NCBI GenBank assembly: GCA_007695285.1
Contig: REEC01000192.1
Span: 1 to 64,000 of the forward strand
DNA: 64,000 bases
From: Spirochaetaceae bacterium
GTDB taxonomy: Bacteria > Spirochaetota > Spirochaetia > DSM-27196 > PXBQ01
Direction: 5' to 3'
Part shown: positions 1 through 64,000 of the stretch, one piece after another
How positions within the stretch are numbered: position 1 is the stretch's first letter
How the letters are laid out: each line of letters begins with the position of its first letter
Translations under genes and position numbers: made by a program
Notes under the pieces: generated by a model
Database searches by the model: none
Told to the model about the DNA's origin: nothing
Seen by the model: the letters and a program-made list of their open reading frames with translations, nothing else

Positions 1-2
1 TG

Positions 3-230
3 AAGCCGAACCCCGAGCCGTTCGTCGCGGCCGCCGAGTGTCTCGGTCTTTCCGCCGAGAAGATCCTGTTCGTCGGGAACTCGTACGAGTACGACGTCGT
101 CGGCGCTCACCGCGCGGGCATGCACGCCGCGCACATCACGTCCGGGAAGCCGAACACCGCCGATTTCACGTTCTCGCGCTTTTCCGAGCTTGGCGAGTGG
201 CTCGAGTCAAGGCTACCTCCGCCGAAATAA
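3..230 (+). CDS. HAD-family hydrolase, C-terminal fragment (5' end outside window)
   Basis: Frame 3 reads KPNPEPFVAAAECLGLSAEKILFVGNSYEYDVVGAHRAGMHAAHI...stop at 228-230; KPxPxxF and GNSxxxDvxGAxxAGM are HAD motifs III/IV. Confidence 0.75.
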   Translation, partial: KPNPEPFVAAAECLGLSAEKILFVGNSYEYDVVGAHRAGMHAAHITSGKPNTADFTFSRFSELGEWLESRLPPPK

Positions 231-295
231 TCGCTGTACAACCGCGCAAAGAGTAGTATATACTTCTGCCAACATAGAACCTGGGAGAGGGAAAT

Positions 296-3200
296 ATGTT
301 GGGCCACGCAATCGTATTACTCGTCGTAGTGATACTTCTATCCGTGTATCGGCAGCTCGACAAGAACAACCGATCTCTTGAAAAAGTCAAACGATACGTC
401 GACAAGGCCGAAGGCGAGCTCGATCGGATCGTGCAAGACAAAGCCACGATGATCAAGGACATGGGCATCGAGCTCGAAGTCCACCAGCGCGCCGCGCGCG
501 AGATTCTCAAACGTTTACAGGCCGGCGAACAAGGGCTCAGCGAACGCGCCGAGGCGTTCGTGAGCGTATCGAAGAAGATCGACGAGTACGACCGGACGGT
601 AGATGAACTCGTTGAGATGACGCGTCGTGCCGAGGAAAACATCAACCGCGTTCGTGACGAGTCTGAATACGTCGACAAGGTGGGACGCCGGATCAAGGCG
701 GCTCAGGTGCGTATGGAAGAGCTCGAATCTCGCGTTCCGGCGATCGTACAGGCTTTTGAACTGTCCAACGAAGAAAAACTCACGAAGGTACGCGACACCG
801 CGCTGCTCCGCATCGACGAAAAAGCCGAGAGCCTCGCGGAACAGATCGGTAGCGCCGAGGCGCGCGTACACGAGTTTGAGAGTTTTGTGTCCGACCTCGA
901 GGATCGCGCCCGCGGTTTTGGCGACTCGACCGAATCCGATCTCCGCGAGTTATACGACCGGCTGCTCGAGCAGGCGACTGTCGACGCCGAACGAATCCGT
1001 GAAGAGTTCTCCTCAGAGGTGGCGCGGGCCGATCACAGCGTCGAGCTTTTCCGTGAGAATATCACGGGCGTCGAGCGGCAGTACGAGGAAAGACTCGAAG
1101 AACTTGCCGAAAAAGGACGGAGCTTTCAGACCGACGCGCTTGCCGGACTCAAAGAGACAATCACCTCCGAGGTCGAGAAGGCCCGCATGGAGCTCTCGGA
1201 CCGGATCGATTTTACGCGCGCGGAGCTCGAAACCGCTCGCGACTCGGTTCTAGAAGACTTCGAGAAATATCGGCTTGACGGCGTAGAGAATCTCAAGGAG
1301 ATCAAAGCCGATCTCGATGAGAAGGCCGACTCGCTAGAAAGCGCGTTGTACGAGCTCGAGCGAACGACCGAGGACCGGATCTCGCATGCCGAAAACGTCG
1401 GTCAGGAGCGCGCGTCGGAAGTCACGGCGGCGCTCGAGACGGAGTTGATCAAGCGAACCGATGAGGTTCGGATCGCGATGGACAAACGTGTAACCGAGTT
1501 GAACGAGTCCGCATCGGCGTCGCACGAACAAATCGACGGAATGTTCGAGGAACTGCGCAAACGCGTGGACGACTGGACGACACGGACGAACAACTACATC
1601 TCGGAACTCGAGGAACAAGTGCGGTCGCTGAACGAGTCGTCCTCCGAAGCGCACCGGCGGCACTGTGAGACGATCGATCGGCACATCGAAGAGACGCGCG
1701 CGCGGATCGACGAGTATGAAAGCGGCGTCGCGAATAGCATCGAAGAACTCAAGAAAAGGCTTGGAGAGACCGACGATACGGTTCGGCGCGAGTTTGATCG
1801 GATTTCGCACGATGTCGAGAGTGCGACCGAAGCCATGCAGCGCGAATTGGAGCAAGGTGTTGCGCAGGCGCGTGAAAGCTCCGCACGACGGCTCGATGAG
1901 TTTGCCGACGAGATCGCCAAGAACGTCGAGGCGATTCACGCGCACATTGTCGAAACGCGAACCGGACTCGAGAATCAGCTCGAAGAGGTGCACGCGGACG
2001 GGAAGCGTCTCGCTGAAGACACAAAGACCATTTTTGAAGAGCACGTTCGAGATGTCAAGGAAGGTGTCGATGCGGATAGCGGTCGCGTCTCGGAGATTCG
2101 GGCGGAGATAAACCAGAGAATAGCCGAACTCAACTCTGAGGTGACCAAAAACGTGGCGGACGTATCGTCGGCGATTCTCCGCCACCGCAACGAACTGAGC
2201 CGCGACCTCACGTCTGCGGTCGAAAACATCGAGAAGAACGTCGTTTCGTCGGTTGAGAAGCGCCTCGAAGAGTACGAGGACTCGGTGACGTACCGGTTTA
2301 CCCGGATCGAATCGGTCAATTCTGACCTCGATGACCTCGAGCGAAACCTGCGCGACTCGATGGATCGCGTGACCGCGCGCCTGCGCGAGGAATTCAATGC
2401 GTTTGGGCGTGAACTAGCCGAGCAGCGTTCGGCCGACAAATCCGAGGCGGACGGTCATTTGCGCGCGATCCGCGACGAGATGCAGAGCATCGAGACGGGG
2501 ATCGCGGAGCTGAAGCAGCGCGCGTACGACAACGTATCGGAGAAGCTCAAGGTGTTCGAGGACGAGTTCTTCACGGATCTGCGCGAACGGAGCGCGGGCA
2601 TGGAGTCGCGCGTCACTGAGTGGCAGACCGAGATTACCCGTCGTCTCGACGTGATCGGAGAAGAGGGAAACCGGAAGCGAACCGAACTCGAGTCGGCGTA
2701 CACGGAGGAGCTGCGCGGTTCTTTGTCCGAGTTGCAGGAGCGTGTCTCGCACCAGTTCGAGCGGTTTGAGTCGGGTGTCAAAGACCGGATCGGCGCGACC
2801 GAGACGACGATCCGCGATTTTGAAGGTTCTGCGCGGAACGACATAACCGAGATCGAAGAGCGAAATCGGCAAATTTTTGAGGACGAGTTCGGTCGCTACA
2901 CGCGCGCGATCGAAAACGAGTTCGAGACGTTCAGGTCGAACACACACGATCGCATCGATCGGCTCAAAGACGAGTTCGAGTCGACGATCTCGACGGTCGA
3001 CACGGCGATTTCATCGCAGCGCGACACGATGGACGCGATCTCGTTGAGCCTTGATACGTTGAGCTCGGATCTCGCGGAGAAGACTCGCGACGCGCTGTCG
3101 GACTTCACCCATCGTTACAATGATCTGAAAAATCAGATCGAGCGCGATGCTCACGATCTGATCGAAGAAGCGACCGGTGCATCGCGAGAGTTCAAGTCAT

Positions 3201-4210
3201 TCGTGACCGAGACGCGCGATAACTTCTCGACGATGCAAACGAGGGTGTTCGCGAAGCTGCACGATGAGACGAACGATCTCGCAGCGACGCTCAAAGAGAT
3301 AGACAAAAAGCAGCGCGCGTTTGCGGAACAGACAAAGATCTTCGAGCGCGCCGATACGCTCAAGATTTCCTTGACCGAGAATATCGAGGAGCTCAAGTCG
3401 TCGATCACGCGCGTCGAGAGCCAACGAGGTGAGATTCGGGAGATCGAGTCTCAGTTCGGCAAGATCCGCAAACTCGCGAGCGAAGCCGGGGACAAACTCG
3501 GGAAGTTCATGGCCGAGAAGCGCCGTATCGACGTGCTCGACGATGATTACAAGAAGCTTATGAGTCTCTCGCAGACGGTCGATCTGAAGCTCGAAACGCT
3601 CACGGCCAATCACGACGCGGTTCAAGCGATGCAGGCGCAGCTTCGGAATCTCGAGGAACTCGAGAAGGACGTCGAGAGTCGGTTCGAACGCCTCGAGAAG
3701 AAACGCGGCATAATCGACGTGACGACCGAAGGCGTGGACCGTAACTTCCAGGCGCTCGAAAACATCGAGTCGCGGCTGACCGAGATCTCGTCCGAGCTCG
3801 AAACGTTACCCGATCGTGTCGAAGAGCTCTCGACGCAGCTTCGGTCTATCGCGGCCGGGAAAAAAGAGGCCGACCAGGCGGCGCGGCAGCTCACGAATCT
3901 CGAAAAGACGCTCGGGAGCATCGAGCAGCGGATGGAGTCGCTCAACACCGCGCGCGAGTGGCTCGCGCGTACCGAGACGCGGCTCGAAGAGGTCCGACAG
4001 GAAGCCGAAGATCAAGTGAAGTTGCTCGGCACGATCCTGAAGGACGAAAACAAAGCCGCTCCGCGCCAGAAAGGCGCACCGTCGCTGTCCGCCCGCGATA
4101 CGGTCACGAAGCTCGCGCGGCAGGGTTGGAACGTCGATGAGATCTCGCGCGCGGTGAAGATCGGCCGCGGCGAGGTGGAACTCATACTCGAGATCAACTC
4201 CAAGAAGTAG
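296..4210 (+). CDS. Giant membrane-anchored coiled-coil protein (SpiroCoCo-like)
   Basis: 1304 aa, N-terminal TM helix (IVLLVVVILLSVY) followed by >1100 aa of charged heptad-like sequence and a short C-terminal HTH-like segment (LARQGWNVDEISRAVKIGRGEVELILEI). Confidence 0.85.
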   Translation: MLGHAIVLLVVVILLSVYRQLDKNNRSLEKVKRYVDKAEGELDRIVQDKATMIKDMGIELEVHQRAAREILKRLQAGEQGLSERAEAFVSVSKKIDEYDRTVDELVEMTRRAEENINRVRDESEYVDKVGRRIKAAQVRMEELESRVPAIVQAFELSNEEKLTKVRDTALLRIDEKAESLAEQIGSAEARVHEFESFVSDLEDRARGFGDSTESDLRELYDRLLEQATVDAERIREEFSSEVARADHSVELFRENITGVERQYEERLEELAEKGRSFQTDALAGLKETITSEVEKARMELSDRIDFTRAELETARDSVLEDFEKYRLDGVENLKEIKADLDEKADSLESALYELERTTEDRISHAENVGQERASEVTAALETELIKRTDEVRIAMDKRVTELNESASASHEQIDGMFEELRKRVDDWTTRTNNYISELEEQVRSLNESSSEAHRRHCETIDRHIEETRARIDEYESGVANSIEELKKRLGETDDTVRREFDRISHDVESATEAMQRELEQGVAQARESSARRLDEFADEIAKNVEAIHAHIVETRTGLENQLEEVHADGKRLAEDTKTIFEEHVRDVKEGVDADSGRVSEIRAEINQRIAELNSEVTKNVADVSSAILRHRNELSRDLTSAVENIEKNVVSSVEKRLEEYEDSVTYRFTRIESVNSDLDDLERNLRDSMDRVTARLREEFNAFGRELAEQRSADKSEADGHLRAIRDEMQSIETGIAELKQRAYDNVSEKLKVFEDEFFTDLRERSAGMESRVTEWQTEITRRLDVIGEEGNRKRTELESAYTEELRGSLSELQERVSHQFERFESGVKDRIGATETTIRDFEGSARNDITEIEERNRQIFEDEFGRYTRAIENEFETFRSNTHDRIDRLKDEFESTISTVDTAISSQRDTMDAISLSLDTLSSDLAEKTRDALSDFTHRYNDLKNQIERDAHDLIEEATGASREFKSFVTETRDNFSTMQTRVFAKLHDETNDLAATLKEIDKKQRAFAEQTKIFERADTLKISLTENIEELKSSITRVESQRGEIREIESQFGKIRKLASEAGDKLGKFMAEKRRIDVLDDDYKKLMSLSQTVDLKLETLTANHDAVQAMQAQLRNLEELEKDVESRFERLEKKRGIIDVTTEGVDRNFQALENIESRLTEISSELETLPDRVEELSTQLRSIAAGKKEADQAARQLTNLEKTLGSIEQRMESLNTAREWLARTETRLEEVRQEAEDQVKLLGTILKDENKAAPRQKGAPSLSARDTVTKLARQGWNVDEISRAVKIGRGEVELILEINSKK

Positions 4211-4241
4211 GGCGCGGCGACCGCAGCTGGGTCGCGCCGCC
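4211..4241. terminator. Possible bidirectional terminator hairpin between convergent genes
   Basis: ggcgcggcgacc-gcagct-gggtcgcgccgcc imperfect GC-rich stem-loop directly after the 4210 stop; no T-tract. Confidence 0.35.
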
Positions 4242-4265
4242 GGTCGGCACAGGATGCCCCGTCCG

Positions 4266-5648
4266 CTAGAACCGTGTCGTCCCGAACTGCGCGCCGAGCG
4301 AGACGCCGAAGCGTCCTGCCTGTGTGAACTCTCTGCGGTCCTCGCCGTACGCGACGTTTGTCGTCGCCGAGAGCGATAGCCCCGTGAAGAGCTCGCGCGA
4401 GACCGTCACACCGACGATCCCGGAACCGTCGGAAAAGTTTGCCTGAAGCAGCGCCGAGACGCCGATATCGGTGCCGAACACGTCGGTGTGACCCGCCGAG
4501 AGCGCGCCGTACCACCGGCCGGTCTGGGTGAGATCGTCGAGAGTCAAGGTCGGACCCGACGGCGCGAACGGCGCCCCCTCCTGCTGCAGGCCGAACGCGG
4601 GCCACAGCGACTCAAGAATCTTCGGATCATCGTACCCGTCACCGTTGTACAGGACTTGTCCGATGAGCGAGACGTCGTTTTTAACGTACCGCACACCGAT
4701 CGTGCCGTCGAAGTACGCGCCGTCGTCCCGGCGGAACGTCTCGGACCCTGAGTCCGCGAGGAACGTCCGTTCCGACCCGTAACGGAGGACCGCTTCGCCG
4801 AACGTATCGAGGTCGCGCCACGAGAAGCCGGCGGTCATGATCGCGCGCGGCGCGAGGTCTTGCTGCAGGAAGCCCGCGATTCCGATCTCGCCGGGGCCGA
4901 CGACGAACTCGAAGCGCGGCCCGATCGCGAGATCCTTGATCGAAGGATTCGGATTGTCGATGAGAGAGTCCGGCGCGACGAGGTAGAACGTGAATTGATG
5001 AATATCGATCGGTACACGAACGCGGATCGAGATCGGGCCTTCGCGGGTGCGCTCGGGGTCCTCGGGGTCGATCGGCGAGAGCGAGAGAACATCGGCGGGT
5101 GAGAAGAAGTAACCGGTGCCCCACGACACGGTTTGTTTTCCTGCGCGGAAAAACGCGTAATCACGCCACGCAAAGTCCGAGAAGAGCTCGAATATCGAGA
5201 TATTCGGGACGCGGATCGTCTTGGTCGTGACCTCGTCGGCGGCGAGAACACGCGTCGTCTGCGTGAACGGATACGCGGTCCGCGCGCTGCCGTATACGCG
5301 GAACTCTCGATTCGGCCTCGCGTCGAAGAATAACCTTCCGTCGATGCTTGCGGCGAGTGAATCCTCGCCGGCGTTTTTTACGGCGTCGAATGAATCGGGA
5401 TACTCGGCCCAGCGTACGATCGCGCGGAGCGACGAAGAGAATCGACCGCCGAACGTGATTCCCGTTTCGTCGAGAAAGGCGTCGGCATACTCTTGCTCAT
5501 CGGTGTCGTCGACCTCTTCGATCATGTCGTCGTCGAACATATCGTCAAAATCGAACGAAAATTCGTCGGCCGGCATCGATCGCGCGCCGAAGAACAGAAT
5601 CAGACAGAGAGCGAACACCGATCGTGCGGGCGCGTGTAGGCCTCTCAT
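4266..5648 (-). CDS. Predicted outer-membrane beta-barrel (porin-like) protein
   Basis: 460 aa, signal peptide, alternating amphipathic strands, C-terminal ...VSLGAQFGTTRF ending in Phe; start overlaps upstream stop (ATGA). Confidence 0.7.
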   Translation of the reverse strand: MRGLHAPARSVFALCLILFFGARSMPADEFSFDFDDMFDDDMIEEVDDTDEQEYADAFLDETGITFGGRFSSSLRAIVRWAEYPDSFDAVKNAGEDSLAASIDGRLFFDARPNREFRVYGSARTAYPFTQTTRVLAADEVTTKTIRVPNISIFELFSDFAWRDYAFFRAGKQTVSWGTGYFFSPADVLSLSPIDPEDPERTREGPISIRVRVPIDIHQFTFYLVAPDSLIDNPNPSIKDLAIGPRFEFVVGPGEIGIAGFLQQDLAPRAIMTAGFSWRDLDTFGEAVLRYGSERTFLADSGSETFRRDDGAYFDGTIGVRYVKNDVSLIGQVLYNGDGYDDPKILESLWPAFGLQQEGAPFAPSGPTLTLDDLTQTGRWYGALSAGHTDVFGTDIGVSALLQANFSDGSGIVGVTVSRELFTGLSLSATTNVAYGEDRREFTQAGRFGVSLGAQFGTTRF

Positions 5649-6430
5649 CGTGCTACCCTCTCGAGGTACGACCGCGTGAAGACGTTGTCGGGGATCGTCT
5701 GAGTCGATGCCTCGCTTACCGTGACCTGCGTCCGTTCACCTTCTGCGAGTTCATCGACTATGAGGATTTGCGAGGGAATCAAGCGGTTACCGACCGAGAT
5801 ATAACGTGGATAGACCGTCGTACGCATCAGGCGGTCGTTAACGCTGTAGTCTTCCTGTTTCAGCACGATGTTCTGGTCCTGTCGGACCCAGATCTTCATC
5901 TTCTCGTACGACACATCGCGGTGACGCGCTTCAAGGTCGAGCCTCCAGACGTCGAAGTTGCCGAGGCGTTCGGCCTGCCACGACACGACCCGGTAGTCTT
6001 CCGAAAGCGAGTTCTGCGAAAAGTCGCGATTTTGTGCGTTCGAGTCCTGAACGGTGTCACGGAGCGTCGTTCGTTCGAACCTGCGGCTGTCCGGGTCGTA
6101 GAACCAAACGTTGTCGTCGACCTGAAGGTAACCCTGGCCTCGGTTGACGGCGGGCTGAAGGATCAACAAGACGAACTGGTCCCGTCGATCGCGTCGGAAC
6201 AATCGTGCCTGAGTGACACTCCGGTCCTGGCCGGGCTTCTCCGCGACTATCGTGTAGACCGCCGAGAAATCCGTATCGTCGAAGTTTGAGAGCCTGTCGA
6301 TTTCGGCCAGAATCTTCTCGACGTCGGGCGTCTCGGCCGCGTAAGCCGCGGTTGCGACCAAAAACATAGAAAGCCACACAACGGCCTTCACTGCCGGTGT
6401 AACTATACATTTCTTCACACGTTTCTTCAC
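5645..6430 (-). CDS. Outer membrane lipoprotein-sorting (LolA-like, COG2834-type) protein
   Basis: Signal peptide after GTG start at 6430 (GGAGG upstream); WFYDPDSRRFERTTLRD..., Y/W-rich LolA-like beta sheet. ORF extension to 6952 is antisense to the upstream gene and not used. Confidence 0.7.
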   Translation of the reverse strand: MKKRVKKCIVTPAVKAVVWLSMFLVATAAYAAETPDVEKILAEIDRLSNFDDTDFSAVYTIVAEKPGQDRSVTQARLFRRDRRDQFVLLILQPAVNRGQGYLQVDDNVWFYDPDSRRFERTTLRDTVQDSNAQNRDFSQNSLSEDYRVVSWQAERLGNFDVWRLDLEARHRDVSYEKMKIWVRQDQNIVLKQEDYSVNDRLMRTTVYPRYISVGNRLIPSQILIVDELAEGERTQVTVSEASTQTIPDNVFTRSYLERVAR

Positions 6431-6456
6431 ATTAACCTCCAAATACTGTTCTGCGC

Positions 6457-7788
6457 TCACGCGCGTAGGGCGTCGACGGGTCTCATCCGCGCTGCCGTCC
6501 GAGTTGGGAAAAACGCCGCAAGCAACGTCAGGACCGAGACGGTCGCGATGTTTCCAATAACCTGTGCCGGGGGCACCGAGAAAGTCAGGTAACCATTCTT
6601 GAGCAAGAGAAAGAACTGCGAATCGGCGCCGAAGTTTATCGACGAGAGAACGAGCATCACAAGACCCGCGCCGACGAGTCCGAGGATAGCGCCACCGATC
6701 GCAAGGAACAACGCTTCGAGCAGGAACAATTGCCGCACTCCGGCGCGCTGCATCCCGAGCGCGCGCATAGTACCAATCTCCTTTACTCGTTCGTACATGA
6801 TCATGCGAAAAGTGTTCGTGATTCCGACCATGATAATAAAGAAAAGGATCAGAAGGATCACGAATCCGGCGGTGTTCAGGATCACGACGATTTGTTGGAC
6901 TTCCGAGAGAATCTCGTTCAACGTGTACAGTCTGATGCGCGACCCCTCCCACTGTTCTTCCTCGGCCTGGCTGAAGAGCGCCATGACGGGGTTTTGTGCC
7001 TCGGCCGTATCGTCGACCGAGGCGCGAGGGAACACATCGAGCCGCTGTTCGAGCTGCGCGAACAAAGCGGCGGCCGACGCATCGATGTACGAGAGGTCGT
7101 CGAGGAAGATCCCCATTGTCTGATACTCACCGGGATTGATCGTCAGGAGTTCGTTCACGTACTGCATGTCCGCGTACGACGAGATCGAGCCGACAAGGCC
7201 GGGATCGTAGCTGATCGCTCCGATGATGAAGTCACCGACGTTCTGTTGCCCGTCGATAGTGCTCATGCGGACTATTACCGTGTCGCCGAGCTCGGCGTTC
7301 AAACGGTCGGCGATTCGGTCGGTAACGATTATCGCGTTCGCCGGGTATGAATCGTTGATTCTTTCGATGTTCTCGAAACTACCGGCAGTGAGGATCAACC
7401 TTTCGCGCAGATACGTCTCGTCCGAAAAGTCGAGCCCGACGATGTTCTGTCGAACCGACCGACCCTGAAGGATTACCGCACCGTTGAACGCGGACCTCTT
7501 CGTTATGAACTGCGTCGGAATTTGCGCGGCCTCGATAGCCGAGGTAATTTCTTTATCGTCGCGGATAATTGACCGTTCGCGCCCGTCATCGGTCTTTTCT
7601 ACACCTGCGATGAAGATATGGCCGGCGAGCAGATGCGAGAAGTTCTCGCCGACGTTTCGGACAAAAGCGCCGGTGAAGCCGTTTATAACCGTAACGACGA
7701 GAATTCCGAACGCGATCGCACCGCCGAGTAGCACGGTTCTTTTTTTCTGGCGGTTGAGGTTTCTCATCGCCATGCGGATACTTCCCAT
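6457..7788 (-). CDS. ABC transporter permease, FtsX/LolC/MacB type
   Basis: MGSIRMAMRNLNRQKKRTVLLGGAIAFGILVV N-terminal TM, large extracytoplasmic domain, three C-terminal TMs with ERVKEIGTMRALGM. Confidence 0.85.
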   Translation of the reverse strand: MGSIRMAMRNLNRQKKRTVLLGGAIAFGILVVTVINGFTGAFVRNVGENFSHLLAGHIFIAGVEKTDDGRERSIIRDDKEITSAIEAAQIPTQFITKRSAFNGAVILQGRSVRQNIVGLDFSDETYLRERLILTAGSFENIERINDSYPANAIIVTDRIADRLNAELGDTVIVRMSTIDGQQNVGDFIIGAISYDPGLVGSISSYADMQYVNELLTINPGEYQTMGIFLDDLSYIDASAAALFAQLEQRLDVFPRASVDDTAEAQNPVMALFSQAEEEQWEGSRIRLYTLNEILSEVQQIVVILNTAGFVILLILFFIIMVGITNTFRMIMYERVKEIGTMRALGMQRAGVRQLFLLEALFLAIGGAILGLVGAGLVMLVLSSINFGADSQFFLLLKNGYLTFSVPPAQVIGNIATVSVLTLLAAFFPTRTAARMRPVDALRA

Positions 7789-7793
7789 TTCGA

Positions 7794-9359
7794 CTACTCC
7801 GTCTGAATGGCCTTGATCGGCTGAACCTTCAGCGCGACCGAGACCGGATACACGTGCGACAGAATCGCAATGCCCGTGACGATCAGGATCGAGAAAACAA
7901 CGGCGGTTATCGAGAGAACGGGCCGGAGAACAGGTCCCGCGAACAGTACCGTGAGAAACGGATTTGTCGCCGGTATGCCGATCATATTCAAGATACCGAT
8001 CGTCGCGAGCGACGCGGCGATTCCCACCGAACCGAATACCGTCGTGATCGTGACCGTCTCGGTGAAGAACATTCGCCACACGAACGATTTGTGCGCGCCA
8101 AGTGCGCGCATCGTGCCGATCTCCGACGTCCTTTCGATGACCGAAATCACGAGTGTGTTCATGATTATGATGACCGCGACGATTCCGACGATTATCACAG
8201 CCGCGTTGAAAACGGCACGAATCAAGTCGGCGGTCGTCGCAAAAGGTCCCGCGGCGGCTTCCCAGTTGCCCGCGTGCGCGGCGATCCCGTTCTCGGCGAA
8301 CCAGGCGTTCATCTCGGCCACGACTGCACGATCCGCGCGCGGATTGTCGAGGTAGGCAAGGATGAACTGCCACGGACCGGTGTCGGGCGCTGCTCCGGCT
8401 TCCGCCGGCTGCGAGGTGTCGAGCGACTCGATCCGGCCGGTTGTGGCCTCACTATCAGGCTCGGACTCCGGGGTCGTCGAGAACAAACGTTCAATTTCGT
8501 CGGACGTGAGCTCAAATGATTCGGGCGCGTCCTCGATGTCAAAGAAAAACGCATCGTCGAACGATGAGTCAAGCAGGGCGGTTTCTTCGGCGGTGGTTAC
8601 CGCGGTTCCCGTGATACCGACCGAGAGCCCTTCGAGCGCACGAAGAGTCTGCGCGTCGATGTACGAAATCAAGTCCGATCCGACGCCGTCGTTGATCGCC
8701 GTCGTTCGATACACCCCGATTAGCGGGACGATGCGGATGCGCGGCAGGCCGCCCATAAAGCCGCTCACGATTCGGACCGGCTCGTTCGGTTCGAGTGTGT
8801 ACTCCTCGAGGTCGAGCGCCTCGCGCGTAGATCTCTCGAGGCGCTGTACACGATCTTCGGAAATCATAACACCGCGTTCCCCGGACCGCATCAAGCGTCC
8901 GGATACGATCTCGATACTCTCAAACATATCAAAGTACGTGTCCGGATCGACGCCGAACAGCACCGAGAACTCGCCGCGTTCAAGACCTTCATACCCGGGG
9001 ATGTCGGGCCGCATGAGACCAAAACTCGACATCTGTGGGGTTGTTCGTCCGACCGCCGGAATTTCCTCAAGTCGATCGACGACCGCGCGGTACTCGGGAA
9101 GGGTGGGGGTACGATCGATACCGCCGATCGACTGGACACCGAACAGGGAAATATCGCCGTCGGCGACACCGGAGATAAAAATGTGGCCCGTGTAGTTGTC
9201 GACGAATGCCCGGCGGATTCCGAGCGACGCGGTCTCCATCAGCGAATTGCCGACGATCAAGACGAGCACACCGACCGCGACGATCGATCCGATGATCAAC
9301 GTCTTCCCTTTGTGTTGCCAAAGGTTGCGGAGCGCGATGCGTACGAGAACCGACATCAT
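7794..9359 (-). CDS. ABC transporter permease, FtsX/LolE/MacB type
   Basis: 521 aa, MMSVLVRIALRNLWQHKGKTLIIGSIVAVGVLVLIVG...ERTSEIGTMRALGA; 4-nt overlap with the ATPase gene. Confidence 0.85.
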   Translation of the reverse strand: MMSVLVRIALRNLWQHKGKTLIIGSIVAVGVLVLIVGNSLMETASLGIRRAFVDNYTGHIFISGVADGDISLFGVQSIGGIDRTPTLPEYRAVVDRLEEIPAVGRTTPQMSSFGLMRPDIPGYEGLERGEFSVLFGVDPDTYFDMFESIEIVSGRLMRSGERGVMISEDRVQRLERSTREALDLEEYTLEPNEPVRIVSGFMGGLPRIRIVPLIGVYRTTAINDGVGSDLISYIDAQTLRALEGLSVGITGTAVTTAEETALLDSSFDDAFFFDIEDAPESFELTSDEIERLFSTTPESEPDSEATTGRIESLDTSQPAEAGAAPDTGPWQFILAYLDNPRADRAVVAEMNAWFAENGIAAHAGNWEAAAGPFATTADLIRAVFNAAVIIVGIVAVIIIMNTLVISVIERTSEIGTMRALGAHKSFVWRMFFTETVTITTVFGSVGIAASLATIGILNMIGIPATNPFLTVLFAGPVLRPVLSITAVVFSILIVTGIAILSHVYPVSVALKVQPIKAIQTE

Positions 9360-10126
9360 ACGGTATTGGCCTCGGCTCGGTCGTTTTTTTTGTTTTCGAT
9401 GACCAGGCCGTCGTGTAGACGGATGACGTGATCGGCGATCTCGACGATCGCCGTATCGTGTGTCGAAAAAATGAATGTGGTTTCGAGCTCCCGGTTGATT
9501 TTCTTCATGAGTTCGATAATTGCTTCACCGGTCGTCGAGTCAAGGTTTGCCGTCGGCTCGTCGGCGAGAACGATCTGTGGTTTTGTCACGAGCGCGCGCG
9601 CGATCGCGACCCTCTGGCGTTGCCCCCCTGAGAGTTCGTTGGGACGGTGCTTTTTCCAGTCGGTCAGCCCAACCTCTTCGATTAGAAAGTTGATGTACTC
9701 GGCTTTCTCTTTCTTATCCGGCCGGGACTTTCCGAGCAGCAGCGGGAATTCGATGTTCTCATACACGTTCAGGACCGGGACCAGATTGAAGGACTGAAAA
9801 ATGAAACCGATCACGTCGTGACGCAGCGTTGTGATCGCCTTGTCGGAGAGTCCGGCCGTGTTCGTGCCGACGATTTCGACCGTGCCGGACGTCGGCACGT
9901 CGATGCAGCCGATCAGGTTCAAGATCGTCGACTTTCCGGAGCCCGACGGGCCCGCGATCGAGATGAAATCGCCACGTTCGATCGAGAACGACACGCCTTT
10001 TACGGCGTGGACTTCAGTTTTCCCCAACGGATAGATTTTGTGCGCGTCGGTCAGGCGGACGATCGCCTTCTCGACGTTGTCGGGCCTATCTGCGCCCGGG
10101 CTCTCTTCAGTCTTCGCTCTCACCAC
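9356..10126 (-). CDS. ABC transporter ATP-binding protein, LolD/MacB type
   Basis: Walker A GPSGSGKST, signature LSGGQRQRVAIARAL, Walker B IVLADEPTANLD. Start chosen at GTG 10126 with AAGGAG upstream; ORF can extend to 10147. Confidence 0.85.
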   Translation of the reverse strand: MVRAKTEESPGADRPDNVEKAIVRLTDAHKIYPLGKTEVHAVKGVSFSIERGDFISIAGPSGSGKSTILNLIGCIDVPTSGTVEIVGTNTAGLSDKAITTLRHDVIGFIFQSFNLVPVLNVYENIEFPLLLGKSRPDKKEKAEYINFLIEEVGLTDWKKHRPNELSGGQRQRVAIARALVTKPQIVLADEPTANLDSTTGEAIIELMKKINRELETTFIFSTHDTAIVEIADHVIRLHDGLVIENKKNDRAEANTV

Positions 10127-10220
10127 CTGCATCTCCTTGAAACTCACTTCACGCCGAAACTTAGGATAGTCACCATCACCGGCAAAAAACGGGCAACCGA
10201 CCGTCTGAATAAAGTAATAA

Positions 10221-10246
10221 AATCGAGTCGTGTCGTCACGACGATT
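10221..10246. promoter_or_regulatory. Stem-loop/inverted repeat in divergent region upstream of grpE
   Basis: aatc-ga-gtcgtg-tcgt-cacgac-gatt: 6-bp plus 4-bp stem with 2-nt bulge. Confidence 0.35.
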
Positions 10247-10339
10247 CGTTCTTGTCAGCAGTTCGGCTGTTCTTGTCCTTGACGATCATCGCCAAACTGA
10301 TTAACTTTGCACAGAATAGAATCAACATCAGGGGTACAA

Positions 10340-11023
10340 ATGTCCAGTCACGGAAAAGCGTCCGCCGAGGCGTCCGAATCGATCGAAAGAGACGAGTCGA
10401 TCGGCGCGAATGCGGGCGAGACCGACTCGGGATCGACGGACGAGGTCCGAACTTCCAATCAAGAACAGGAATCGGCGACAGAAGAGCCGGTCGTTACACC
10501 GGAGTCGACGGCGGTCGACGGTTCAGGCGACGAGGAGTCGCCGGCCGGAACCTCCGCGCTCGAGAGACGGATCGCCGAGCTCGAGGAAGAGAATAGCGCG
10601 CTCAAGGACCAGTTTCTTCGGAAGAGCGCCGATTTTGAGAATTTGCGCAAACGCATGCAGCGCGAAGTAGCTGAGGCCGCGAAGTACGGGAACTCTCAGA
10701 TTATGCTCGATCTCGTGACGATCATCGACGACTTTGAGCGTGCGATAAAGTCGGCCGATGAATCGAAGGATTTCGATTCGTTTTACGACGGAATCGCGAT
10801 TATCGAGAAGCAGTTCACGAATATGCTGGATCGAAAATGGGGGTTGCGACGGCTCGAGTCCGTCGGAGAGGAATTCGATCCGCAGGTGCACGAAGCTATC
10901 ATGACCGAACAGAGTTCGGACCAAGACCACCCCGTCGTGGTGGAAGACTATCAGAAAGGCTACATGCTTCACGATCGCGTGCTTCGTTCCGCGAAGGTGA
11001 AAGTAGCCATGCCGACATCGTAG
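10340..11023 (+). CDS. grpE: Nucleotide exchange factor GrpE
   Basis: FLRKSADFENLRKRMQRE...GVxxLExxGExFDPxxHEAI pattern; immediately upstream of dnaK. Confidence 0.92.
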   Translation: MSSHGKASAEASESIERDESIGANAGETDSGSTDEVRTSNQEQESATEEPVVTPESTAVDGSGDEESPAGTSALERRIAELEEENSALKDQFLRKSADFENLRKRMQREVAEAAKYGNSQIMLDLVTIIDDFERAIKSADESKDFDSFYDGIAIIEKQFTNMLDRKWGLRRLESVGEEFDPQVHEAIMTEQSSDQDHPVVVEDYQKGYMLHDRVLRSAKVKVAMPTS

Positions 11024-11047
11024 AGAATCAACCGAGAGGAGACACGT

Positions 11048-13012
11048 ATGGGACGTATCATTGGCATTGACTTAGGAACGACAAATTCGTGCGTCGCCGT
11101 GATGGAAGGCGGCGAAGCAGTTGTTATTCAGAATTCCGAGGGACAGAGAACTACACCGTCGATGGTCGCGTTTACGGCGAAGGCGGAGCGACTAGTCGGG
11201 CAGCCCGCGAAAAACCAGATGGTCACGAATCCTGAGAACACGATTTTTTCGATCAAACGGTTTATGGGACGGCGCTACGAGGAAGTTGCCGAAGAGATTT
11301 CGATGGTCCCATACAAGATCGAGAACGACTCCTCGGGAGGCGTGCGCGTCGGTGTCGACGATAAGAAGTACTCGCCGCCGGAGATAAGCGCAGCTATTCT
11401 GCAGAAGATGAAAGAGACCGCCGAGGACTACCTCGGCGAGAAAGTGACCGATGCGGTCATCACGGTTCCCGCGTATTTCAACGATGCGCAACGGCAGGCG
11501 ACGAAGGACGCGGGGCGAATCGCGGGGCTTGAAGTCAAACGGATCGTGAACGAGCCGACGGCTGCGGCCTTGGCGTACGGTTTCGGGAAAGAGAAGAAGG
11601 AAGAACGGATCGCCGTTTACGACCTTGGAGGTGGAACATTCGACATCTCGATTCTCGAACTCGGGGATGGTGTGTTCGAGGTCAAGTCGACCAACGGTGA
11701 TACTCATCTCGGAGGCGACAACTTTGATCAACGAATAATCGACTGGTTAGTCGGGAATTTCAAGAACGACTACGGAATCGATCTTTCGAAAGACCGTATG
11801 GCGTTGCAACGTCTCAAGGAAGCCGCCGAGAAGGCAAAACGCGAGTTGTCGAGCACACAATCGACCGACATCAACTTGCCGTTTATCACGGCCGACTCGT
11901 CGGGCCCGAAACACCTACAGTACTCTTTGAATCGTGCGAAGTTCGAGCAGATGGTCGGAGACCTGATTCAGAAGACGAAAGGGCCGTGTCAGCAAGCTCT
12001 CTCCGACGCGGGGCTCAAGCCCTCCGATATCGACGAAGTGATTCTTGTCGGCGGTTCAACCCGGATTCCCGCGGTTCAAGCCTTGGTAAAGGAGTTGTTC
12101 CAGAGGGATCCCCACAAGGGCGTGAATCCCGACGAAGTCGTCGCGCTCGGTGCAGCGATCCAGGGCGGAATCCTCGGCGGTGACGTGAAAGACGTTTTGT
12201 TGCTCGACGTGACGCCGCTTTCTCTCGGTATCGAGACTCTCGGCGGTGTTTTTACGCGTTTAATCGAGCGGAACACGACTATCCCAACGCGAAAAAGTCA
12301 GATTTTTTCGACGGCTGCCGACAATCAGACTGCCGTCTCGATTCACGTCTTGCAGGGTGAGCGCGAGATGGCGGCTCACAACCGTACGCTTGGACGGTTC
12401 GATCTGGTTGGTATCCCACCCGCGCCGCGTGGCGTCCCCCAGATCGAAGTTGCGTTTGACATCGATGCGAATGGTATCGTCCACGTCTCGGCGAAGGACC
12501 TTGGTACCGGAAAAGAGCAAAAAATCCGAATCGAATCGTCGTCGGGGCTCTCTGAGGACGAGATCAAGAATATGGTCCGCGACGCTGAACAGCACGCCGA
12601 CGAAGACAAAAAGATCCGGGAAACCGCCGAGGCCAAGAACGAGGCCGAGAATCTCGTTTACGCGACAGAGAAGTCGATGACCGATTACGGGGACAAGGTT
12701 TCCGAAGAGGACCGCGCCAAAATCACCGCGGCGATCGCCGCAGTGCGCGAATCACTCGAAGCGGACGACACCGAGGCGCTCAAAGCCAAAACCGAGGAGC
12801 TGAAGCAGGCATCGTATCGATTGGCCGAGGAAGTGTATAAGCAAACCGCGCAACAGGCCGGTGGGGATGAGCAGGCCGGCGACGGCGGAGCCGAGGCGGG
12901 CTCCGAGGACGAAGGATCGGGCGGCGAAACGGGGTCGGCCGGTGCAAAGCAGGACGGTGGTTTTGAGGACGTTGATTACGAAGTGGTCGACGAGGACGAA
13001 AAAAATACGTAG
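11048..13012 (+). CDS. dnaK: Molecular chaperone DnaK
   Basis: [29 protein letters not shown]..., [28 protein letters not shown]; full length. Confidence 0.98.
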
Positions 13013-13032
13013 TTTGAACCCGCTCGGTGCCG

Positions 13033-13065
13033 GCGGCGCACGGGAGATTCCCGGGGCCGCGCCGC
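13033..13065 (+). other. GC-rich intercistronic hairpin between dnaK and dnaJ
   Basis: gcggcgc (13033-13039) pairs with gcgccgc (13059-13065). Confidence 0.35.
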
Positions 13066-13105
13066 GGTGTCGCCGGAGTTTGGATATACCGAAGGGTCGT
13101 GAAAC

Positions 13106-14242
13106 TTGGCTAAGAGAGATTACTACGAGGTCCTCGGCGTTCCGAAGAACGCCTCGAAAGACGACATAAAAAAAGCGTACCGAAAACTCGCAGTTCAAAA
13201 CCACCCAGACCGCAACCCGGGCGACAAAACGGCGGAGGATAGGTTCAAAGAAGCGACCGAAGCGTACGAAGTTCTTGCCGACGACAAAAAACGACAGGCG
13301 TATGACCAGTTCGGTTTCGCCGGCGTCGAAGGCATGGGCGGTGCGGGCGCCGAAGGGTTCTCGCACGTCTTCCACGACTTCGAGGACCTTTTCGGAGGCT
13401 TCGGCGACTTTTCCAGTATTTTTGATTCGTTTTTCGGCGGTGGAGGCCGGAGATCCGGCCGCGGGCGGAGTTCGGTTCAACGCGGTGCCGACCTCCGGTA
13501 TGAATTGGAGATCCCGTTCAAGGACGCGGTTTTCGGGACAAAGGTCGAAGTATCGTACTCACGGAACATATCGTGCACGACGTGTTCGGGTTCGGGGGCG
13601 GCGTCCGGAAGCGGGAAAAAAACGTGCCCGACCTGTGGTGGTGCGGGGCAGGTACGGCGGAGTTCAGGGTTTTTCTCGATTGCCTCCACATGCGCGACGT
13701 GCAGCGGCGAAGGGTACGTTCTCGACAACCCGTGCGCGACGTGTGGTGGTTCCGGAGTTGTCAAAAAGAACCAAGTCATCAAGGTTACAATACCCGCCGG
13801 TATCGAGAACGGGAAACGGATCTCGATTCCCGATCAGGGCGACGCCGGACCGAACGGAGGGCCGGCGGGCGACTTGTACGTCGTAATCCGCGTAGCGCCT
13901 CATGAGTATTTCGAGCGCAACGGAAATGACGTATACTGTGTCGTCCCTGTGAGCTTTTCTCAGGCGGCTCTTGGCGCCGAGATTCTTGTCCCAACTCTTG
14001 ACGAAAAAAAAGTCCGAATGAAGATCCCCGCGGGAACTCAGAACGGCAAGATTCTTCGTCTGAAAAACGAGGGAGTGCCGAACCTGCATAACCCGTCGCG
14101 ACGCGGAGATATGTACATCAAGGTACACGTGGTTGTGCCGACAAAACTGTCTTCGCGCGCGAAACAACTCCTGAAAGAGCTCGGAGAGGTCGACGGAGAG
14201 GACTCAACACCGAACCCGATCCCGCTCTCGCAACTCGGGTAG
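13106..14242 (+). CDS. dnaJ: Molecular chaperone DnaJ
   Basis: J domain with HPD, G/F region, four CxxCxGxG zinc motifs; TTG start at 13106. Confidence 0.97.
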
Positions 14243-14363
14243 TCGCTATCGGTGGCTGCGCATCCGTTGACGACGTAATGCCGTGCGCTGGACGGTGTGG
14301 TTTTTCTTGAGTCGGTGCCTCAATGGATCGATATATATTTTATCGACATGGACGAGGTACCGA

Positions 14364-14795
14364 ATGAAATTCTTCGTGGTTACTGGCCTGTTACTTGCGT
14401 TTTTCGCCGACGCTTCGGTCTTTGCGAACACGGGCACGAACGCTGACCGGGAGCGGGCTTTACATCGTGATCAGATTTTCGACGTTTCGGAGTACGGAGC
14501 CGGCTGGACGTTGATCGACCGCAATCGAGACGGTACGGTTGACTACGCGGCCATGTTTGACGCGCGCAACCGGAAGGTCATTGAGGCGATCGATCACAAC
14601 CACGATGGTTTCATGGACAACTTCTATTTTTTCGAGGGTGGAATTCTGGTGCGGCAAGAGATCGACACGAATAACAACGGTCGAGTCGACCTTTGGGTGT
14701 TCCTTTCCGACGGCATTTACATCAGGAAGTATGAACGAGATACAAACCACGACGGAATCCCGGATGTAATTCGCTTGTACGATGCAAAAGAGTAA
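14364..14795 (+). CDS. Secreted protein with tandem EF-hand-like DxNxDGxxD repeats
   Basis: Signal peptide MKFFVVTGLLLAFFADASVFA; four loops DRNRDGTVD, DHNHDGFMD, DTNNNGRVD, DTNHDGIPD spaced 24-25 aa. Confidence 0.75.
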   Translation: MKFFVVTGLLLAFFADASVFANTGTNADRERALHRDQIFDVSEYGAGWTLIDRNRDGTVDYAAMFDARNRKVIEAIDHNHDGFMDNFYFFEGGILVRQEIDTNNNGRVDLWVFLSDGIYIRKYERDTNHDGIPDVIRLYDAKE

Positions 14796-15528
14796 CGATA
14801 CGATCGTAACCGGGTATCACGCGATTCGTGAACTCGCAAAAAAGCACAACTCAACCGGCGTTCTATTGCTCGCCGGGAGCGGACCACGGATCGATGAGCT
14901 CCGTCGAACCGTCGCCCCGGGCGTCAAGATTCACGATGTTTCGGTTTCGGAAATCCGGAAAATCGGCGGACGCGAGGTGCGACACGCGGTTCTTGTGTTG
15001 CAGGACGTGCCCGAACCGCGGGAACTCGACTTGCCGAGTTTTCTGGCAACGAACACGGCGAAGGACTCGTTGGTCGTCGTGCTCGACGGGGTTACCGACC
15101 CGCATAACTTCGGTGCGATTCTCCGGACCGCCGATCAGTTCGCGGTCGATCTCGTCGTGACGCCCGAGCGGCGTTCGGCGCGTGAAACCGATACGGTTGC
15201 GCGCACGTCGGCGGGAGCGGTCGCGCATGTTCCGACAGTCGTCGTGAAGAATCTTCCGTCCGCGCTCGCAGAGTTGAAAAAAGCCGGTTTCTGGGTGTAC
15301 GGAGCCGACTCGAACGGTAGGCCGGTCACATCGGTCGACATGAGCGGACGCGTCGTATTGGTACTCGGGAGCGAAGGGGCGGGTCTCGGACGGCTCGTGT
15401 CCGAACGGTGCGACGACGTCGTTTCGATTCCGGCGCGCGGACACGCGGACTCGTTCAACGTCTCGGTCGCGGCGGGTATCCTGATGTTCGATATCCGTCG
15501 CCGCCAGGGTTTCTTCGACTCGGTGTAA
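14782..15528 (+). CDS. rlmB: TrmH/RlmB-family 23S rRNA 2'-O-methyltransferase
   Basis: SpoU motifs LDGVTDPHNFGAILRTA, LVLGSEGAGL, SFNVSVAAGILMFDIRRR. Confidence 0.88.
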   Translation: MQKSNDTIVTGYHAIRELAKKHNSTGVLLLAGSGPRIDELRRTVAPGVKIHDVSVSEIRKIGGREVRHAVLVLQDVPEPRELDLPSFLATNTAKDSLVVVLDGVTDPHNFGAILRTADQFAVDLVVTPERRSARETDTVARTSAGAVAHVPTVVVKNLPSALAELKKAGFWVYGADSNGRPVTSVDMSGRVVLVLGSEGAGLGRLVSERCDDVVSIPARGHADSFNVSVAAGILMFDIRRRQGFFDSV

Positions 15529-16791
15529 CTACCTGTTGTCCGGCCGAAAAACGCGGGAACCGATGTCTTTTCGGTACCACGCGCCGTCAAACGTAACCGA
15601 CGTTACCGCCGAGTACGCACACGACCGTGCGCCGAGCAAGTCGGGCGCAATGCCGACAACCGTGAAACACCGTCCCCCGTTCGTGAAAACGACTCCGTCG
15701 CGCTCGTACGTCGATGCATGAAACACGAGCGTTTCTTCAGGCGGGTAACTCGGGATCTCGGAGACGGGCAGATGCGAAACGTAATCGCCGGGGTACCCCG
15801 GGCTCGCGACAACGACACCGAGCGCGTAGCTGTCCGAGATGTTCAACGGGAAGCGATCGAGCTCTCCGCGGCGAAGCGCGTCGCATAGATCCCCAAAGTC
15901 CGACCGAATGAGCGGTAAAAGAACTTGCGCTTCAGGATCTCCGAAACGGACGTTGTACTCCAGGATTTTCGGACCGTCGTCGGTTAACATGAGTCCGAAA
16001 TACAACACGCCGGTGTACAGTAGCCCGTCCTGTTCGAGCGCCGCGAACGTTGGTTCGACAATTTCTTCTTTTACGGTCTCGATCGTACGATTGTCGAGCC
16101 ATGGGACTGGACATATCGCGCCCATACCCCCCGTGTTCGGCGCGCCCTCGCCGAGATGCGCTTTTTTGAAGTCGACGCACGGTGGGAGAACGATGTGATG
16201 TCGGCCGTCGCAGAGGGCAAAAACCGAGATCTCGTGTCCGGTGAGAAATTCTTCGACAATAACCGAATCGTTGGTCAAAGCTGCCATGCCGAAAGATACG
16301 AGCTCATCGGGATCGGACGACTCGAGGACGCCCTTACCCGCGGCGAGGCCACTTTTTTTTACGACGAGTTTCTTGCCGGCATTGCCACGAACAAAAGACT
16401 CGAAAGCGGGCGCCTCGGTGAACTCGCTCGACGCTGCGCACGGCAGATTGTGCGAAGTCATGAAACGCTTCGAGAAGACCTTGCTCGCTTCGAGCTGCGC
16501 GCTCTTCTTTGAAGGGCCAATCGCCACGATGTTGTTTTCGAGCAGCGTATCGACTATTCCGTCGGCGAGCGGTTGTTCGGGGCCGACGAAAACAAGAGTT
16601 ATGTCGTGTTCACGGCACGCGGTGACGACGGCAGTGTGACTCAGGGGATCGAGATTGGGAAGGTTCGTCGCGAGTTCGGCGGTCCCGGCGTTTCCCGGTG
16701 CGACGTACAACGCCGAGATTCGACGGCTGCGCGCAAAACACCACGTAAGCGCGTGCTCACGCGCTCCGGAACCCAACACTAAGACGCGCAC
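15529..16791 (-). CDS. purD: Phosphoribosylamine--glycine ligase
   Basis: VRVLVLGSGAREHALTWC..., GPEQPLADGIVD, EEFLTGHEISVFAL, NVRFGDPEAQVLLP; GTG start. Confidence 0.95.
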   Translation of the reverse strand: MRVLVLGSGAREHALTWCFARSRRISALYVAPGNAGTAELATNLPNLDPLSHTAVVTACREHDITLVFVGPEQPLADGIVDTLLENNIVAIGPSKKSAQLEASKVFSKRFMTSHNLPCAASSEFTEAPAFESFVRGNAGKKLVVKKSGLAAGKGVLESSDPDELVSFGMAALTNDSVIVEEFLTGHEISVFALCDGRHHIVLPPCVDFKKAHLGEGAPNTGGMGAICPVPWLDNRTIETVKEEIVEPTFAALEQDGLLYTGVLYFGLMLTDDGPKILEYNVRFGDPEAQVLLPLIRSDFGDLCDALRRGELDRFPLNISDSYALGVVVASPGYPGDYVSHLPVSEIPSYPPEETLVFHASTYERDGVVFTNGGRCFTVVGIAPDLLGARSCAYSAVTSVTFDGAWYRKDIGSRVFRPDNR

Positions 16792-16796
16792 TGCGG

Positions 16797-17375
16797 TTAC
16801 CTCCTGTGTACCGGCTCTTCGATTTTCGCCAGGTAGTCGTTGATGACGACGGGAAACCACGTGTGTTCGAGAGTGTGAATTCGGTCTTCGAACTCCTCGA
16901 AATCATGGCACTCGCTTTTCTTGAACGACTTCTGAAAAAGGATCGGCCCGGTGTCGACACCGTGGTCTACGATGTGGATCGTAATTCCGGCGTCCTCATC
17001 GCTCGACTCGTACGAACCGCGAATGGCGTTGAGCCCCGGGTGACGAGGTAACAACGAGGGATGGATATTGAGAATCCGATCAGGGAACGAATCGACGAAA
17101 CCGGGACTCAAGAGCCGCATGAACCCCGCGAGTACGATCAACGTCGGGCGGTACGGCTCCAAAGCCGCTCGTATGCGCGTCTCCGCCTCGATGCGCGGTT
17201 TCCCGTACGGGATGATTCTGTGAGGCACCCCGAGACGCTTCGCACGGTCGACCGCGGGTGCGTTCGGGTTGTCGGTGATGAGACACGCGACCATGTGCGG
17301 TGTCCCCGAGAGCCCGTGTACGATCGCCTCGAAATTGCTTCCTGTTCCGGAAGCGAACACTACGATTTCAGCCAT
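16797..17375 (-). CDS. purN: Phosphoribosylglycinamide formyltransferase
   Basis: MAEIVVFASGTGSNFEAIV, LAGFMRLLSPGFVDSFPDRILNIHPSLLP, G.TIHIVDHGVDTGPI. Confidence 0.95.
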   Translation of the reverse strand: MAEIVVFASGTGSNFEAIVHGLSGTPHMVACLITDNPNAPAVDRAKRLGVPHRIIPYGKPRIEAETRIRAALEPYRPTLIVLAGFMRLLSPGFVDSFPDRILNIHPSLLPRHPGLNAIRGSYESSDEDAGITIHIVDHGVDTGPILFQKSFKKSECHDFEEFEDRIHTLEHTWFPVVINDYLAKIEEPVHRR

Positions 17376-18330
17376 CGATAATCCGTCCGATAGAGTAAAG
17401 TTGTTCCCCCGCTGCCGCACGCGCGGTTTCCGCGTCACGGGGATCGACAAAGATAGCCAATCCAATTCCCATATTGAAGACATTTGCCATTTCTTCGTCC
17501 GGGATGTGCCCGGCTTCCTGAATCGCGGGAAAGATGCTCGGCACGGGCCACTCGCCGTCGAGCTGTAGGCGTAACCGCTCGGGTACGACGCGCGCGGTGT
17601 TCGCATACAGGCCGCCGCCGGTGATATGCGCCGCGGCGAGTATCTTGCCGGTCTCAAGAAGTCGCGTCAAGAGAGAAACGTATATCCGGGTGGGTGTCAG
17701 CAGCGTTGAAAGGTAGTCCGGTGTGTGTTCGATTACCTTGCGCGCGAGCGAAAAACCGTTTGAGTGTATTCCGGACGAAGCCGCGCCGAGAACGACTGTT
17801 CCGGATACGATCTCGCTCGTTCGCGGGAGCATGCGGTCCGCGTCGACGATGCCGGTGCAAAACCCTGCGAGGTCGATGTCGTCCGGGCCGTACATGTCCG
17901 GCAGCTCGGCGGTTTCCCCGCCGTCGAGCCGACAACCGGCCTGTTCGCAACCGGTCAGAATACCCTTTACGACGTCCTCGAGAACGTCAGGGTTGAGACG
18001 CCCACACGCGATGTAGTCGAGAAACGAAATTGGTTTTGCTCCGCACACGATCAGGTCGTTGACGCACATCGCGACGAGATCGATGCCGACCGTGTCGTAT
18101 TTCCCGAGCTCTCGTGCGACAAGCAGTTTTGTCCCGACGCCGTCGGTGGCCGAGAGCAGGACCGGACGGCGATACGCGGCGAGATCTATCTCGTGGCCGC
18201 CGGCGAACCCTCCGATCCGGCCGAGCGACACACTCCGGAGTTTCTTGATGCGGTCGACAAAGGCATCCCCGCGCGTGACACTCACTCCGGCTTGGGCGTA
18301 TGTCGACGGGGTGCGTCCGGGTTCAAGCAT
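17368..18330 (-). CDS. purM: Phosphoribosylformylglycinamidine cyclo-ligase (AIR synthetase)
   Basis: YAQAGVSVTRGDAFVDRIK, LLSATDGVGTKL, LDGGETAELPDMY, HITGGGLYANTARV; 8-nt overlap with purN. Confidence 0.95.
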   Translation of the reverse strand: MLEPGRTPSTYAQAGVSVTRGDAFVDRIKKLRSVSLGRIGGFAGGHEIDLAAYRRPVLLSATDGVGTKLLVARELGKYDTVGIDLVAMCVNDLIVCGAKPISFLDYIACGRLNPDVLEDVVKGILTGCEQAGCRLDGGETAELPDMYGPDDIDLAGFCTGIVDADRMLPRTSEIVSGTVVLGAASSGIHSNGFSLARKVIEHTPDYLSTLLTPTRIYVSLLTRLLETGKILAAAHITGGGLYANTARVVPERLRLQLDGEWPVPSIFPAIQEAGHIPDEEMANVFNMGIGLAIFVDPRDAETARAAAGEQLYSIGRIIDG

Positions 18331-19738
18331 CGGTCCTGCCTCCGACTTGAAGTTCTTGTGGTGTCAACGGGACGTTCATCGGGTATCGTCCCGTGAAACA
18401 CGAATAGCAGTATCCATCGGGTTCGTCAAGGCAGGTTTGAAGCTGATCAAGCGTCAGGAATCGGACGGTATCGGCGCCGATGTACCGTGCGATCTCAACC
18501 GGCGACATCGAGTTCGAGATCAACTCGCCTCGCGTCGGGATATCGATTCCGAAAAAGCACGGCCAGCGAATCTCGGGCGATGACAGGCGGATATGGACCT
18601 CGCGCGCCTCGGCTTCGCGAAGCAGCTTGACGAGTATCCGTGCGGTAGTTCCACGGACGAGCGAGTCGTCGACGAGGACGACCCGGCGACCCGCGATAAT
18701 TTCGCGAACGGGATGCAGCTTCATCCTAACCGCGAGTTCGCGTTCGGCGGTTGTCGGCATGATAAACGATCGACCCGCGTAATGATTTCGCGTGAGACCG
18801 AAGTCAAACGGCAGGCCGGCCGCTTCGGCGTACCCGAGCGCGGCGCTCGTGCCGGAGTCGGGTACGGGAACGACGACGTCACCGATGCCCTGATCGGCTA
18901 TGGCCAACGCCGCGCCCATCCGTTTTCGGTGCAGATGCACCTGATTGTCAAAAACGTACGAGTCCGGCCGAGCGAAGTAAATAAGCTCAAATACGCACTG
19001 TGACTTCCGCTCGGAGCGATCGAGCATTTCGCTGCGAGCCCCGTCGGGACCGAGATGAACGATCTCGCCGGGACGCACCGAGCGGTAGTTCGATACTTTG
19101 AGGATGTCCAGCGCGCACGTTTCGGACGCGACCACGTGTAACCCGTCTTTCTCGCCGATGAACAGCGGTCTGAATCCCCACGGGTCGCGGATCGCGTATA
19201 GTTCGTTATTGTGTATCATCACCATGCTGTACGCGCCTTCTACGCGGACGAGTGTCTCTTTGAGCGCCTCGTAGAATCCGGTTTTCCGGGACCGCGAGAT
19301 CAGGTGCAGGATGAGTTCGGTATCCGAGGTGGTCTGGAAAATCGATCCCTCGCCGAAGAGGTGGGACTTCAACTCGGCGGTATTCGCGATGTTCCCGTTG
19401 TGCGCGACGGCGATGTCGCCCTTGTTGCACGTAACGTGAATCGGCTGCGCGTTCTCGAGTTTGTTTCCTCCGTGCGTCGAGTACCGTACGTGTCCGATCC
19501 CGACGTTCGATGGTCTATCGCCCGTCAAGTACTTCGCAAGCACGGAAGAAACCATTCCCAGGTCTTTGTACACAACCGTCGCGTCGTTCTTCCGATACGC
19601 GATGCCCGCGCTTTCTTGGCCACGGTGTTGTTGTGCAAAGAGCGGAAAGAACAGCGTTTGGGGTACGTTAAGCGGTGTTCGGGAGTATATTCCCGCGACA
19701 CCGCATTTGTGCTCGATTTTTTCGGGTGGTTTCAACAC
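18323..19738 (-). CDS. purF: Amidophosphoribosyltransferase
   Basis: CGVAGIY near N-terminus (Ntn Cys), QHRGQESAGIA, VVLVDDSLVRGTTARILVKLLREA; GTG start at 19738, 8-nt overlap with purM. Confidence 0.95.
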   Translation of the reverse strand: MLKPPEKIEHKCGVAGIYSRTPLNVPQTLFFPLFAQQHRGQESAGIAYRKNDATVVYKDLGMVSSVLAKYLTGDRPSNVGIGHVRYSTHGGNKLENAQPIHVTCNKGDIAVAHNGNIANTAELKSHLFGEGSIFQTTSDTELILHLISRSRKTGFYEALKETLVRVEGAYSMVMIHNNELYAIRDPWGFRPLFIGEKDGLHVVASETCALDILKVSNYRSVRPGEIVHLGPDGARSEMLDRSERKSQCVFELIYFARPDSYVFDNQVHLHRKRMGAALAIADQGIGDVVVPVPDSGTSAALGYAEAAGLPFDFGLTRNHYAGRSFIMPTTAERELAVRMKLHPVREIIAGRRVVLVDDSLVRGTTARILVKLLREAEAREVHIRLSSPEIRWPCFFGIDIPTRGELISNSMSPVEIARYIGADTVRFLTLDQLQTCLDEPDGYCYSCFTGRYPMNVPLTPQELQVGGRTDA

Positions 19739-19846
19739 GGTATCTGTATAGCATCGTGGTCTGCGCCGGGTCAAGGACACCGACCGTTTCGGTGTCGGCG
19801 CGACTTGCGCTTGTACGACGTCGACCTCAAACGCGCGCGCGATCCT

Positions 19847-20617
19847 CTACTCGATCCCGAAGAAACGGCGCGTGTTCTCGAATATCTGCTCGGTTACGGT
19901 CTCGGTCGGTTCTTCACGGAGTTCCGCGACAAAAAGCGCCGTTTCGCTCAAGTACGCGGGTTTGTTTCGCTGTCCCCGGTGCGACGCGGGTACCATGAAC
20001 GGACTCTCGCTCTCGATAAGGATCCGCTCGAGCGGCATATTCCGCGCCGTTTCGTGCAGATTGCGTGCGTTTCGGTACGTGACGTTTCCCGCAAAAGAGA
20101 TATACAGGTTCATCTCGAGCGCCTTTTTCGCGTACTCCCAATCTTCGGAGTAGCAGTGTAGAACGCCACCTCTTGACGGGAGTTTGTCGCGGAGGATTTC
20201 AAGAACATCCCTGCCTGCTTCGCGATTGTGGATTACTACCGGAAAACCGAGCCGTTCCGCTATCTCGAGTTGTCGGACGAATAGCTCAATCTGCGAGTCT
20301 TTGTTCCCAAACTTCCTGTAGTAATCAAGACCGGTCTCTCCGATCGCCACGACGCGTTCGAGTTTGCTGCCGTCTTCGATTTTCGTCTCCCAATCGCGTC
20401 CGGGGTTGGTAACCTCCGACGGCGAGACGCCGATACTGAAATGGACGTGCGACGCCGTTTTGAGGTTATTATGAACCTCGAAGAAGTCGTGAAGGTTATT
20501 GCTGATCGTGAGAATACCTTCGACGCTTTCGCGTTTGGCTTCTTGAACGATGATCAGTTGTTCTATCGGGTCCTCGTTGATCAACCCGATATGGGCGTGA
20601 GAATCAAAAAGTCTCAT
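19847..20617 (-). CDS. TatD-family metal-dependent hydrolase
   Basis: DSHAHI, AIGETGLDYY, PVVIHNREA, HCYSED, ESESPFMVP motifs. Confidence 0.85.
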   Translation of the reverse strand: MRLFDSHAHIGLINEDPIEQLIIVQEAKRESVEGILTISNNLHDFFEVHNNLKTASHVHFSIGVSPSEVTNPGRDWETKIEDGSKLERVVAIGETGLDYYRKFGNKDSQIELFVRQLEIAERLGFPVVIHNREAGRDVLEILRDKLPSRGGVLHCYSEDWEYAKKALEMNLYISFAGNVTYRNARNLHETARNMPLERILIESESPFMVPASHRGQRNKPAYLSETALFVAELREEPTETVTEQIFENTRRFFGIE

Positions 20618-20727
20618 GGTACTTCCGTTTGGGAAAAAAAGTTGTTACAGTGACGTAACGTTCATTCTACGGGTCAACATACTACTTTCGGTATCGTGCG
20701 TCAATGAGATTGGAAAGAATGCTGTAT

Positions 20728-20756
20728 TTGACAAAATGGAATTGGCATGTTATTGT
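20728..20756 (+). promoter_or_regulatory. Sigma70-type promoter for the M23-bactofilin cluster
   Basis: TTGACA - 17 nt - TATTGT. Confidence 0.5.
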
Positions 20757-20855
20757 ACGGTAAATATCTACGGTTGCCGCTTCGGACACAACGGAATAGA
20801 ATAGGCCGGAAGTCGGCGTGTATTTAAGGTGCGCGTCAAGTTTCCTGGAGCATTT

Positions 20856-21875
20856 ATGATGAAAGTCAACGGTACGCACCGTGACGGCGGTGCGGTTAAG
20901 CGAATAACCTCGGCTATTGCCGGCATTGCGCGACAACGTTTCACGATTATGCTGATTCCGCATTCAGAACGGCGCGTCGTGAACTTCCAGATAAACGCAG
21001 TCGCGGCGGTGTTTGTTGTCGCGATGTTTTTCGTGGTTCTGGGGTCGTTTTTTTACGTCGCGACGGTGTTTACCGGTTCATCGCGACTCGTCACCGAGAA
21101 GTCGGATGCGCTTCGAACGACCGAAGCGAGCCTCGATTCGGTTCTCGACGAGGTTTCCCACGTGATTCAGCTGTCCCGGACGTTCGAGTCCACGTTGCAA
21201 TCGACTTTGGCGGGCCTCAATCTACAAACGGGCGATCGGCTCGCGCGCGACGTCTCGGCGACCGGGGATCTCTCGGAGTTTCTTGACCTGCAGCAAGTCG
21301 ATTCCGACACTGTTCGGGAGGTGTACGAACTTCAACGGCTTGCCGGTGTCCTGCGTGACTCGGTCGATCCGTTGACCGGTATCAAAGACATCCTCGAAAC
21401 CCAACGACGATTTCTCTCGGATATCCCGAACGCGTGGCCGTTGATGGGCGGACGCGGCATTGTAATGATGGAGTGGGGACCGAATATTCATCCGTTTACG
21501 GGTCAGTGGTATATGCACGACGGCATCGATATTGCGGACATGACCGGTGCGCCGGTCGTGGCAAGCGCGAACGGCAAAGTGAGCGAGATCGGCTCCGATC
21601 CGCTGGGATACGGAAACTACATCTGGATCAGGCACAAGTATGGGTTCCGTACACGATACGCGCACTTGAACACGGTTGAAGTAACCGAAGGTGAAGATGT
21701 GTTCCAGGGACAGCGTATCGGAACCGTCGGTGATACCGGAATGGCGACCGGGCCGCATCTGCACTTCGAGTTGTGGTTGGGTACCGACGTGCTCGATCCC
21801 GCGCATTTTCTCAAAGTTCAAAATACTTTCAACCGCCGCTTGCCGAACCAGCGCGTCGTGAACCGGGTGCGGTAA
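20856..21875 (+). CDS. M23-family murein metallopeptidase, membrane anchored
   Basis: N-terminal TM, coiled coil, C-terminal MHDGIDIADMTGAPVVASANGKV...GYGNYIWIRH...GDTGMATGPHLHFEL. Confidence 0.9.
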   Translation: MMKVNGTHRDGGAVKRITSAIAGIARQRFTIMLIPHSERRVVNFQINAVAAVFVVAMFFVVLGSFFYVATVFTGSSRLVTEKSDALRTTEASLDSVLDEVSHVIQLSRTFESTLQSTLAGLNLQTGDRLARDVSATGDLSEFLDLQQVDSDTVREVYELQRLAGVLRDSVDPLTGIKDILETQRRFLSDIPNAWPLMGGRGIVMMEWGPNIHPFTGQWYMHDGIDIADMTGAPVVASANGKVSEIGSDPLGYGNYIWIRHKYGFRTRYAHLNTVEVTEGEDVFQGQRIGTVGDTGMATGPHLHFELWLGTDVLDPAHFLKVQNTFNRRLPNQRVVNRVR

Positions 21876-21892
21876 CGCGGGTGTAAAGAAAT

Positions 21893-22354
21893 ATGAGAAA
21901 AGTTCATGATGTTGAAAGTGACCTTTACGTAAATTCGATCGTTGGAGAGGGTTCGCGGTTTCGTGGTCATCTCGAGCTGTCCGGTCTCATGCGGATCGAC
22001 GGCGATTACTCCGGGTCGGTGAAGACCGACGGAAAAGTGATCGTCGGGCGGAACGGTCGCGCGGACTGCACGATCGAAGCTTCGACCGTCGTAATCGGCG
22101 GTGTCTTTCGTGGCAATGTCTATGCGACCGACAAAGTGATCGTCCTGTCGGCCGCGCTGGTTCTCGGAAACCTCTATACACCGCGGCTTGTCGCAGAGGA
22201 GGGGGTTCTGCTCGATGGGGCGATAATGGTCAGCGGGACGCCCTCCCCGGTCGGTGGCGACGGCGAGAACGCTCGTTCCTCCGGACTCATCCGCCGACGG
22301 ACCCGGAAACACGAAACGTCGAGCGTCGGGACCGGTACACCCGCGGTGAAGTAA
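21893..22354 (+). CDS. Bactofilin (polymer-forming cytoskeletal protein)
   Basis: SIVGEGSRFRGHLELSGLMRIDGDYSGSVKTDGKVIVG... beta-helix repeats. Confidence 0.88.
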   Translation: MRKVHDVESDLYVNSIVGEGSRFRGHLELSGLMRIDGDYSGSVKTDGKVIVGRNGRADCTIEASTVVIGGVFRGNVYATDKVIVLSAALVLGNLYTPRLVAEEGVLLDGAIMVSGTPSPVGGDGENARSSGLIRRRTRKHETSSVGTGTPAVK

Positions 22355-22368
22355 GCTGGAGTAAGCCG

Positions 22369-22869
22369 ATGGATCGCGTCGAGAATACAGGCAGTTTTTT
22401 CGCCTACAGACGGGAAACCCGCGAGAAAAAGCGCGCGGACGGGAAGACTCCTGCGCAACCGATCCCGCGCTTCGCGTCTCTTCTCGATCCGGTCTCCGAA
22501 CCCGCTTCCATCGGACCGGCGGTCGAAGCGACATCGGACGAAACCGATCGCGTCGAGCTTCACGAACTGCTCGACGCGGTTCACGCACGCGGCGACAAAC
22601 TCAAGCGGCACCTCTCGGCCGATGCGATTCAGGAGTACAAAAACGCGGTGCGACGGTTTATCTCCGCGGTGTTGGACGGGGGTTACTCCGTAGATGAAAG
22701 ATCGTCCGCGGGAAATGTCCTAAAAAGAAAGAAATTCACCCTGATCAGCGTGATCGATGGTAAAATAGAACGCTTGGCATCGGGGGTTTTCGCGACACAG
22801 CGCGATCAAATTGAGATCCTTCGACGTATCGACGAGATAAACGGTTTGCTCGTCGATCTTCTTCAGTGA
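22369..22869 (+). CDS. YaaR family protein (DUF327)
   Basis: LLDAVHARGDKLKRHLSADAIQEYKNAVRRFISAVLDGGY...KFTLISVIDGKIERL. Confidence 0.8.
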   Translation: MDRVENTGSFFAYRRETREKKRADGKTPAQPIPRFASLLDPVSEPASIGPAVEATSDETDRVELHELLDAVHARGDKLKRHLSADAIQEYKNAVRRFISAVLDGGYSVDERSSAGNVLKRKKFTLISVIDGKIERLASGVFATQRDQIEILRRIDEINGLLVDLLQ

Positions 22870-22901
22870 GGACGATCTGCTTCAGCAGGATGGGAACAGA
22901 C

Positions 22902-23792
22902 ATGAGTGATATAGCTGCAAAAGTCGCACTTCGGGAGGAAATTCCGAACGATGCGTTAATTCTTGTCAAGGTTCTGCACTCGAGCGAGACCGAACTTTGT
23001 ACCAATCCGACAGGAGAGACCATTCGAAAAGGCGATTTTGTCGTGATTCCGACACGATACGGCGGCGATCTTGGCCGAATACTCGGTACCGTAATGCCGG
23101 AAAACGCGCAGAACTGGAAAGACCGGACCGAGATTCTGCGGAAGGCGCACGACTCGGATGTCGACGCGTACCGGCGAAACGTCGAGCGCGAACCCGATGC
23201 GCTTGAGTTCTGTCGTGAACGGATCGAGGCCAAGAAACTGCAGATGAAGCTTGTTTCCGCTCACTTCGTACTCGATGAGTCGAAAGTATTGTTCTTCTTC
23301 ACCGCCGAGACTCGTGTTGATTTCCGGGACCTCGTCAAGGACCTAGTCGGATACTTCAGGATGCGTATCGAGTTGCGCCAGATCGGCGTCCGCGACGACT
23401 CGCGGATTCTCGGCGGAATCGGCGTATGCGGTCGAACGTTCTGCTGTCATGGTCTGAGCGACAAGATCAAACCGGTTTCGATTCGGATGGCAAAAAACCA
23501 GGATCTTTCGTTGAGCTCGATGAAGATCTCGGGACCGTGTGGACGGCTTTTGTGCTGTCTCGAGTACGAAAACGACTTTTACCGCGAAGAGAAAAAGCGG
23601 CTTCCGTCGGAGAATACGCGAATCAAGTACGACGGAACCGTGTTTCGTATCGTGGAGTTGAACGTCGTCACGATGGTGATACGATTGGCCGGCGAGGATG
23701 GGCGGTACATGACGATTCCGACCTGTCGTGTTCGGCGAGCCGAGTCGGGAACCGGGTGGGAAATCGTCGACACCCCGTGCGGCACCGGTTGA
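22902..23792 (+). CDS. ricT: PSP1-domain protein, RicT/YaaT-like
   Basis: GICGRTFCCHGLS-like (GVCGRTFCC), SLSSMKISGPCGRLLCCLEYE; PSP1 core RVDFRDLVKDLVGYFRMRIELRQIGVRDDSRILGGIG. Confidence 0.88.
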   Translation: MSDIAAKVALREEIPNDALILVKVLHSSETELCTNPTGETIRKGDFVVIPTRYGGDLGRILGTVMPENAQNWKDRTEILRKAHDSDVDAYRRNVEREPDALEFCRERIEAKKLQMKLVSAHFVLDESKVLFFFTAETRVDFRDLVKDLVGYFRMRIELRQIGVRDDSRILGGIGVCGRTFCCHGLSDKIKPVSIRMAKNQDLSLSSMKISGPCGRLLCCLEYENDFYREEKKRLPSENTRIKYDGTVFRIVELNVVTMVIRLAGEDGRYMTIPTCRVRRAESGTGWEIVDTPCGTG

Positions 23793-23835
23793 CGATCTGC
23801 GTGATTCCGTTTAATCGGCGATTATGCCCGTGCGA

Positions 23836-25923
23836 TTATTCGTGATACTGTAATCGATATAGATTGAAGTACAGGCCACGTCGGTCGATGAGTTCGTCGT
23901 GAGTTCCCTGCTCGACCACCTCGCCGTTCGACAAAACGATGATCTTGTCCGAGTACTTTATCGTCGAGAGTCGATGTGCGATCACAAGCGAGGTTCTGCC
24001 CTCGAGCACCGCGTGCATCCCTTTCTGAATCAGTACTTCGGTTTCGGTGTCGATGCTGGATGTGGCTTCGTCCATAATGATGACGCGCGGGTCGTTCGCA
24101 ATGATGCGGGCGAACGAAATCAGTTGCCGCTGGCCGGTAGAGATGTTCACGGCTCCCTCTTCGAGATGCGTGTCGATACCGTCCGGTAGGTGGTCGATGA
24201 AGTGATGCGCTTGCGCGGTCTCGACCGCGTGCCGGAGCGATGTCTCCGACACCGCCGCGCCGAGTACGATGTTCTCGCGGATCGTCTCGTTGAAAAGAAA
24301 AACATCCTGTTGGATCGGCTGAATAGCGGTTCGCAGTTCGTGCAGCGGGATCGACCGGATATCGTTTCCGTCGAGCAAAATATTGCCCGAATCGATGTCC
24401 CAAAACCGCGTGAGCAGGCTCGCAATCGTTGTCTTGCCGGCTCCCGTGTACCCGACAATCGCGATCGTTTCGCCGGGCTGCGCCGTGAACGATACGTTCT
24501 TAAGCACCGGTTCACCGGGCTTGTACGAGAAACTGACCGAGCGGAACTCGATCTTTCCTTCGACGCGCCGAAGGCGGCCGGTTCCTTCGTCCGGAATTCG
24601 CTCTTTTTCATCAAGAAGCTGGAATACACGTTCGCTCCCCGCCATTGCACTCTGAAGAATGGTGAACTTCTCGGCGATGTCCATCACCGGCTGGTAGAAC
24701 CGCCGCAAGAGGTTGATGAACGCGATGAGCACTCCGAGCGACACAAGGCCCGTGATGTACGTCGACGCGCCGTAGTACACGACGACGCCGATCGAAACCG
24801 AGAGAAGCAGATCGAGCAGGGGTCGGAAAACCGCGAAGACGTACATCTCCTGAAGGTGAGCGGAAAGCAAACCGGAGTTCGAGCGCCCGAACACGGCGCG
24901 CGTCGCATCCTCGTTTGCGAAAATCTGGACGACCGAGATACCCGAGATGTGCTCGGCGAGGAACGCGTTGACTCGCGAAACGAGTAGACGTACGCGTCGA
25001 TACGCCTCGCGCGCGCGGACGCGGAAGAACGCCATGCTTATGATCACGGGGGGGAGCGTCAGGACCGCGACAAGCGCGAGACGCGGATTCATGAGGAACA
25101 AGACGAGTAGAACGCCGACCATCATCGCGACGTCGCGCATAAGGCTGATCAGGACGTTCGTGAACAGCTCGTTGATCGTCTCGACGTCGTTCGTCATTCG
25201 CGTGACCAGTTTCCCGACGGGGTGCCGCGAGAGATACGAGATCGATTGGTTAACCGTGTGATCAAAAAGCGTCAAGCGGAGATCTTTCATCACGCCTTGG
25301 CCGGTGTAAGCCATGAGATACACTTGAAGAAACGTGAAAATGAGAACCGCGCAGAGGATGCCGAGGAAACCGATCACGAGAGTCAGAAGACCCGCAAAGT
25401 CCGCTGCGCGCACCGTCATCTTCTCGGCGTCCGAGAGCGTGCGGAAATTCGTGACCTCGATCGCCGCGGTCCCGGCGTCCACGACAAAAATATCCGGGTA
25501 GCGCGCAATAAGATCTCGATGCGCGGCGGTTTCGATCTCGAAAACATGAAACGCGTCGGGCGACAAGACGCCGGACTGCTCGAGAACGTGACGATCGACG
25601 CCTACCGTCCGTACGAGGCGGTGATCCGGCACGTATACGTCGTCGCCGATGCGAAAGACCGTGTCGTCGTTGATGTACGAGTCGTCGTCGAGCAGGCGGC
25701 CGTACGTGCCGATTATCTTCGTGTCGATCGCGTTCTGGATTACGACCGGGATCAACAGATCTCCGGTCGTCGAGATAATGAGCGCAAAAACGGCACCGAT
25801 AACCGGGACGACGTACGGTCTGAGAAAACGGACGAGGCGGCGCATAATTACGGGGTCGTAGCCTTTGATGATCTCTTCGTGGTCCATGTGTCTCTCACTC
25901 ATGGCGTGCCCGCCGTGACTCAA
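23836..25923 (-). CDS. ABC exporter half-transporter (consensus Walker B Glu, TM1-TM2 extracytoplasmic insertion)
   Basis: TMD plus NBD: GYTGAGKTT, signature NISTGQRQLISFAR, VIIMDEATSSID, IAHRLST. N-terminus may be internal (MSERHMDHEE). Confidence 0.9.
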   Translation of the reverse strand: MSHGGHAMSERHMDHEEIIKGYDPVIMRRLVRFLRPYVVPVIGAVFALIISTTGDLLIPVVIQNAIDTKIIGTYGRLLDDDSYINDDTVFRIGDDVYVPDHRLVRTVGVDRHVLEQSGVLSPDAFHVFEIETAAHRDLIARYPDIFVVDAGTAAIEVTNFRTLSDAEKMTVRAADFAGLLTLVIGFLGILCAVLIFTFLQVYLMAYTGQGVMKDLRLTLFDHTVNQSISYLSRHPVGKLVTRMTNDVETINELFTNVLISLMRDVAMMVGVLLVLFLMNPRLALVAVLTLPPVIISMAFFRVRAREAYRRVRLLVSRVNAFLAEHISGISVVQIFANEDATRAVFGRSNSGLLSAHLQEMYVFAVFRPLLDLLLSVSIGVVVYYGASTYITGLVSLGVLIAFINLLRRFYQPVMDIAEKFTILQSAMAGSERVFQLLDEKERIPDEGTGRLRRVEGKIEFRSVSFSYKPGEPVLKNVSFTAQPGETIAIVGYTGAGKTTIASLLTRFWDIDSGNILLDGNDIRSIPLHELRTAIQPIQQDVFLFNETIRENIVLGAAVSETSLRHAVETAQAHHFIDHLPDGIDTHLEEGAVNISTGQRQLISFARIIANDPRVIIMDEATSSIDTETEVLIQKGMHAVLEGRTSLVIAHRLSTIKYSDKIIVLSNGEVVEQGTHDELIDRRGLYFNLYRLQYHE

Positions 25924-27676
25924 GCTGTTGCAGCTCGAAGATCTCTCGATAATAGCCGTCCAAATCGACCAACTCCGCGTGGTTTCCGCTCTGAATGACG
26001 CGGCCGTCGCTGAGGACCACGATCAGATCGGCGTGTTGAAGCGTCGAAATTCGGTGTGATACAACGATAGTTGTTTTTCCTTTTCTTTCGGGCAGGAGCG
26101 CTCGGAGTATTTTTTCTTCGGTCTCGGTATCTACGGCCGACAGCGCGTCGTCGAGTACGAGGATCGAGGGGTCGACCGCGAGCGCGCGCGAAATCGCAAT
26201 CCTTTGCTTCTGGCCTCCCGAAAGCGTAATCCCGCGTTCGCCGATCTCGGTTTTCCAGCCGTTCGGGAAGTTCTCGATGTCGCGTTCGACCGCCGAGACG
26301 GCTCCGACGCGCGTTACGATCGCGGTTCTGACCGCTTCATCGGGCGACCTTACCGCGAAAAGGACGTTGTGTTCGAGCGAGTCGGAAAAGAGAAACGTAT
26401 CCTGTGGGACAAAACCAAAAGCGCGTCGGAGCCCGTCGAGTCTGTACTGTCTTACGTCGCGTCCGCCGACGAAAACCGTGCCCTCAGGCGGGTCGATCAT
26501 ACGTGGCAGCACGTTCAGCAACGTAGATTTCCCCGAGCCCGTGTGTCCGAGTATCCCGAGCAATCCGCCGGCCGGCAGCGAGAACGAGATGTCGTCGAGC
26601 GCCGGGGTATCGGCACCCGGGTAGGTGAACGTGAGCGATCTGAACTCGATCGACGGAGTCTCCGGAGACGTGACCGCGTCGGGAGCCGACGTGATCTCGG
26701 GGGCCTCGTCAAGAATAGCGTTGATCCGCGCCAACGACGCGCCGCCGCGCTGGAACATGTTCACGGTGAATCCTGCGCCGAGCATCGGCCAGATGAGCAT
26801 CTCGAGGTAGCTCATCGTCGCAACAAACTCACCGGGGCTCAACGTGCCGGTAATCACGAGCTCACCGCCGAATCTCAGCAGAATCAAACCGGTGATCCCC
26901 GCCAGGAAGTGAACCAACGGGAAAAACAAGCCCCAGATTCGTACCAGCTGAAGATTCTTCGCCTGGTAATCCGCGTTTGCGGCCATAAACCGATCACGGA
27001 AGTAGTCCTCGCGGACAAATGACTGAACTACCCGAATCCCGGTTAATGTTTCGCGAGACTGTTCGCTCAGTCGCGAAAACCCCTCCTGGACGCCCTTAAA
27101 GAGTTTCCCGATGACCCTTCCGAAAAAAAGGATCATGATCGTAATGAGCGGCAACGGGATGATCGTGACGAGTGTCAGGCGGGCCTGTTGGGTGAACAGG
27201 ATCACGAGTATCGCAATCGTGAGGAAAAGACCGTCGACAAACGCGACGAACGCCATTCCGCTCGCCATTCGCACGGCGTCCATGTCGTTCGTCGCGCGCG
27301 CCATGATGTCTCCCGTTTTGTTGCGGCCGAAGAACGACGGAGAAAGCTTCAAGAGATGGTCGAAAAGTTTTTCGCGCAGTTCCTTTTCGATCCGTCGCGA
27401 TGCGCCATGGATAAAAAACCGCCATCCGAGCCGCCCCATCGCGATCACGAACGCAGTGGCGACCATCAGGAGCATCGTCCGAGCAATCGCGTTCAACTCG
27501 AAATCGCCGCCGGCGATCATGTCGATCGCGTGCCGGATGAACTGCGGGATCATCAACTGCGCTCCGCTCGTCACGATCAGCGCCAAAACGCCGCCGAGGT
27601 ACCACATGCGGTAACGGCGCAAAAACGGGAGGAGCGTTCGGTATTCTTTCAGCACGCGTCGGTTGTCCCTCGCCAT
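25895..27676 (-). CDS. ABC exporter half-transporter (Walker B Asp variant)
   Basis: GHTGSGKSTL, TLSGGQKQRIAISRAL, ILVLDDALSAVD, VVSHRISTL; 29-nt overlap with the partner ORF. Confidence 0.9.
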   Translation of the reverse strand: MARDNRRVLKEYRTLLPFLRRYRMWYLGGVLALIVTSGAQLMIPQFIRHAIDMIAGGDFELNAIARTMLLMVATAFVIAMGRLGWRFFIHGASRRIEKELREKLFDHLLKLSPSFFGRNKTGDIMARATNDMDAVRMASGMAFVAFVDGLFLTIAILVILFTQQARLTLVTIIPLPLITIMILFFGRVIGKLFKGVQEGFSRLSEQSRETLTGIRVVQSFVREDYFRDRFMAANADYQAKNLQLVRIWGLFFPLVHFLAGITGLILLRFGGELVITGTLSPGEFVATMSYLEMLIWPMLGAGFTVNMFQRGGASLARINAILDEAPEITSAPDAVTSPETPSIEFRSLTFTYPGADTPALDDISFSLPAGGLLGILGHTGSGKSTLLNVLPRMIDPPEGTVFVGGRDVRQYRLDGLRRAFGFVPQDTFLFSDSLEHNVLFAVRSPDEAVRTAIVTRVGAVSAVERDIENFPNGWKTEIGERGITLSGGQKQRIAISRALAVDPSILVLDDALSAVDTETEEKILRALLPERKGKTTIVVSHRISTLQHADLIVVLSDGRVIQSGNHAELVDLDGYYREIFELQQLESRRARHE

Positions 27677-28404
27677 CGAGCGAGCTGGGCGAGTATCTCG
27701 CCGCGTGCGTCGGTGATCGCCGAGATTACCTCGGTCTTGCTTTCGGGGGTGTCGCGCAACGAGAGAAATGCCACGCGGTACACAAGCCCATAACGAAGGT
27801 GAAGCAGATCCTTTATCGTCGAGAGGTTCTTTCCACCGTCGATCGCGACCGTAAGGACAGGCATTTGCGCGCGCTCGAGGATCACGCGTGCGGCGCCGGT
27901 GTGGAAGGCGCCGAGTTCACCGTCGCGAGACCGAGTTCCTTCCGGAAAGATCACGGGGCACGCGATTCGTGCGGTGCCGGTCGCAAAGGCTTTCAGTTCG
28001 TTCATTGTTTGCGAGAAGTTTGTTTTCCGGTTGATCAGCGCGTGTTTCTGAATCCTCAACATCTGCGAAACGAGCGGAACCCCACGGCCAAGCTCGCGCT
28101 TCGCGACAAATCGTAGTTGACGCGTCGGCACGGTCGCGACCAGCGCCGGAATGTCAATGAGGCTTTGATGGTTCGATAGAACTACAAAACGTTCGGGCAG
28201 CGGTTTACTCGTCTTATTCTCGAGTATCAATCGAAGTCCGCCGAAAAACCGCGCGCAGTCGAAAAGGCGCTTTGCTATGCGCGCGCGGTTCTTGTCGACG
28301 TACGCGCGAGCGACCGAGTACCCAAAGACCCGCCGTATCCGAATCTGGACGTCAAAATAGAGAAGCACTGAGATAAAAAAAAACAAAAAAAAACTCGCAG
28401 CCAT
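27649..28404 (-). CDS. 1-acyl-sn-glycerol-3-phosphate acyltransferase (PlsC-like)
   Basis: NHQSLIDIPAL (HxxxxD), VIFPEGTRSRDG, N-terminal TM; GAGGTG upstream of ATG 28404. Confidence 0.87.
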   Translation of the reverse strand: MAASFFLFFFISVLLYFDVQIRIRRVFGYSVARAYVDKNRARIAKRLFDCARFFGGLRLILENKTSKPLPERFVVLSNHQSLIDIPALVATVPTRQLRFVAKRELGRGVPLVSQMLRIQKHALINRKTNFSQTMNELKAFATGTARIACPVIFPEGTRSRDGELGAFHTGAARVILERAQMPVLTVAIDGGKNLSTIKDLLHLRYGLVYRVAFLSLRDTPESKTEVISAITDARGEILAQLARWRGTTDAC

Positions 28405-28536
28405 GAAACACCTCACGGTACTGTATCGGGATTGCTTCAAATGAGCAATTATCCAATGGAAACCGAGTAGCGATTCTTAAGGTACAGAGCCACCGATAGA
28501 ATCGCTGGGAACCGAGTTTGTGACGTGATTTGTGCG

Positions 28537-28565
28537 TTGACACTCGGTGCGGGATTTGATACTGT
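28537..28565 (+). promoter_or_regulatory. Putative rpsT promoter
   Basis: TTGACA - 17 nt - TACTGT. Confidence 0.4.
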
Positions 28566-28609
28566 CATAGCTCATTACGTAACTTGAAAATACGTGGAGG
28601 AAGGACTAC

Positions 28610-28882
28610 TTGGTCAAGAAGGATTCAGCCGCAAAACGGCATAGACAAAGTGAAGTGAGTCGTGTGCGTAATCGAAGCGTACGGAGTCATGTTCGGTCAA
28701 GCGTGAAGGGCCTGCTCAAGGCTGTTCAGGACCAGGATGCGGCGCTTGCGAAAGCGAGGTTCGCGGAGGTCACAAAACTCATCGACACGGCCGCCGGAAA
28801 AGGTATTTATCATCCGAATACCGCCGCGCGCACAAAGGCGCGTCTGAGCAAAAAGGTAGCGTCGGTTCTATCCGCCTCCTGA
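28610..28882 (+). CDS. rpsT: 30S ribosomal protein S20
   Basis: 90 aa; SAAKRHRQSEVSRVRNRSVRSHVRSSVK...GIYHPNTAARTKARLSKKV; TTG start with GGAGGA upstream. Confidence 0.95.
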   Translation: MVKKDSAAKRHRQSEVSRVRNRSVRSHVRSSVKGLLKAVQDQDAALAKARFAEVTKLIDTAAGKGIYHPNTAARTKARLSKKVASVLSAS

Positions 28883-28946
28883 AACGAGGCAGGTAATCTC
28901 GCCGAAACATGTTTTTCGCATTCACCGGATAGAAAGGGGATGGTCC

Positions 28947-29276
28947 GTGGCGTCGAGTAAGTTGACGAAGGCCGAAATCGTGGAGGAAATCGCGGAGTCC
29001 ACGGGCCTAAGCAAAAAAGACATCCACACGGTTGTTGATCTTTTTTTCTCACAGGTGAAGAACGCCCTGCTCGACGACAAGGTTATCGAGTTTCGGGGAT
29101 TCGGCACGTTCGAGATTCGGACACGGAAGGGGCGCGAACGCGCGCGGAATCCAAAGACCGGTGAGACGGTTTCGGTACAGGATCACGGCGTGGTGGTTTT
29201 TCGGCCGGGCAAGGAGTTGAAAGAAGCATCGTGGGAACTGAGAGCGGGGCAGGGTGAGTCGAAAAAAAATACGTAA
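28947..29276 (+). CDS. HU/IHF-family DNA-binding protein
   Basis: LTKAEIVEEIAESTGLSKKDIHTVVDLFFSQVKNALLDDKVIEFRGFGTFEIRTRKGRERARNPKTGE; GTG start. Confidence 0.93.
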   Translation: MASSKLTKAEIVEEIAESTGLSKKDIHTVVDLFFSQVKNALLDDKVIEFRGFGTFEIRTRKGRERARNPKTGETVSVQDHGVVVFRPGKELKEASWELRAGQGESKKNT

Positions 29277-30969
29277 AAGTTCGCGAGGGACCGTTCGTTC
29301 GACCGCTTCACGGAGAGGTGGGCACGCGAAGACAGCGGTTCCCGACGAGTTCGAGCAGATCGGGAACGGTTCGGACCGCACCGGCGGAAAAAAGGTTGGA
29401 ACAGACATTCTCCTCATCGTCGCGGGTGCGATCTTGTTTTCCCTCGCGTTCCCGAATGTTCTGACAAAGTGGGGTATGTTCCCCGTTGCGTTCATTTCGC
29501 TCGTGCCTGTCTTTGTCGTCGTTCGCCGGGCAACGTGGATCGAAGCTCCTTTGTACGGCCTTCTCTACGGCTTCCTGACGTACACGATTTTTAACTACTG
29601 GCTGATGGTCTTCCACCCGCTTTCGATCTTCATCGTTCCCGTCATTTACGCATCATATTTTTTCGTCGTGTTTCCGATTCTCAAGGTGGTCGACACGGCG
29701 TTTCCACGGTACGGATATCTCGCGCAGCTCGTCGTGTGGATGGCGTACGAGTATCTTCGGATACAGGGCTTCCTTGGGTACGCGTACGGGATCATCGGTT
29801 ACTCGCAGTACCTTTTCTCTCCGTTCATCAGGATCTCGGCGATCACCGGCGTGTGGGGTGTCTCGTTCCTCGTTGCGTTCCCTTCGGCGTACTTGGCGGC
29901 CGCGCTGGCGGACGGAATCTCGAGTGTCCGTGGATTCGTGCGGCGGCACAGAATCGATGCGGTGGCGTACGCGGTCGTGTTCTTAGCCGTGCTCGTGTAC
30001 GGTCTTGCGACATCGCGCGATTATTCGGAGGCGCCTACGGTTCGTGCCGCGTTGATCCAACAGGATATCGATCCGCACGTCGGCGGCCTGAGCGCGTATC
30101 GGGGTTCACTCGACGCGTTGGTCCGACAGAGCACCGCCGCGCTCGAGAGCGATCCTGAGATTGAGATCGTGATCTGGTCGGAGACTTCGTTTGTCCCGGC
30201 GATCGAGTACCATACCCGATACCGCGAGAGTCCCGAAATGTGGGCTTTGGTACGCGAACTTCTTGAGTTCCTCGACGGCCAGACGGTGCCGTACGTGATC
30301 GGAAACGGCGACGGTCAGCGCCGAAGAAATGCAGCCGGGGAGCTGGTGCGGGTCGATTACAACGCGGCGCTTGTGTACGACCGGGGGGAGTTCATCGACA
30401 CGTATCGCAAAGTCCACCTCGTTCCGTTCACCGAACATTTTCCGTACGAGAGGACTTTTCCATGGCTGCATCGCCTGCTCGTCGAGAACGATACGACATT
30501 CTGGGAACACGGCGATGAGTTCACGGTGTTTGAGGCGGCAGGGATGAAATTCTCGACGCCGATTTGCTTTGAGGACACTTTCGGGTATCTGTCGCGCGAG
30601 TTCATTCGCGCCGGAGCGGAGGTGATCGTGAACCTCACGAACGATTCGTGGTCAAAGTCTGTCCCCGCGGCGATGCAGCACATGGCCATGGCCGTGTTTC
30701 GCGCGACCGAGAACCGTCGATCGGTCGTTCGGAGCACGAACGGGGGCATGACCGTTTTCATCGACCCGAACGGTAGGATCACCGACATGTTGCCTGCGTT
30801 TGTCGAGGGATACCTGATCGGGGACATCTCTGTTTATACCGACGAAACCACGGTGTACACGCGATACGGCGACTGGCTCGCGTGGCTTTTCCTGTTCGGA
30901 GCAATCGGCTTGACGGTGGGGGCGGTGGTGCTCGTGATAGTGCGCCGGACACACGCCACGCTACCGTGA
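29254..30969 (+). CDS. lnt: Apolipoprotein N-acyltransferase (copy 1)
   Basis: Multi-TM N-terminus plus CN-hydrolase domain with IVIWSETSF (E), YRKVHLVPFTEHFPY (K), TPICFEDTF (C); 23-nt overlap with the HU gene. Confidence 0.92.
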   Translation: MSRKKIRKSSRGTVRSTASRRGGHAKTAVPDEFEQIGNGSDRTGGKKVGTDILLIVAGAILFSLAFPNVLTKWGMFPVAFISLVPVFVVVRRATWIEAPLYGLLYGFLTYTIFNYWLMVFHPLSIFIVPVIYASYFFVVFPILKVVDTAFPRYGYLAQLVVWMAYEYLRIQGFLGYAYGIIGYSQYLFSPFIRISAITGVWGVSFLVAFPSAYLAAALADGISSVRGFVRRHRIDAVAYAVVFLAVLVYGLATSRDYSEAPTVRAALIQQDIDPHVGGLSAYRGSLDALVRQSTAALESDPEIEIVIWSETSFVPAIEYHTRYRESPEMWALVRELLEFLDGQTVPYVIGNGDGQRRRNAAGELVRVDYNAALVYDRGEFIDTYRKVHLVPFTEHFPYERTFPWLHRLLVENDTTFWEHGDEFTVFEAAGMKFSTPICFEDTFGYLSREFIRAGAEVIVNLTNDSWSKSVPAAMQHMAMAVFRATENRRSVVRSTNGGMTVFIDPNGRITDMLPAFVEGYLIGDISVYTDETTVYTRYGDWLAWLFLFGAIGLTVGAVVLVIVRRTHATLP

Positions 30970-30989
30970 TTTTCGGGCGTTCATTTCGA

Positions 30990-31018
30990 TTGACAGAACA
31001 CGAGTGTTGTAGGACAAT
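30990..31018 (+). promoter_or_regulatory. Putative promoter of REC / cyclase-tail / bactofilin operon
   Basis: TTGACA - 17 nt - GACAAT. Confidence 0.45.
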
Positions 31019-31038
31019 GACGCGTGAAGGGGCGTTCG

Positions 31039-31785
31039 ATGACACAAAAAAGTACTATTCTCATCGTCGATGATGAACAGATTAACCTCGACTTCTTTGA
31101 TGTCATGCTTTCTCGGCTTGGATTTAACGTCGCGACGGCTGTTGACGGCGAAGACGCGCTCGAAAAAGTAGTTGAGGTCAATCCTGACCTCATTATCCTC
31201 GACAACGTAATGCCCCGGCTTTCCGGATGGGAAGTCACCAAGACGCTGAAGCGTGATGAGAATTTCGCCGAACACGCGGATACACCGATAATCATGTTTT
31301 CCGCTATGGACGACGTCAAGGACAAGATCGAGGGTTTCGAGCTCGGAATCGAAGACTACATTACGAAACCGTACAACTTTTCCGAAGTCCTCGCCAGAAT
31401 CAAGGCCGTTCTTCGGAACCGCGATCTTTCAACTCAAGTAATCCAACGCGAACGAAGAATCGCGTTGATCGAGTCGCTAAACAAATCGCTCGTGTACTTC
31501 ACCGAGCACTTGCGAGCTCCCGTTCTCGATCTGTTGGAGAAGGCCGATGCGCTCGACGCAAACAACGCCGAAAGGGTCGGTGAGTTGGTCGATGCGGTAC
31601 GCGGTGAGGCCAAGACGATTCTCGCAACGCTCGACGGACTCAAAGACGAAATCGCGGAGCTTCAATCGAAAGGTGATGAGATGAAAGCTCGCGAGGTGAC
31701 GCTCGAGATGCTTGACGAGAAGTACCAGAAACACTTCCGAGACTATAAGGAGCGCCAAAAGGATCTCGACGAGGTGAAGAAGTGA
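31039..31785 (+). CDS. Response regulator (REC) with C-terminal coiled coil and no DNA-binding domain
   Basis: ILIVDDEQ, LIILDNVMP, YITKPYN; last ~110 aa helical/coiled coil. Confidence 0.88.
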   Translation: MTQKSTILIVDDEQINLDFFDVMLSRLGFNVATAVDGEDALEKVVEVNPDLIILDNVMPRLSGWEVTKTLKRDENFAEHADTPIIMFSAMDDVKDKIEGFELGIEDYITKPYNFSEVLARIKAVLRNRDLSTQVIQRERRIALIESLNKSLVYFTEHLRAPVLDLLEKADALDANNAERVGELVDAVRGEAKTILATLDGLKDEIAELQSKGDEMKAREVTLEMLDEKYQKHFRDYKERQKDLDEVKK

Positions 31786-32003
31786 TTACCGAAGAAAAAC
31801 GCAAAGTGCTTGATCACTTTGCGCAGGGACGGCGGCTTTACAAGCTTATGGAGTTTGAGCAAGCACGTAATCACTTTGCCGCGGCGTTGAAAATCGACCC
31901 GAACGACGGCCCATCAAAGGTTTACTTCGCACGGTGCAAACATTACATGGAAAGCCCGCCCCCGGAGGATTGGGACGGCGTTTTTATAATGACATCAAAA
32001 TGA
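31782..32003 (+). CDS. TPR microprotein resembling the C-terminal tail of bacterial adenylate/guanylate cyclases
   Basis: 73 aa: FEQARNHFAAALKIDPNDGPSKVYFARCKHYMESPPPEDWDGVFIMTSK; GTGA overlap upstream, ATGA overlap downstream. Confidence 0.75.
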   Translation: MITEEKRKVLDHFAQGRRLYKLMEFEQARNHFAAALKIDPNDGPSKVYFARCKHYMESPPPEDWDGVFIMTSK

Positions 32004-32404
32004 AGAACGAGCACACCACGACTCCAAAAACCGCGACGCGGCTCGGTCGTGAGACGGCGCTCAAAGGGCGCTTGCGGTTTACCGACTCGGTCTCGATTCG
32101 AGGCCGCTTTGAAGGCGAGATCGACGCCGATGGATTTCTGTTTGTCGAAGACGGCGCGGACGTCCGCGCAAATATACGGGTTCACTCGATCGTGATCGGC
32201 GGGATCGTGCACGGGAACATCGTGGCCGAAGGGCGCGTTGAGATGCTCCCGGGCGGACGCGTCTTCGGAAATGTGAAAGCCGCGAAAATCAGAATTGCCG
32301 ATGGAGTTGTTTTCGAAGGCAAGTGCGAAATGGTAAAAAACGCGTCGAACGTGGATATTTTTTCCCAATCGCTGGAAGAGTTGAAGACGGCTGCCGCGAG
32401 ATAA
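32000..32404 (+). CDS. Bactofilin (second copy)
   Basis: ETALKGRLRFTDSVSIRGRFEGEIDADGFLFVEDGADVRANIRVHSIVIGGIVHGNIVAEGRVEMLPGGRVFGNVKAAKIRIADGVVFEGKCEM. Confidence 0.88.
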   Translation: MKNEHTTTPKTATRLGRETALKGRLRFTDSVSIRGRFEGEIDADGFLFVEDGADVRANIRVHSIVIGGIVHGNIVAEGRVEMLPGGRVFGNVKAAKIRIADGVVFEGKCEMVKNASNVDIFSQSLEELKTAAAR

Positions 32405-32467
32405 AGAGGCGTCGCTCGGACTGTTGAGCGCCGAGTTAAGCGTGTTATCGTGAACCGATTTCGCGGG

Positions 32468-32497
32468 TTGACATATTTCAAAGGCACGGTCTATACT
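32468..32497 (+). promoter_or_regulatory. Putative rho promoter with about 160-nt leader
   Basis: TTGACA - 18 nt - TATACT. Confidence 0.5.
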
Positions 32498-32667
32498 TTG
32501 AAGGACTAGTGCGATCCCAGACTGTCCTGTTTTCGGCCGCGAACCGCAATGTGATGACGGCCGTTTGTGTGCGCCGGGTTTTTCCGGAATTCGTCAGTAT
32601 TTCATGAATCCGAATCAATATACAGGATTATCAAACAACACCACCGACCTATCATATGGAGAGCTTG

Positions 32668-34536
32668 ATGGCGATCATCCGCAAGAAAAATACGTCTACG
32701 AAAGAACCATCTCAAAAGCAGCCCGACGCGCAAACTGAACTGGAGTTGCAGGAAAAGCCAATGAGTGAATCACACGAAGGAGGCTCGTCGGACGAGCTTC
32801 AGCACAAGACCGACCACCGCGGCGACGGTGAGAACGGACAAGACGGTGAGAACGCACCAAGCGGGACCACCGAACGCGACAGCGAGAAAGACCGCGGAGT
32901 GGACACCGGGCAGAACGGTGAGAACGACCGTTCTACCGAGACGCGAAAGCCGTCGCGTCGAAAAAAGGTCCGCGTCTCGGTGAATAAAGACTCCGGTAGT
33001 CGCGAATCCGGCAACAGAGATACGCGTTCCCGCGATCGCGGTGGAAACGGTGAGCGAGCCCGGCGCGACGGCGGTCCACAGAGCCGTGATGCAAATGCGC
33101 AGAGCGCGGCGACGGCCGATGACTTCTCGGATGAGCTCACTCGCGCGTCTGAGGAAACCCCGATTGCCGAGCTCGGTGGAGACGACGACTTTTTCGCGCG
33201 CGATACGACGTATCCCGGGAAGTTTCTGAGAAAGACCGTCGGTGAGCACATGCGGGACGACAAGAGTCTCAGTATCAACGATCTCACGAACTTGAACATG
33301 AAGGACCTGCGGCGTTTTGCTGCACGGCTCGGGATTACGCAGGAGAATCTGCTCGCGCTGAAGAAACAGGAAGTCATTTTCGCTATTCTGAAGGCGCATA
33401 CCGAACGGAACGGGACGATTTACGCGTACGGTTCGCTCGAAATACTGCCCGACGGGTACGGGTTTCTCCGGTCGCCGCAGAACAGTTACCTTCCCGGGCC
33501 CGATGACATCTATATTTCGCCGTCGCAGATCCGGCTTTTCAACTTGAAGACCGGTGACACGGTTTTCGGCCAAATTCGACCGCCGAAGGAAGGCGAGCGG
33601 TTCTTTGCTATGCTGCGCGTCGAGACCGTCAACTTCGACACCCCAACCGTCGCTCAGACGCGGATTCCGTTTGACAACTTGACACCGCTCTACCCGGACG
33701 CGCGGTTGAATATGGAGACGCAGAGCGGCGACGTCTCGACCCGAATGATCAATTTGTTCTGTCCTATCGGGAAAGGGCAACGCGGGCTCATCGTTTCGCC
33801 TCCCCGGACCGGAAAAACGGTTTTGTTGCAAAAGGTCGCGAACGCGATCACCGAGAATCACCCGGAAGTGTATCTGATCGTGCTTTTGATCGACGAACGG
33901 CCGGAGGAAGTCACCGACATGCAACGCAACGTCGAGGCCGAGGTCGTCTCATCGACCTTCGATGAGCAGGCGACGCGGCACGTGCAGGTTGCCGAGATGG
34001 TACTCGAGAAGTCTCGGCGGCTCGTCGAGCACAAAAAAGACGTCGTGATTTTGCTCGACTCGATTACGCGTCTCGCGCGCGCGTACAATCAGACCGTTCC
34101 GACATCAGGCAAGATTTTGTCGGGTGGTGTCGACTCGAACGCGCTTCATAAACCGAAACGTTTTTTCGGCGCAGCTCGAAACATCGAGGATGGAGGAAGC
34201 TTGACGATCGTCGCGACCGCGCTCGTCGAGACCGGCAGCCGTATGGACGAAGTTATTTTTGAGGAGTTCAAAGGCACCGGCAACATGGAGATCAACCTGG
34301 ACCGGCGCATCTCCGACCGCCGGCTGTTTCCGTCGATTAACATCAAGAAATCGGGAACACGGCGTGAGGATCTTCTGCTGACCGAGGAGGAGCTTCAAAA
34401 GATGTGGGTGCTGCGGAAGGTCATAAACCCGATGGACGACGTCGAGGTTATCGAACTTCTGATTGACAGAATGCGGAAAAGCAAGAATAATGACGCTTTC
34501 TTGCGGTCGATGAACACATCGGCGAGCATGGACTGA
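32668..34536 (+). CDS. rho: Transcription termination factor Rho with long disordered N-terminal extension
   Basis: Rho RNA-binding domain ([30 protein letters not shown]), [31 protein letters not shown]-like [15 protein letters not shown]. Confidence 0.96.
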
Positions 34537-34603
34537 TCTTGAAAATCAACAACGCAATGAGACGCTCAGGCGTCCGTACGCGGTTCCGGAGGACAGAGGA
34601 CTA

Positions 34604-34852
34604 ATGAAAAAAGAAATACACCCGAATTATCGTATGGTCGTTTTTCGTGACACCGCTTCAGGTGTCATGTTTTTGACGCGCTCAACGATTGCGACGAAAG
34701 AGAAAGTCACGTACGAAGACGGCAACGAGTATCCCGTTTATGATCTTGAAATCTCGAGTTCGACGCATCCGTTTTTCACGGGCAAACAAAAGCTTGTCGA
34801 CACCGCGGGCCGGGTCGAACGCTTCAACAAAAAGTACAATATCAAAAACTGA
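34604..34852 (+). CDS. rpmE2: 50S ribosomal protein L31 type B
   Basis: 82 aa [31 protein letters not shown]...[28 protein letters not shown]; no CxxC. Confidence 0.94.
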
Positions 34853-34856
34853 TAGA

Positions 34857-36494
34857 TCAATCTCCGGCGGCGTCGTCGGCTCGGTCGAGCCGGTGGTGCC
34901 GGTCTCTCGTGTGGACCCGCGCGACCAAAAAAACCGTTACAAGAATAAGAAACAAAATCGGGACTATGTCGCCGGTCGCCGAGTAAACGGTACGGTGCGA
35001 CGGTGCGTGGACCGGAACCGTTACGTGTAGATACGCGGCGGTAAACATCGGCAACGAGTCGATGGTTCGCCCGTGTGCGTCAAGAACGACGGTGAACCCG
35101 GAGTTTGTCGAACGCACCAGGGTGCGACGTGTCTCGACCGTGCGGAACAGCGCCGCGACGAAGTGTTGATACTGCGCCGAATCGGTGCGCGACCACGAGT
35201 TGTTCGTCAGATTCACGTGCAGATCAGCGCCCGCGTGGTCGAACCGGCGGACGACGTTTGCAAACGCGTCCTCGAAACAGATCGGCGCGGAAAAACTGTA
35301 CTCGTGCCCATCAGCAGAAAAACCGAACAACCGCGATTCGTTGCCCGGCGTCCAGACGCCGAAAATTCCGACGACCGACCGAAAGAACTCACGGACAAAA
35401 CTGAACTCCCAGAACGGGATTTCCTCGGCAAACGGGACGAGCTGTTGTTTACCGTACCACTCGGAGACCGATCCGTCCGGTTTGATCATGATAACCGCGT
35501 TCATGTAGTCGTGGGCGTCCGGCGTGACGCGCCACGGGGCGCCGGTTACGAGCGGTGTCTCGATCTCGCGAAGGAATTGTGTGAACGGATCACGTGCGGG
35601 GAAGCGGCCGAAAAATTCCTGATTCTCGGGATACGGGCGGCGCAGCGACGTTTCACTCCAAACCACGATGTCCGGCCGACCGTGCTCGATGATCGCTTCT
35701 CGTGTAAGGCTCTGGAGTACCAACAGCGATGACTCTTCGTTTCCTGTTTCCCACGAGTCGGTGTTCGGTTGAATCAGAACTGCCGTGAACTCGCCGACGA
35801 TCGGCACCTCCTGGCGAAGCCTAACCATGCCGAACCCCGCGAACGTCACGACGAGCGCAAGAGCCGAAACGATGTACCCGAGCGCGCGTCGTCGTTCTTT
35901 GGGATCCGGGAAGCCGGTGCCCGGAGCGGATATGAACTCGAGAATCGATGCGTTCAGGAATACAACGACAAAGGAAAGTCCCCAAACGCCGAACAGCTCA
36001 CCGGATTGGATCAGAGACTGCACGCTCGATACCGTGTACGCTGCCAAACCCCACGGATACGCGAGGAAACCGCGCGACTTCAGGAGTTCGTACGCCACCC
36101 ACGCCGCCGCGATCAAAACGGGCCGATACGGAAGAACACGATCGCGCGACGACAAAACCGTCGTCAAAGACGCCTTCGGCGACGATATGACCCAGAGGAA
36201 CGGGAAAAAAAGCGCGTTGTACGCAGCGTACCCGACCGTGACTCCCCCGATAGTCCAGACTGAGAACTCTCCAAAGAACATCAGCCAGTAGTTCGAGAGG
36301 AGAGTCGAGACGACGCCGAACACGACACCGACGGTTGCCGCGTGGCGAATCGAGCGAACACGCACAACCGCCAAAAAAACGGGAACCACAGCAATCGGGC
36401 CAATAAGCGGCGATCCAAACGGGAGAAGTTCATTGGGCAAAGAGACCGAGTACAAGAAACCCGAAAAAGCGGCGAGAAGAAGAGAAGTCGACAT
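34857..36494 (-). CDS. lnt: Apolipoprotein N-acyltransferase (copy 2)
   Basis: TM segments, IVVWSETSL (E), EWYGKQQLVPFAEEIPF (K), APICFEDAF (C), NLTNNSWS. Start taken at ATG 36494 (MSTSLLLAAFSG). Confidence 0.9.
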   Translation of the reverse strand: MSTSLLLAAFSGFLYSVSLPNELLPFGSPLIGPIAVVPVFLAVVRVRSIRHAATVGVVFGVVSTLLSNYWLMFFGEFSVWTIGGVTVGYAAYNALFFPFLWVISSPKASLTTVLSSRDRVLPYRPVLIAAAWVAYELLKSRGFLAYPWGLAAYTVSSVQSLIQSGELFGVWGLSFVVVFLNASILEFISAPGTGFPDPKERRRALGYIVSALALVVTFAGFGMVRLRQEVPIVGEFTAVLIQPNTDSWETGNEESSLLVLQSLTREAIIEHGRPDIVVWSETSLRRPYPENQEFFGRFPARDPFTQFLREIETPLVTGAPWRVTPDAHDYMNAVIMIKPDGSVSEWYGKQQLVPFAEEIPFWEFSFVREFFRSVVGIFGVWTPGNESRLFGFSADGHEYSFSAPICFEDAFANVVRRFDHAGADLHVNLTNNSWSRTDSAQYQHFVAALFRTVETRRTLVRSTNSGFTVVLDAHGRTIDSLPMFTAAYLHVTVPVHAPSHRTVYSATGDIVPILFLILVTVFLVARVHTRDRHHRLDRADDAAGD

Positions 36495-36602
36495 ACCGTG
36501 CAAATGATACACAAAGCGTCGGGTGATGTCACTAACGGAGCCGTCAAAAAGACCCGAGGGGGCGATTTTGCTACAGTTCGGATCAAAGTAAAAAAAAAAG
36601 AC

Positions 36603-36631
36603 TTGAAATTTTTCCATTATATGAGTTAATA
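36603..36631 (+). promoter_or_regulatory. Putative promoter of GHMP kinase-like gene
   Basis: TTGAAA - 17 nt - TTAATA in AT-rich divergent region. Confidence 0.35.
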
Positions 36632-36677
36632 TAGGGCCTTCGGAAAATTTCCACCAGGAACGGGAGGCCATAATCTC

Positions 36678-37829
36678 ATGACCGACGTCACGGATATCCA
36701 CCGTAAAGAGCACGGTGATTCCCCAGACGTTGTCGTTTCCGCCCCCGGTGTCGTGAACCTCGTCGGGACTCACACGGAAGAAAGCGGCGGTCTCGTTCTC
36801 ATGTGCGCGCTCGACCGTCGAGTGACGGTTGCTCTCTCAAAAAGGCCCGACACCGGATTGCGGTTTTTCGCGCACGATCTCGGAGAACGGAAACGGACCC
36901 AGATATCCGCGGTGAAGTTTCGGCGCGAAGACAGGTGGGCCAATTACTTGAAAGGCGTCGTGTACGAGATCGCCCGACGCGGATGGACGATTCGCGGTGT
37001 TAATGTCACCGTGACCGGAGATGTTCCAACCGGCATCGGGTTGGGGTCGTCGATCGCGATGTCCGCGGCGTTCGCGTCGGCTATTGCCGAGTTGTTTGAG
37101 CTTGACATGACGTACCCGGATCTGGTCGAGTGCGTGACGAACGTCGAGGGCGGTTTTGTCGGCGGCTGCGCTTCGCCGGCGTCCGTTCATGCGGTGTTTT
37201 TCTCACGGCCGAACGCCGCGTTTCTCTTTGATGCGACGACGTACGAGTACCGTCCTATTCCGGCCGCCTTGAACCACACACGTTTGATCGTTGCGGACGC
37301 GGGAGTGCGGTGCGCGTACGATGAGAATGAGCATAGGCGAAGGCTCGAAGACGGTCGGACGTGCATGCAGGTAATGCAAAAGATCAACCCCCAGTCTAAT
37401 CTGAGAACGTGCGGCTTGAGCGAGCTTGAAGAGCCCGTTCACGGTTTGTCTGAGACATCGAGACGGCGGTGCAAACATATCGTGATGGAAAACGATCTCG
37501 TAAAAAAAGCGATTGTCGCTCTCGAACGCGGTGACCTCGCGACACTCGGGAGAGTCCTGGTCGGATCGCACGCGAGCCTTCGTGATTTATTTGAGGTTTC
37601 GTGCCCCGAACTCGATTGGTTGGTTCGGCATACGTGCGAGACCGATGGTGTATACGGGTCGAGGCTCGCAGGAGCAGGCGCTGCGAGTTCGGTGTTGACC
37701 CTCCTTGACATCGACGCGCTCGCGCGGTACAGAGTTAGGTTGGGAGAGTACGAACGGATCTTCGGGTTTTCAACCTCGATGTACGAGTGCACCTTGGAGT
37801 CCGGAGTACGTGTCCATGAGCGCGTGTGA
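36678..37829 (+). CDS. Galactokinase-like GHMP-family protein with degenerate motifs
   Basis: APGVVNLVGTHTEESGGLVL (galactokinase signature variant), DVPTGIGLGSSIAMSAAFASAIA, RLAGAGAASSVLTLL. Confidence 0.82.
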   Translation: MTDVTDIHRKEHGDSPDVVVSAPGVVNLVGTHTEESGGLVLMCALDRRVTVALSKRPDTGLRFFAHDLGERKRTQISAVKFRREDRWANYLKGVVYEIARRGWTIRGVNVTVTGDVPTGIGLGSSIAMSAAFASAIAELFELDMTYPDLVECVTNVEGGFVGGCASPASVHAVFFSRPNAAFLFDATTYEYRPIPAALNHTRLIVADAGVRCAYDENEHRRRLEDGRTCMQVMQKINPQSNLRTCGLSELEEPVHGLSETSRRRCKHIVMENDLVKKAIVALERGDLATLGRVLVGSHASLRDLFEVSCPELDWLVRHTCETDGVYGSRLAGAGAASSVLTLLDIDALARYRVRLGEYERIFGFSTSMYECTLESGVRVHERV

Positions 37830-37843
37830 ACTGGAGGGGAAGC

Positions 37844-38596
37844 ATGCGGATTTTACTAACCAACGACGATGGGATCGAGAGCGAGGGGATTCGCGCGCTT
37901 CGTGATGTACTCGATCAGGATCACGATGTCTGGGTTTTTGCTCCCGACGGTGAACGCAGCGCGATGTCGCACTATATTACCGTCAAAGGTCCTGTTCGGT
38001 GTTCAAGAGTGGGGCCGAGCGCGACCGCGTGCAGTGGGTCGCCCGCAGATTGTGTTATTCTTGCACATCTTGGAGCCGTGCCGTTTTCACCTGAGATCGT
38101 CATATCGGGGATCAATAGGGGCCCAAACCTGGGGTCGGACATCATCTACTCGGGGACGGCTGCCGCCGCTCGTCAAGCGGCGCTGCAGGGAACCCCGGGA
38201 ATCGCCGTTTCTTTGAACGCGCACGAGGATCCTTTTCACTTCGAGAATGCGGCGGCGTTCGTGAGCGAGCACTTGGCGATGCTCGTCCGGTTGTGGAACG
38301 AACACCACTTTATCAACATCAACATTCCAAACTCGCCGATTCGGCACGATGAAGTTGAGATCACGACGCCGTGCAATCGGCGATACACCGATCGACTGTC
38401 GCGCTTCAATGCCCCGAACGGCGACGAGTATTTTTTTGTTGATGGAGAACCCCTCGCCGGTGATCTACTTCCGGGTACCGATTGGCACGCTGTCCATAGC
38501 GGGGTCGTTTCGATCAGCCCGATTTTCCTCAATCCTGTAAATCACGAGGACGATGAACCGTATCGCTCGGCGTTGTTTTCCCGTGCCGGGGCTTAA
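37844..38596 (+). CDS. surE: 5'/3'-nucleotidase SurE
   Basis: MRILLTNDDGIESEGIRAL, APDGERSAMSHYIT, SGINRGPNLGSDIIYSGTAAAARQA. Confidence 0.95.
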   Translation: MRILLTNDDGIESEGIRALRDVLDQDHDVWVFAPDGERSAMSHYITVKGPVRCSRVGPSATACSGSPADCVILAHLGAVPFSPEIVISGINRGPNLGSDIIYSGTAAAARQAALQGTPGIAVSLNAHEDPFHFENAAAFVSEHLAMLVRLWNEHHFININIPNSPIRHDEVEITTPCNRRYTDRLSRFNAPNGDEYFFVDGEPLAGDLLPGTDWHAVHSGVVSISPIFLNPVNHEDDEPYRSALFSRAGA

Positions 38597-38599
38597 CAC

Positions 38600-39259
38600 A
38601 TGAAAGACGCCGTTCGACTTTTAAAGGCCGGAAAGTACACAGAGGCGTTGGCCGCGTTCCTCGTTCTCGATGTCGAAGCGGCGCTGTATCCGGAACTCTC
38701 GTATTACCTTGCGCTGTGTTACACGCATCTTGAGAAGTACGACGAAGCGGTACTGTACCTCGAGCAGGTTGTGATGTCGGATCTTGATTTCGCTCACGTC
38801 TACCAGAGCCGCATGATTCTTGGGTTTATCTACGCGGTCACCGCGCGGTACCGTCTCGCGGAGTTCGAGTTCACACGGCTGCTCGAGGACGGCTACGAGT
38901 CGCCGAAGGTGTACGCCGCGCTCGCGTACGCGATGCACGCGCAACAGAAGGTTGCTCCCGCTATCGCGAACCTCGAGAAGGCGCTTCGGCTTGATCCCGA
39001 CAATGCAAATGCGTTGAACTCGCTCGGGTACATCCTTGCCGACAACGACATCCGGGTGCAGCAAGCGGTCGAGCTCTGTAGCCGTGCGTTGAAGCGGAAA
39101 CCCACCAATCCCGCGTACCTCGACTCGATGGGGTGGGCGCTGTTCAAAGCAGGTAGGAGGTCCGACGCAAAACGATTCCTGAAACGCGCAGCGGAAATTG
39201 CACCGGAAAATGAAGAGATCGAGCGCCACGCGCGCGCTGTCGGACGGGTCGCGGTATGA
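38600..39259 (+). CDS. Tetratricopeptide repeat protein
   Basis: AIANLEKALRLDPDNANALNSLGYILAD...AYLDSMGWALFKAGRRSDAKRFLKRAAEIAPE. Confidence 0.85.
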   Translation: MKDAVRLLKAGKYTEALAAFLVLDVEAALYPELSYYLALCYTHLEKYDEAVLYLEQVVMSDLDFAHVYQSRMILGFIYAVTARYRLAEFEFTRLLEDGYESPKVYAALAYAMHAQQKVAPAIANLEKALRLDPDNANALNSLGYILADNDIRVQQAVELCSRALKRKPTNPAYLDSMGWALFKAGRRSDAKRFLKRAAEIAPENEEIERHARAVGRVAV

Positions 39260-41289
39260 GACCGATATTCCTTTTCGTGATCGTATCGACGCAGCTTCTG
39301 ACGGCGCCCTTCGCGGTCGCTCAGAACATCGATATGGAGCGCGTCGAGGCCGACCAGGAATTCCGCCGAGGCGTTCAGTCGTTCAATAACGGATATTATA
39401 GCGACGCGATTCTTTCGTTTACGAGATCGTTGAGCATTAAACCCGACGATCCCCGATACCGGACTTGGTTGGGGCGTGCGTACTATTTTTCGGGGTTCGA
39501 GGACGCGGCGCTCGCGGAGTGGAACGCGGTGGTCGATGCGGGATCGGGTAGCGTTTTACTGGAAAACTTGATCGAAGTCACGACCGTTCGCCGTGGAATT
39601 GGGCCCGAAATGGAAAGGCTCGAACGGTTCGTCGAGACGCACGTGATCAACGGACGGCGGGACGGAACGGTAGTTTTCAGCCGACCGGTGTCGGTTAGAC
39701 CTCGACCCGACGGCTCGGTGTACGTGACGTCGTTCGGTACGCACGACGTCGTACTCCTCGACGCCAACGGCGTCGTGCGCCGTCGGTTGACGGGGGGATT
39801 GGCCGGGTTCGATCGTCCCTTTGATGTGCTCGAAACGGCTGAAGGTGCGCTATTCGTGAGCGAGTTCGGCGCGGACCGAATCGCGCGCGTTCGACCCGAT
39901 GGAAGCAAAATTCTCACGTTCGGGGGCCGTGGAATCGAGGACGGAATGCTTATCGGGCCGCAATACCTCGCTGCCGATGCGGAAGGTTTTGTGTACGTAA
40001 GCGACTGGGGAAATCGCCGCGTTCAGAAGTTCTCCCCTGATGGTGAATTCGTCCTGTCGTTCGGAAGACGCACGCCCTTCTTTGACGGACTCAAAAGGCC
40101 GACCGGAATTGCAGTTCACGGCGAAGAGGTGTACGTCGCCGAGTCGGCCACCGGAGCAATTTACGTGTTCGATACAAGCGGCAACTATCTGCGGGCGATT
40201 CGGGACGTGGGGCTCGACCGCCCGGAGAGTATCACGGCGTTCGGTGATACCGGCCTCGTTGTCTCGGACGGTCTAAACGTGAAACTTGTCGATACCCGGT
40301 TTGAAACCGTAGCGATTCTTGCTGCGCTCGACGGGGGCAGCTCACGTCTGACCTCGGCTGGAGTCGACGCGAACGGGAACCTCGTCGCTGTCGACATCGG
40401 GGCAAGTCGCATTGTGTATCACTCCGAACTCGCGGAAGTTTATACCGGGTATTCGGTACAGATTGGCCGTGTGAACGCCACGGCGTTCCCTCGGATCCTT
40501 GTCGAGTTTTCGGTCCAAACTCGCGCGGGAGCTCCAATTGTCGGTATCGAACGCGAGAATGTGCACGTGACCGAAGACGGGTTCAACGTTGAGAACGTCG
40601 AGTTGGTGTACCGCGGATACGGTGCCGAGCCGACCGAGGTCGTGATTGTCGTCGATCGCTCGTCCGCGGCCCAGAATCGGCGTGAAGAGATCGGTCGAGC
40701 GACCGAAGAGATTGCTCAAGCTCTTGGCGGTGTCGGGCGGATTCGCGTGGTGTCCGCGGGCGCGGACCCCCGCCTCGAAAGCGATCCCGGAGCGCCTGTC
40801 TCGAGTCACGTTAACGCGGCATCGACAGCCGGTGCATTCACACGCACCGCGGCGTTTGACTCCGCCGTGAGATTCGCGACGAACGAGCTTGTCCGGGAGA
40901 CCGCTCGGCGCATGGTGTTCTTTGTCGCCGCCGCTCCTCTGTCCGATGCGGCGTTCGATCGTGTCGGTCTTCAGGAGACAATGCAGTTCCTCCGGGCCAA
41001 CGGAACGGTCTTTTCAGTTGTGAACGTGATGTCGGGCGCGATCTCGCCCGAACTGGAGTACCTGGTGACCGAGACCGGCGGTGTCGTCGCCGACCTGTTC
41101 GACCCGCGTGGAATTGCCCCGCAGATCGGCGGGGTTTTCTCGGCGGCGACCGGCCGGTACGTCGTGCAGTACGACTCGGGCCGGTTCCCGGATTTCGGCC
41201 GCCGGTTTATGCCGGTCGAACTCGAGGTCGTATTGGTTCGCAAGAGCGGCCGGGACGAGGCCGGCTACTTCGCCCCACTCGAGTTTTGA
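39256..41289 (+). CDS. Secreted TPR / NHL beta-propeller / VWA-like fusion protein
   Basis: Signal peptide; TPR (AILSFTRSLSIKPDDPRYRTWLGRAYY); NHL (RPDGSVYVTSFGTHDVVLLDANG..., FVYVSDWGNRRVQKFSPDGEFVLSFG); VWA-like VVIVVDRSSAA. Confidence 0.8.
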   Translation: MRPIFLFVIVSTQLLTAPFAVAQNIDMERVEADQEFRRGVQSFNNGYYSDAILSFTRSLSIKPDDPRYRTWLGRAYYFSGFEDAALAEWNAVVDAGSGSVLLENLIEVTTVRRGIGPEMERLERFVETHVINGRRDGTVVFSRPVSVRPRPDGSVYVTSFGTHDVVLLDANGVVRRRLTGGLAGFDRPFDVLETAEGALFVSEFGADRIARVRPDGSKILTFGGRGIEDGMLIGPQYLAADAEGFVYVSDWGNRRVQKFSPDGEFVLSFGRRTPFFDGLKRPTGIAVHGEEVYVAESATGAIYVFDTSGNYLRAIRDVGLDRPESITAFGDTGLVVSDGLNVKLVDTRFETVAILAALDGGSSRLTSAGVDANGNLVAVDIGASRIVYHSELAEVYTGYSVQIGRVNATAFPRILVEFSVQTRAGAPIVGIERENVHVTEDGFNVENVELVYRGYGAEPTEVVIVVDRSSAAQNRREEIGRATEEIAQALGGVGRIRVVSAGADPRLESDPGAPVSSHVNAASTAGAFTRTAAFDSAVRFATNELVRETARRMVFFVAAAPLSDAAFDRVGLQETMQFLRANGTVFSVVNVMSGAISPELEYLVTETGGVVADLFDPRGIAPQIGGVFSAATGRYVVQYDSGRFPDFGRRFMPVELEVVLVRKSGRDEAGYFAPLEF

Positions 41290-41371
41290 GGTGCGCCGAT
41301 GGTAGCGGGTTTCCGCACGGATCGGTTTTTTTTGACGGCGTTTTTGTGTATATTATTTGCCGGGGGATGCG

Positions 41372-41686
41372 ATGGCCGACCGAGTACCATCCGGTAACGA
41401 AGAAATTCTGGAAAAAAACCGGGACGAAACGAAAGAGCCGGAGATGTACCGCGTGGTACTTCACAACGATGACTACACAACTATGGAGTTTGTCGTTGAA
41501 GTTCTCATGCGCGTGTTCAAGAAGCCGATCATCGAAGCAACCAAAATTATGTTCGATGTTCACAAAAAAGGGCGGGGCCAGGTGGGCGTCTTCACGTACG
41601 ACATAGCGACGACAAAGGCGCACCAGGTCAGGCGTCTTGCCGCCGAACGGGAGTTCCCGCTGAAATGTACCGTCGAGAGTGTTTGA
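41372..41686 (+). CDS. clpS: ATP-dependent Clp protease adaptor ClpS
   Basis: MYRVVLHNDDYTTMEFVVEVLMRVFKKPIIEATKIMFDVHKKGRGQVGVFTYDIATTK. Confidence 0.95.
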   Translation: MADRVPSGNEEILEKNRDETKEPEMYRVVLHNDDYTTMEFVVEVLMRVFKKPIIEATKIMFDVHKKGRGQVGVFTYDIATTKAHQVRRLAAEREFPLKCTVESV

Positions 41687-41738
41687 GTCGGGGGAATCGA
41701 GACAACCACGGGCTACGTGTCCAACAGGATTATCCGGT

Positions 41739-44045
41739 ATGATGAAGATCAATAAAGAAGTCGAGGCGGTGTTAAACGCCGCGTACCAAGAGGCAAAACA
41801 GCGAAGCCACGAGTTCATCACTCCCGAGCACGTGCTGTACGCCGCGTTGCATTTCGAGTATCCACGCGATGTAATTTCCGAGTGTGGAGGCGAACCCGAC
41901 GAGATCCGAACCGAAATCGATCGCCACCTCAACGAACACGTACCAACGGTGAAAGGTTCCGAGCCGTTGCGTTCGATCGGTTTCCAAAACATCATCCAAC
42001 GCGCAATCACGCACACCGAGGTCGCCGCGAAAGAGGAAGTGGACCTCGGCGATGTCCTTGTCTCGATTTACGACGAGGAGCGTTCATTCGGAGCGTACTT
42101 CCTCAAAAAAGCCGGCATCCGACGGATTGACCTTCTCGAGATCGTGTCGCATGGATTCCCCGATTCGATGGGTGGCGAGGAGTCGGACGGGCCGTTCGAG
42201 GAGTCGATGAGCCGTCGTGCCGGAGTCGAAGACGATGCGGAGGCCGGCGCGGCAGGCAAAAAAAAGAAAGATCCTCTGTCTCAGTTCACGACCGAACTCA
42301 CCGAGCTCGCACGCGACGGCAAGCTTGAGCCGCTGATCGGACGTGAGGACATTCTCGAGCGAACCATTCAGGTCCTCTGTCGTCGACTGAAGAACAATCC
42401 CGTTCATCTCGGCGATCCCGGGGTCGGAAAGACCGCGATCACCGAAGGACTCGCGCAGCGGATCGCCGACGAGAACGTTCCGGACTTGCTCGCGGGGTAC
42501 CGGATTTTTTCACTCGACATGGGTTCTTTGCTCGCGGGAACGAGGTTCCGGGGCGACTTTGAGGAACGTGTAAAACTCGTCGTGAAAGAGCTTCAAAAGC
42601 AGGACAAGGTTATCCTGTTCATCGATGAGATTCATACTCTCGTCGGGGCCGGCGCGGTATCGGGCGGCTCGATGGACGCGTCCAATCTGCTGAAGCCCGC
42701 ACTAACGTCGGGCAAACTCCGATGCATCGGTTCTACGACGTTCGAAGAGTATAAGCGGTACTTCGAAAAAGATCGCGCGTTGTCGCGACGGTTTCAGAAA
42801 ATCGACGTTCTTGAGCCGACAGAGGACGAGACCGTGGATATTTTGATGGGCTTGAAGGCGAAGTACGAAGAGTTTCACAATGTCACGTACACCGACGAGG
42901 CGTTGCGTGCGGCGGTTCACCTCTCGGCCCAGTATATCAACGACCGATATCTACCGGACAAGGCGATCGATGTGATCGACGAGTGCGGCGCGTACGCGCG
43001 TATCCGGTCGTTCACGTTGGGCGAGAACGGTGAAGAGACGGAAAATGACGCGACCGTTATCGGCGAAGCGGAAATCGAGAGCGTCGTCGCGAAAATAGCA
43101 AAAATCCCCGAGAAGAGTGTCAATGTGTCGGAGAAGGATCGGCTCAAGAGCCTCGATCCGGATCTGCGAGCCGTCGTCTTTGGCCAGAACGAGGCAATCG
43201 ACGCGGTCGTTCAGGCGGTTAAACGATCGCGCGCCGGGTTCAGAAACCCCAACAAACCCGTCGCGAGTTTCTTGTTCGTCGGACCAACCGGTGTCGGAAA
43301 GACCGAACTTGCGCGGCAACTCGCGCAGACTCTCGGGGTCGGGATACATCGTTTCGATATGAGCGAGTACCAGGAAAAACACACTGTTTCACGGCTTATC
43401 GGCTCACCCCCGGGGTACGTCGGATACGAGGAGGGTGGTCTGCTCGTCGACGCGATCCGGAAGACTCCACACGCGGTATTGCTGCTCGATGAAATCGAAA
43501 AAGCCCATCCGGACGTTTTTAACGTTTTGCTGCAGATGATGGATTATGCCACCGTAACCGACAATACCGGGAAAAAGGCGGATTTCCGCAACGTTATTAT
43601 CATCATGACGTCGAATGCGGGTGCGCGTGAGATTGGAAAACCGATGATCGGGTTCGGGTCGCGCGTTGTTACAAACGAAGCGGTCGGAGACGCGGTCGAG
43701 CGGTACTTCTCTCCGGAATTCCGTAACCGTCTCGACAAGGTTGTGATCTTCCATCGGCTCGACGAGCACGTGATCGAAGAAATCGTTCGGAAGGAAATTG
43801 CCGAGTTTGCGGTGCAGCTCACCGAGAAGAACGTCACGCTCGAGGTGACCGACGAATGTGTGCGATGGCTCGCTCATAACGGTTACTCCGAAGAGTTTGG
43901 CGCGCGAAACATATCTCGGCTCGTCGAAGACAAGATCAAGTCGTATTTCGTCGATGCGGTGTTGTTCGGTGATTTTCAGGATGGAGGTCGTGCGATCGTC
44001 ACTATAGAAGACGACGCAGTGGTAATCCGCCCCGACGATGCCTAA
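41739..44045 (+). CDS. clpA: ATP-dependent Clp protease ATP-binding subunit ClpA
   Basis: Clp N domain, two AAA+ modules ([33 protein letters not shown]), [13 protein letters not shown]-type sensor. Confidence 0.95.
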
Positions 44046-44769
44046 AGAGTTTCCACACCTCGGCGAACACGAGTACTTTGTTTTCCCGCCGGTCTCGGAG
44101 GCCGGCGTCGAGGGGGTGCTCGCCGTTGGTGGCAACTTGTCGCCGGGCATGCTTCTTTCGGCGTATCGGCAAGGGGTTTTCCCGTGGTACTCGCCGGGAG
44201 ATCCGATCTTGTGGTGGTCGCCGAATCCACGTTTCGTTCTGCTCCCGGAAGACTTCCACGTCTCGCGATCTCTGCGAAAGGCGGTTCGGCTGTCCGAGTT
44301 CACCGTGACCTTTGATACCGAGTTCGATTCCGTCGTCGCCGCGTGTGGTGAGACGCCGCGGCCCGGACAGCGTGGGACGTGGATAACCGACGAGATCATG
44401 GAAGGGTACGGGCGTCTGCACCGTTTAGGGTACGCGCACTCGGTCGAAGTGTGGCGTTCGGAGGACCTCGTCGGCGGCCTGTACGGCGTATCGCTCGGCG
44501 CGTGTTTTTTCGGCGAATCGATGTTTTCGCGCGTTACGGACGCGTCAAAAGTCGGGTTTGTGTTTCTCATGGAGTTTCTTGTTACGAACGGGTGTCGTCT
44601 CGTCGACTGCCAGGTCTACACCGAACACCTCGCGTCGTTCGGTGCCGATGAGATTCCACGGTCTGAGTTTTTATCTCTGCTCGCCGAAGCACTCGAGGCG
44701 CCGGACTTACCGGATTCATGGTACGGCCTGGTCCCTACCGGTCTCGAAGCGATCAAACTCGGTCCATGA
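44038..44769 (+). CDS. aat: Leucyl/phenylalanyl-tRNA--protein transferase
   Basis: GVLAVGGNLSPGMLLSAYRQGVFPWYSPGDPILWWSPNPRFVL, GGLYGVSLGACFFGESMFS; 8-nt overlap with clpA. Confidence 0.96.
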   Translation: MPKEFPHLGEHEYFVFPPVSEAGVEGVLAVGGNLSPGMLLSAYRQGVFPWYSPGDPILWWSPNPRFVLLPEDFHVSRSLRKAVRLSEFTVTFDTEFDSVVAACGETPRPGQRGTWITDEIMEGYGRLHRLGYAHSVEVWRSEDLVGGLYGVSLGACFFGESMFSRVTDASKVGFVFLMEFLVTNGCRLVDCQVYTEHLASFGADEIPRSEFLSLLAEALEAPDLPDSWYGLVPTGLEAIKLGP

Positions 44770-44774
44770 CCTCC

Positions 44775-46466
44775 TCAGTACTTGAAGCCGCTGTCGCCGA
44801 TGAACTCGCGCAGGATCGAGTCGGATGGAACGATTTTTTCCGGAATTCGCACGAAGTTCTCGAGGAAGCGCAAGAGGCGAGTCGCTTCGTTGTACACATC
44901 GTGGTGCGGCTTCACGTGTTTCAGGATCGGCGACGCGTAGTTTTTCAAAACACCGAGTTCGTAGTCGAGCGCGGAGTTGAATGCGGAGTCCGCGGTGTCC
45001 TGAAACGGAAAAATGTTCCGATTCTCGCCGCGACGAACCGACGGCCACATCGTGAGCGTCGTGAGCGCGTCGTGTCCTCGGAACTGGTGATCGCGCACGA
45101 GACGGCGGATCAGCCGGTTGTCGGTCGTTGAGATCCGATTGTGGTCGTCGATGTTGAGTTGTGTCAACGCCGACACGTATACCGTGTACTTGGTCGATTG
45201 CTCGATGCGCGGAGTAAGCTTCGGGTTCAGCCCGTGGATCCCCTCCATGAGCAAAATACTTTGATTCGGCAACGTGAGCGAGCGTCCGCCCTCGCGGCGT
45301 GAACCCGTTTTGAAGTCGAAGGAGGGGATTTCTATGGCCTTTCCGTCGAAAAGACCGAGCAGATGCTCGTTGAGCAACGCGATGTCGATCGCGTTGATAC
45401 TCTCAAAATCCCACCGACCGTTTTCATCGAGAGGCGTGAGTTCGCGCGGCACGAAGTAGTCGTCGAGGTTGATCGTGACGGGACGGAACCCGATAACCTG
45501 AAGCTGAATTGCGAGCTTCTTCGTGAAAGTCGTCTTCCCGGATGATGATGGGCCGGCGATCAAGACGATCCGAACCTCGTCACCACGCCGCGCAATCCGG
45601 CCCGCGATCTCGGCGATCTTGTTGTTATGCAAAGTCTCGGCTACGCGGACGAACTCGGTAATTCGGTTCTCAACTACGTGGTTATTGAGATCTCCGACCG
45701 ACCGGATTCCGAGTATTTTGCCCCATGACCTGTACTCCTGATAAATCGACGAGAGCAGTTCGCTGTCGCGAAAGGCACGGATTGCCGTCGGATCGGATTC
45801 CGGAGGGTATCGTAAAATAAAACCGGGTGGGTACGGTTTAATCTCAAAGTATCGTAGGATACCCGTGGTCGGGACAACCGGGCCATGCGAGAGATCGGTA
45901 TACGCACCGAGCGAGTGTACGGGTATCCGCGCGTGGTTGTTGTGCTCGAGCAGGTGAATCGTACTGCGTTGACCGGCGGCGGTGAAGTACGCGAGCGCGT
46001 CGGTGTACGACATAACGCGACGAACGATCGCAAGGTCTGCATCGGTGAGCTCGCGCATCGTTTCTTCGAGCCTCTTCAGAAAAGACGCTTCGATCGGCGA
46101 GTCGTCCTCGGAGTAGTAGACGTATCCGTCGCCGAGGGAGTGGCCGATCACGATCCTCCGATCCGAGTCGACCACAGCGATCGCTGCCGAAGCGAGAAAA
46201 CAGAGACTTCGGCGGTAAATGCGCACTCCTTCGGGGTCGCGTAGCGTGATCGGGCGCACCGTGGCGTTCGTGTCGACCGGATACGTCAAACTTGTTATCT
46301 CGTTGTTGACCGCGACAGCTATCGCCTCGTCGTCGACCGGATGACGGTCGGTGCGAAAGAAATCGAGGACACTCGAGACGGGAGTCCCAACCGCGAACCG
46401 CGCTGTCTGGCCGGTGGGGAACTCGACCACGATCTCATCGGGTATGGTTGTACTGTACTGATTCAT
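44775..46466 (-). CDS. TGS/SAD-domain uridine kinase-like nucleoside kinase
   Basis: N-terminal TGS-like VEFPTGQTARFAVGTPV, ThrRS-SAD-like segment, P-loop LIAGPSSSGKTTFTKKLA and LDDYF of the PRK/uridine kinase family. Confidence 0.85.
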   Translation of the reverse strand: MNQYSTTIPDEIVVEFPTGQTARFAVGTPVSSVLDFFRTDRHPVDDEAIAVAVNNEITSLTYPVDTNATVRPITLRDPEGVRIYRRSLCFLASAAIAVVDSDRRIVIGHSLGDGYVYYSEDDSPIEASFLKRLEETMRELTDADLAIVRRVMSYTDALAYFTAAGQRSTIHLLEHNNHARIPVHSLGAYTDLSHGPVVPTTGILRYFEIKPYPPGFILRYPPESDPTAIRAFRDSELLSSIYQEYRSWGKILGIRSVGDLNNHVVENRITEFVRVAETLHNNKIAEIAGRIARRGDEVRIVLIAGPSSSGKTTFTKKLAIQLQVIGFRPVTINLDDYFVPRELTPLDENGRWDFESINAIDIALLNEHLLGLFDGKAIEIPSFDFKTGSRREGGRSLTLPNQSILLMEGIHGLNPKLTPRIEQSTKYTVYVSALTQLNIDDHNRISTTDNRLIRRLVRDHQFRGHDALTTLTMWPSVRRGENRNIFPFQDTADSAFNSALDYELGVLKNYASPILKHVKPHHDVYNEATRLLRFLENFVRIPEKIVPSDSILREFIGDSGFKY

Positions 46467-46474
46467 TTCCACGC

Positions 46475-47617
46475 CTATGTCGTTATGCCGAGTTCTTCGG
46501 CGGTTACGGTCCCCTTGATCTGCCACTCGTCGGAACTCGTATTCACGACCGGTTGTTCCGAAGACTTCAAGCCGTTCGCTTGCCGGATCACGCGGACAAA
46601 CGGGCGTCGAAGGTTTTCGGGATTAGTGTCGACGACGATACCACACGCTCCGTTCGTGAGTTGCACGTACGTGCCGATCGGAAAGATCGAAAGGGTGAAG
46701 ACGAGCGCGCGGAGCACCGTTTCATCGTACCGCTGCTTGTGTTGCCCGAGCAGTTCCATGATCCCCGAGTGCCCGTTCCGCGCGGGACGGTACGGTCTGG
46801 TCGCCGTAATTGCCGCGTAAGCGGCGCAGACTGAGACGATTTTTCCATATAACGAGATTTTTTCACCCGATAGACCGCGTGGATATCCCGATCCGTCGAC
46901 GTTTTCTTTCGCCTCGAGGACCCCGAGACAGACCGGCATTGGAAACGAGTACTCGCGCAGGATTTTGAACCCGAGCAACGTATGCGCCGTGATGGCCTTC
47001 TTTTCGGGATCGCTGAGCGGCCGGTTCGAAAGGTAAACCTGAGGCGGAAGGCGGACCATCCCGATCTCGTGCAGAAGCGCGGTATTTCCCAGTTCGATTA
47101 AACGATGCGGGGGGAGTTTCAGGCTGCCGCCGACGGCAATCGCGAGGATGGCCGTCCGGGTCGAGTGGTCGACAATATAGTTGCGACCGTCTTTTATGGT
47201 CGAGGAGAATCGAAGCATGTACTTCTTTTTGGTCCTGACCTCCTCCGCGAGTTGTTTCACTCGTTCGGACACGGCTCGGGGCTGAAGAGTGTTATTCGCG
47301 GTGAAGTCGGAGAAAACCGCTTCGAGGAAATCCGCGGTGTCTTCGTAAAACGCTTGCGCTTCCTTGAGCGTCTCGGCGTCGCGAAGGTCCTTGTCGAGCG
47401 CGACGAGCGGCGCCTCGTTATCGATCGTGCCGACCGGTGGTGCATCGAGCAGTTCGCCGGCGCTCCGCACCGTGGTAAATCCCCACTTTTCAAGGCGAAT
47501 CTTCAGTTCGTCTGTCATCGGGGTTTCCGGCGAGAGCAGGATAAAACTCTCGTCGAGAAAAACCGGCCGGCTGAAGTACTTGCCTGTGGGAATCGTTCCT
47601 GTCTGAATCGCGTTCAT
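46475..47617 (-). CDS. Degenerate HD-GYP domain protein
   Basis: VDHSTRTAILAIAVGG, TALLHEIGMVRLPPQVY, KKAITAHTLLGFKIL, ENVDGSGYPRGLSGEKISLYGKIVSVCAAYAAITATRPYR. Confidence 0.82.
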   Translation of the reverse strand: MNAIQTGTIPTGKYFSRPVFLDESFILLSPETPMTDELKIRLEKWGFTTVRSAGELLDAPPVGTIDNEAPLVALDKDLRDAETLKEAQAFYEDTADFLEAVFSDFTANNTLQPRAVSERVKQLAEEVRTKKKYMLRFSSTIKDGRNYIVDHSTRTAILAIAVGGSLKLPPHRLIELGNTALLHEIGMVRLPPQVYLSNRPLSDPEKKAITAHTLLGFKILREYSFPMPVCLGVLEAKENVDGSGYPRGLSGEKISLYGKIVSVCAAYAAITATRPYRPARNGHSGIMELLGQHKQRYDETVLRALVFTLSIFPIGTYVQLTNGACGIVVDTNPENLRRPFVRVIRQANGLKSSEQPVVNTSSDEWQIKGTVTAEELGITT

Positions 47618-47682
47618 ACTGTACCGTTGACCCCGTTTTTATAATACTTTACACTTCGGCGATAATTATAGGGGATTTTCTG

Positions 47683-48498
47683 ATGAAATTTAAGGTGATT
47701 TTCATCGTATTTAACGTGATTATCGTCCTCTCGTTCCTTTTTATCTTTTTCATGCCGTACTTCTTGCTCGGCTGGGAGTACACGCGGGTTTTCTGGGCCG
47801 GCAACTGGCCGCTCGCCGCGGTGTTTGTTGCGATTATTGTCGGCCTAAACGCGTATTTTGTGAGTAACTGGAAGCTATTTGGTTTGCTCGAGGCGGAGGA
47901 CTGGAAAGGGTTGACCGTGTATCTCGAGCGGTTGGTTTTCGCTCGGAAGAAAATCCGCTCGCAGTTCGTGCGGATTCTGATAAACACGTACGTCGTGCTT
48001 TCGGTACCGGAGAAGATTACCGAGCTCGAGGGGTTTCTCCGGAGCGAGCGCCCGAAGATGGTGCCGGCATTCGCGGTTCAGTTCGGAATTCCGCGGTTGC
48101 TCAGGAACGACCCTGAAGAAATGCAGGAGTATTACGGCGAGATGAAGGGAACGCGCGGATGTGCGGACGTAGAATGGATCTCGTGGACGTACGCATTCGC
48201 ATTGATGCTTCAGAAAAAAAACGATGAGGCGCAAGAACACCTGCTCTCGTTGTGTGGATCGACGCGGAATCCCGTCCTGAGCGTAATAACGCTTTACCTC
48301 CTCGATTCTTTTGCAAACCGTGACGGAAACGTCAAAAGTGTCGTGGATTCCGGCCGTGACCGCATCAAGAAAAAGTACAGTCACGATACGTTCTCGCGCG
48401 AGATTGAAAAGAACAAGACGAACATACAGGTTCTCGTTCTTTCCCGCTTGATTCAAGACGCGGCCGACTGGGTATTCGACAAAGAAAAAGCAGCATGA
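47683..48498 (+). CDS. Conserved-looking hypothetical membrane protein (two N-terminal TMs, soluble helical C-terminus)
   Basis: 271 aa; VIFIVFNVIIVLSFLFIFFMPYFLL and LAAVFVAIIVGLNAYFV TMs. Confidence 0.65.
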   Translation: MKFKVIFIVFNVIIVLSFLFIFFMPYFLLGWEYTRVFWAGNWPLAAVFVAIIVGLNAYFVSNWKLFGLLEAEDWKGLTVYLERLVFARKKIRSQFVRILINTYVVLSVPEKITELEGFLRSERPKMVPAFAVQFGIPRLLRNDPEEMQEYYGEMKGTRGCADVEWISWTYAFALMLQKKNDEAQEHLLSLCGSTRNPVLSVITLYLLDSFANRDGNVKSVVDSGRDRIKKKYSHDTFSREIEKNKTNIQVLVLSRLIQDAADWVFDKEKAA

Positions 48499-48553
48499 GA
48501 TTCCACACGGGAATCGGCGAACCGGCTACAGACGGTGATTTCGGGAGATAATC

Positions 48554-49777
48554 ATGTCAATTACTCGGAATTTCTATAAGTCAAAGAAACTTGCGGACGT
48601 GTGTTACGACATCCGCGGACCTGTGCTGCTCGAGGCGAAAAGGCTCGAAGAAGAAGGCTTTAAGGTTCTCAAGCTCAATATCGGAAACCCCGCGCCGTTT
48701 GGTTTCGACGCGCCTGACGAACTGCTGCACGACGTGATTCTCAACCTTCGCGACGCGCAGGGGTACTGCGACAGCAAAGGTCTTTTCCCGGCACGCAAAG
48801 CCGTGATGCAGTACTTCCAGAGTCGGAACATTTTTGGAGTCGACGTCGAAGACGTATACATCGGAAACGGAGTCAGCGAGCTCATCGTGATGGCGATGCA
48901 AGGTCTCTTGAATGCTGGAGACGAGATGTTGATTCCGACACCCGATTATCCACTCTGGACCGCGGCGGTACATCTCTCCGGCGGAAAAGCGGTCCACTAC
49001 GTCTGCGACGAGGGGCAGGGATGGCTTCCCGATCTCAACGATATTCGGTCGAAAGTCACCGCCAACACGAAAGGGATCGTGATCATCAATCCCAACAACC
49101 CGACAGGCGCGACCTACCCGGTAGAGATTCTTCAAGGTGTGCACGATATCGCGGCCGAACACGGCTTGATTGTGTACTCCGACGAGATCTACGACAAGAT
49201 CGTGTACGACGACGTGAAGACGTGTTCGTTGGCGTCTCTCGGGGACGACATATTTTGCGTAACCTTTGGGGGAATCTCGAAAGTCTACCGAGCGGCGGGG
49301 TTCCGTGCGGGGTGGATGGTCTTGAGCGGCAGAAAAGGCCCGGCGGGTGACTATCGTGAAGGGCTCGACATGCTCGCGAACATGCGGCTCTGCAGTAACG
49401 TCCCCGCTCAATTCGCGATCCAAGCCGCGCTCGGTGGGTACCAGAGCATCATGGACCTTGTCGCTCCGGGAGGACGGTTGCTGCAGCAGCGAGACGCGGC
49501 GTACGCGGCCATTACCGCGATTCCGGGTGTGAGTTGCGTCAAGCCGAGCGGTGCGTTCTACTTGTTCCCGCGTCTTGACGAGAAGGTGTTCGGAGTGAAG
49601 AACGACCAGGAGTTTGTGCTCGACTTGCTTCGCGAGAAAAAAATCCTGGTGGTGCAGGGCACGGGTTTCAACTGGATACGGCCGGATCACTTCAGAGTTG
49701 TGTTTCTTCCCGACGAGGAAACCCTGACGACAGCGATCGCCGGCATTGCCGACTTTCTCTCGTGGTACAAACAGTGA
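48554..49777 (+). CDS. PLP-dependent class I/II aminotransferase (AlaA-like)
   Basis: LNIGNPAPFGFDAPDE, VIINPNNPTGATYP, YSDEIYDKIVYDD, GISKVYRAAGFRAGWMVLSG. Confidence 0.9.
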   Translation: MSITRNFYKSKKLADVCYDIRGPVLLEAKRLEEEGFKVLKLNIGNPAPFGFDAPDELLHDVILNLRDAQGYCDSKGLFPARKAVMQYFQSRNIFGVDVEDVYIGNGVSELIVMAMQGLLNAGDEMLIPTPDYPLWTAAVHLSGGKAVHYVCDEGQGWLPDLNDIRSKVTANTKGIVIINPNNPTGATYPVEILQGVHDIAAEHGLIVYSDEIYDKIVYDDVKTCSLASLGDDIFCVTFGGISKVYRAAGFRAGWMVLSGRKGPAGDYREGLDMLANMRLCSNVPAQFAIQAALGGYQSIMDLVAPGGRLLQQRDAAYAAITAIPGVSCVKPSGAFYLFPRLDEKVFGVKNDQEFVLDLLREKKILVVQGTGFNWIRPDHFRVVFLPDEETLTTAIAGIADFLSWYKQ

Positions 49778-49802
49778 CGACGCATCGTTTCAGGAGGGTT
49801 GT

Positions 49803-51278
49803 ATGAGTGTACGTGTACGGTACGCGCCGTCCCCGACGGGGCTGCAACACATCGGTAGCGTGAGGACCGCCCTTTTCAACTATCTCTACGCGCGCGCGAC
49901 GGGTGGCGCGTTCGTCTTGCGTATCGAAGACACGGACCGTGAACGGTTTTCTCCCGAAGCTCTCGACGATATTCACGCGACGTTCGATTGGCTGGGGCTC
50001 TCGTGGGATGAAGGGCCGGGCGTCGGAGGCCCGTACGGGCCGTACTTCCAGTCGCAACGCGCCGAGCTTTACCGCGCCCACGCCGAGAGTCTGGTTGGCT
50101 CGGGCCACGCGTATCGATGTTACTGCACGTCCGAACGACTCGCCGAACTGCGCGAACAGCAGGCGCAAAAAAAAGGCGAGCAAGGGTACGACCGAAGGTG
50201 TCGCACGCTCTCGGACGACGAGCGAACACGCTTAGAAGATTCCGGGGCGCCGTCGGTAATCCGGTTCCGTGTACCGCTCGAAGGGAGCTCGGTATTCGAG
50301 GACACGATTCTCGGAGCGGTTAAACGGAAGAACCGTGACATCAACCCCGACCCCGTGCTTCTGAAGAGCGACGGTTTTCCGACGTACCACTTGGCGAACG
50401 TCGTCGACGACCATCTCATGGAGATCACACACATCCTACGCGCGCAGGAGTGGGTTCCTTCGGCCTCGCTTCACGTTCTGTTGTACGACGCATTCGGTTG
50501 GTCGCCGCCGGTATTCTGCCATTTGCCGATGGTTATGGGAAAGGACGGCAAGAAACTCTCGAAGCGTCACGGTTCGACGAGTGTCGTTGATTTCAGAAGA
50601 GCCGGATATCTCAACGACGCAGTAGTGAACTATATCGCGCTTCTGGGATGGGCGTTCGATGACAAGACCGAATTTTTTACGCGTGACGAGCTCGAGACGA
50701 AATTTTCGATCGAGCGACTGAACAAATCGCCGGCGGTGTTTGATTACAAGAAACTCGAGTGGTTCAATGGAGCGTACATCCGCGCGCTGAGCGATGCAGA
50801 GCTGATCAACAAGATCATTCCGTTTCTGGAAAACGCCGGCCTCGTCACAAATCCTCCGAGCGCGGAGCACTGTGAGATTCTTGACGGCGTAGCACCGCTC
50901 GTGAAAGAACGATTGAAGCTCCTGTCCGATGCGCCCGAGGCGCTGCGGTTTCTCTTGAGCGAGATCGATCCTCCGACTCTCGAAGACCTTGTCCCGAAGA
51001 AAGCCGGGCCGAAAGACGCGCTCGTAGCGCTGCAGGAAGTCGAGAAACTGCTCGACGGATTCTTCGATCGAACCGACGAACAGAACGAGGAAATGTTCCG
51101 CGAAGCATCCGAAAGACTCGAGATGAAACTCGGTCATCTCCTGATGCCGGTGAGAATCGCGGTGACGGGAAGCTCCGTCTCCCCGCCGCTTTTCGGTTCG
51201 ATCCAACTGCTCGGTGAAACTAAAACGCGTGTCCGAATCTCCGAGGCGATCGAGCGGCTTAAGGAAGCGATCGAGTAA
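49803..51278 (+). CDS. gltX: Glutamyl-tRNA synthetase
   Basis: VRVRYAPSPTGLQHIGSVRTALFNYLYAR, FVLRIEDTDRER, KKLSKRHGSTSV; AGGAGG RBS. Confidence 0.96.
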   Translation: MSVRVRYAPSPTGLQHIGSVRTALFNYLYARATGGAFVLRIEDTDRERFSPEALDDIHATFDWLGLSWDEGPGVGGPYGPYFQSQRAELYRAHAESLVGSGHAYRCYCTSERLAELREQQAQKKGEQGYDRRCRTLSDDERTRLEDSGAPSVIRFRVPLEGSSVFEDTILGAVKRKNRDINPDPVLLKSDGFPTYHLANVVDDHLMEITHILRAQEWVPSASLHVLLYDAFGWSPPVFCHLPMVMGKDGKKLSKRHGSTSVVDFRRAGYLNDAVVNYIALLGWAFDDKTEFFTRDELETKFSIERLNKSPAVFDYKKLEWFNGAYIRALSDAELINKIIPFLENAGLVTNPPSAEHCEILDGVAPLVKERLKLLSDAPEALRFLLSEIDPPTLEDLVPKKAGPKDALVALQEVEKLLDGFFDRTDEQNEEMFREASERLEMKLGHLLMPVRIAVTGSSVSPPLFGSIQLLGETKTRVRISEAIERLKEAIE

Positions 51279-51328
51279 CGCACGGTCATCGTGTAAGCAA
51301 TACAACAAAACTACGGGAAGAGGTCAAA

Positions 51329-52693
51329 ATGGCGACAGCGAAGAGTGACATAACGATGGAGAAGATTGTCTCGCTCTGCAAGAGGCGTGGGTTCATCTTC
51401 CCATCGTCGGATATCTACGGGGGCTTGAGTTCGGCGTGGGATTATGGCCCGCTTGGGGTCGAACTCAAGAGCAGGATCCAGAAGTTCTGGTGGCGCGAGA
51501 TGACGCAACTTCACGACGAGATCGTCGGTATCGACGCATCGATTTTGATGCATCCGCGCGTCTGGGAGGCGTCGGGCCATGTCTCGAGTTTTTCCGACGT
51601 GATGGTAGAGGACACGGTCACGAACGAGAGGTACCGGTGGGATCACCTCACCGATGAGCAGCGGGAGACCAAGACGTCGCCGAACGGCAATCCACTTTCG
51701 GAACCGCGGAAATTCAACCTGATGTTCAAGACGAATCTCGGCCCCGTCGCCGACGACGGTTCGATCGTGTACCTACGGCCCGAGACCGCTCAAGGGATTT
51801 ACGTTAACTTCAAGAACGTCGTTCAAACCAGCCGCGTCCGCATCCCGTTCGGGATCGCTCAGGTTGGAAAGGCGTTCCGAAACGAAATCGTGACGAAGAA
51901 CTTCATTTTTCGGACGTGCGAGTTTGAACAGATGGAGATGCAGTACTTCGTGCATCCGTCCGAAGACACTCGGTGGTTTGAGTACTGGAAAGCCGAGAGG
52001 CTCGCGTACTACGAGAAACTCGGGATCAGGCCGTCCAGACTTCGTTTCGAGGAGCACGGTCCGGACGAGCTCGCTCACTACGCAAAAGCTGCGTTCGATA
52101 TACAGTTTGAGTTCCCTTTCGGCTGGCAGGAGCTCGAAGGAATTCACAATCGAACCGATTTTGACCTTTCGCGACACACCGAATTTTCCGGGAAGGATCT
52201 GACGTACCTGGACGACCAGACGAACGAACGGTATCTGCCGTACATCATCGAGACGTCGGCCGGGCTGACGCGCAGCGTGCTGATGGCGCTCTGCGACGCG
52301 TACGAGGAAGAGGAAGTCGGCGAGAACGACGTCCGGACCGTGTTGCGATTTCACCCAGCGATCGCGCCGATCACCGTTGGGGTCTTCCCGCTTGTGAAGA
52401 AAGACGGCCTCGCGGAAAAAGCGAAGGAAATCGAACGAGCATTACGCGAAGATTTCTCTACGTTTTATGATCAAGGTGGAGCAATCGGGCGGCGTTATCG
52501 CCGACAGGACGAGATCGGTACGCCGTTCTGTGTGACTGTTGACTACCAAACGATGGAGGATGGAACGGTCACTCTTCGATACCGCGACTCGATGGAACAG
52601 CAACGCGTCGCGGTCGCCGAACTCGACGCGACGATCCGGGACGCGATCCGCACGTACAAGAGGACCGACGCACACAGGAGGATCGGCGCGTGA
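51329..52693 (+). CDS. glyS: Glycyl-tRNA synthetase (single-chain dimeric type)
   Basis: GFIFPSSDIYGGLSSAWDYGPLGVELKSRI, RPETAQGIYVNFKNV, GIAQVGKAFRNEI. Confidence 0.96.
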   Translation: MATAKSDITMEKIVSLCKRRGFIFPSSDIYGGLSSAWDYGPLGVELKSRIQKFWWREMTQLHDEIVGIDASILMHPRVWEASGHVSSFSDVMVEDTVTNERYRWDHLTDEQRETKTSPNGNPLSEPRKFNLMFKTNLGPVADDGSIVYLRPETAQGIYVNFKNVVQTSRVRIPFGIAQVGKAFRNEIVTKNFIFRTCEFEQMEMQYFVHPSEDTRWFEYWKAERLAYYEKLGIRPSRLRFEEHGPDELAHYAKAAFDIQFEFPFGWQELEGIHNRTDFDLSRHTEFSGKDLTYLDDQTNERYLPYIIETSAGLTRSVLMALCDAYEEEEVGENDVRTVLRFHPAIAPITVGVFPLVKKDGLAEKAKEIERALREDFSTFYDQGGAIGRRYRRQDEIGTPFCVTVDYQTMEDGTVTLRYRDSMEQQRVAVAELDATIRDAIRTYKRTDAHRRIGA

Positions 52694-53913
52694 GTGGTGG
52701 TTTTGACGCGCTCACGCGGCGTGGTTTCGTGCAGCAATGTACCGACCACGACGTGGTCTCGCGCGAGCTGAACGACGGAAAAGTCGTGTTCTACGTTGGG
52801 TTTGATCCGACCGGTCGGAGTCTGCACGCGGGCCACTTGATCCCTCTTTTTGCGCTCGCGCATCTTGTTCGTGCGGGCCACACGGCTATCGCATTGGTCG
52901 GAGGCGGCACCGCGCGAATCGGTGATCCGTCCGGCAAGACCGAAATGCGAAGAATGCTCACCGTCGAGGATATTCAGGCGAATGCGTTCTCGATCCGTGG
53001 CCAGATCGACCGGTTTCTCTCGGCGGCCGGAGCATCGGCCGAGATCGTCGATAACGCGGATTGGCTCGCCGATCTAAATTACATCGAGTTTCTTCGTGAC
53101 ATCGGCCGTCACTTTTCGGTAAACCGGATGTTGTCGTTCGAGACGTACAAGATGCGCCTCGAGACGGGTTTGTCATTCATCGAGTTTAACTATCAGCTGC
53201 TTCAGTCTTACGATTTCCTCGAGTTGTACCGCCGGCACGGCTGTACGCTTCAAGTCGGTGGCGACGATCAGTGGGGCAACATCGTTGCCGGTGCGGATCT
53301 AATCCGCAGAGTCGATGCGGGTCTGGCACAGGGCCTGACGTTTCCTCTCGTAACGCGCGCCGATGGGAAGAAAATGGGCAAAACCGAGAAAGGCGCCGTC
53401 TTTCTTGATCCAGACCTATGCTCGCCGTACGATTTTTTTCAGTACTGGCGAAACGTCCCGGATCAAGACGTCGGGCGGTTCCTGAACCTTTATACATTCC
53501 TGCCCGACGACGAGGTCGCACGGCTCGCGGAGCTACGCGACAGGGAAGTAAATGTCGCAAAAGAATCACTCGCGTACGAGTTGACACGGCTTGTTCACGG
53601 CGCCGAGGAGGCGAATGCCGCGCGCGGAGCCGCGCGGGCCGCGTTCACCGGCGGTGCGGCAACCGAGGGAACTCCTGAGTTGATACTCGATGCAGACGAA
53701 GTCGACGATCCGGTCGCGATCATTGAGCTTTTTGTCCGTACGGGATTGTGTGGATCAAAGAGCGAAGCCCGACGGCTGTTCGCACAAGGTGGCGCGTACG
53801 TGGACGACGAGGCGCTGATCGATCCCGACGCGACCGTCGAGTCGGCGCGCCTTACGGAGGGGGTCATGCTGAGGGCCGGGAAGAAACGGTACTACCGCGT
53901 CGTCCGCGCATGA
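52690..53913 (+). CDS. tyrS: Tyrosyl-tRNA synthetase
   Basis: VFYVGFDPTGRSLHAGHLIPL, GGDDQWGNIVAGADLIRR, KKMGKTEKGAVFLD, C-terminal S4 domain; 4-nt overlap with glyS. Confidence 0.95.
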   Translation: MSGGFDALTRRGFVQQCTDHDVVSRELNDGKVVFYVGFDPTGRSLHAGHLIPLFALAHLVRAGHTAIALVGGGTARIGDPSGKTEMRRMLTVEDIQANAFSIRGQIDRFLSAAGASAEIVDNADWLADLNYIEFLRDIGRHFSVNRMLSFETYKMRLETGLSFIEFNYQLLQSYDFLELYRRHGCTLQVGGDDQWGNIVAGADLIRRVDAGLAQGLTFPLVTRADGKKMGKTEKGAVFLDPDLCSPYDFFQYWRNVPDQDVGRFLNLYTFLPDDEVARLAELRDREVNVAKESLAYELTRLVHGAEEANAARGAARAAFTGGAATEGTPELILDADEVDDPVAIIELFVRTGLCGSKSEARRLFAQGGAYVDDEALIDPDATVESARLTEGVMLRAGKKRYYRVVRA

Positions 53914-54695
53914 ACCGCCGCAGATACGTCGTGGTTTTCGCGGGAGTCGCGAGCATTCTCGTGGTGTGGAAAATCGCCTCGAACGTGATCGACGCCGAGA
54001 TCATCCTGCCAAGCCCCGAGCGAACGGTCGCGGAGGTGTTCACGGTCGTGTCGTCACCACGGTTCTTCGCGTCGGTTCTCGCGACGACGCGGCGCGGCAT
54101 CGCGGGTTTTCTGGTTTCGGCGGGGCTCGGCATTGTTCTCGGCATCGCGGCCGGTCTTTCGCGCACGATCGGCAACGGGCTACGACCGAGTATCGTCGTG
54201 ATACAGTCGACGCCCGTGATGGCGGTAATTCTTCTTGCTTTGATCTGGTTCCGGACTGAAACGGTTCCGGTGTTCGTCGCGTTTCTTATGACCTTTCCTA
54301 TCGTGTTCGGGAATGTCCGCGATGGTATCGGCACCGTTGATCCGCATCTGATAGAGATGGCGCGCGTATACCGTGTCTCGCGTACCCGAACTCTTCTCTC
54401 GGTGTACGTTCCTTCGGTCGCGCCTTTTTTTCTGGCGGGTATGCGGACGGCGCTCGCGTTGACGTGGAAGGTCGTGATCGCCGCGGAGATTCTTTCTCAG
54501 CCGCGATACGGCATCGGAAGTGAGATGAACGAAGCGCGGATCTTCTTGATCACCGCTCGCGTTTTTGCATGGACTATCGTCGCGATCTCTCTTGCGGCCG
54601 TTGGGGACGCGACAATGTACGCGGTGTCGCGGGCCGTTATCGGCCGACGCGCGGCGATCAGCCGGAAGCGGCTCGCGGAGATAGATCGTGGGTGA
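53910..54695 (+). CDS. ABC transporter permease (SsuC/TauC-type)
   Basis: Six-TM; EMARVYRVSRTRTLLSVYVPSVAPFFLAGMRTALALTWKVVIAAEIL (EAA loop). 4-nt overlap with tyrS. Confidence 0.87.
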   Translation: MNRRRYVVVFAGVASILVVWKIASNVIDAEIILPSPERTVAEVFTVVSSPRFFASVLATTRRGIAGFLVSAGLGIVLGIAAGLSRTIGNGLRPSIVVIQSTPVMAVILLALIWFRTETVPVFVAFLMTFPIVFGNVRDGIGTVDPHLIEMARVYRVSRTRTLLSVYVPSVAPFFLAGMRTALALTWKVVIAAEILSQPRYGIGSEMNEARIFLITARVFAWTIVAISLAAVGDATMYAVSRAVIGRRAAISRKRLAEIDRG

Positions 54696-55455
54696 CTCGA
54701 TGCAATCGCGCACGGACGGTGCTGTCGAGCCGAGGACCGGGTTGTATGCGGTCACGAAGAGCTTCGGCGCCACGACGGTTTTCTCCGAGTTCACGATGCC
54801 CGTACGACGCGGCGTGACGACTTCGGTGCTCGGGCCGTCCGGATGCGGGAAAACGACATTACTGCGGGTTCTCTCGGGTTTGCTCGACCCGGACTCGGGT
54901 ACGGTTGAAGGAGTCGGGCAGGGACCTCACGGTTTCGTCTTCCAGGACCCGTGCTTGCTTCCTTGGCGGACGGTACGGGAGAATATCCTGTTTGTCGTAC
55001 CGGGGCCGAGGAGCGATCGTACGCGCGATTTCATCGACGCTCTTCTGCGCGATGTCGGGCTGCTCGCGTGGGCCGAATCGCTTCCATCGGAGTTATCGGG
55101 TGGGATGCGTCGGAGAGTTGCGCTCGCCCGCGCGTTCGCTCTGGACACGGAGTTCGTGTTTCTTGACGAGCCCTTTCAAGGCCTCGACGTTCCTCTGAAA
55201 CTTGAAATTGTGTCCGCATTCAACGCCCTACGCGCGTCGAGACGCCCGACGGTCGTTTTTGTTACGCACGACATACCCGACGCCGCGCTCATGGGCGAGG
55301 AGATTGTCGTGCTTTCGGGTGCTCCGACCGGCGTGAGCGAGTGTTTTTCGTGTTCGACCGATCCGGGCGAACGCTCGCCGGACGATCCCGAGGTGCTCGA
55401 GCTTTCTGCGCGGTTGTACCGGTCGGTTCTTGGTTCGCGTCGCGGCGGACAATGA
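54688..55455 (+). CDS. ABC transporter ATP-binding protein (SsuB/TauB-type)
   Basis: LGPSGCGKTTLLRVLSGLL, LSGGMRRRVALARAFA, FVFLDEPFQGLD. Confidence 0.9.
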   Translation: MGDSMQSRTDGAVEPRTGLYAVTKSFGATTVFSEFTMPVRRGVTTSVLGPSGCGKTTLLRVLSGLLDPDSGTVEGVGQGPHGFVFQDPCLLPWRTVRENILFVVPGPRSDRTRDFIDALLRDVGLLAWAESLPSELSGGMRRRVALARAFALDTEFVFLDEPFQGLDVPLKLEIVSAFNALRASRRPTVVFVTHDIPDAALMGEEIVVLSGAPTGVSECFSCSTDPGERSPDDPEVLELSARLYRSVLGSRRGGQ

Positions 55456-56395
55456 AGCTTTTGTGAATTTTCCGGTCGCGGAAATCCGCCGGGATCGTCG
55501 TGTTCGTGATATCGGTGACGTCTCGTGACTCGATCTCGTCGAGCCGGAGTCGAAACTTGCGGTGATTCGTTGAAAAGAGCACGAACCCGTCGCGCGACAG
55601 CAACCTGAGGCACGTGTTAATCAGCGCGGGATGATCACGGAGGATGTCGAGCGTTCCGTCCATTTTCTTGCTGTTTGAGAATGTCGGCGGATCGAGAATT
55701 ATGATGTCGAACCGTTTTTTGCGCTCGAGACACTCGCGCAGATACTCGGCGACGTCGGCGCGGACGAACGTTGTGTGGTCGTCGAAGAGACCGTTCAGAG
55801 ACATATTCTCTTCGGCCCACGCGAGGTACGTGTTGGACAGGTCGACCGAGGTTACCGAAGTCGCGCCTCCGGCTGCGGCGTGGACCGAGAAAGACCCCGT
55901 GTAACAAAAAAGGTTTAGAACCGACTTCCCGACCGAGGTATCGCGGATCATCGAGCGCGTATCGCGGTGGTCGAGGAAGAGGCCGGTGTCGAGATAATCC
56001 GACACGTTGACGATGAAACGAAGATTGCTCTCGACGACCTCGATCCTCCGGCCGGAAGCGCGTAGTCTCTCGTACTGTGAGTTCCCTTTTTGGGGCGTTC
56101 GTGTCTTGAGATACACGTTGTCCGGCTGAACGGATAGCGCGCGTGCAGCCGCCGACACCATAGTATCGACCCAATCACGTCGAGTCTGCGAAGCGGCTTC
56201 TTCAGGCCGCATGTGCGCAGCTACGACAAGATTCGACCCATATACCTCAACGGTGAACGGTAGTTCCGGCACGTCGCGATCGTAGATCCGAAAGCACGTC
56301 GTACCGACCCTTCGTGCCCATCGTGAAAGATGTTTGTAGCGCTTCTTGAGACGGTTCGAGAAAACGACCGCCTGGTTTTGTGATACGTCGTCCAA
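55289..56395 (-). CDS. Class I SAM-dependent rRNA methyltransferase (RlmK/RlmI-like)
   Basis: NVSDYLDTGLFLDHRDTRSMI, VLNLFCYTGSFSVHAAAGGA, FDIIILDPPTFSNSKKM; basic C-terminal tail. Confidence 0.88.
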   Translation of the reverse strand: MDDVSQNQAVVFSNRLKKRYKHLSRWARRVGTTCFRIYDRDVPELPFTVEVYGSNLVVAAHMRPEEAASQTRRDWVDTMVSAAARALSVQPDNVYLKTRTPQKGNSQYERLRASGRRIEVVESNLRFIVNVSDYLDTGLFLDHRDTRSMIRDTSVGKSVLNLFCYTGSFSVHAAAGGATSVTSVDLSNTYLAWAEENMSLNGLFDDHTTFVRADVAEYLRECLERKKRFDIIILDPPTFSNSKKMDGTLDILRDHPALINTCLRLLSRDGFVLFSTNHRKFRLRLDEIESRDVTDITNTTIPADFRDRKIHKSFIVRRDANQEPTGTTAQKARAPRDRPASVRPDRSNTKNTRSRRSEHPKARQSPRP

Positions 56396-56397
56396 AG

Positions 56398-57039
56398 TTA
56401 CCTGTCCGTACTCCGGAGCCGCATTTTGACAGATAGTACCGCGTATCCGGATGAGAGATCCTCTTTCTGCACGACTACGCCGGGCGGGAGTTTCAGCTTG
56501 ACGTTCGTGAAATTCCAGATCGCCGTGATTCCGGCCTTAACGAGTAGATCGGCGACCGCTTGAGCGTGCGAGGACGGGACGGTGAGAATTGCCATCCGTA
56601 CGGCGCTCTCTATGACGATGTCGTGAATCCGTCCGAGCGGATATACGGGGGTTCCGTTGAGGTCTTTGCCGATCTTTTTCTCATCGAGATCGAACGCGCC
56701 GACGAGGTTCATTCCCCTGCGGCGAAACTCACGGTATCCGAGCAACGCGGTGCCGAGATTACCCGCGCCGACGAGAATCGCGTTGTGGTCGCGGTCCCAA
56801 TGCAAAAACGTGTGGATTGCCTGGATCAACTGATCGACGGGAAACCCGAGTCGCGGTTTTCCGACGACGCCGGTCACCGCGAGATCCTTACGTACCTGGA
56901 TTGGTTCGAGTTCCAACTCCTCAGCGATGACGGTGCCGGATATATACTCCTTGCCTTCCGCCTGCGCGTTCTCGACAAGGTGGAGGTACGACGGCAGACG
57001 CTTGATTGTCGGTAGGCTGGCCAAACGGGTGCTTTTCAT
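56398..57039 (-). CDS. rex: Redox-sensing transcriptional repressor Rex
   Basis: TIKRLPSYLHLVENAQAEG, EELELEPIQVRKDLAVTGVVGKPRLGFPV, AILVGAGNLGTALLGY. Confidence 0.94.
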   Translation of the reverse strand: MKSTRLASLPTIKRLPSYLHLVENAQAEGKEYISGTVIAEELELEPIQVRKDLAVTGVVGKPRLGFPVDQLIQAIHTFLHWDRDHNAILVGAGNLGTALLGYREFRRRGMNLVGAFDLDEKKIGKDLNGTPVYPLGRIHDIVIESAVRMAILTVPSSHAQAVADLLVKAGITAIWNFTNVKLKLPPGVVVQKEDLSSGYAVLSVKMRLRSTDR

Positions 57040-57239
57040 CGTAGATCCCCCCCGGTGAAACGGTCTCTTGAGCGTCGTTGTGATCTGCATTGAGCCGAAG
57101 CGATTATACCGGATACTCGGACAAATTCATAGGCGTGTACGGGTGATTCAATGGAGTTTGTCGGTTCAAGGAAAAATGCGACGGCTGTGGTGGTGCATCA
57201 TGAGCGGGTACTTGCGTACTCCACGGTCGGAGTTATACG

Positions 57240-58871
57240 ATGGGGAGCATGAGCCCCATTCGCGGCTGTCGTCGGACGATCATGATGTCGAGCGTGTTGC
57301 TCTTTTTTGTCGGCGGGATGTCCGCGACCGATGGTGCGCCGCCGACCTGGACGTTTGTCACCGGTGGGCGCATAGTCGGCTCGCCGGTTGTGACCGAGAC
57401 GGGGCGTGTGTACGCCGTTGCCGAAGATAGATATCTTTACGCGGTCGAACATGGTGTTGCGCGGTGGAGGTACGATCTGCGCGTGCGACCGATCGGGCCG
57501 ATTCGGGTGTCACCCGACGGAACCGTCGTCGTTCGGACCAGAGCCGATTCTCTGGTTGCGGTGAACCCCGGCGGCGGGACCGTGTGGGCGTACAGACACC
57601 GAACCGAGATTGCCTCTTTTGAGCACGGCGGAGACGGGCACGTTCTGATCGGTGACTCCGCGGGCGTCATCACCGCGCTCTCGGCAACCGGACGCGTTGT
57701 ATTTCGCGTCGCAGTCGGCGATTCTCCGGTCACGACGATCCTCCGTGGTTCGGGCTACAACCTTTTCGCGGCGACGCGAGACGGCAGACTCGCGGCCATT
57801 ACAGACGGCGGTGCTCGCGTCTTCAGGCGGTTGTTCGAGGCGCGGATCGAAGCTATGGCGAGTACGGCAGACCGCGTGATTATTGCGTTGTCCGACGGGC
57901 GTCTCATCGCCGTCGACACGTTTGGGCGGGAGGTATGGACGATCGGTGTTCCCGAGGCTGCGCGGCGGCTTGGCGTCGCCGGTGCGCATATCGCGCTCAT
58001 TTCTGACAATGCTGTTTGGTTTTTTGACAATTCGGGGATCACGGTCGGCGACGATCGATTTGACGGGCTCGGCGATACGGTGATCGCGGGGGACGGTGTG
58101 TTCGTTGCGGCGGGAAACGCCGTGTACTCTGTTCGAGCGTCGCAACCACGCGCGCCGGTCGCCCGCTTTTCTTCGGGCGTCGGGGCGATCGGCGCGGGCG
58201 GCGGTCGTGTCGCCATTGGTACCGACGATTGGGTTCTTTCATCTTTTGGAAATGCGCACGCAACTTCGCGTCCGGGCATCGGTGCGCGCGTCCCGTACTG
58301 GCGCACATCGTACGATTATCTGTTTCTCAAGGACCAGATATCCGCGGGAACCGATCAAGCCGTACGCGCGACGCGCGAGATGATCTCGCGTGTGGATCGT
58401 GCCGATCTCGCGGGCAGTTATCACACGATACGCGAGCTGTTGATCGAGGTCGCGACGCCACGGACACCACGAACCGGACGCGTGATTCCTCCTGACGTAC
58501 GTAGCGCGGCGGTTCGAGCACTTGGGCGCCTAGGAGACGCCGTCGTCCGGGATTTTCTCGCGCGCGCCGTCGCGGCAGAGACCGACCCGCTCGTCATGGT
58601 CGCAATCTTTGATGCTTTTACCGATACCGGCATTGTGTCCCCTGAGCCTATACTCGAAATCGCGGCGCGGTATCTTTCGCGCGCGCGTGGGGCTGAGCTT
58701 TCGGGAGAAATCGCGCGCGCCGGCGTGGATCTCGTGATTGCGGCGCACAGATACGCGGGGTATGTCCCCGACGTGGGAGTGGAGTTGCTTCGACGCGCGA
58801 TGGAGGCACCGTTTCCGCGCGAAATCCGAGAATACGCGCTGACGGCCGCCCGACAAATAGACGGGCGATAG
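57240..58871 (+). CDS. Secreted PQQ-like beta-propeller protein with C-terminal HEAT-like repeats
   Basis: GTVVVRTRADSLVAVNPGGGTVWAYRHRTEI..., repeated propeller blades; C-terminal DVRSAAVRALGRLGDAVVRDFLARAVAAETDPLVMVAIFDAF. Confidence 0.78.
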   Translation: MGSMSPIRGCRRTIMMSSVLLFFVGGMSATDGAPPTWTFVTGGRIVGSPVVTETGRVYAVAEDRYLYAVEHGVARWRYDLRVRPIGPIRVSPDGTVVVRTRADSLVAVNPGGGTVWAYRHRTEIASFEHGGDGHVLIGDSAGVITALSATGRVVFRVAVGDSPVTTILRGSGYNLFAATRDGRLAAITDGGARVFRRLFEARIEAMASTADRVIIALSDGRLIAVDTFGREVWTIGVPEAARRLGVAGAHIALISDNAVWFFDNSGITVGDDRFDGLGDTVIAGDGVFVAAGNAVYSVRASQPRAPVARFSSGVGAIGAGGGRVAIGTDDWVLSSFGNAHATSRPGIGARVPYWRTSYDYLFLKDQISAGTDQAVRATREMISRVDRADLAGSYHTIRELLIEVATPRTPRTGRVIPPDVRSAAVRALGRLGDAVVRDFLARAVAAETDPLVMVAIFDAFTDTGIVSPEPILEIAARYLSRARGAELSGEIARAGVDLVIAAHRYAGYVPDVGVELLRRAMEAPFPREIREYALTAARQIDGR

Positions 58872-58904
58872 CCCGGCGGTTATAATGAACAAAAGGGGGG
58901 TGCT

Positions 58905-60518
58905 GTGAGACCTCGAAAGCAATTTTTCCGGGCGGCGTGGTTGGTGTCGGGTGTACTGGTTTACCTCATGGCCGTCGTGGCCAACACGGCCGGTCTCGAG
59001 GTCGATGAGGTCGAACTCGAACAGGTTCGCGACGCGCAGATCGAGTTCTTGAACTACGAGGGGCCCGTTGACCGGATAGACACGATCGAGTCGATTCGGG
59101 GGATCGGTACGTACCTCGGCACGCGGATCACGACCCCCGGGGACGTCGCGTCGTACTTCGGCCGATACCGTGTGATCCACGCGGTCGATCCAAGCGTGCT
59201 GGTCGGTCTCGATGCCGACATAGTGATCATCGAACCGGACGCTCAAGTCAACCACATCAATAATTTGCGGCATATCATCTCGGCGTACCTTGAAGCCGCG
59301 TACGGATACGCCGGAAACGATGCTTCGACTCTTGCGTTTTTCACGACGATTTATAACGCCGTGCATCGACAAGATGTTCCGTTCTTTGATGCGCGCTACA
59401 AACCGGTGGTCACGCGCCATCTGTCACCGGAGAACGCGGGTTTGTCGACTCGATACTACGAGTGGCCGGGCGTGTCGCGAATCGTGATTCCTCTCGCGCG
59501 TGGTGCAGCGCCGGGAGTCATCGGCACTATCGACCCGTTGCAGCTCACCGATCCCGAAGTGATAGCCGAGTTACGCGCACAACCCGATATGGGGATTCGC
59601 GAACGGAAGGACATAATCGATTTGATGGAACGAGTCGTCGCCGCGCGCGAAGAACGCGAAGAGCAGGAACGACTCGCGCTCGAACGCGAGAGACGACGAC
59701 TGGAACAGGAGAGACTAGAGCGCGAGCGGGCGGTCGAAGCTCCGGACGAGGAGGTTGAACCACCCGAAGAACCCATCGCCCCTGAAGAAGCGCCCGTAGA
59801 AGAGCCGGACGAGACTCCTGAACCACGTGTCGTGGACGAACCCGTAGAACCATTGATGACGGAGGAGGAGCGCGAGGCGCGTGAGCGGGAGCTCGCCGAG
59901 CGCGAAGAGGCTCTCGAACGCGACGTGCAGGAGACCGAGGAAATGCTCGATCGCGTCCGCGAGTTGTACGACGACACCGCAGACGATCAACACGCGCTGC
60001 TGACCGACGAACTGCGCCGCGCGGCGGAAGCGGCTCGAGTGGTCCCCGTGCCGTTTCTGGTCTCGACCGCGCGAACAGCGGCAGGTGTCGCGATTTCCCG
60101 CCTTGTCGGTGTTCATCCCGAGACCGGTGATGTGCTTGTTCGATCGGACTCGCGTGGGGTGTATGGGCGCAGGATCGTGAGTTCAGCTGGGGAGGTCACC
60201 GCGATTGTTGATACGTCCGACGGCCCGCGTCTCGTGACATTCGAGCGGGAGAACCTGTCGAGCGTACGAACGGGGCACGACGAAATCTTCCCCGGAGCGG
60301 CGCTTGAACGGCGCGGTGACGACGTCTTCACGGTCGTACGGGTGAACGGTGCGTGGTACCTTGGGAGGTTTGACTCCGCACTGACGCTTATCGAGCATTC
60401 GGATCGCGAGGTTGCTCCGGCTACGCATATCGTGATTACGGAAAACAGAGTATACGCCGAAATACCCGACGGCTCGGTGTTGAGCCTCGAGCTCGACGAT
60501 CTTGGCGTCCGGTGGTAG
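58905..60518 (+). CDS. P83/100 family protein
   Basis: EFLNYEGPVDRIDTIESIRGIGTYLGTRI, NLRHIISAYLEAAYGY, IYNAVHRQDV, SPENAGLSTRYYEWPGVSRIVIPLA; central E/R-rich coiled coil; C-terminal beta domain. Confidence 0.85.
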   Translation: MRPRKQFFRAAWLVSGVLVYLMAVVANTAGLEVDEVELEQVRDAQIEFLNYEGPVDRIDTIESIRGIGTYLGTRITTPGDVASYFGRYRVIHAVDPSVLVGLDADIVIIEPDAQVNHINNLRHIISAYLEAAYGYAGNDASTLAFFTTIYNAVHRQDVPFFDARYKPVVTRHLSPENAGLSTRYYEWPGVSRIVIPLARGAAPGVIGTIDPLQLTDPEVIAELRAQPDMGIRERKDIIDLMERVVAAREEREEQERLALERERRRLEQERLERERAVEAPDEEVEPPEEPIAPEEAPVEEPDETPEPRVVDEPVEPLMTEEEREARERELAEREEALERDVQETEEMLDRVRELYDDTADDQHALLTDELRRAAEAARVVPVPFLVSTARTAAGVAISRLVGVHPETGDVLVRSDSRGVYGRRIVSSAGEVTAIVDTSDGPRLVTFERENLSSVRTGHDEIFPGAALERRGDDVFTVVRVNGAWYLGRFDSALTLIEHSDREVAPATHIVITENRVYAEIPDGSVLSLELDDLGVRW

Positions 60519-60522
60519 AGCA

Positions 60523-62088
60523 ATGTCGCACTTCTCGGGCCGAACGATCCAGGTAGTTCGGGACCTGTCGGTCGACGAACAGGTGTATCTCTACGACGTC
60601 ACACGCCGCTTGAAAACGAAGCTCACCGCGGGCGAACGAACCGACGAATTTCGCATAGGAGACCCCGACCTTGGCGTTTACCTTTTTTTTCTCGAGGATT
60701 CGACGCGGACGAAAGAGTCTTTTCGCAACGCGGCAAAATTTCACGGTGCGCGTGTCAATGACTTCACGGTCGCCGGGTCATCAATTAACAAGAGAGAAAG
60801 CATTACCGACACCGTGAAAATGCTTGTCGGTTATTCCGAACAATCTATCTTCATCGTACGGACCAAGCTCGAGGGTACATGTCGATGGCTCGAAACCGCG
60901 CTTTCCGAGTACGCCACGTCAAAAGGAATGCCTGCACCCGTATTCATCAACGCCGGCGACGGCCGACACGAACACCCAACCCAGGAATTTCTCGACGAAT
61001 TTAGCTTTCTGGAACACGTGTCGTGGGATCGGTCGCATCTTCATCTCGCGCTCGTCGGTGATCTCTTTCACGGGAGGACCGTCCACTCGAAGGTCGACGG
61101 GTTACGAATCTTCCGTGAAGTAGAGCTCGATCTCGTTGCCCCGCCTGACCTTGAGATGCCTCGACACTACATTGAGACGATGAAGCGCGCCGGGTTCGAA
61201 GTCAGGACTTTCGGTTCGATCGCGGAGTATCTTGCCTCCGGCCGCCCGGCGTCGGCGTGGTACTTCACGCGGTTACAGCTCGAACGGATGGGCGACAGGC
61301 TGCTCGAGAAGGCCGATCAGCTTCGCGATGCCGTCACGTTCAAGCGCGCGGACGTGGCGCGGGTGCCGGAGGGTACGCGGTTTTTCCATCCGCTTCCGCG
61401 GCACTCGGTGACGCCGACTATACCGTCGTTTCTCGACTCGACGCCGCTTAACGGATGGGATGAACAGTCGATCAACGGCTACTTCACGCGGATAGTGGAA
61501 ATCGGGCTTGTCGCAGGCCACCTTGGCCATGACTTTTCAGGTGAAGCGCGGCTCGAGCCTAGTTTTAGCGACGACTTTGTCGAAAGCGCTCCCGTGAGTG
61601 TCGGGAAGAAGCCCGAATATAAAGTGGGGATTCGCCCCGTCGAGAGCGGAATAGTTATTGACCATATCGGGCGCGGGAAAACTCCACACGAAATTTGGGT
61701 TCAGATCGACAAGGTGCGACGGATCCTCGCGCTAAACTGCATCAGTTCGCACGGGGTATACACGTCGCTACGAACGGGCGCGCATAAAGGCATGATTTCG
61801 CTTCCGGACCACAACGGTTTTGACGGCCGCGAGATCAAGATGCTCGCCGCGATCGCGCCCGGGTGTTCGGTAAACCACGTTGTTGACGGCAAAGTAGCGA
61901 GAAAGTTCCGGCTTCACATCCCACCACGCGTCTATAATCTCGATGAGATCTGTTGCCGAAACGAGGAGTGTATTTCCCATCCGGCGCATCACGAACCGAT
62001 AACCGCGGAGTTCCATCGCGCGGACACCGAGATATTTACGTGCAAGTATTGCGAACGACCACACGAGTTTCACGAGATCTGGAAGTGA
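60523..62088 (+). CDS. pyrBI: Aspartate carbamoyltransferase, catalytic-regulatory fusion
   Basis: Catalytic FLEDSTRTKESFRNAA, GDGRHEHPTQEFLD, HPLPR; C-terminal PyrI domain GIVIDHIGRGK... with Zn ligands CRNEEC and CKYC. Confidence 0.95.
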   Translation: MSHFSGRTIQVVRDLSVDEQVYLYDVTRRLKTKLTAGERTDEFRIGDPDLGVYLFFLEDSTRTKESFRNAAKFHGARVNDFTVAGSSINKRESITDTVKMLVGYSEQSIFIVRTKLEGTCRWLETALSEYATSKGMPAPVFINAGDGRHEHPTQEFLDEFSFLEHVSWDRSHLHLALVGDLFHGRTVHSKVDGLRIFREVELDLVAPPDLEMPRHYIETMKRAGFEVRTFGSIAEYLASGRPASAWYFTRLQLERMGDRLLEKADQLRDAVTFKRADVARVPEGTRFFHPLPRHSVTPTIPSFLDSTPLNGWDEQSINGYFTRIVEIGLVAGHLGHDFSGEARLEPSFSDDFVESAPVSVGKKPEYKVGIRPVESGIVIDHIGRGKTPHEIWVQIDKVRRILALNCISSHGVYTSLRTGAHKGMISLPDHNGFDGREIKMLAAIAPGCSVNHVVDGKVARKFRLHIPPRVYNLDEICCRNEECISHPAHHEPITAEFHRADTEIFTCKYCERPHEFHEIWK

Positions 62089-62109
62089 ACACGACGGCCA
62101 TGACTGTGG

Positions 62110-62535
62110 TCACGCGGGTTTGGGCCGGGTCTTTTTCTTTCGGCGTATCCGTCGTCGGAAAATCTTCCTGAAAAATGCCCGTATCGCCGCGAGAATTTTT
62201 TTGAAAAACCCCGGGTTTTTCATTTTGTCGAGTTTCATGTACGCTTCGGCGAGTTCGTCCGTCGTAAGCTCTTTGCGATGAATGTTCTCGTCGAGCTCCA
62301 TCTCGAGTTTTTCGGCGTCGTCGTCGCGATCGACAACCCGCACGGGAACGGAACTCCAGCCGAGCCGTCGGACGGCTTCAAGACGGCGATGGCCTGCGAT
62401 CAGCTCGTTCTTTCCGTTGATTACGATAGGGTTCATCAAGCCGAACGACTCGATGCTTCTCATAAGTGGGCCGATATCGCCAAGACTCTTGCGGATCCGC
62501 TTTCGGATGATGATTGAGTTAATTTCGACTTGCAC
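62110..62535 (-). CDS. ParB-N domain protein without HTH, basic amphipathic C-terminal tail
   Basis: GPLMRSIESFGLMNPIVINGKNELIAGHRRLEAVRRLGWSSVPVRVV, DENIHRKELTTDELAEAY; tail GFFKKILAAIRAFFRKIFRRRIRRKKKTRPKPA. Confidence 0.83.
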   Translation of the reverse strand: MQVEINSIIIRKRIRKSLGDIGPLMRSIESFGLMNPIVINGKNELIAGHRRLEAVRRLGWSSVPVRVVDRDDDAEKLEMELDENIHRKELTTDELAEAYMKLDKMKNPGFFKKILAAIRAFFRKIFRRRIRRKKKTRPKPA

Positions 62536-62605
62536 GGCGCATGGCCTCCACGCGGCATAGTATCAATCGGTTGGGTTGGCGTTCGAGACGCGAAAACCGC
62601 CTTCG

Positions 62606-64000
62606 CTAATCGAGTAAAGGATTTCCTCCGGATGCGGGTAAATCGCCGTTGAGGTCGAAGTCGTTGCCATACCCAGGGAACCGCAAATCTATATCGAAGT
62701 CGAGATCAACCGAGAGATCACTCTGTGGCCGAGGGCCGCCGAATGCGTTGACCGTGAGGTTTGTCCCTGCTATCGCGTCGCGCATTCGACCGGCGAACAC
62801 CGGGGTCCAATCGCGCTCAAACTCCTGGAGAGAATCGAACTGCGTCGGTTCGGTTCCCGAGATGAACACGCGTTCGACCGTGCGTCCGCTGTAGTTTTCG
62901 GGCGGAAGCAGCCCCGTACGCGCGCTCACGCGAACCGTGGTTAAACCGTCGTTCGGCTTCGGGAATGCGACACGGTCGCGACCTTCATGGATCTCGCGCA
63001 TGTACTGAACCCACATCGGCGCAACCGCGGCCGCACCGGTCTGGTTTGTACCGAGAGAGTTATTGCCGCCACGGTCAAACCCGAACCACACCGCGGTCGT
63101 AACGTACGGTGAGTAACCGATCGACCACGCATCCAACCAGTTTTGGGTCGACCCGGTCTTTCCCGCCATCGGCATGTCGTCGAAACCGCCACCGCGTGCG
63201 CGTGCTCCGGCCATCGTGCCGACCTCAAACGTCGCCTTCATCATTTCGGTCATCACGTACGCGGCTTGTGGCGATATCACCTGCGCGTCGCGTCCACGCC
63301 TTTGTTGGGCTAACCGGATTTCTTGCTCGGGTTCGAGAATCACGCGGCCGTCACGATCCTCGATGTACCGAACGGCGATCGGGACGACCTCACGACCGAG
63401 GTTCGCGATCGTCGCGTATCCACGCGCCATCTCCATCGGCGAGACGGAAACCGTGCCGAGGCCGACCGGAAAGTTCCGCACGAAGCCGCGGGACGCAAGA
63501 CTCGCCTCGGGGATACCCATCAAGCGGCTCGCGACCCGGAACGCGTCGGTGAACCCGACGCGGTCGAGAACCCGAAGCGCCGGAATGTTGTACGACGCGG
63601 CGAGAGCCGTTGTGAGGTCGACCCAACCCCACCAGCGCCCGAAGTAGTTGTTGGGCGCGTACGGGGTCCCGTCGTCGTTCCAGAACACGACCGGTGCGTC
63701 GTAGAACGTCGTCGCCGATGTGATAACTTTCTTGTCGATTCCGGCCGCGTAGTACATCGGTTTGAAAGCGCTACCCGGCAAGACCCGTGCGTCGACCGCC
63801 CGGTTGAGTTGATTACGTGCCTCGAAACCGGAACCGCCGATCAGAGCCAGAATATGTCCCGTGGAATTGTCGAGTGTCACGAGTCCACCTTCGACCCGCG
63901 TTCTTTGCGCCTCACGTTCGGTTCGTGTGTACGATACGCGCGCGACATGACGAAGTTCATCGTTTTCGGATGATCCGAACAGAAGCGATACCATGTCGAT
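62606..64000 (-). CDS. Penicillin-binding protein 1A family (C-terminal part; 5' end outside window)
   Basis: ALIGGSGFEARNQLNRAVDARVLPGSAFKPMYYAAGI (SxxK), AASYNIPALRVL (SxN), MAGKTGSTQNWLDAWSIGYSP (KTG); open to window edge. Confidence 0.92.
   Translation of the reverse strand: MDMVSLLFGSSENDELRHVARVSYTRTEREAQRTRVEGGLVTLDNSTGHILALIGGSGFEARNQLNRAVDARVLPGSAFKPMYYAAGIDKKVITSATTFYDAPVVFWNDDGTPYAPNNYFGRWWGWVDLTTALAASYNIPALRVLDRVGFTDAFRVASRLMGIPEASLASRGFVRNFPVGLGTVSVSPMEMARGYATIANLGREVVPIAVRYIEDRDGRVILEPEQEIRLAQQRRGRDAQVISPQAAYVMTEMMKATFEVGTMAGARARGGGFDDMPMAGKTGSTQNWLDAWSIGYSPYVTTAVWFGFDRGGNNSLGTNQTGAAAVAPMWVQYMREIHEGRDRVAFPKPNDGLTTVRVSARTGLLPPENYSGRTVERVFISGTEPTQFDSLQEFERDWTPVFAGRMRDAIAGTNLTVNAFGGPRPQSDLSVDLDFDIDLRFPGYGNDFDLNGDLPASGGNPLLD

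Follow-up and report, generated by a model that had tools for sequence, protein, structure and literature searches.

Organization of the operon

The window, a stretch of 64,000 nucleotides from a Spirochaetaceae bacterium, contains five genes on the minus strand that encode an ATPase, two FtsX-type permeases, a LolA-like carrier and a predicted outer-membrane barrel. The features of the operon are as follows.

9356..10126, minus strand: ATPase of a type VII (LolD/MacB-like) ABC transporter; GTG start; ABC_tran 115.6 bits
7794..9359, minus strand: FtsX1, FtsX-type permease of 521 aa; PF02687 55.5 bits
6457..7788, minus strand: FtsX2, FtsX-type permease of 443 aa; PF02687 62.1 bits, MacB_PCD 29.5 bits
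5645..6430, minus strand: LolA_like, PF17131 LolA-fold soluble periplasmic carrier; GTG start with GGAGG upstream; PF17131 144.7 bits
4266..5648, minus strand: predicted outer-membrane beta-barrel of ~18 strands, probably a distant DUF1302 relative; AlphaFold2, Foldseek and profile comparison
5511..5546, minus strand: acidic Phe tail of the barrel, residues 35-46, DDMFDDDMIEEV; candidate docking motif
9356..9359, minus strand: ATGA overlap of ATPase stop and FtsX1 start; read from the sequence
5645..5648, minus strand: ATGA overlap of carrier stop and barrel start; read from the sequence; 4 nt is the commonest spacing in relatives

The coordinates, the strand and the Pfam families agree with the preliminary description of five same-strand genes, and both of the ATGA overlaps that it mentioned are seen. 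The other two junctions are gaps of 5 nt (FtsX1/FtsX2) and 26 nt (FtsX2/carrier). The best NCBIfam model for the ATPase is LolD, at 227 bits, which is under the cut-off of 307.75. Against the lolCE model (cut-off 362), FtsX1 scores 37.7 bits, in its C-terminal part only, and FtsX2 scores 67.4 bits, with the best stretch again C-terminal. The carrier has a Sec-type signal and, as read from its sequence, lacks a lipobox cysteine. It is a member of PF17131 (Pfam cut-off 30 bits) and not of the LolA family PF03548, for which it reaches 14.2 bits, below the Pfam cut-off of 23.6 bits. The LolA-like fold was confirmed on a relative, and the closest solved relatives of the window carrier are 3buu (E 4.5e-22), 4z48 (DUF1329), 9tp6 (LolA3 of P. 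gingivalis) and 3bk5. A MacA-type adaptor or TolC is encoded neither by the five genes nor by the flanking open reading frames. The operon is convergent with a plus-strand gene (window positions 296-4210), the product of which is a coiled-coil protein of 1304 aa that has a membrane segment at its N-terminus; a similar protein occupies the same position at about seven related loci. GrpE is encoded upstream in about four related loci.

Fold of the barrel

The product of the last gene has no Pfam or NCBIfam match of its own, and Omp85 in particular is not matched in Pfam. Its AlphaFold2 model, calculated from 32 aligned sequences, has about 18 strands (pLDDT 84.1, pTM 0.77). A Foldseek search with this model gave 284 PDB matches at E<=0.001, and among the matches listed are porins, OccAB and AlgE. 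Nearly all relatives end in Phe, a residue common at the C-terminus of outer-membrane barrels. The protein is confidently modelled as a porin-like 18-strand barrel; the model and the porin-like matches speak against the possibility that it is not a barrel, and agree with the earlier prediction of one. DUF1302 is weakly matched in 10 of the 32 barrel relatives (best E 0.0026). Barrels of the ABC loci, compared with the RND-linked, DUF1302-positive barrels described below, gave a profile probability of 99.1 over 315 columns, in a comparison that had no unrelated-porin control. The kinship of the window barrel with DUF1302 appears to be distant and visible only by profile comparison.

Conservation and distribution

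The order ATPase-FtsX1-FtsX2-LolA_like-barrel is complete in 61 of 103 distinct barrel loci. Another 32 are interrupted by contig ends, and 61 of the 71 uninterrupted loci have the complete order. Nine loci have room for further members and lack them (seven are without an adjacent ATPase only, and two contain the barrel alone). In the last locus, L119, FtsX2 and the carrier are a single 696-aa protein. In nearly all loci the spacing between carrier and barrel lies between -4 and +40 nt. Because the complete order is so frequent and this spacing so tight, the five-gene grouping is not due to chance, and the set is kept across spirochaetes. The fusion (L119:2700-4790) was seen in a single MAG only, and an error of assembly or sequence may be behind it; in such a protein the signal peptide of the carrier would serve as an extra membrane anchor. 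Similar fusions suspected in L142, L163 and L102 were rejected, the long open reading frames being overlapping frames.

The barrel is present in 120 of 296 Spirochaetota genomes (completeness setting 80%). Named loci, found in a genome scan with the closer barrel set A3 as query, belong to Spirochaetota, including Treponema, Sphaerochaeta, Rectinema and Gracilinema, and to several 'Bacillota' bins. The module is widespread across Spirochaetota and occurs in 'Bacillota' bins too. The bins labelled Bacillota, Firmicutes or Clostridia contain it at L111, L113, L127, L128, L150, L154, L157, L159, L170 and L171, and in the carrier tree the proteins from the 'Bacillota' bins fall among spirochaete carriers. 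If these bins represent diderm lineages, the module extends beyond spirochaetes; if not, the labels are wrong.

An OmpR-type response regulator is encoded directly after the barrel in about 18 loci of one subgroup (e.g. L114:10283-10987), which suggests that regulation there is by envelope signals. No such regulator adjoins the window operon. In about eight loci (e.g. L118:10539-12026) the gene directly after the barrel encodes a 495-aa protein that is predicted to be a lipoprotein and has no Pfam match. Neighbouring genes for an aminotransferase, an ODP-type metallo-beta-lactamase/flavodoxin protein, GrpE, CheX and OAD beta were considered as clues to the substrate and set aside as genomic context, not function. 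A Treponema pallidum locus, which we take to carry the tags TP0580-0584, was considered as a comparable system and was dropped, the literature search having yielded no paper that describes such a system.

Related transporter sets

The same genome contains LolC/LolE-type genes flanking an ATPase (C142). The permeases of this set align with the lolCE model over its full length at 206 and 170 bits; these scores are also under the cut-off, yet far over those of the window permeases. A true LolA (PF03548) is encoded at C152. The preliminary description saw no LolB, and a family search found no LolB (PF03550) in the entire genome. There are additional, paralogous ABC sets, a second (C153 and C151) and a third (C23 and C27); as each is divided between contigs, their joining is presumptive. 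Another ABC set, C11, is accompanied by an HlyD-type adaptor. At L173:5740-10031 (C43), an ATPase and two FtsX permeases come after a protein of 382 aa that matches the barrel profile weakly, and no LolA-like gene is adjacent; this is possibly another pairing of an ABC transporter with a barrel.

Two further sets in this genome consist of an MMPL pump, a PF17131 carrier and a barrel. The barrel at C92 (L053) matches DUF1302 at 40.8 bits and that at C267 (L056) is at the cut-off. Thirty PF17131 loci were classified, 13 of them behind an RND pump and 15 behind FtsX permeases, and a barrel match comes after the carrier in most of the 30. An interrupted locus with an RND-type carrier and barrel (L195) is the 14th of the RND kind, and L205, also interrupted, is the 16th FtsX locus. 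A tree of the carriers, obtained by a quick search and with long branches flagged, resolves three clans of carriers (RND, main ABC and second ABC) and shows a single change between ABC and RND. These relationships suggest that a single carrier-barrel half works with two engines that are unrelated, an ABC and an RND pump. The loci L196-L210 represent a second, divergent FtsX-PF17131 family, which is common in relatives and has a weak barrel match at about half of its loci.

The acidic tail and the carrier-barrel pair

Ahead of its first strand, after the signal peptide, the barrel has an acidic tail with a conserved Phe ('DDLF'). F38 is invariant in the 32 aligned barrels, which are otherwise 18-86% identical to the window barrel. 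The motif is found in 82 of 89 tails, against a mean of 25.4 and a maximum of 36 in 500 shuffles, a count that leaves out 14 of the 103 barrels that the script could not place. Most exceptions are near variants, such as EGSLFG, and one tail is truncated. The tail is nearly universal in the main ABC clan. RND-linked barrels are mostly without it, although short forms (LSFFEE, for instance) occur in a few; the barrels of the second ABC family have no Phe tail. An acidic, aromatic segment (DWDDDWDDNSNGEWNDSW) is likewise present at the N-terminus of the C267 barrel.

One relative, L058, has its carrier and barrel genes in the same reading frame; the two proteins can therefore be read as one chain, with the TAG taken as a residue. 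The alignment used (A4) contained 14 natural in-frame carrier-barrel pairs, counting the query, together with additional single rows. The model of this single chain, which is tethered, uses the relative's sequences and has no decoy pair beside it, reached a mean pLDDT of 87.4 and a pTM of 0.83. By rough arithmetic, independently placed domains joined by a 52-residue unordered linker would give a pTM of ~0.58, and a pTM of 0.83 requires an inter-domain error of ~3-4 Å. The linker, residues 230-259, has a pLDDT <50. For the tail motif FEDLFEQEEIVEEI the model shows a short helix at 262-266 and a strand at 271-274, with a pLDDT of ~65-72; the tail segment has a pLDDT <50 in the model of the window barrel alone. 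As judged by these scores, carrier and barrel are predicted to adopt a confident relative position in the one-chain model. Since they do so, the reading of the barrel as the outer-membrane partner of the carrier rests on more than gene position. The acidic Phe tail is proposed as a candidate docking motif for the carrier. Some residues that are scarce in the other clans, e.g. R80, D112, F118 and R203, are common to the carriers of the main ABC clan and are candidates for a docking face.

Comparison with known systems

No system composed of an FtsX-type ABC transporter, a PF17131 carrier and a DUF1302-type barrel is described in the literature searched, which lay mostly outside subscription journals, and the module departs from every known system compared in at least one component. 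AmeABCD and PP_0765/PP_0766/PP_2018/PP_2019 consist of an RND pump of the HAE3 type, a LolA-fold DUF1329 protein and a DUF1302 barrel (PMC6394551, PMC10866462). Castellaniella defragrans deleted for AmeABCD tolerates monoterpenes less well and accumulates more Nile Red (PMC6394551). In Pseudomonas putida, a complex of PP_0765 with PP_0766 is predicted; both are required on Tween 20 and are correlated with PP_2018/PP_2019 (PMC10866462). The window module shares with these systems an inner-membrane pump and a LolA-fold carrier, which stands beside a barrel of putative, distant DUF1302 kinship. The RND counterparts in this genome have the order pump-carrier-barrel, and their barrels are homologous to the window barrel. 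The AmeABCD-type pump is a proton-driven RND protein and its carrier is DUF1329, whereas the window module has an ABC transporter and a PF17131 carrier; Pfam finds no RND/MMPL pump in the window operon, the RND versions being at C92 and C267. AmeABCD also has an extra periplasmic protein, AmeC, and no acidic Phe tail has been reported for it.

With LolCDE-LolA-LolB the module shares a type VII ABC transporter, two FtsX permeases and a LolA-fold carrier. It differs in that the carrier is PF17131, lolCE is matched mainly C-terminally, a barrel follows, and LolCDE-type genes and LolA are found separately. Borrelia BBJ23-29 is likewise a spirochaete combination of a (LolE-like) ABC transporter, a LolA-like protein and an outer-membrane barrel, and was proposed to serve a non-polar ligand; its barrel is of the Omp85 family, its one permease is modelled as a homodimer, and it has two TPR proteins (PMC13078400). 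The permeases and ATPase resemble the FtsX/MacB type of MacAB-TolC, but a soluble carrier and a porin-like barrel stand in place of the adaptor and TolC. The mycobacterial LprG-Rv1410 is not known to have a barrel. That system is alike in principle, an envelope lipid-carrier protein and a pump acting on triacylglycerides, and differs in its MFS pump and lipoprotein carrier (PMC10576003).

Possible functions of the module

Because LolCDE-type genes and LolA are found elsewhere in the genome, and because PF17131 carriers and homologous barrels stand behind RND/MMPL pumps, the module is probably the ABC-driven counterpart of the RND-LolA-fold-DUF1302 pathway of lipophile export, and the latter arrangement points to a lipophile or a lipid as the putative cargo. 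The proposal is built on the gene set, folds, conservation, tail motif, exchange of exporters and modelled carrier-barrel association that were obtained by computation; the natural FtsX2-carrier fusion in one MAG and the action of the RND versions on lipophiles were also counted in its favour. In the three-stage line that we infer, the ATP-driven pump, whose direction is assumed from its family, would pull an amphipathic molecule from the inner membrane. The acyl part would lie in the LolA-like cleft of the soluble PF17131 carrier, which would traverse the periplasm with it. The dedicated barrel would then catch the carrier at its periplasmic face, aided by the flexible acidic Phe tail, and the cargo would be let go into or through the outer membrane. 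Carrier and barrel would form the outer half, which an RND/MMPL pump would drive in the paralogous systems.

The preliminary description had seen here a candidate envelope-spanning export or sorting system. The predicted barrel, the gene order and the putative carrier-barrel partnership have found support, whereas lipoprotein sorting with the barrel in LolB's place has not, given the separate LolCDE-type genes and LolA, the PF17131 carrier and the RND-driven paralogues. Filing the module as a second Lol system was likewise rejected, because three defining Lol features were looked for and found missing: the LolD and lolCE scores are below their cut-offs, the carrier is not PF03548, and there is no LolB. 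A specialised route, in which the LolCDE-like pump and LolA-like carrier serve a subset of lipoproteins and the barrel is a LolB substitute or a surface exit, is unlikely. The type VII ABC transporter, the LolA fold, the missing LolB, the joint model and a comparable Omp85-barrel proposal for Borrelia BBJ23-29 (PMC13078400) agree with it, but the barrel occurs in only 120 of the 296 genomes, the same carrier and barrel families operate behind RND pumps, and the genome has its own LolCDE-type genes and LolA. Moreover, LolA3 of P. gingivalis (Bacteroidota), a protein of this fold, shows only a weak interaction with LolB (PMC13103446), and deletion of lolA3 in F. johnsoniae leaves gliding and amylase secretion unaffected (PMC11885536). 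It is rather doubtful that the module is a LolB-free exit, in which the Phe tail would capture a LolA-type carrier and the barrel would let acylated cargo, surface lipoproteins among it, pass through or into the spirochaete outer membrane.

We consider it improbable that the module serves efflux or defence as a MacB/Bce-like pump directed at membrane-active compounds (antimicrobial peptides, for example), the carrier and barrel being its periplasmic and outer-membrane parts. The MacB_PCD match of FtsX2, the OmpR-type regulator of the one subgroup and the role of AmeABCD as a tolerance system (PMC6394551) would fit such a pump, but the operon has no MacA-type adaptor or TolC, the HlyD-type adaptor of the genome belongs to the C11 set, and the regulator is absent beside the window operon. 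That an ABC transporter and an unrelated porin are neighbours by chance is most improbable. Ordinary porins are indeed what Foldseek lists for the barrel, but 61 of the 71 uninterrupted loci have the complete order, 4-nt overlaps occur, the carrier-barrel model is confident, and paralogous sets exist with a different pump.

Implications

For a specialist, the Phe tail and the exchange of engines would be new. The sharing of one outer half by ABC and RND pumps would unite proteins that are now labelled 'outer membrane lipoprotein-sorting protein' and 'DUF1302', names that are misleading for annotators. The module offers a defined carrier-barrel pair and a short conserved candidate docking motif that are directly testable, and with them a model of how acylated cargo may leave a LolA-type carrier where there is no LolB; it bears as well on the transport of lipids and lipoproteins to the spirochaete surface.

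Follow-up and report, generated by a model that had tools for sequence, protein, structure and literature searches.

A cyclase-tail microprotein encoded together with a bactofilin in Spirochaetota, with a phospho-receiver as a variable third member

The partners with which spirochaete bactofilins work are the question raised by a locus in a Spirochaetaceae contig, of which a stretch of 64,000 nucleotides (hereafter, the window) was analysed. In Borrelia burgdorferi, the gene for BB0231 (BbbA) is flanked by hbb and rho. A 2026 paper terms BbbA functionally divergent and reserves it for another study, and neither a TPR protein nor a response regulator appears in its main text (PMC13393453). In the window, three consecutive genes on the + strand lie between lnt and rho and encode a receiver-coiled-coil protein, a microprotein and a bactofilin. 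Whether these genes form a functional unit, and which of them make up its centre, was investigated by domain searches, structure models and comparison of gene neighbourhoods.

The first gene (31039-31785, +; ATG start, 248 aa) encodes a phospho-receiver with a helical/coiled-coil C-terminal half, the second (31782-32003, +; GTG start) a microprotein of 73 aa, and the third (32000-32404, +; ATG start, 134 aa) a bactofilin. These coordinates bear out the GTGA and ATGA overlaps by which a preliminary description of this DNA had joined genes 1 and 2 and genes 2 and 3. The locus is anchored upstream by HU (hbb; 28947-29276, +; PF00216, E 8e-30) and apolipoprotein N-acyltransferase (lnt; 29254-30969, +; PF00795/PF20154) and downstream by rho (32656-34536, +; PF07497, E 4e-32), and HU lies 5' of the locus both in loci of the window's class and in loci of Treponema/Borrelia type. 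The promoter-like TTGACA-17-GACAAT reported before gene 1 was recovered by a motif scan as a sigma-70-like site at 30990-31018 (+). Of 28 loci from the window's taxonomic order, 26 have a site scoring at least 10/12 (TTGACA-17/18-NANAAT) before gene 1; such sites occurred in 0.5% of dinucleotide shuffles and in 1 of 167 control windows. The ATGA overlap at the start of the bactofilin gene is local, most relatives having a short gap there. Across all three genes, synonymous changes prevail, with dN/dS values of 0.00-0.10 in 11 close pairs.

Several further features were recorded in the window. Between the bactofilin gene and rho, a strong promoter-like TTGACA-18-TATACT (11/12) is present at 32468-32497 (+). 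Two lnt paralogues on opposite strands, at 29254-30969 (+) and 34857-36773 (-), flank the bactofilin/rho/rpmE region. An ORF of 1304 aa (296-4210, +) appears by eye to form a coiled coil of great length, with a hydrophobic segment at its N-terminus and a short C-terminal end that resembles a helix-turn-helix.

The assignment of gene 3 as a bactofilin was confirmed by a match to the whole 98-position profile of PF04519 (E 1e-25; 89.8 bits, cut-off 27.9) and by similarity to the PDB bactofilin 6ria (E 4e-5). The gene also occupies the hbb-rho position, which it shares with BbbA among the known BbbA and Leptospira LbbA-cluster bactofilins. A second bactofilin (match at 21935-22225, +) is encoded elsewhere in the window, after a gene whose end is M23-peptidase-like by eye (20829-21875); this region (20829-22225, +) represents a classical M23-bactofilin pairing and is separate from the three-gene locus.

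Gene 1 belongs to the response regulators (Response_reg, PF00072, E 4e-27), with the receiver at residues 7-122. The residues D11, D12, D55, S88 and K110 are all present and are invariant in 22 sequences from the order, so that the receiver is intact, as had been proposed; outside the class they are also retained, with one exception (K110E in L036). The proposal that its output is a coiled coil only was likewise supported, since no known output domain (DNA-binding, enzymatic or RNA-binding) was recognised in the C-terminal half of 22 members, and AlphaFold2 (pLDDT 83) modelled that half as long helices only (114-170, 177-217 and 222-243), running on from the last helix of the receiver. EutV, PorX and RssB, which also carry helical segments after a receiver, are among the longest fold matches of gene 1. 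The EutV and PorX matches are loose past the receiver (rmsd 9-15 A), and gene 1 differs from all three in that no known output domain, whether RNA-binding, phosphatase or other, is present. For the C-terminal half, a degenerate histidine-kinase DHp domain was considered because of a similar FxxHLRxP motif, but was rejected, as the families recorded for the 22 members do not include HisKA.

The preliminary description had presented gene 2 as a 73-aa TPR protein related to a cyclase tail. The relationship to cyclases stood. Gene 2 is, however, no multi-repeat TPR protein: the model (pLDDT 93) contains one TPR-like hairpin, followed by a third helix and by a C-terminal peptide that is less ordered and carries a conserved PPxxDWDGVFxMxxK motif (core WDGVxxMxxK), and the Pfam match to TPR_2 (E 9e-6) is slightly below the family cut-off. 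Weaker matches to gene 2 fall within long ORFs, mostly of 430-1060 aa. The tail profile matched the ends of 16 such long ORFs, and cyclase-like sequence directly preceded the tail in all 16; PF00211 was found in each of the 10 tail-bearing ORFs scanned, most of which also carry CHASE2, HAMP or 7TMR-DISM sensors. The last ~70 residues of these class III cyclases are homologous to the microprotein, and the final WDGVxxMxxK is common to both. Unlike the tailed cyclases, the microprotein is free-standing and has no catalytic or sensor domain, and the Pfam scan detected PF00211 in none of genes 1, 2 and 3. Since its homology is to the cyclase tail only, gene 2 is not itself a cyclase; judged by sequence comparison, it represents the TPR-like tail from the C-terminus of class III cyclases as a separate protein, and this tail likely descended from a cyclase. 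A tree based on 73 columns, too few for a firm answer, is compatible with one origin of the microprotein. NCBIfam holds no model covering the microprotein, and a fold search with it returned generic helical and TPR matches only (E above 0.1). One copy (L045, 4793-5003 in oriented coordinates, genome G408 of family f10) diverges after about residue 60 in a frameshift-like manner, which may reflect a pseudogene or an assembly error.

The combination of a receiver in gene 1 and a cyclase tail in gene 2, together with the 4-nt overlap of these genes (GTGA type), which is retained in 18 of the 29 other loci of the order, could be read as the decaying remains of the two ends of an ancestral receiver-cyclase-tail enzyme whose catalytic domain was lost. 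Such decay appears highly implausible, as strong purifying selection acts on both genes (dN/dS of 0.00-0.08 for gene 2 in close pairs), the microprotein is exactly 73 aa long in nearly all copies throughout the phylum, no cyclase remnant lies between the two genes, and tails outside the class usually have no receiver with them. Fusions of the tail with a receiver or bactofilin were also sought and none was seen; among the long stop-to-stop frames around tails, the one in L006 was checked and overlaps the receiver gene.

Conservation of the neighbourhood was examined first in the order, using 30 loci retrieved via the microprotein (including that of the window), and the order receiver-coiled coil, tail, bactofilin was kept in all 29 other loci. 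In 60 further Spirochaetota loci from dozens of families (20 in the class but outside the order and 40 outside the class), bactofilin directly follows the tail in 59, and the sole exception ends near a contig edge. A second collection of 80 loci, partly overlapping the first, contained 73 stand-alone tails, of which 72 are followed by a bactofilin (about 400 nt further downstream in L176) and the remaining one is located where a contig ends. A further seven tails are within long ORFs of Bdellovibrionaceae, Elusimicrobia, a deltaproteobacterium and two other bacteria. The conserved neighbourhood across Spirochaetota that had been put forward as a check was thus observed, with the receiver as its variable part: among the class loci outside the order, 17 of 20 have a receiver 5' of the pair, whereas outside the class it is present in 8 of 40 loci and missing from the other 32. 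The pair also occurs in Alkalispirochaeta alkalica (L202), a cultivable and non-pathogenic spirochaete.

The free-standing tail was restricted to Spirochaetota among the groups searched. No stand-alone tail was found in 95 and 101 genomes of two other phyla, those of two of the bacteria with long-ORF tails, all matches there being part of ORFs 413-985 aa long. An apparent occurrence outside the phylum, in 'Caldithrix sp.' (L137), was discarded because its coordinates are those of G141, a member of Spirochaetota according to the genome set.

These distributions bear on another account of the locus, namely that the three genes are mere neighbours in an operon of convenience beside hbb, lnt and rho, with no common function. 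The housekeeping nature of hbb, lnt and rho would fit such an account, as would the ability of the receiver and the tail each to be lost while the bactofilin remains. It is nevertheless very unlikely, as the tail-bactofilin pair was seen in every locus with enough downstream sequence and stays intact across five or more neighbourhoods unrelated to one another: hbb-lnt-REC, flgL-fliW-csrA, STAS-polyprenyl synthase, acpS and aldo-keto reductase (all but the first were named by eye from sequence). That the two genes stay paired while their surroundings change is the chief reason to think that their products work together, and a functional microprotein-bactofilin partnership, predicted from these gene arrangements, is the best-supported claim of this analysis. 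This pair, which the preliminary description had not singled out, is the centre of the module, because the receiver is more dispensable, as the pairs without it outside the class indicate; in addition, two loci (L111 and L124) keep the receiver and the bactofilin while the tail is missing.

Losses were further explored in 20 genomes picked mostly for absence of the microprotein. In this sample, several loci have the arrangement hbb-(lnt)-bactofilin-rho and lack both microprotein and receiver, in agreement with the placement of BB0231 in Borrelia; they are called Treponema/Borrelia-type here, a label that we infer from gene order. The bactofilins at the Borrelia-type loci match the profile of the gene 3 family (E 1e-36 to 4e-37), and the Borrelia-sized genomes examined retain such a bactofilin at the hbb-rho place, in contrast to the window locus, where microprotein and receiver are present as well. 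The C-terminal DIFS...LK motif of the bactofilin was considered as a docking site for the tail or receiver and was rejected: it is kept in Treponema/Borrelia-type proteins that have neither partner and is absent in tail-bearing proteins outside the class. As the motif follows the class and not the presence of either partner, no docking site was identified on the bactofilin.

The relationship between the microprotein and the cyclases was addressed by a tail profile search over 394 Spirochaetota genomes, which gave matches in 242. Based on match strength, which involves a judgement, 164 genomes were counted as microprotein-positive, and some weak cases were left unassigned. A comparison by eye of the microprotein and PF00211 genome lists showed a PF00211 match in 164 of 164 microprotein-positive genomes and a tail match in 0 of 103 genomes without PF00211, both counts ignoring kinship; a Fisher value for the association likewise takes no account of phylogeny and is not to be taken for a probability. 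Within one genus, G282 has the microprotein and one cyclase, and its relative G194 has neither. On the other hand, genomes of family f10 have kept cyclases, many with tail matches, and the microprotein is mostly missing from them; the link to cyclases is therefore one-way at best.

Based on this co-occurrence, the G282/G194 difference and the fold and C-terminal motif common to microprotein and cyclase tails, the microprotein could be primarily a regulator of class III cyclases that competes with or mimics their tails, the bactofilin merely localising it and the receiver tuning cyclic nucleotide output; the operon would then put a cyclase regulator onto a scaffold. We consider this unlikely. 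It is the bactofilin gene to which the microprotein is linked in the genomes, a cyclase gene was not seen adjoining the pair, tailed cyclases persist in f10 mostly without the microprotein, and cyclases are common in the phylum, which makes their co-occurrence weak evidence. The partnership of microprotein and bactofilin may perhaps still be linked to cyclase signalling.

Taken together, these data are consistent with a spirochaete-specific bactofilin module in which the microprotein would act as an adaptor, with a tie to cyclases and control by the receiver, a reading given a probability of about 0.5 from the sequence comparisons. Its parts differ in strength. The microprotein would probably bind the bactofilin or its filaments, acting as a small adaptor or cap. 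More tentatively, it might connect the scaffold with cyclase signalling, through recruitment of cyclases or competition with their tails, a step suggested by the C-terminal peptide and TPR-like surface that it has in common with class III cyclases. It is possible, with similar reservation, that receiver phosphorylation alters coiled-coil pairing and so governs how the complex of microprotein and bactofilin is assembled or placed; that phosphorylation would control bactofilin assembly is a plausible prediction. The persistence of the bactofilin without either partner in Treponema/Borrelia-type genomes, where tailed cyclases can be present when the microprotein is not (f10), argues against the module. 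A bolder and rather improbable extension is that of a phospho-switched bactofilin scaffold with the cyclase-tail fold as a docking code, in which cyclases would have the tail in cis and their access would be set by the free microprotein of 73 aa, tying cyclic-nucleotide signalling to cell-body architecture.

Bactofilins with dedicated partners are already known, and the M23 endopeptidase-bactofilin modules, such as BacA-LmdC of Hyphomonas and CcmA-Csd1 of Helicobacter (PMC13393453), likewise join a bactofilin to a conserved functional partner. In those modules the partner is a peptidase, whereas in the window locus the partners are a cyclase-tail microprotein and a receiver. The open-access literature on bactofilins (most subscription papers being outside this scope) yielded no account of the module, the microprotein or the receiver partner, and the earlier statement that no system with a REC-coiled-coil/tail/bactofilin architecture has been described held within it.

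These findings have several implications for the spirochaetes. BbbA-type bactofilins are conserved in this group and their function is unpublished, so that a genetic partner found phylum-wide provides a direct handle on them. Moreover, the cyclase tail, for whose role no account was found, occurs here as a natural free protein tied to the gene of a cytoskeletal polymer, which makes its binding partner testable. The near-constant co-encoding of microprotein and bactofilin, together with a receiver in the operon, suggests that the cytoskeleton of spirochaetes receives a signalling input that has not been described.
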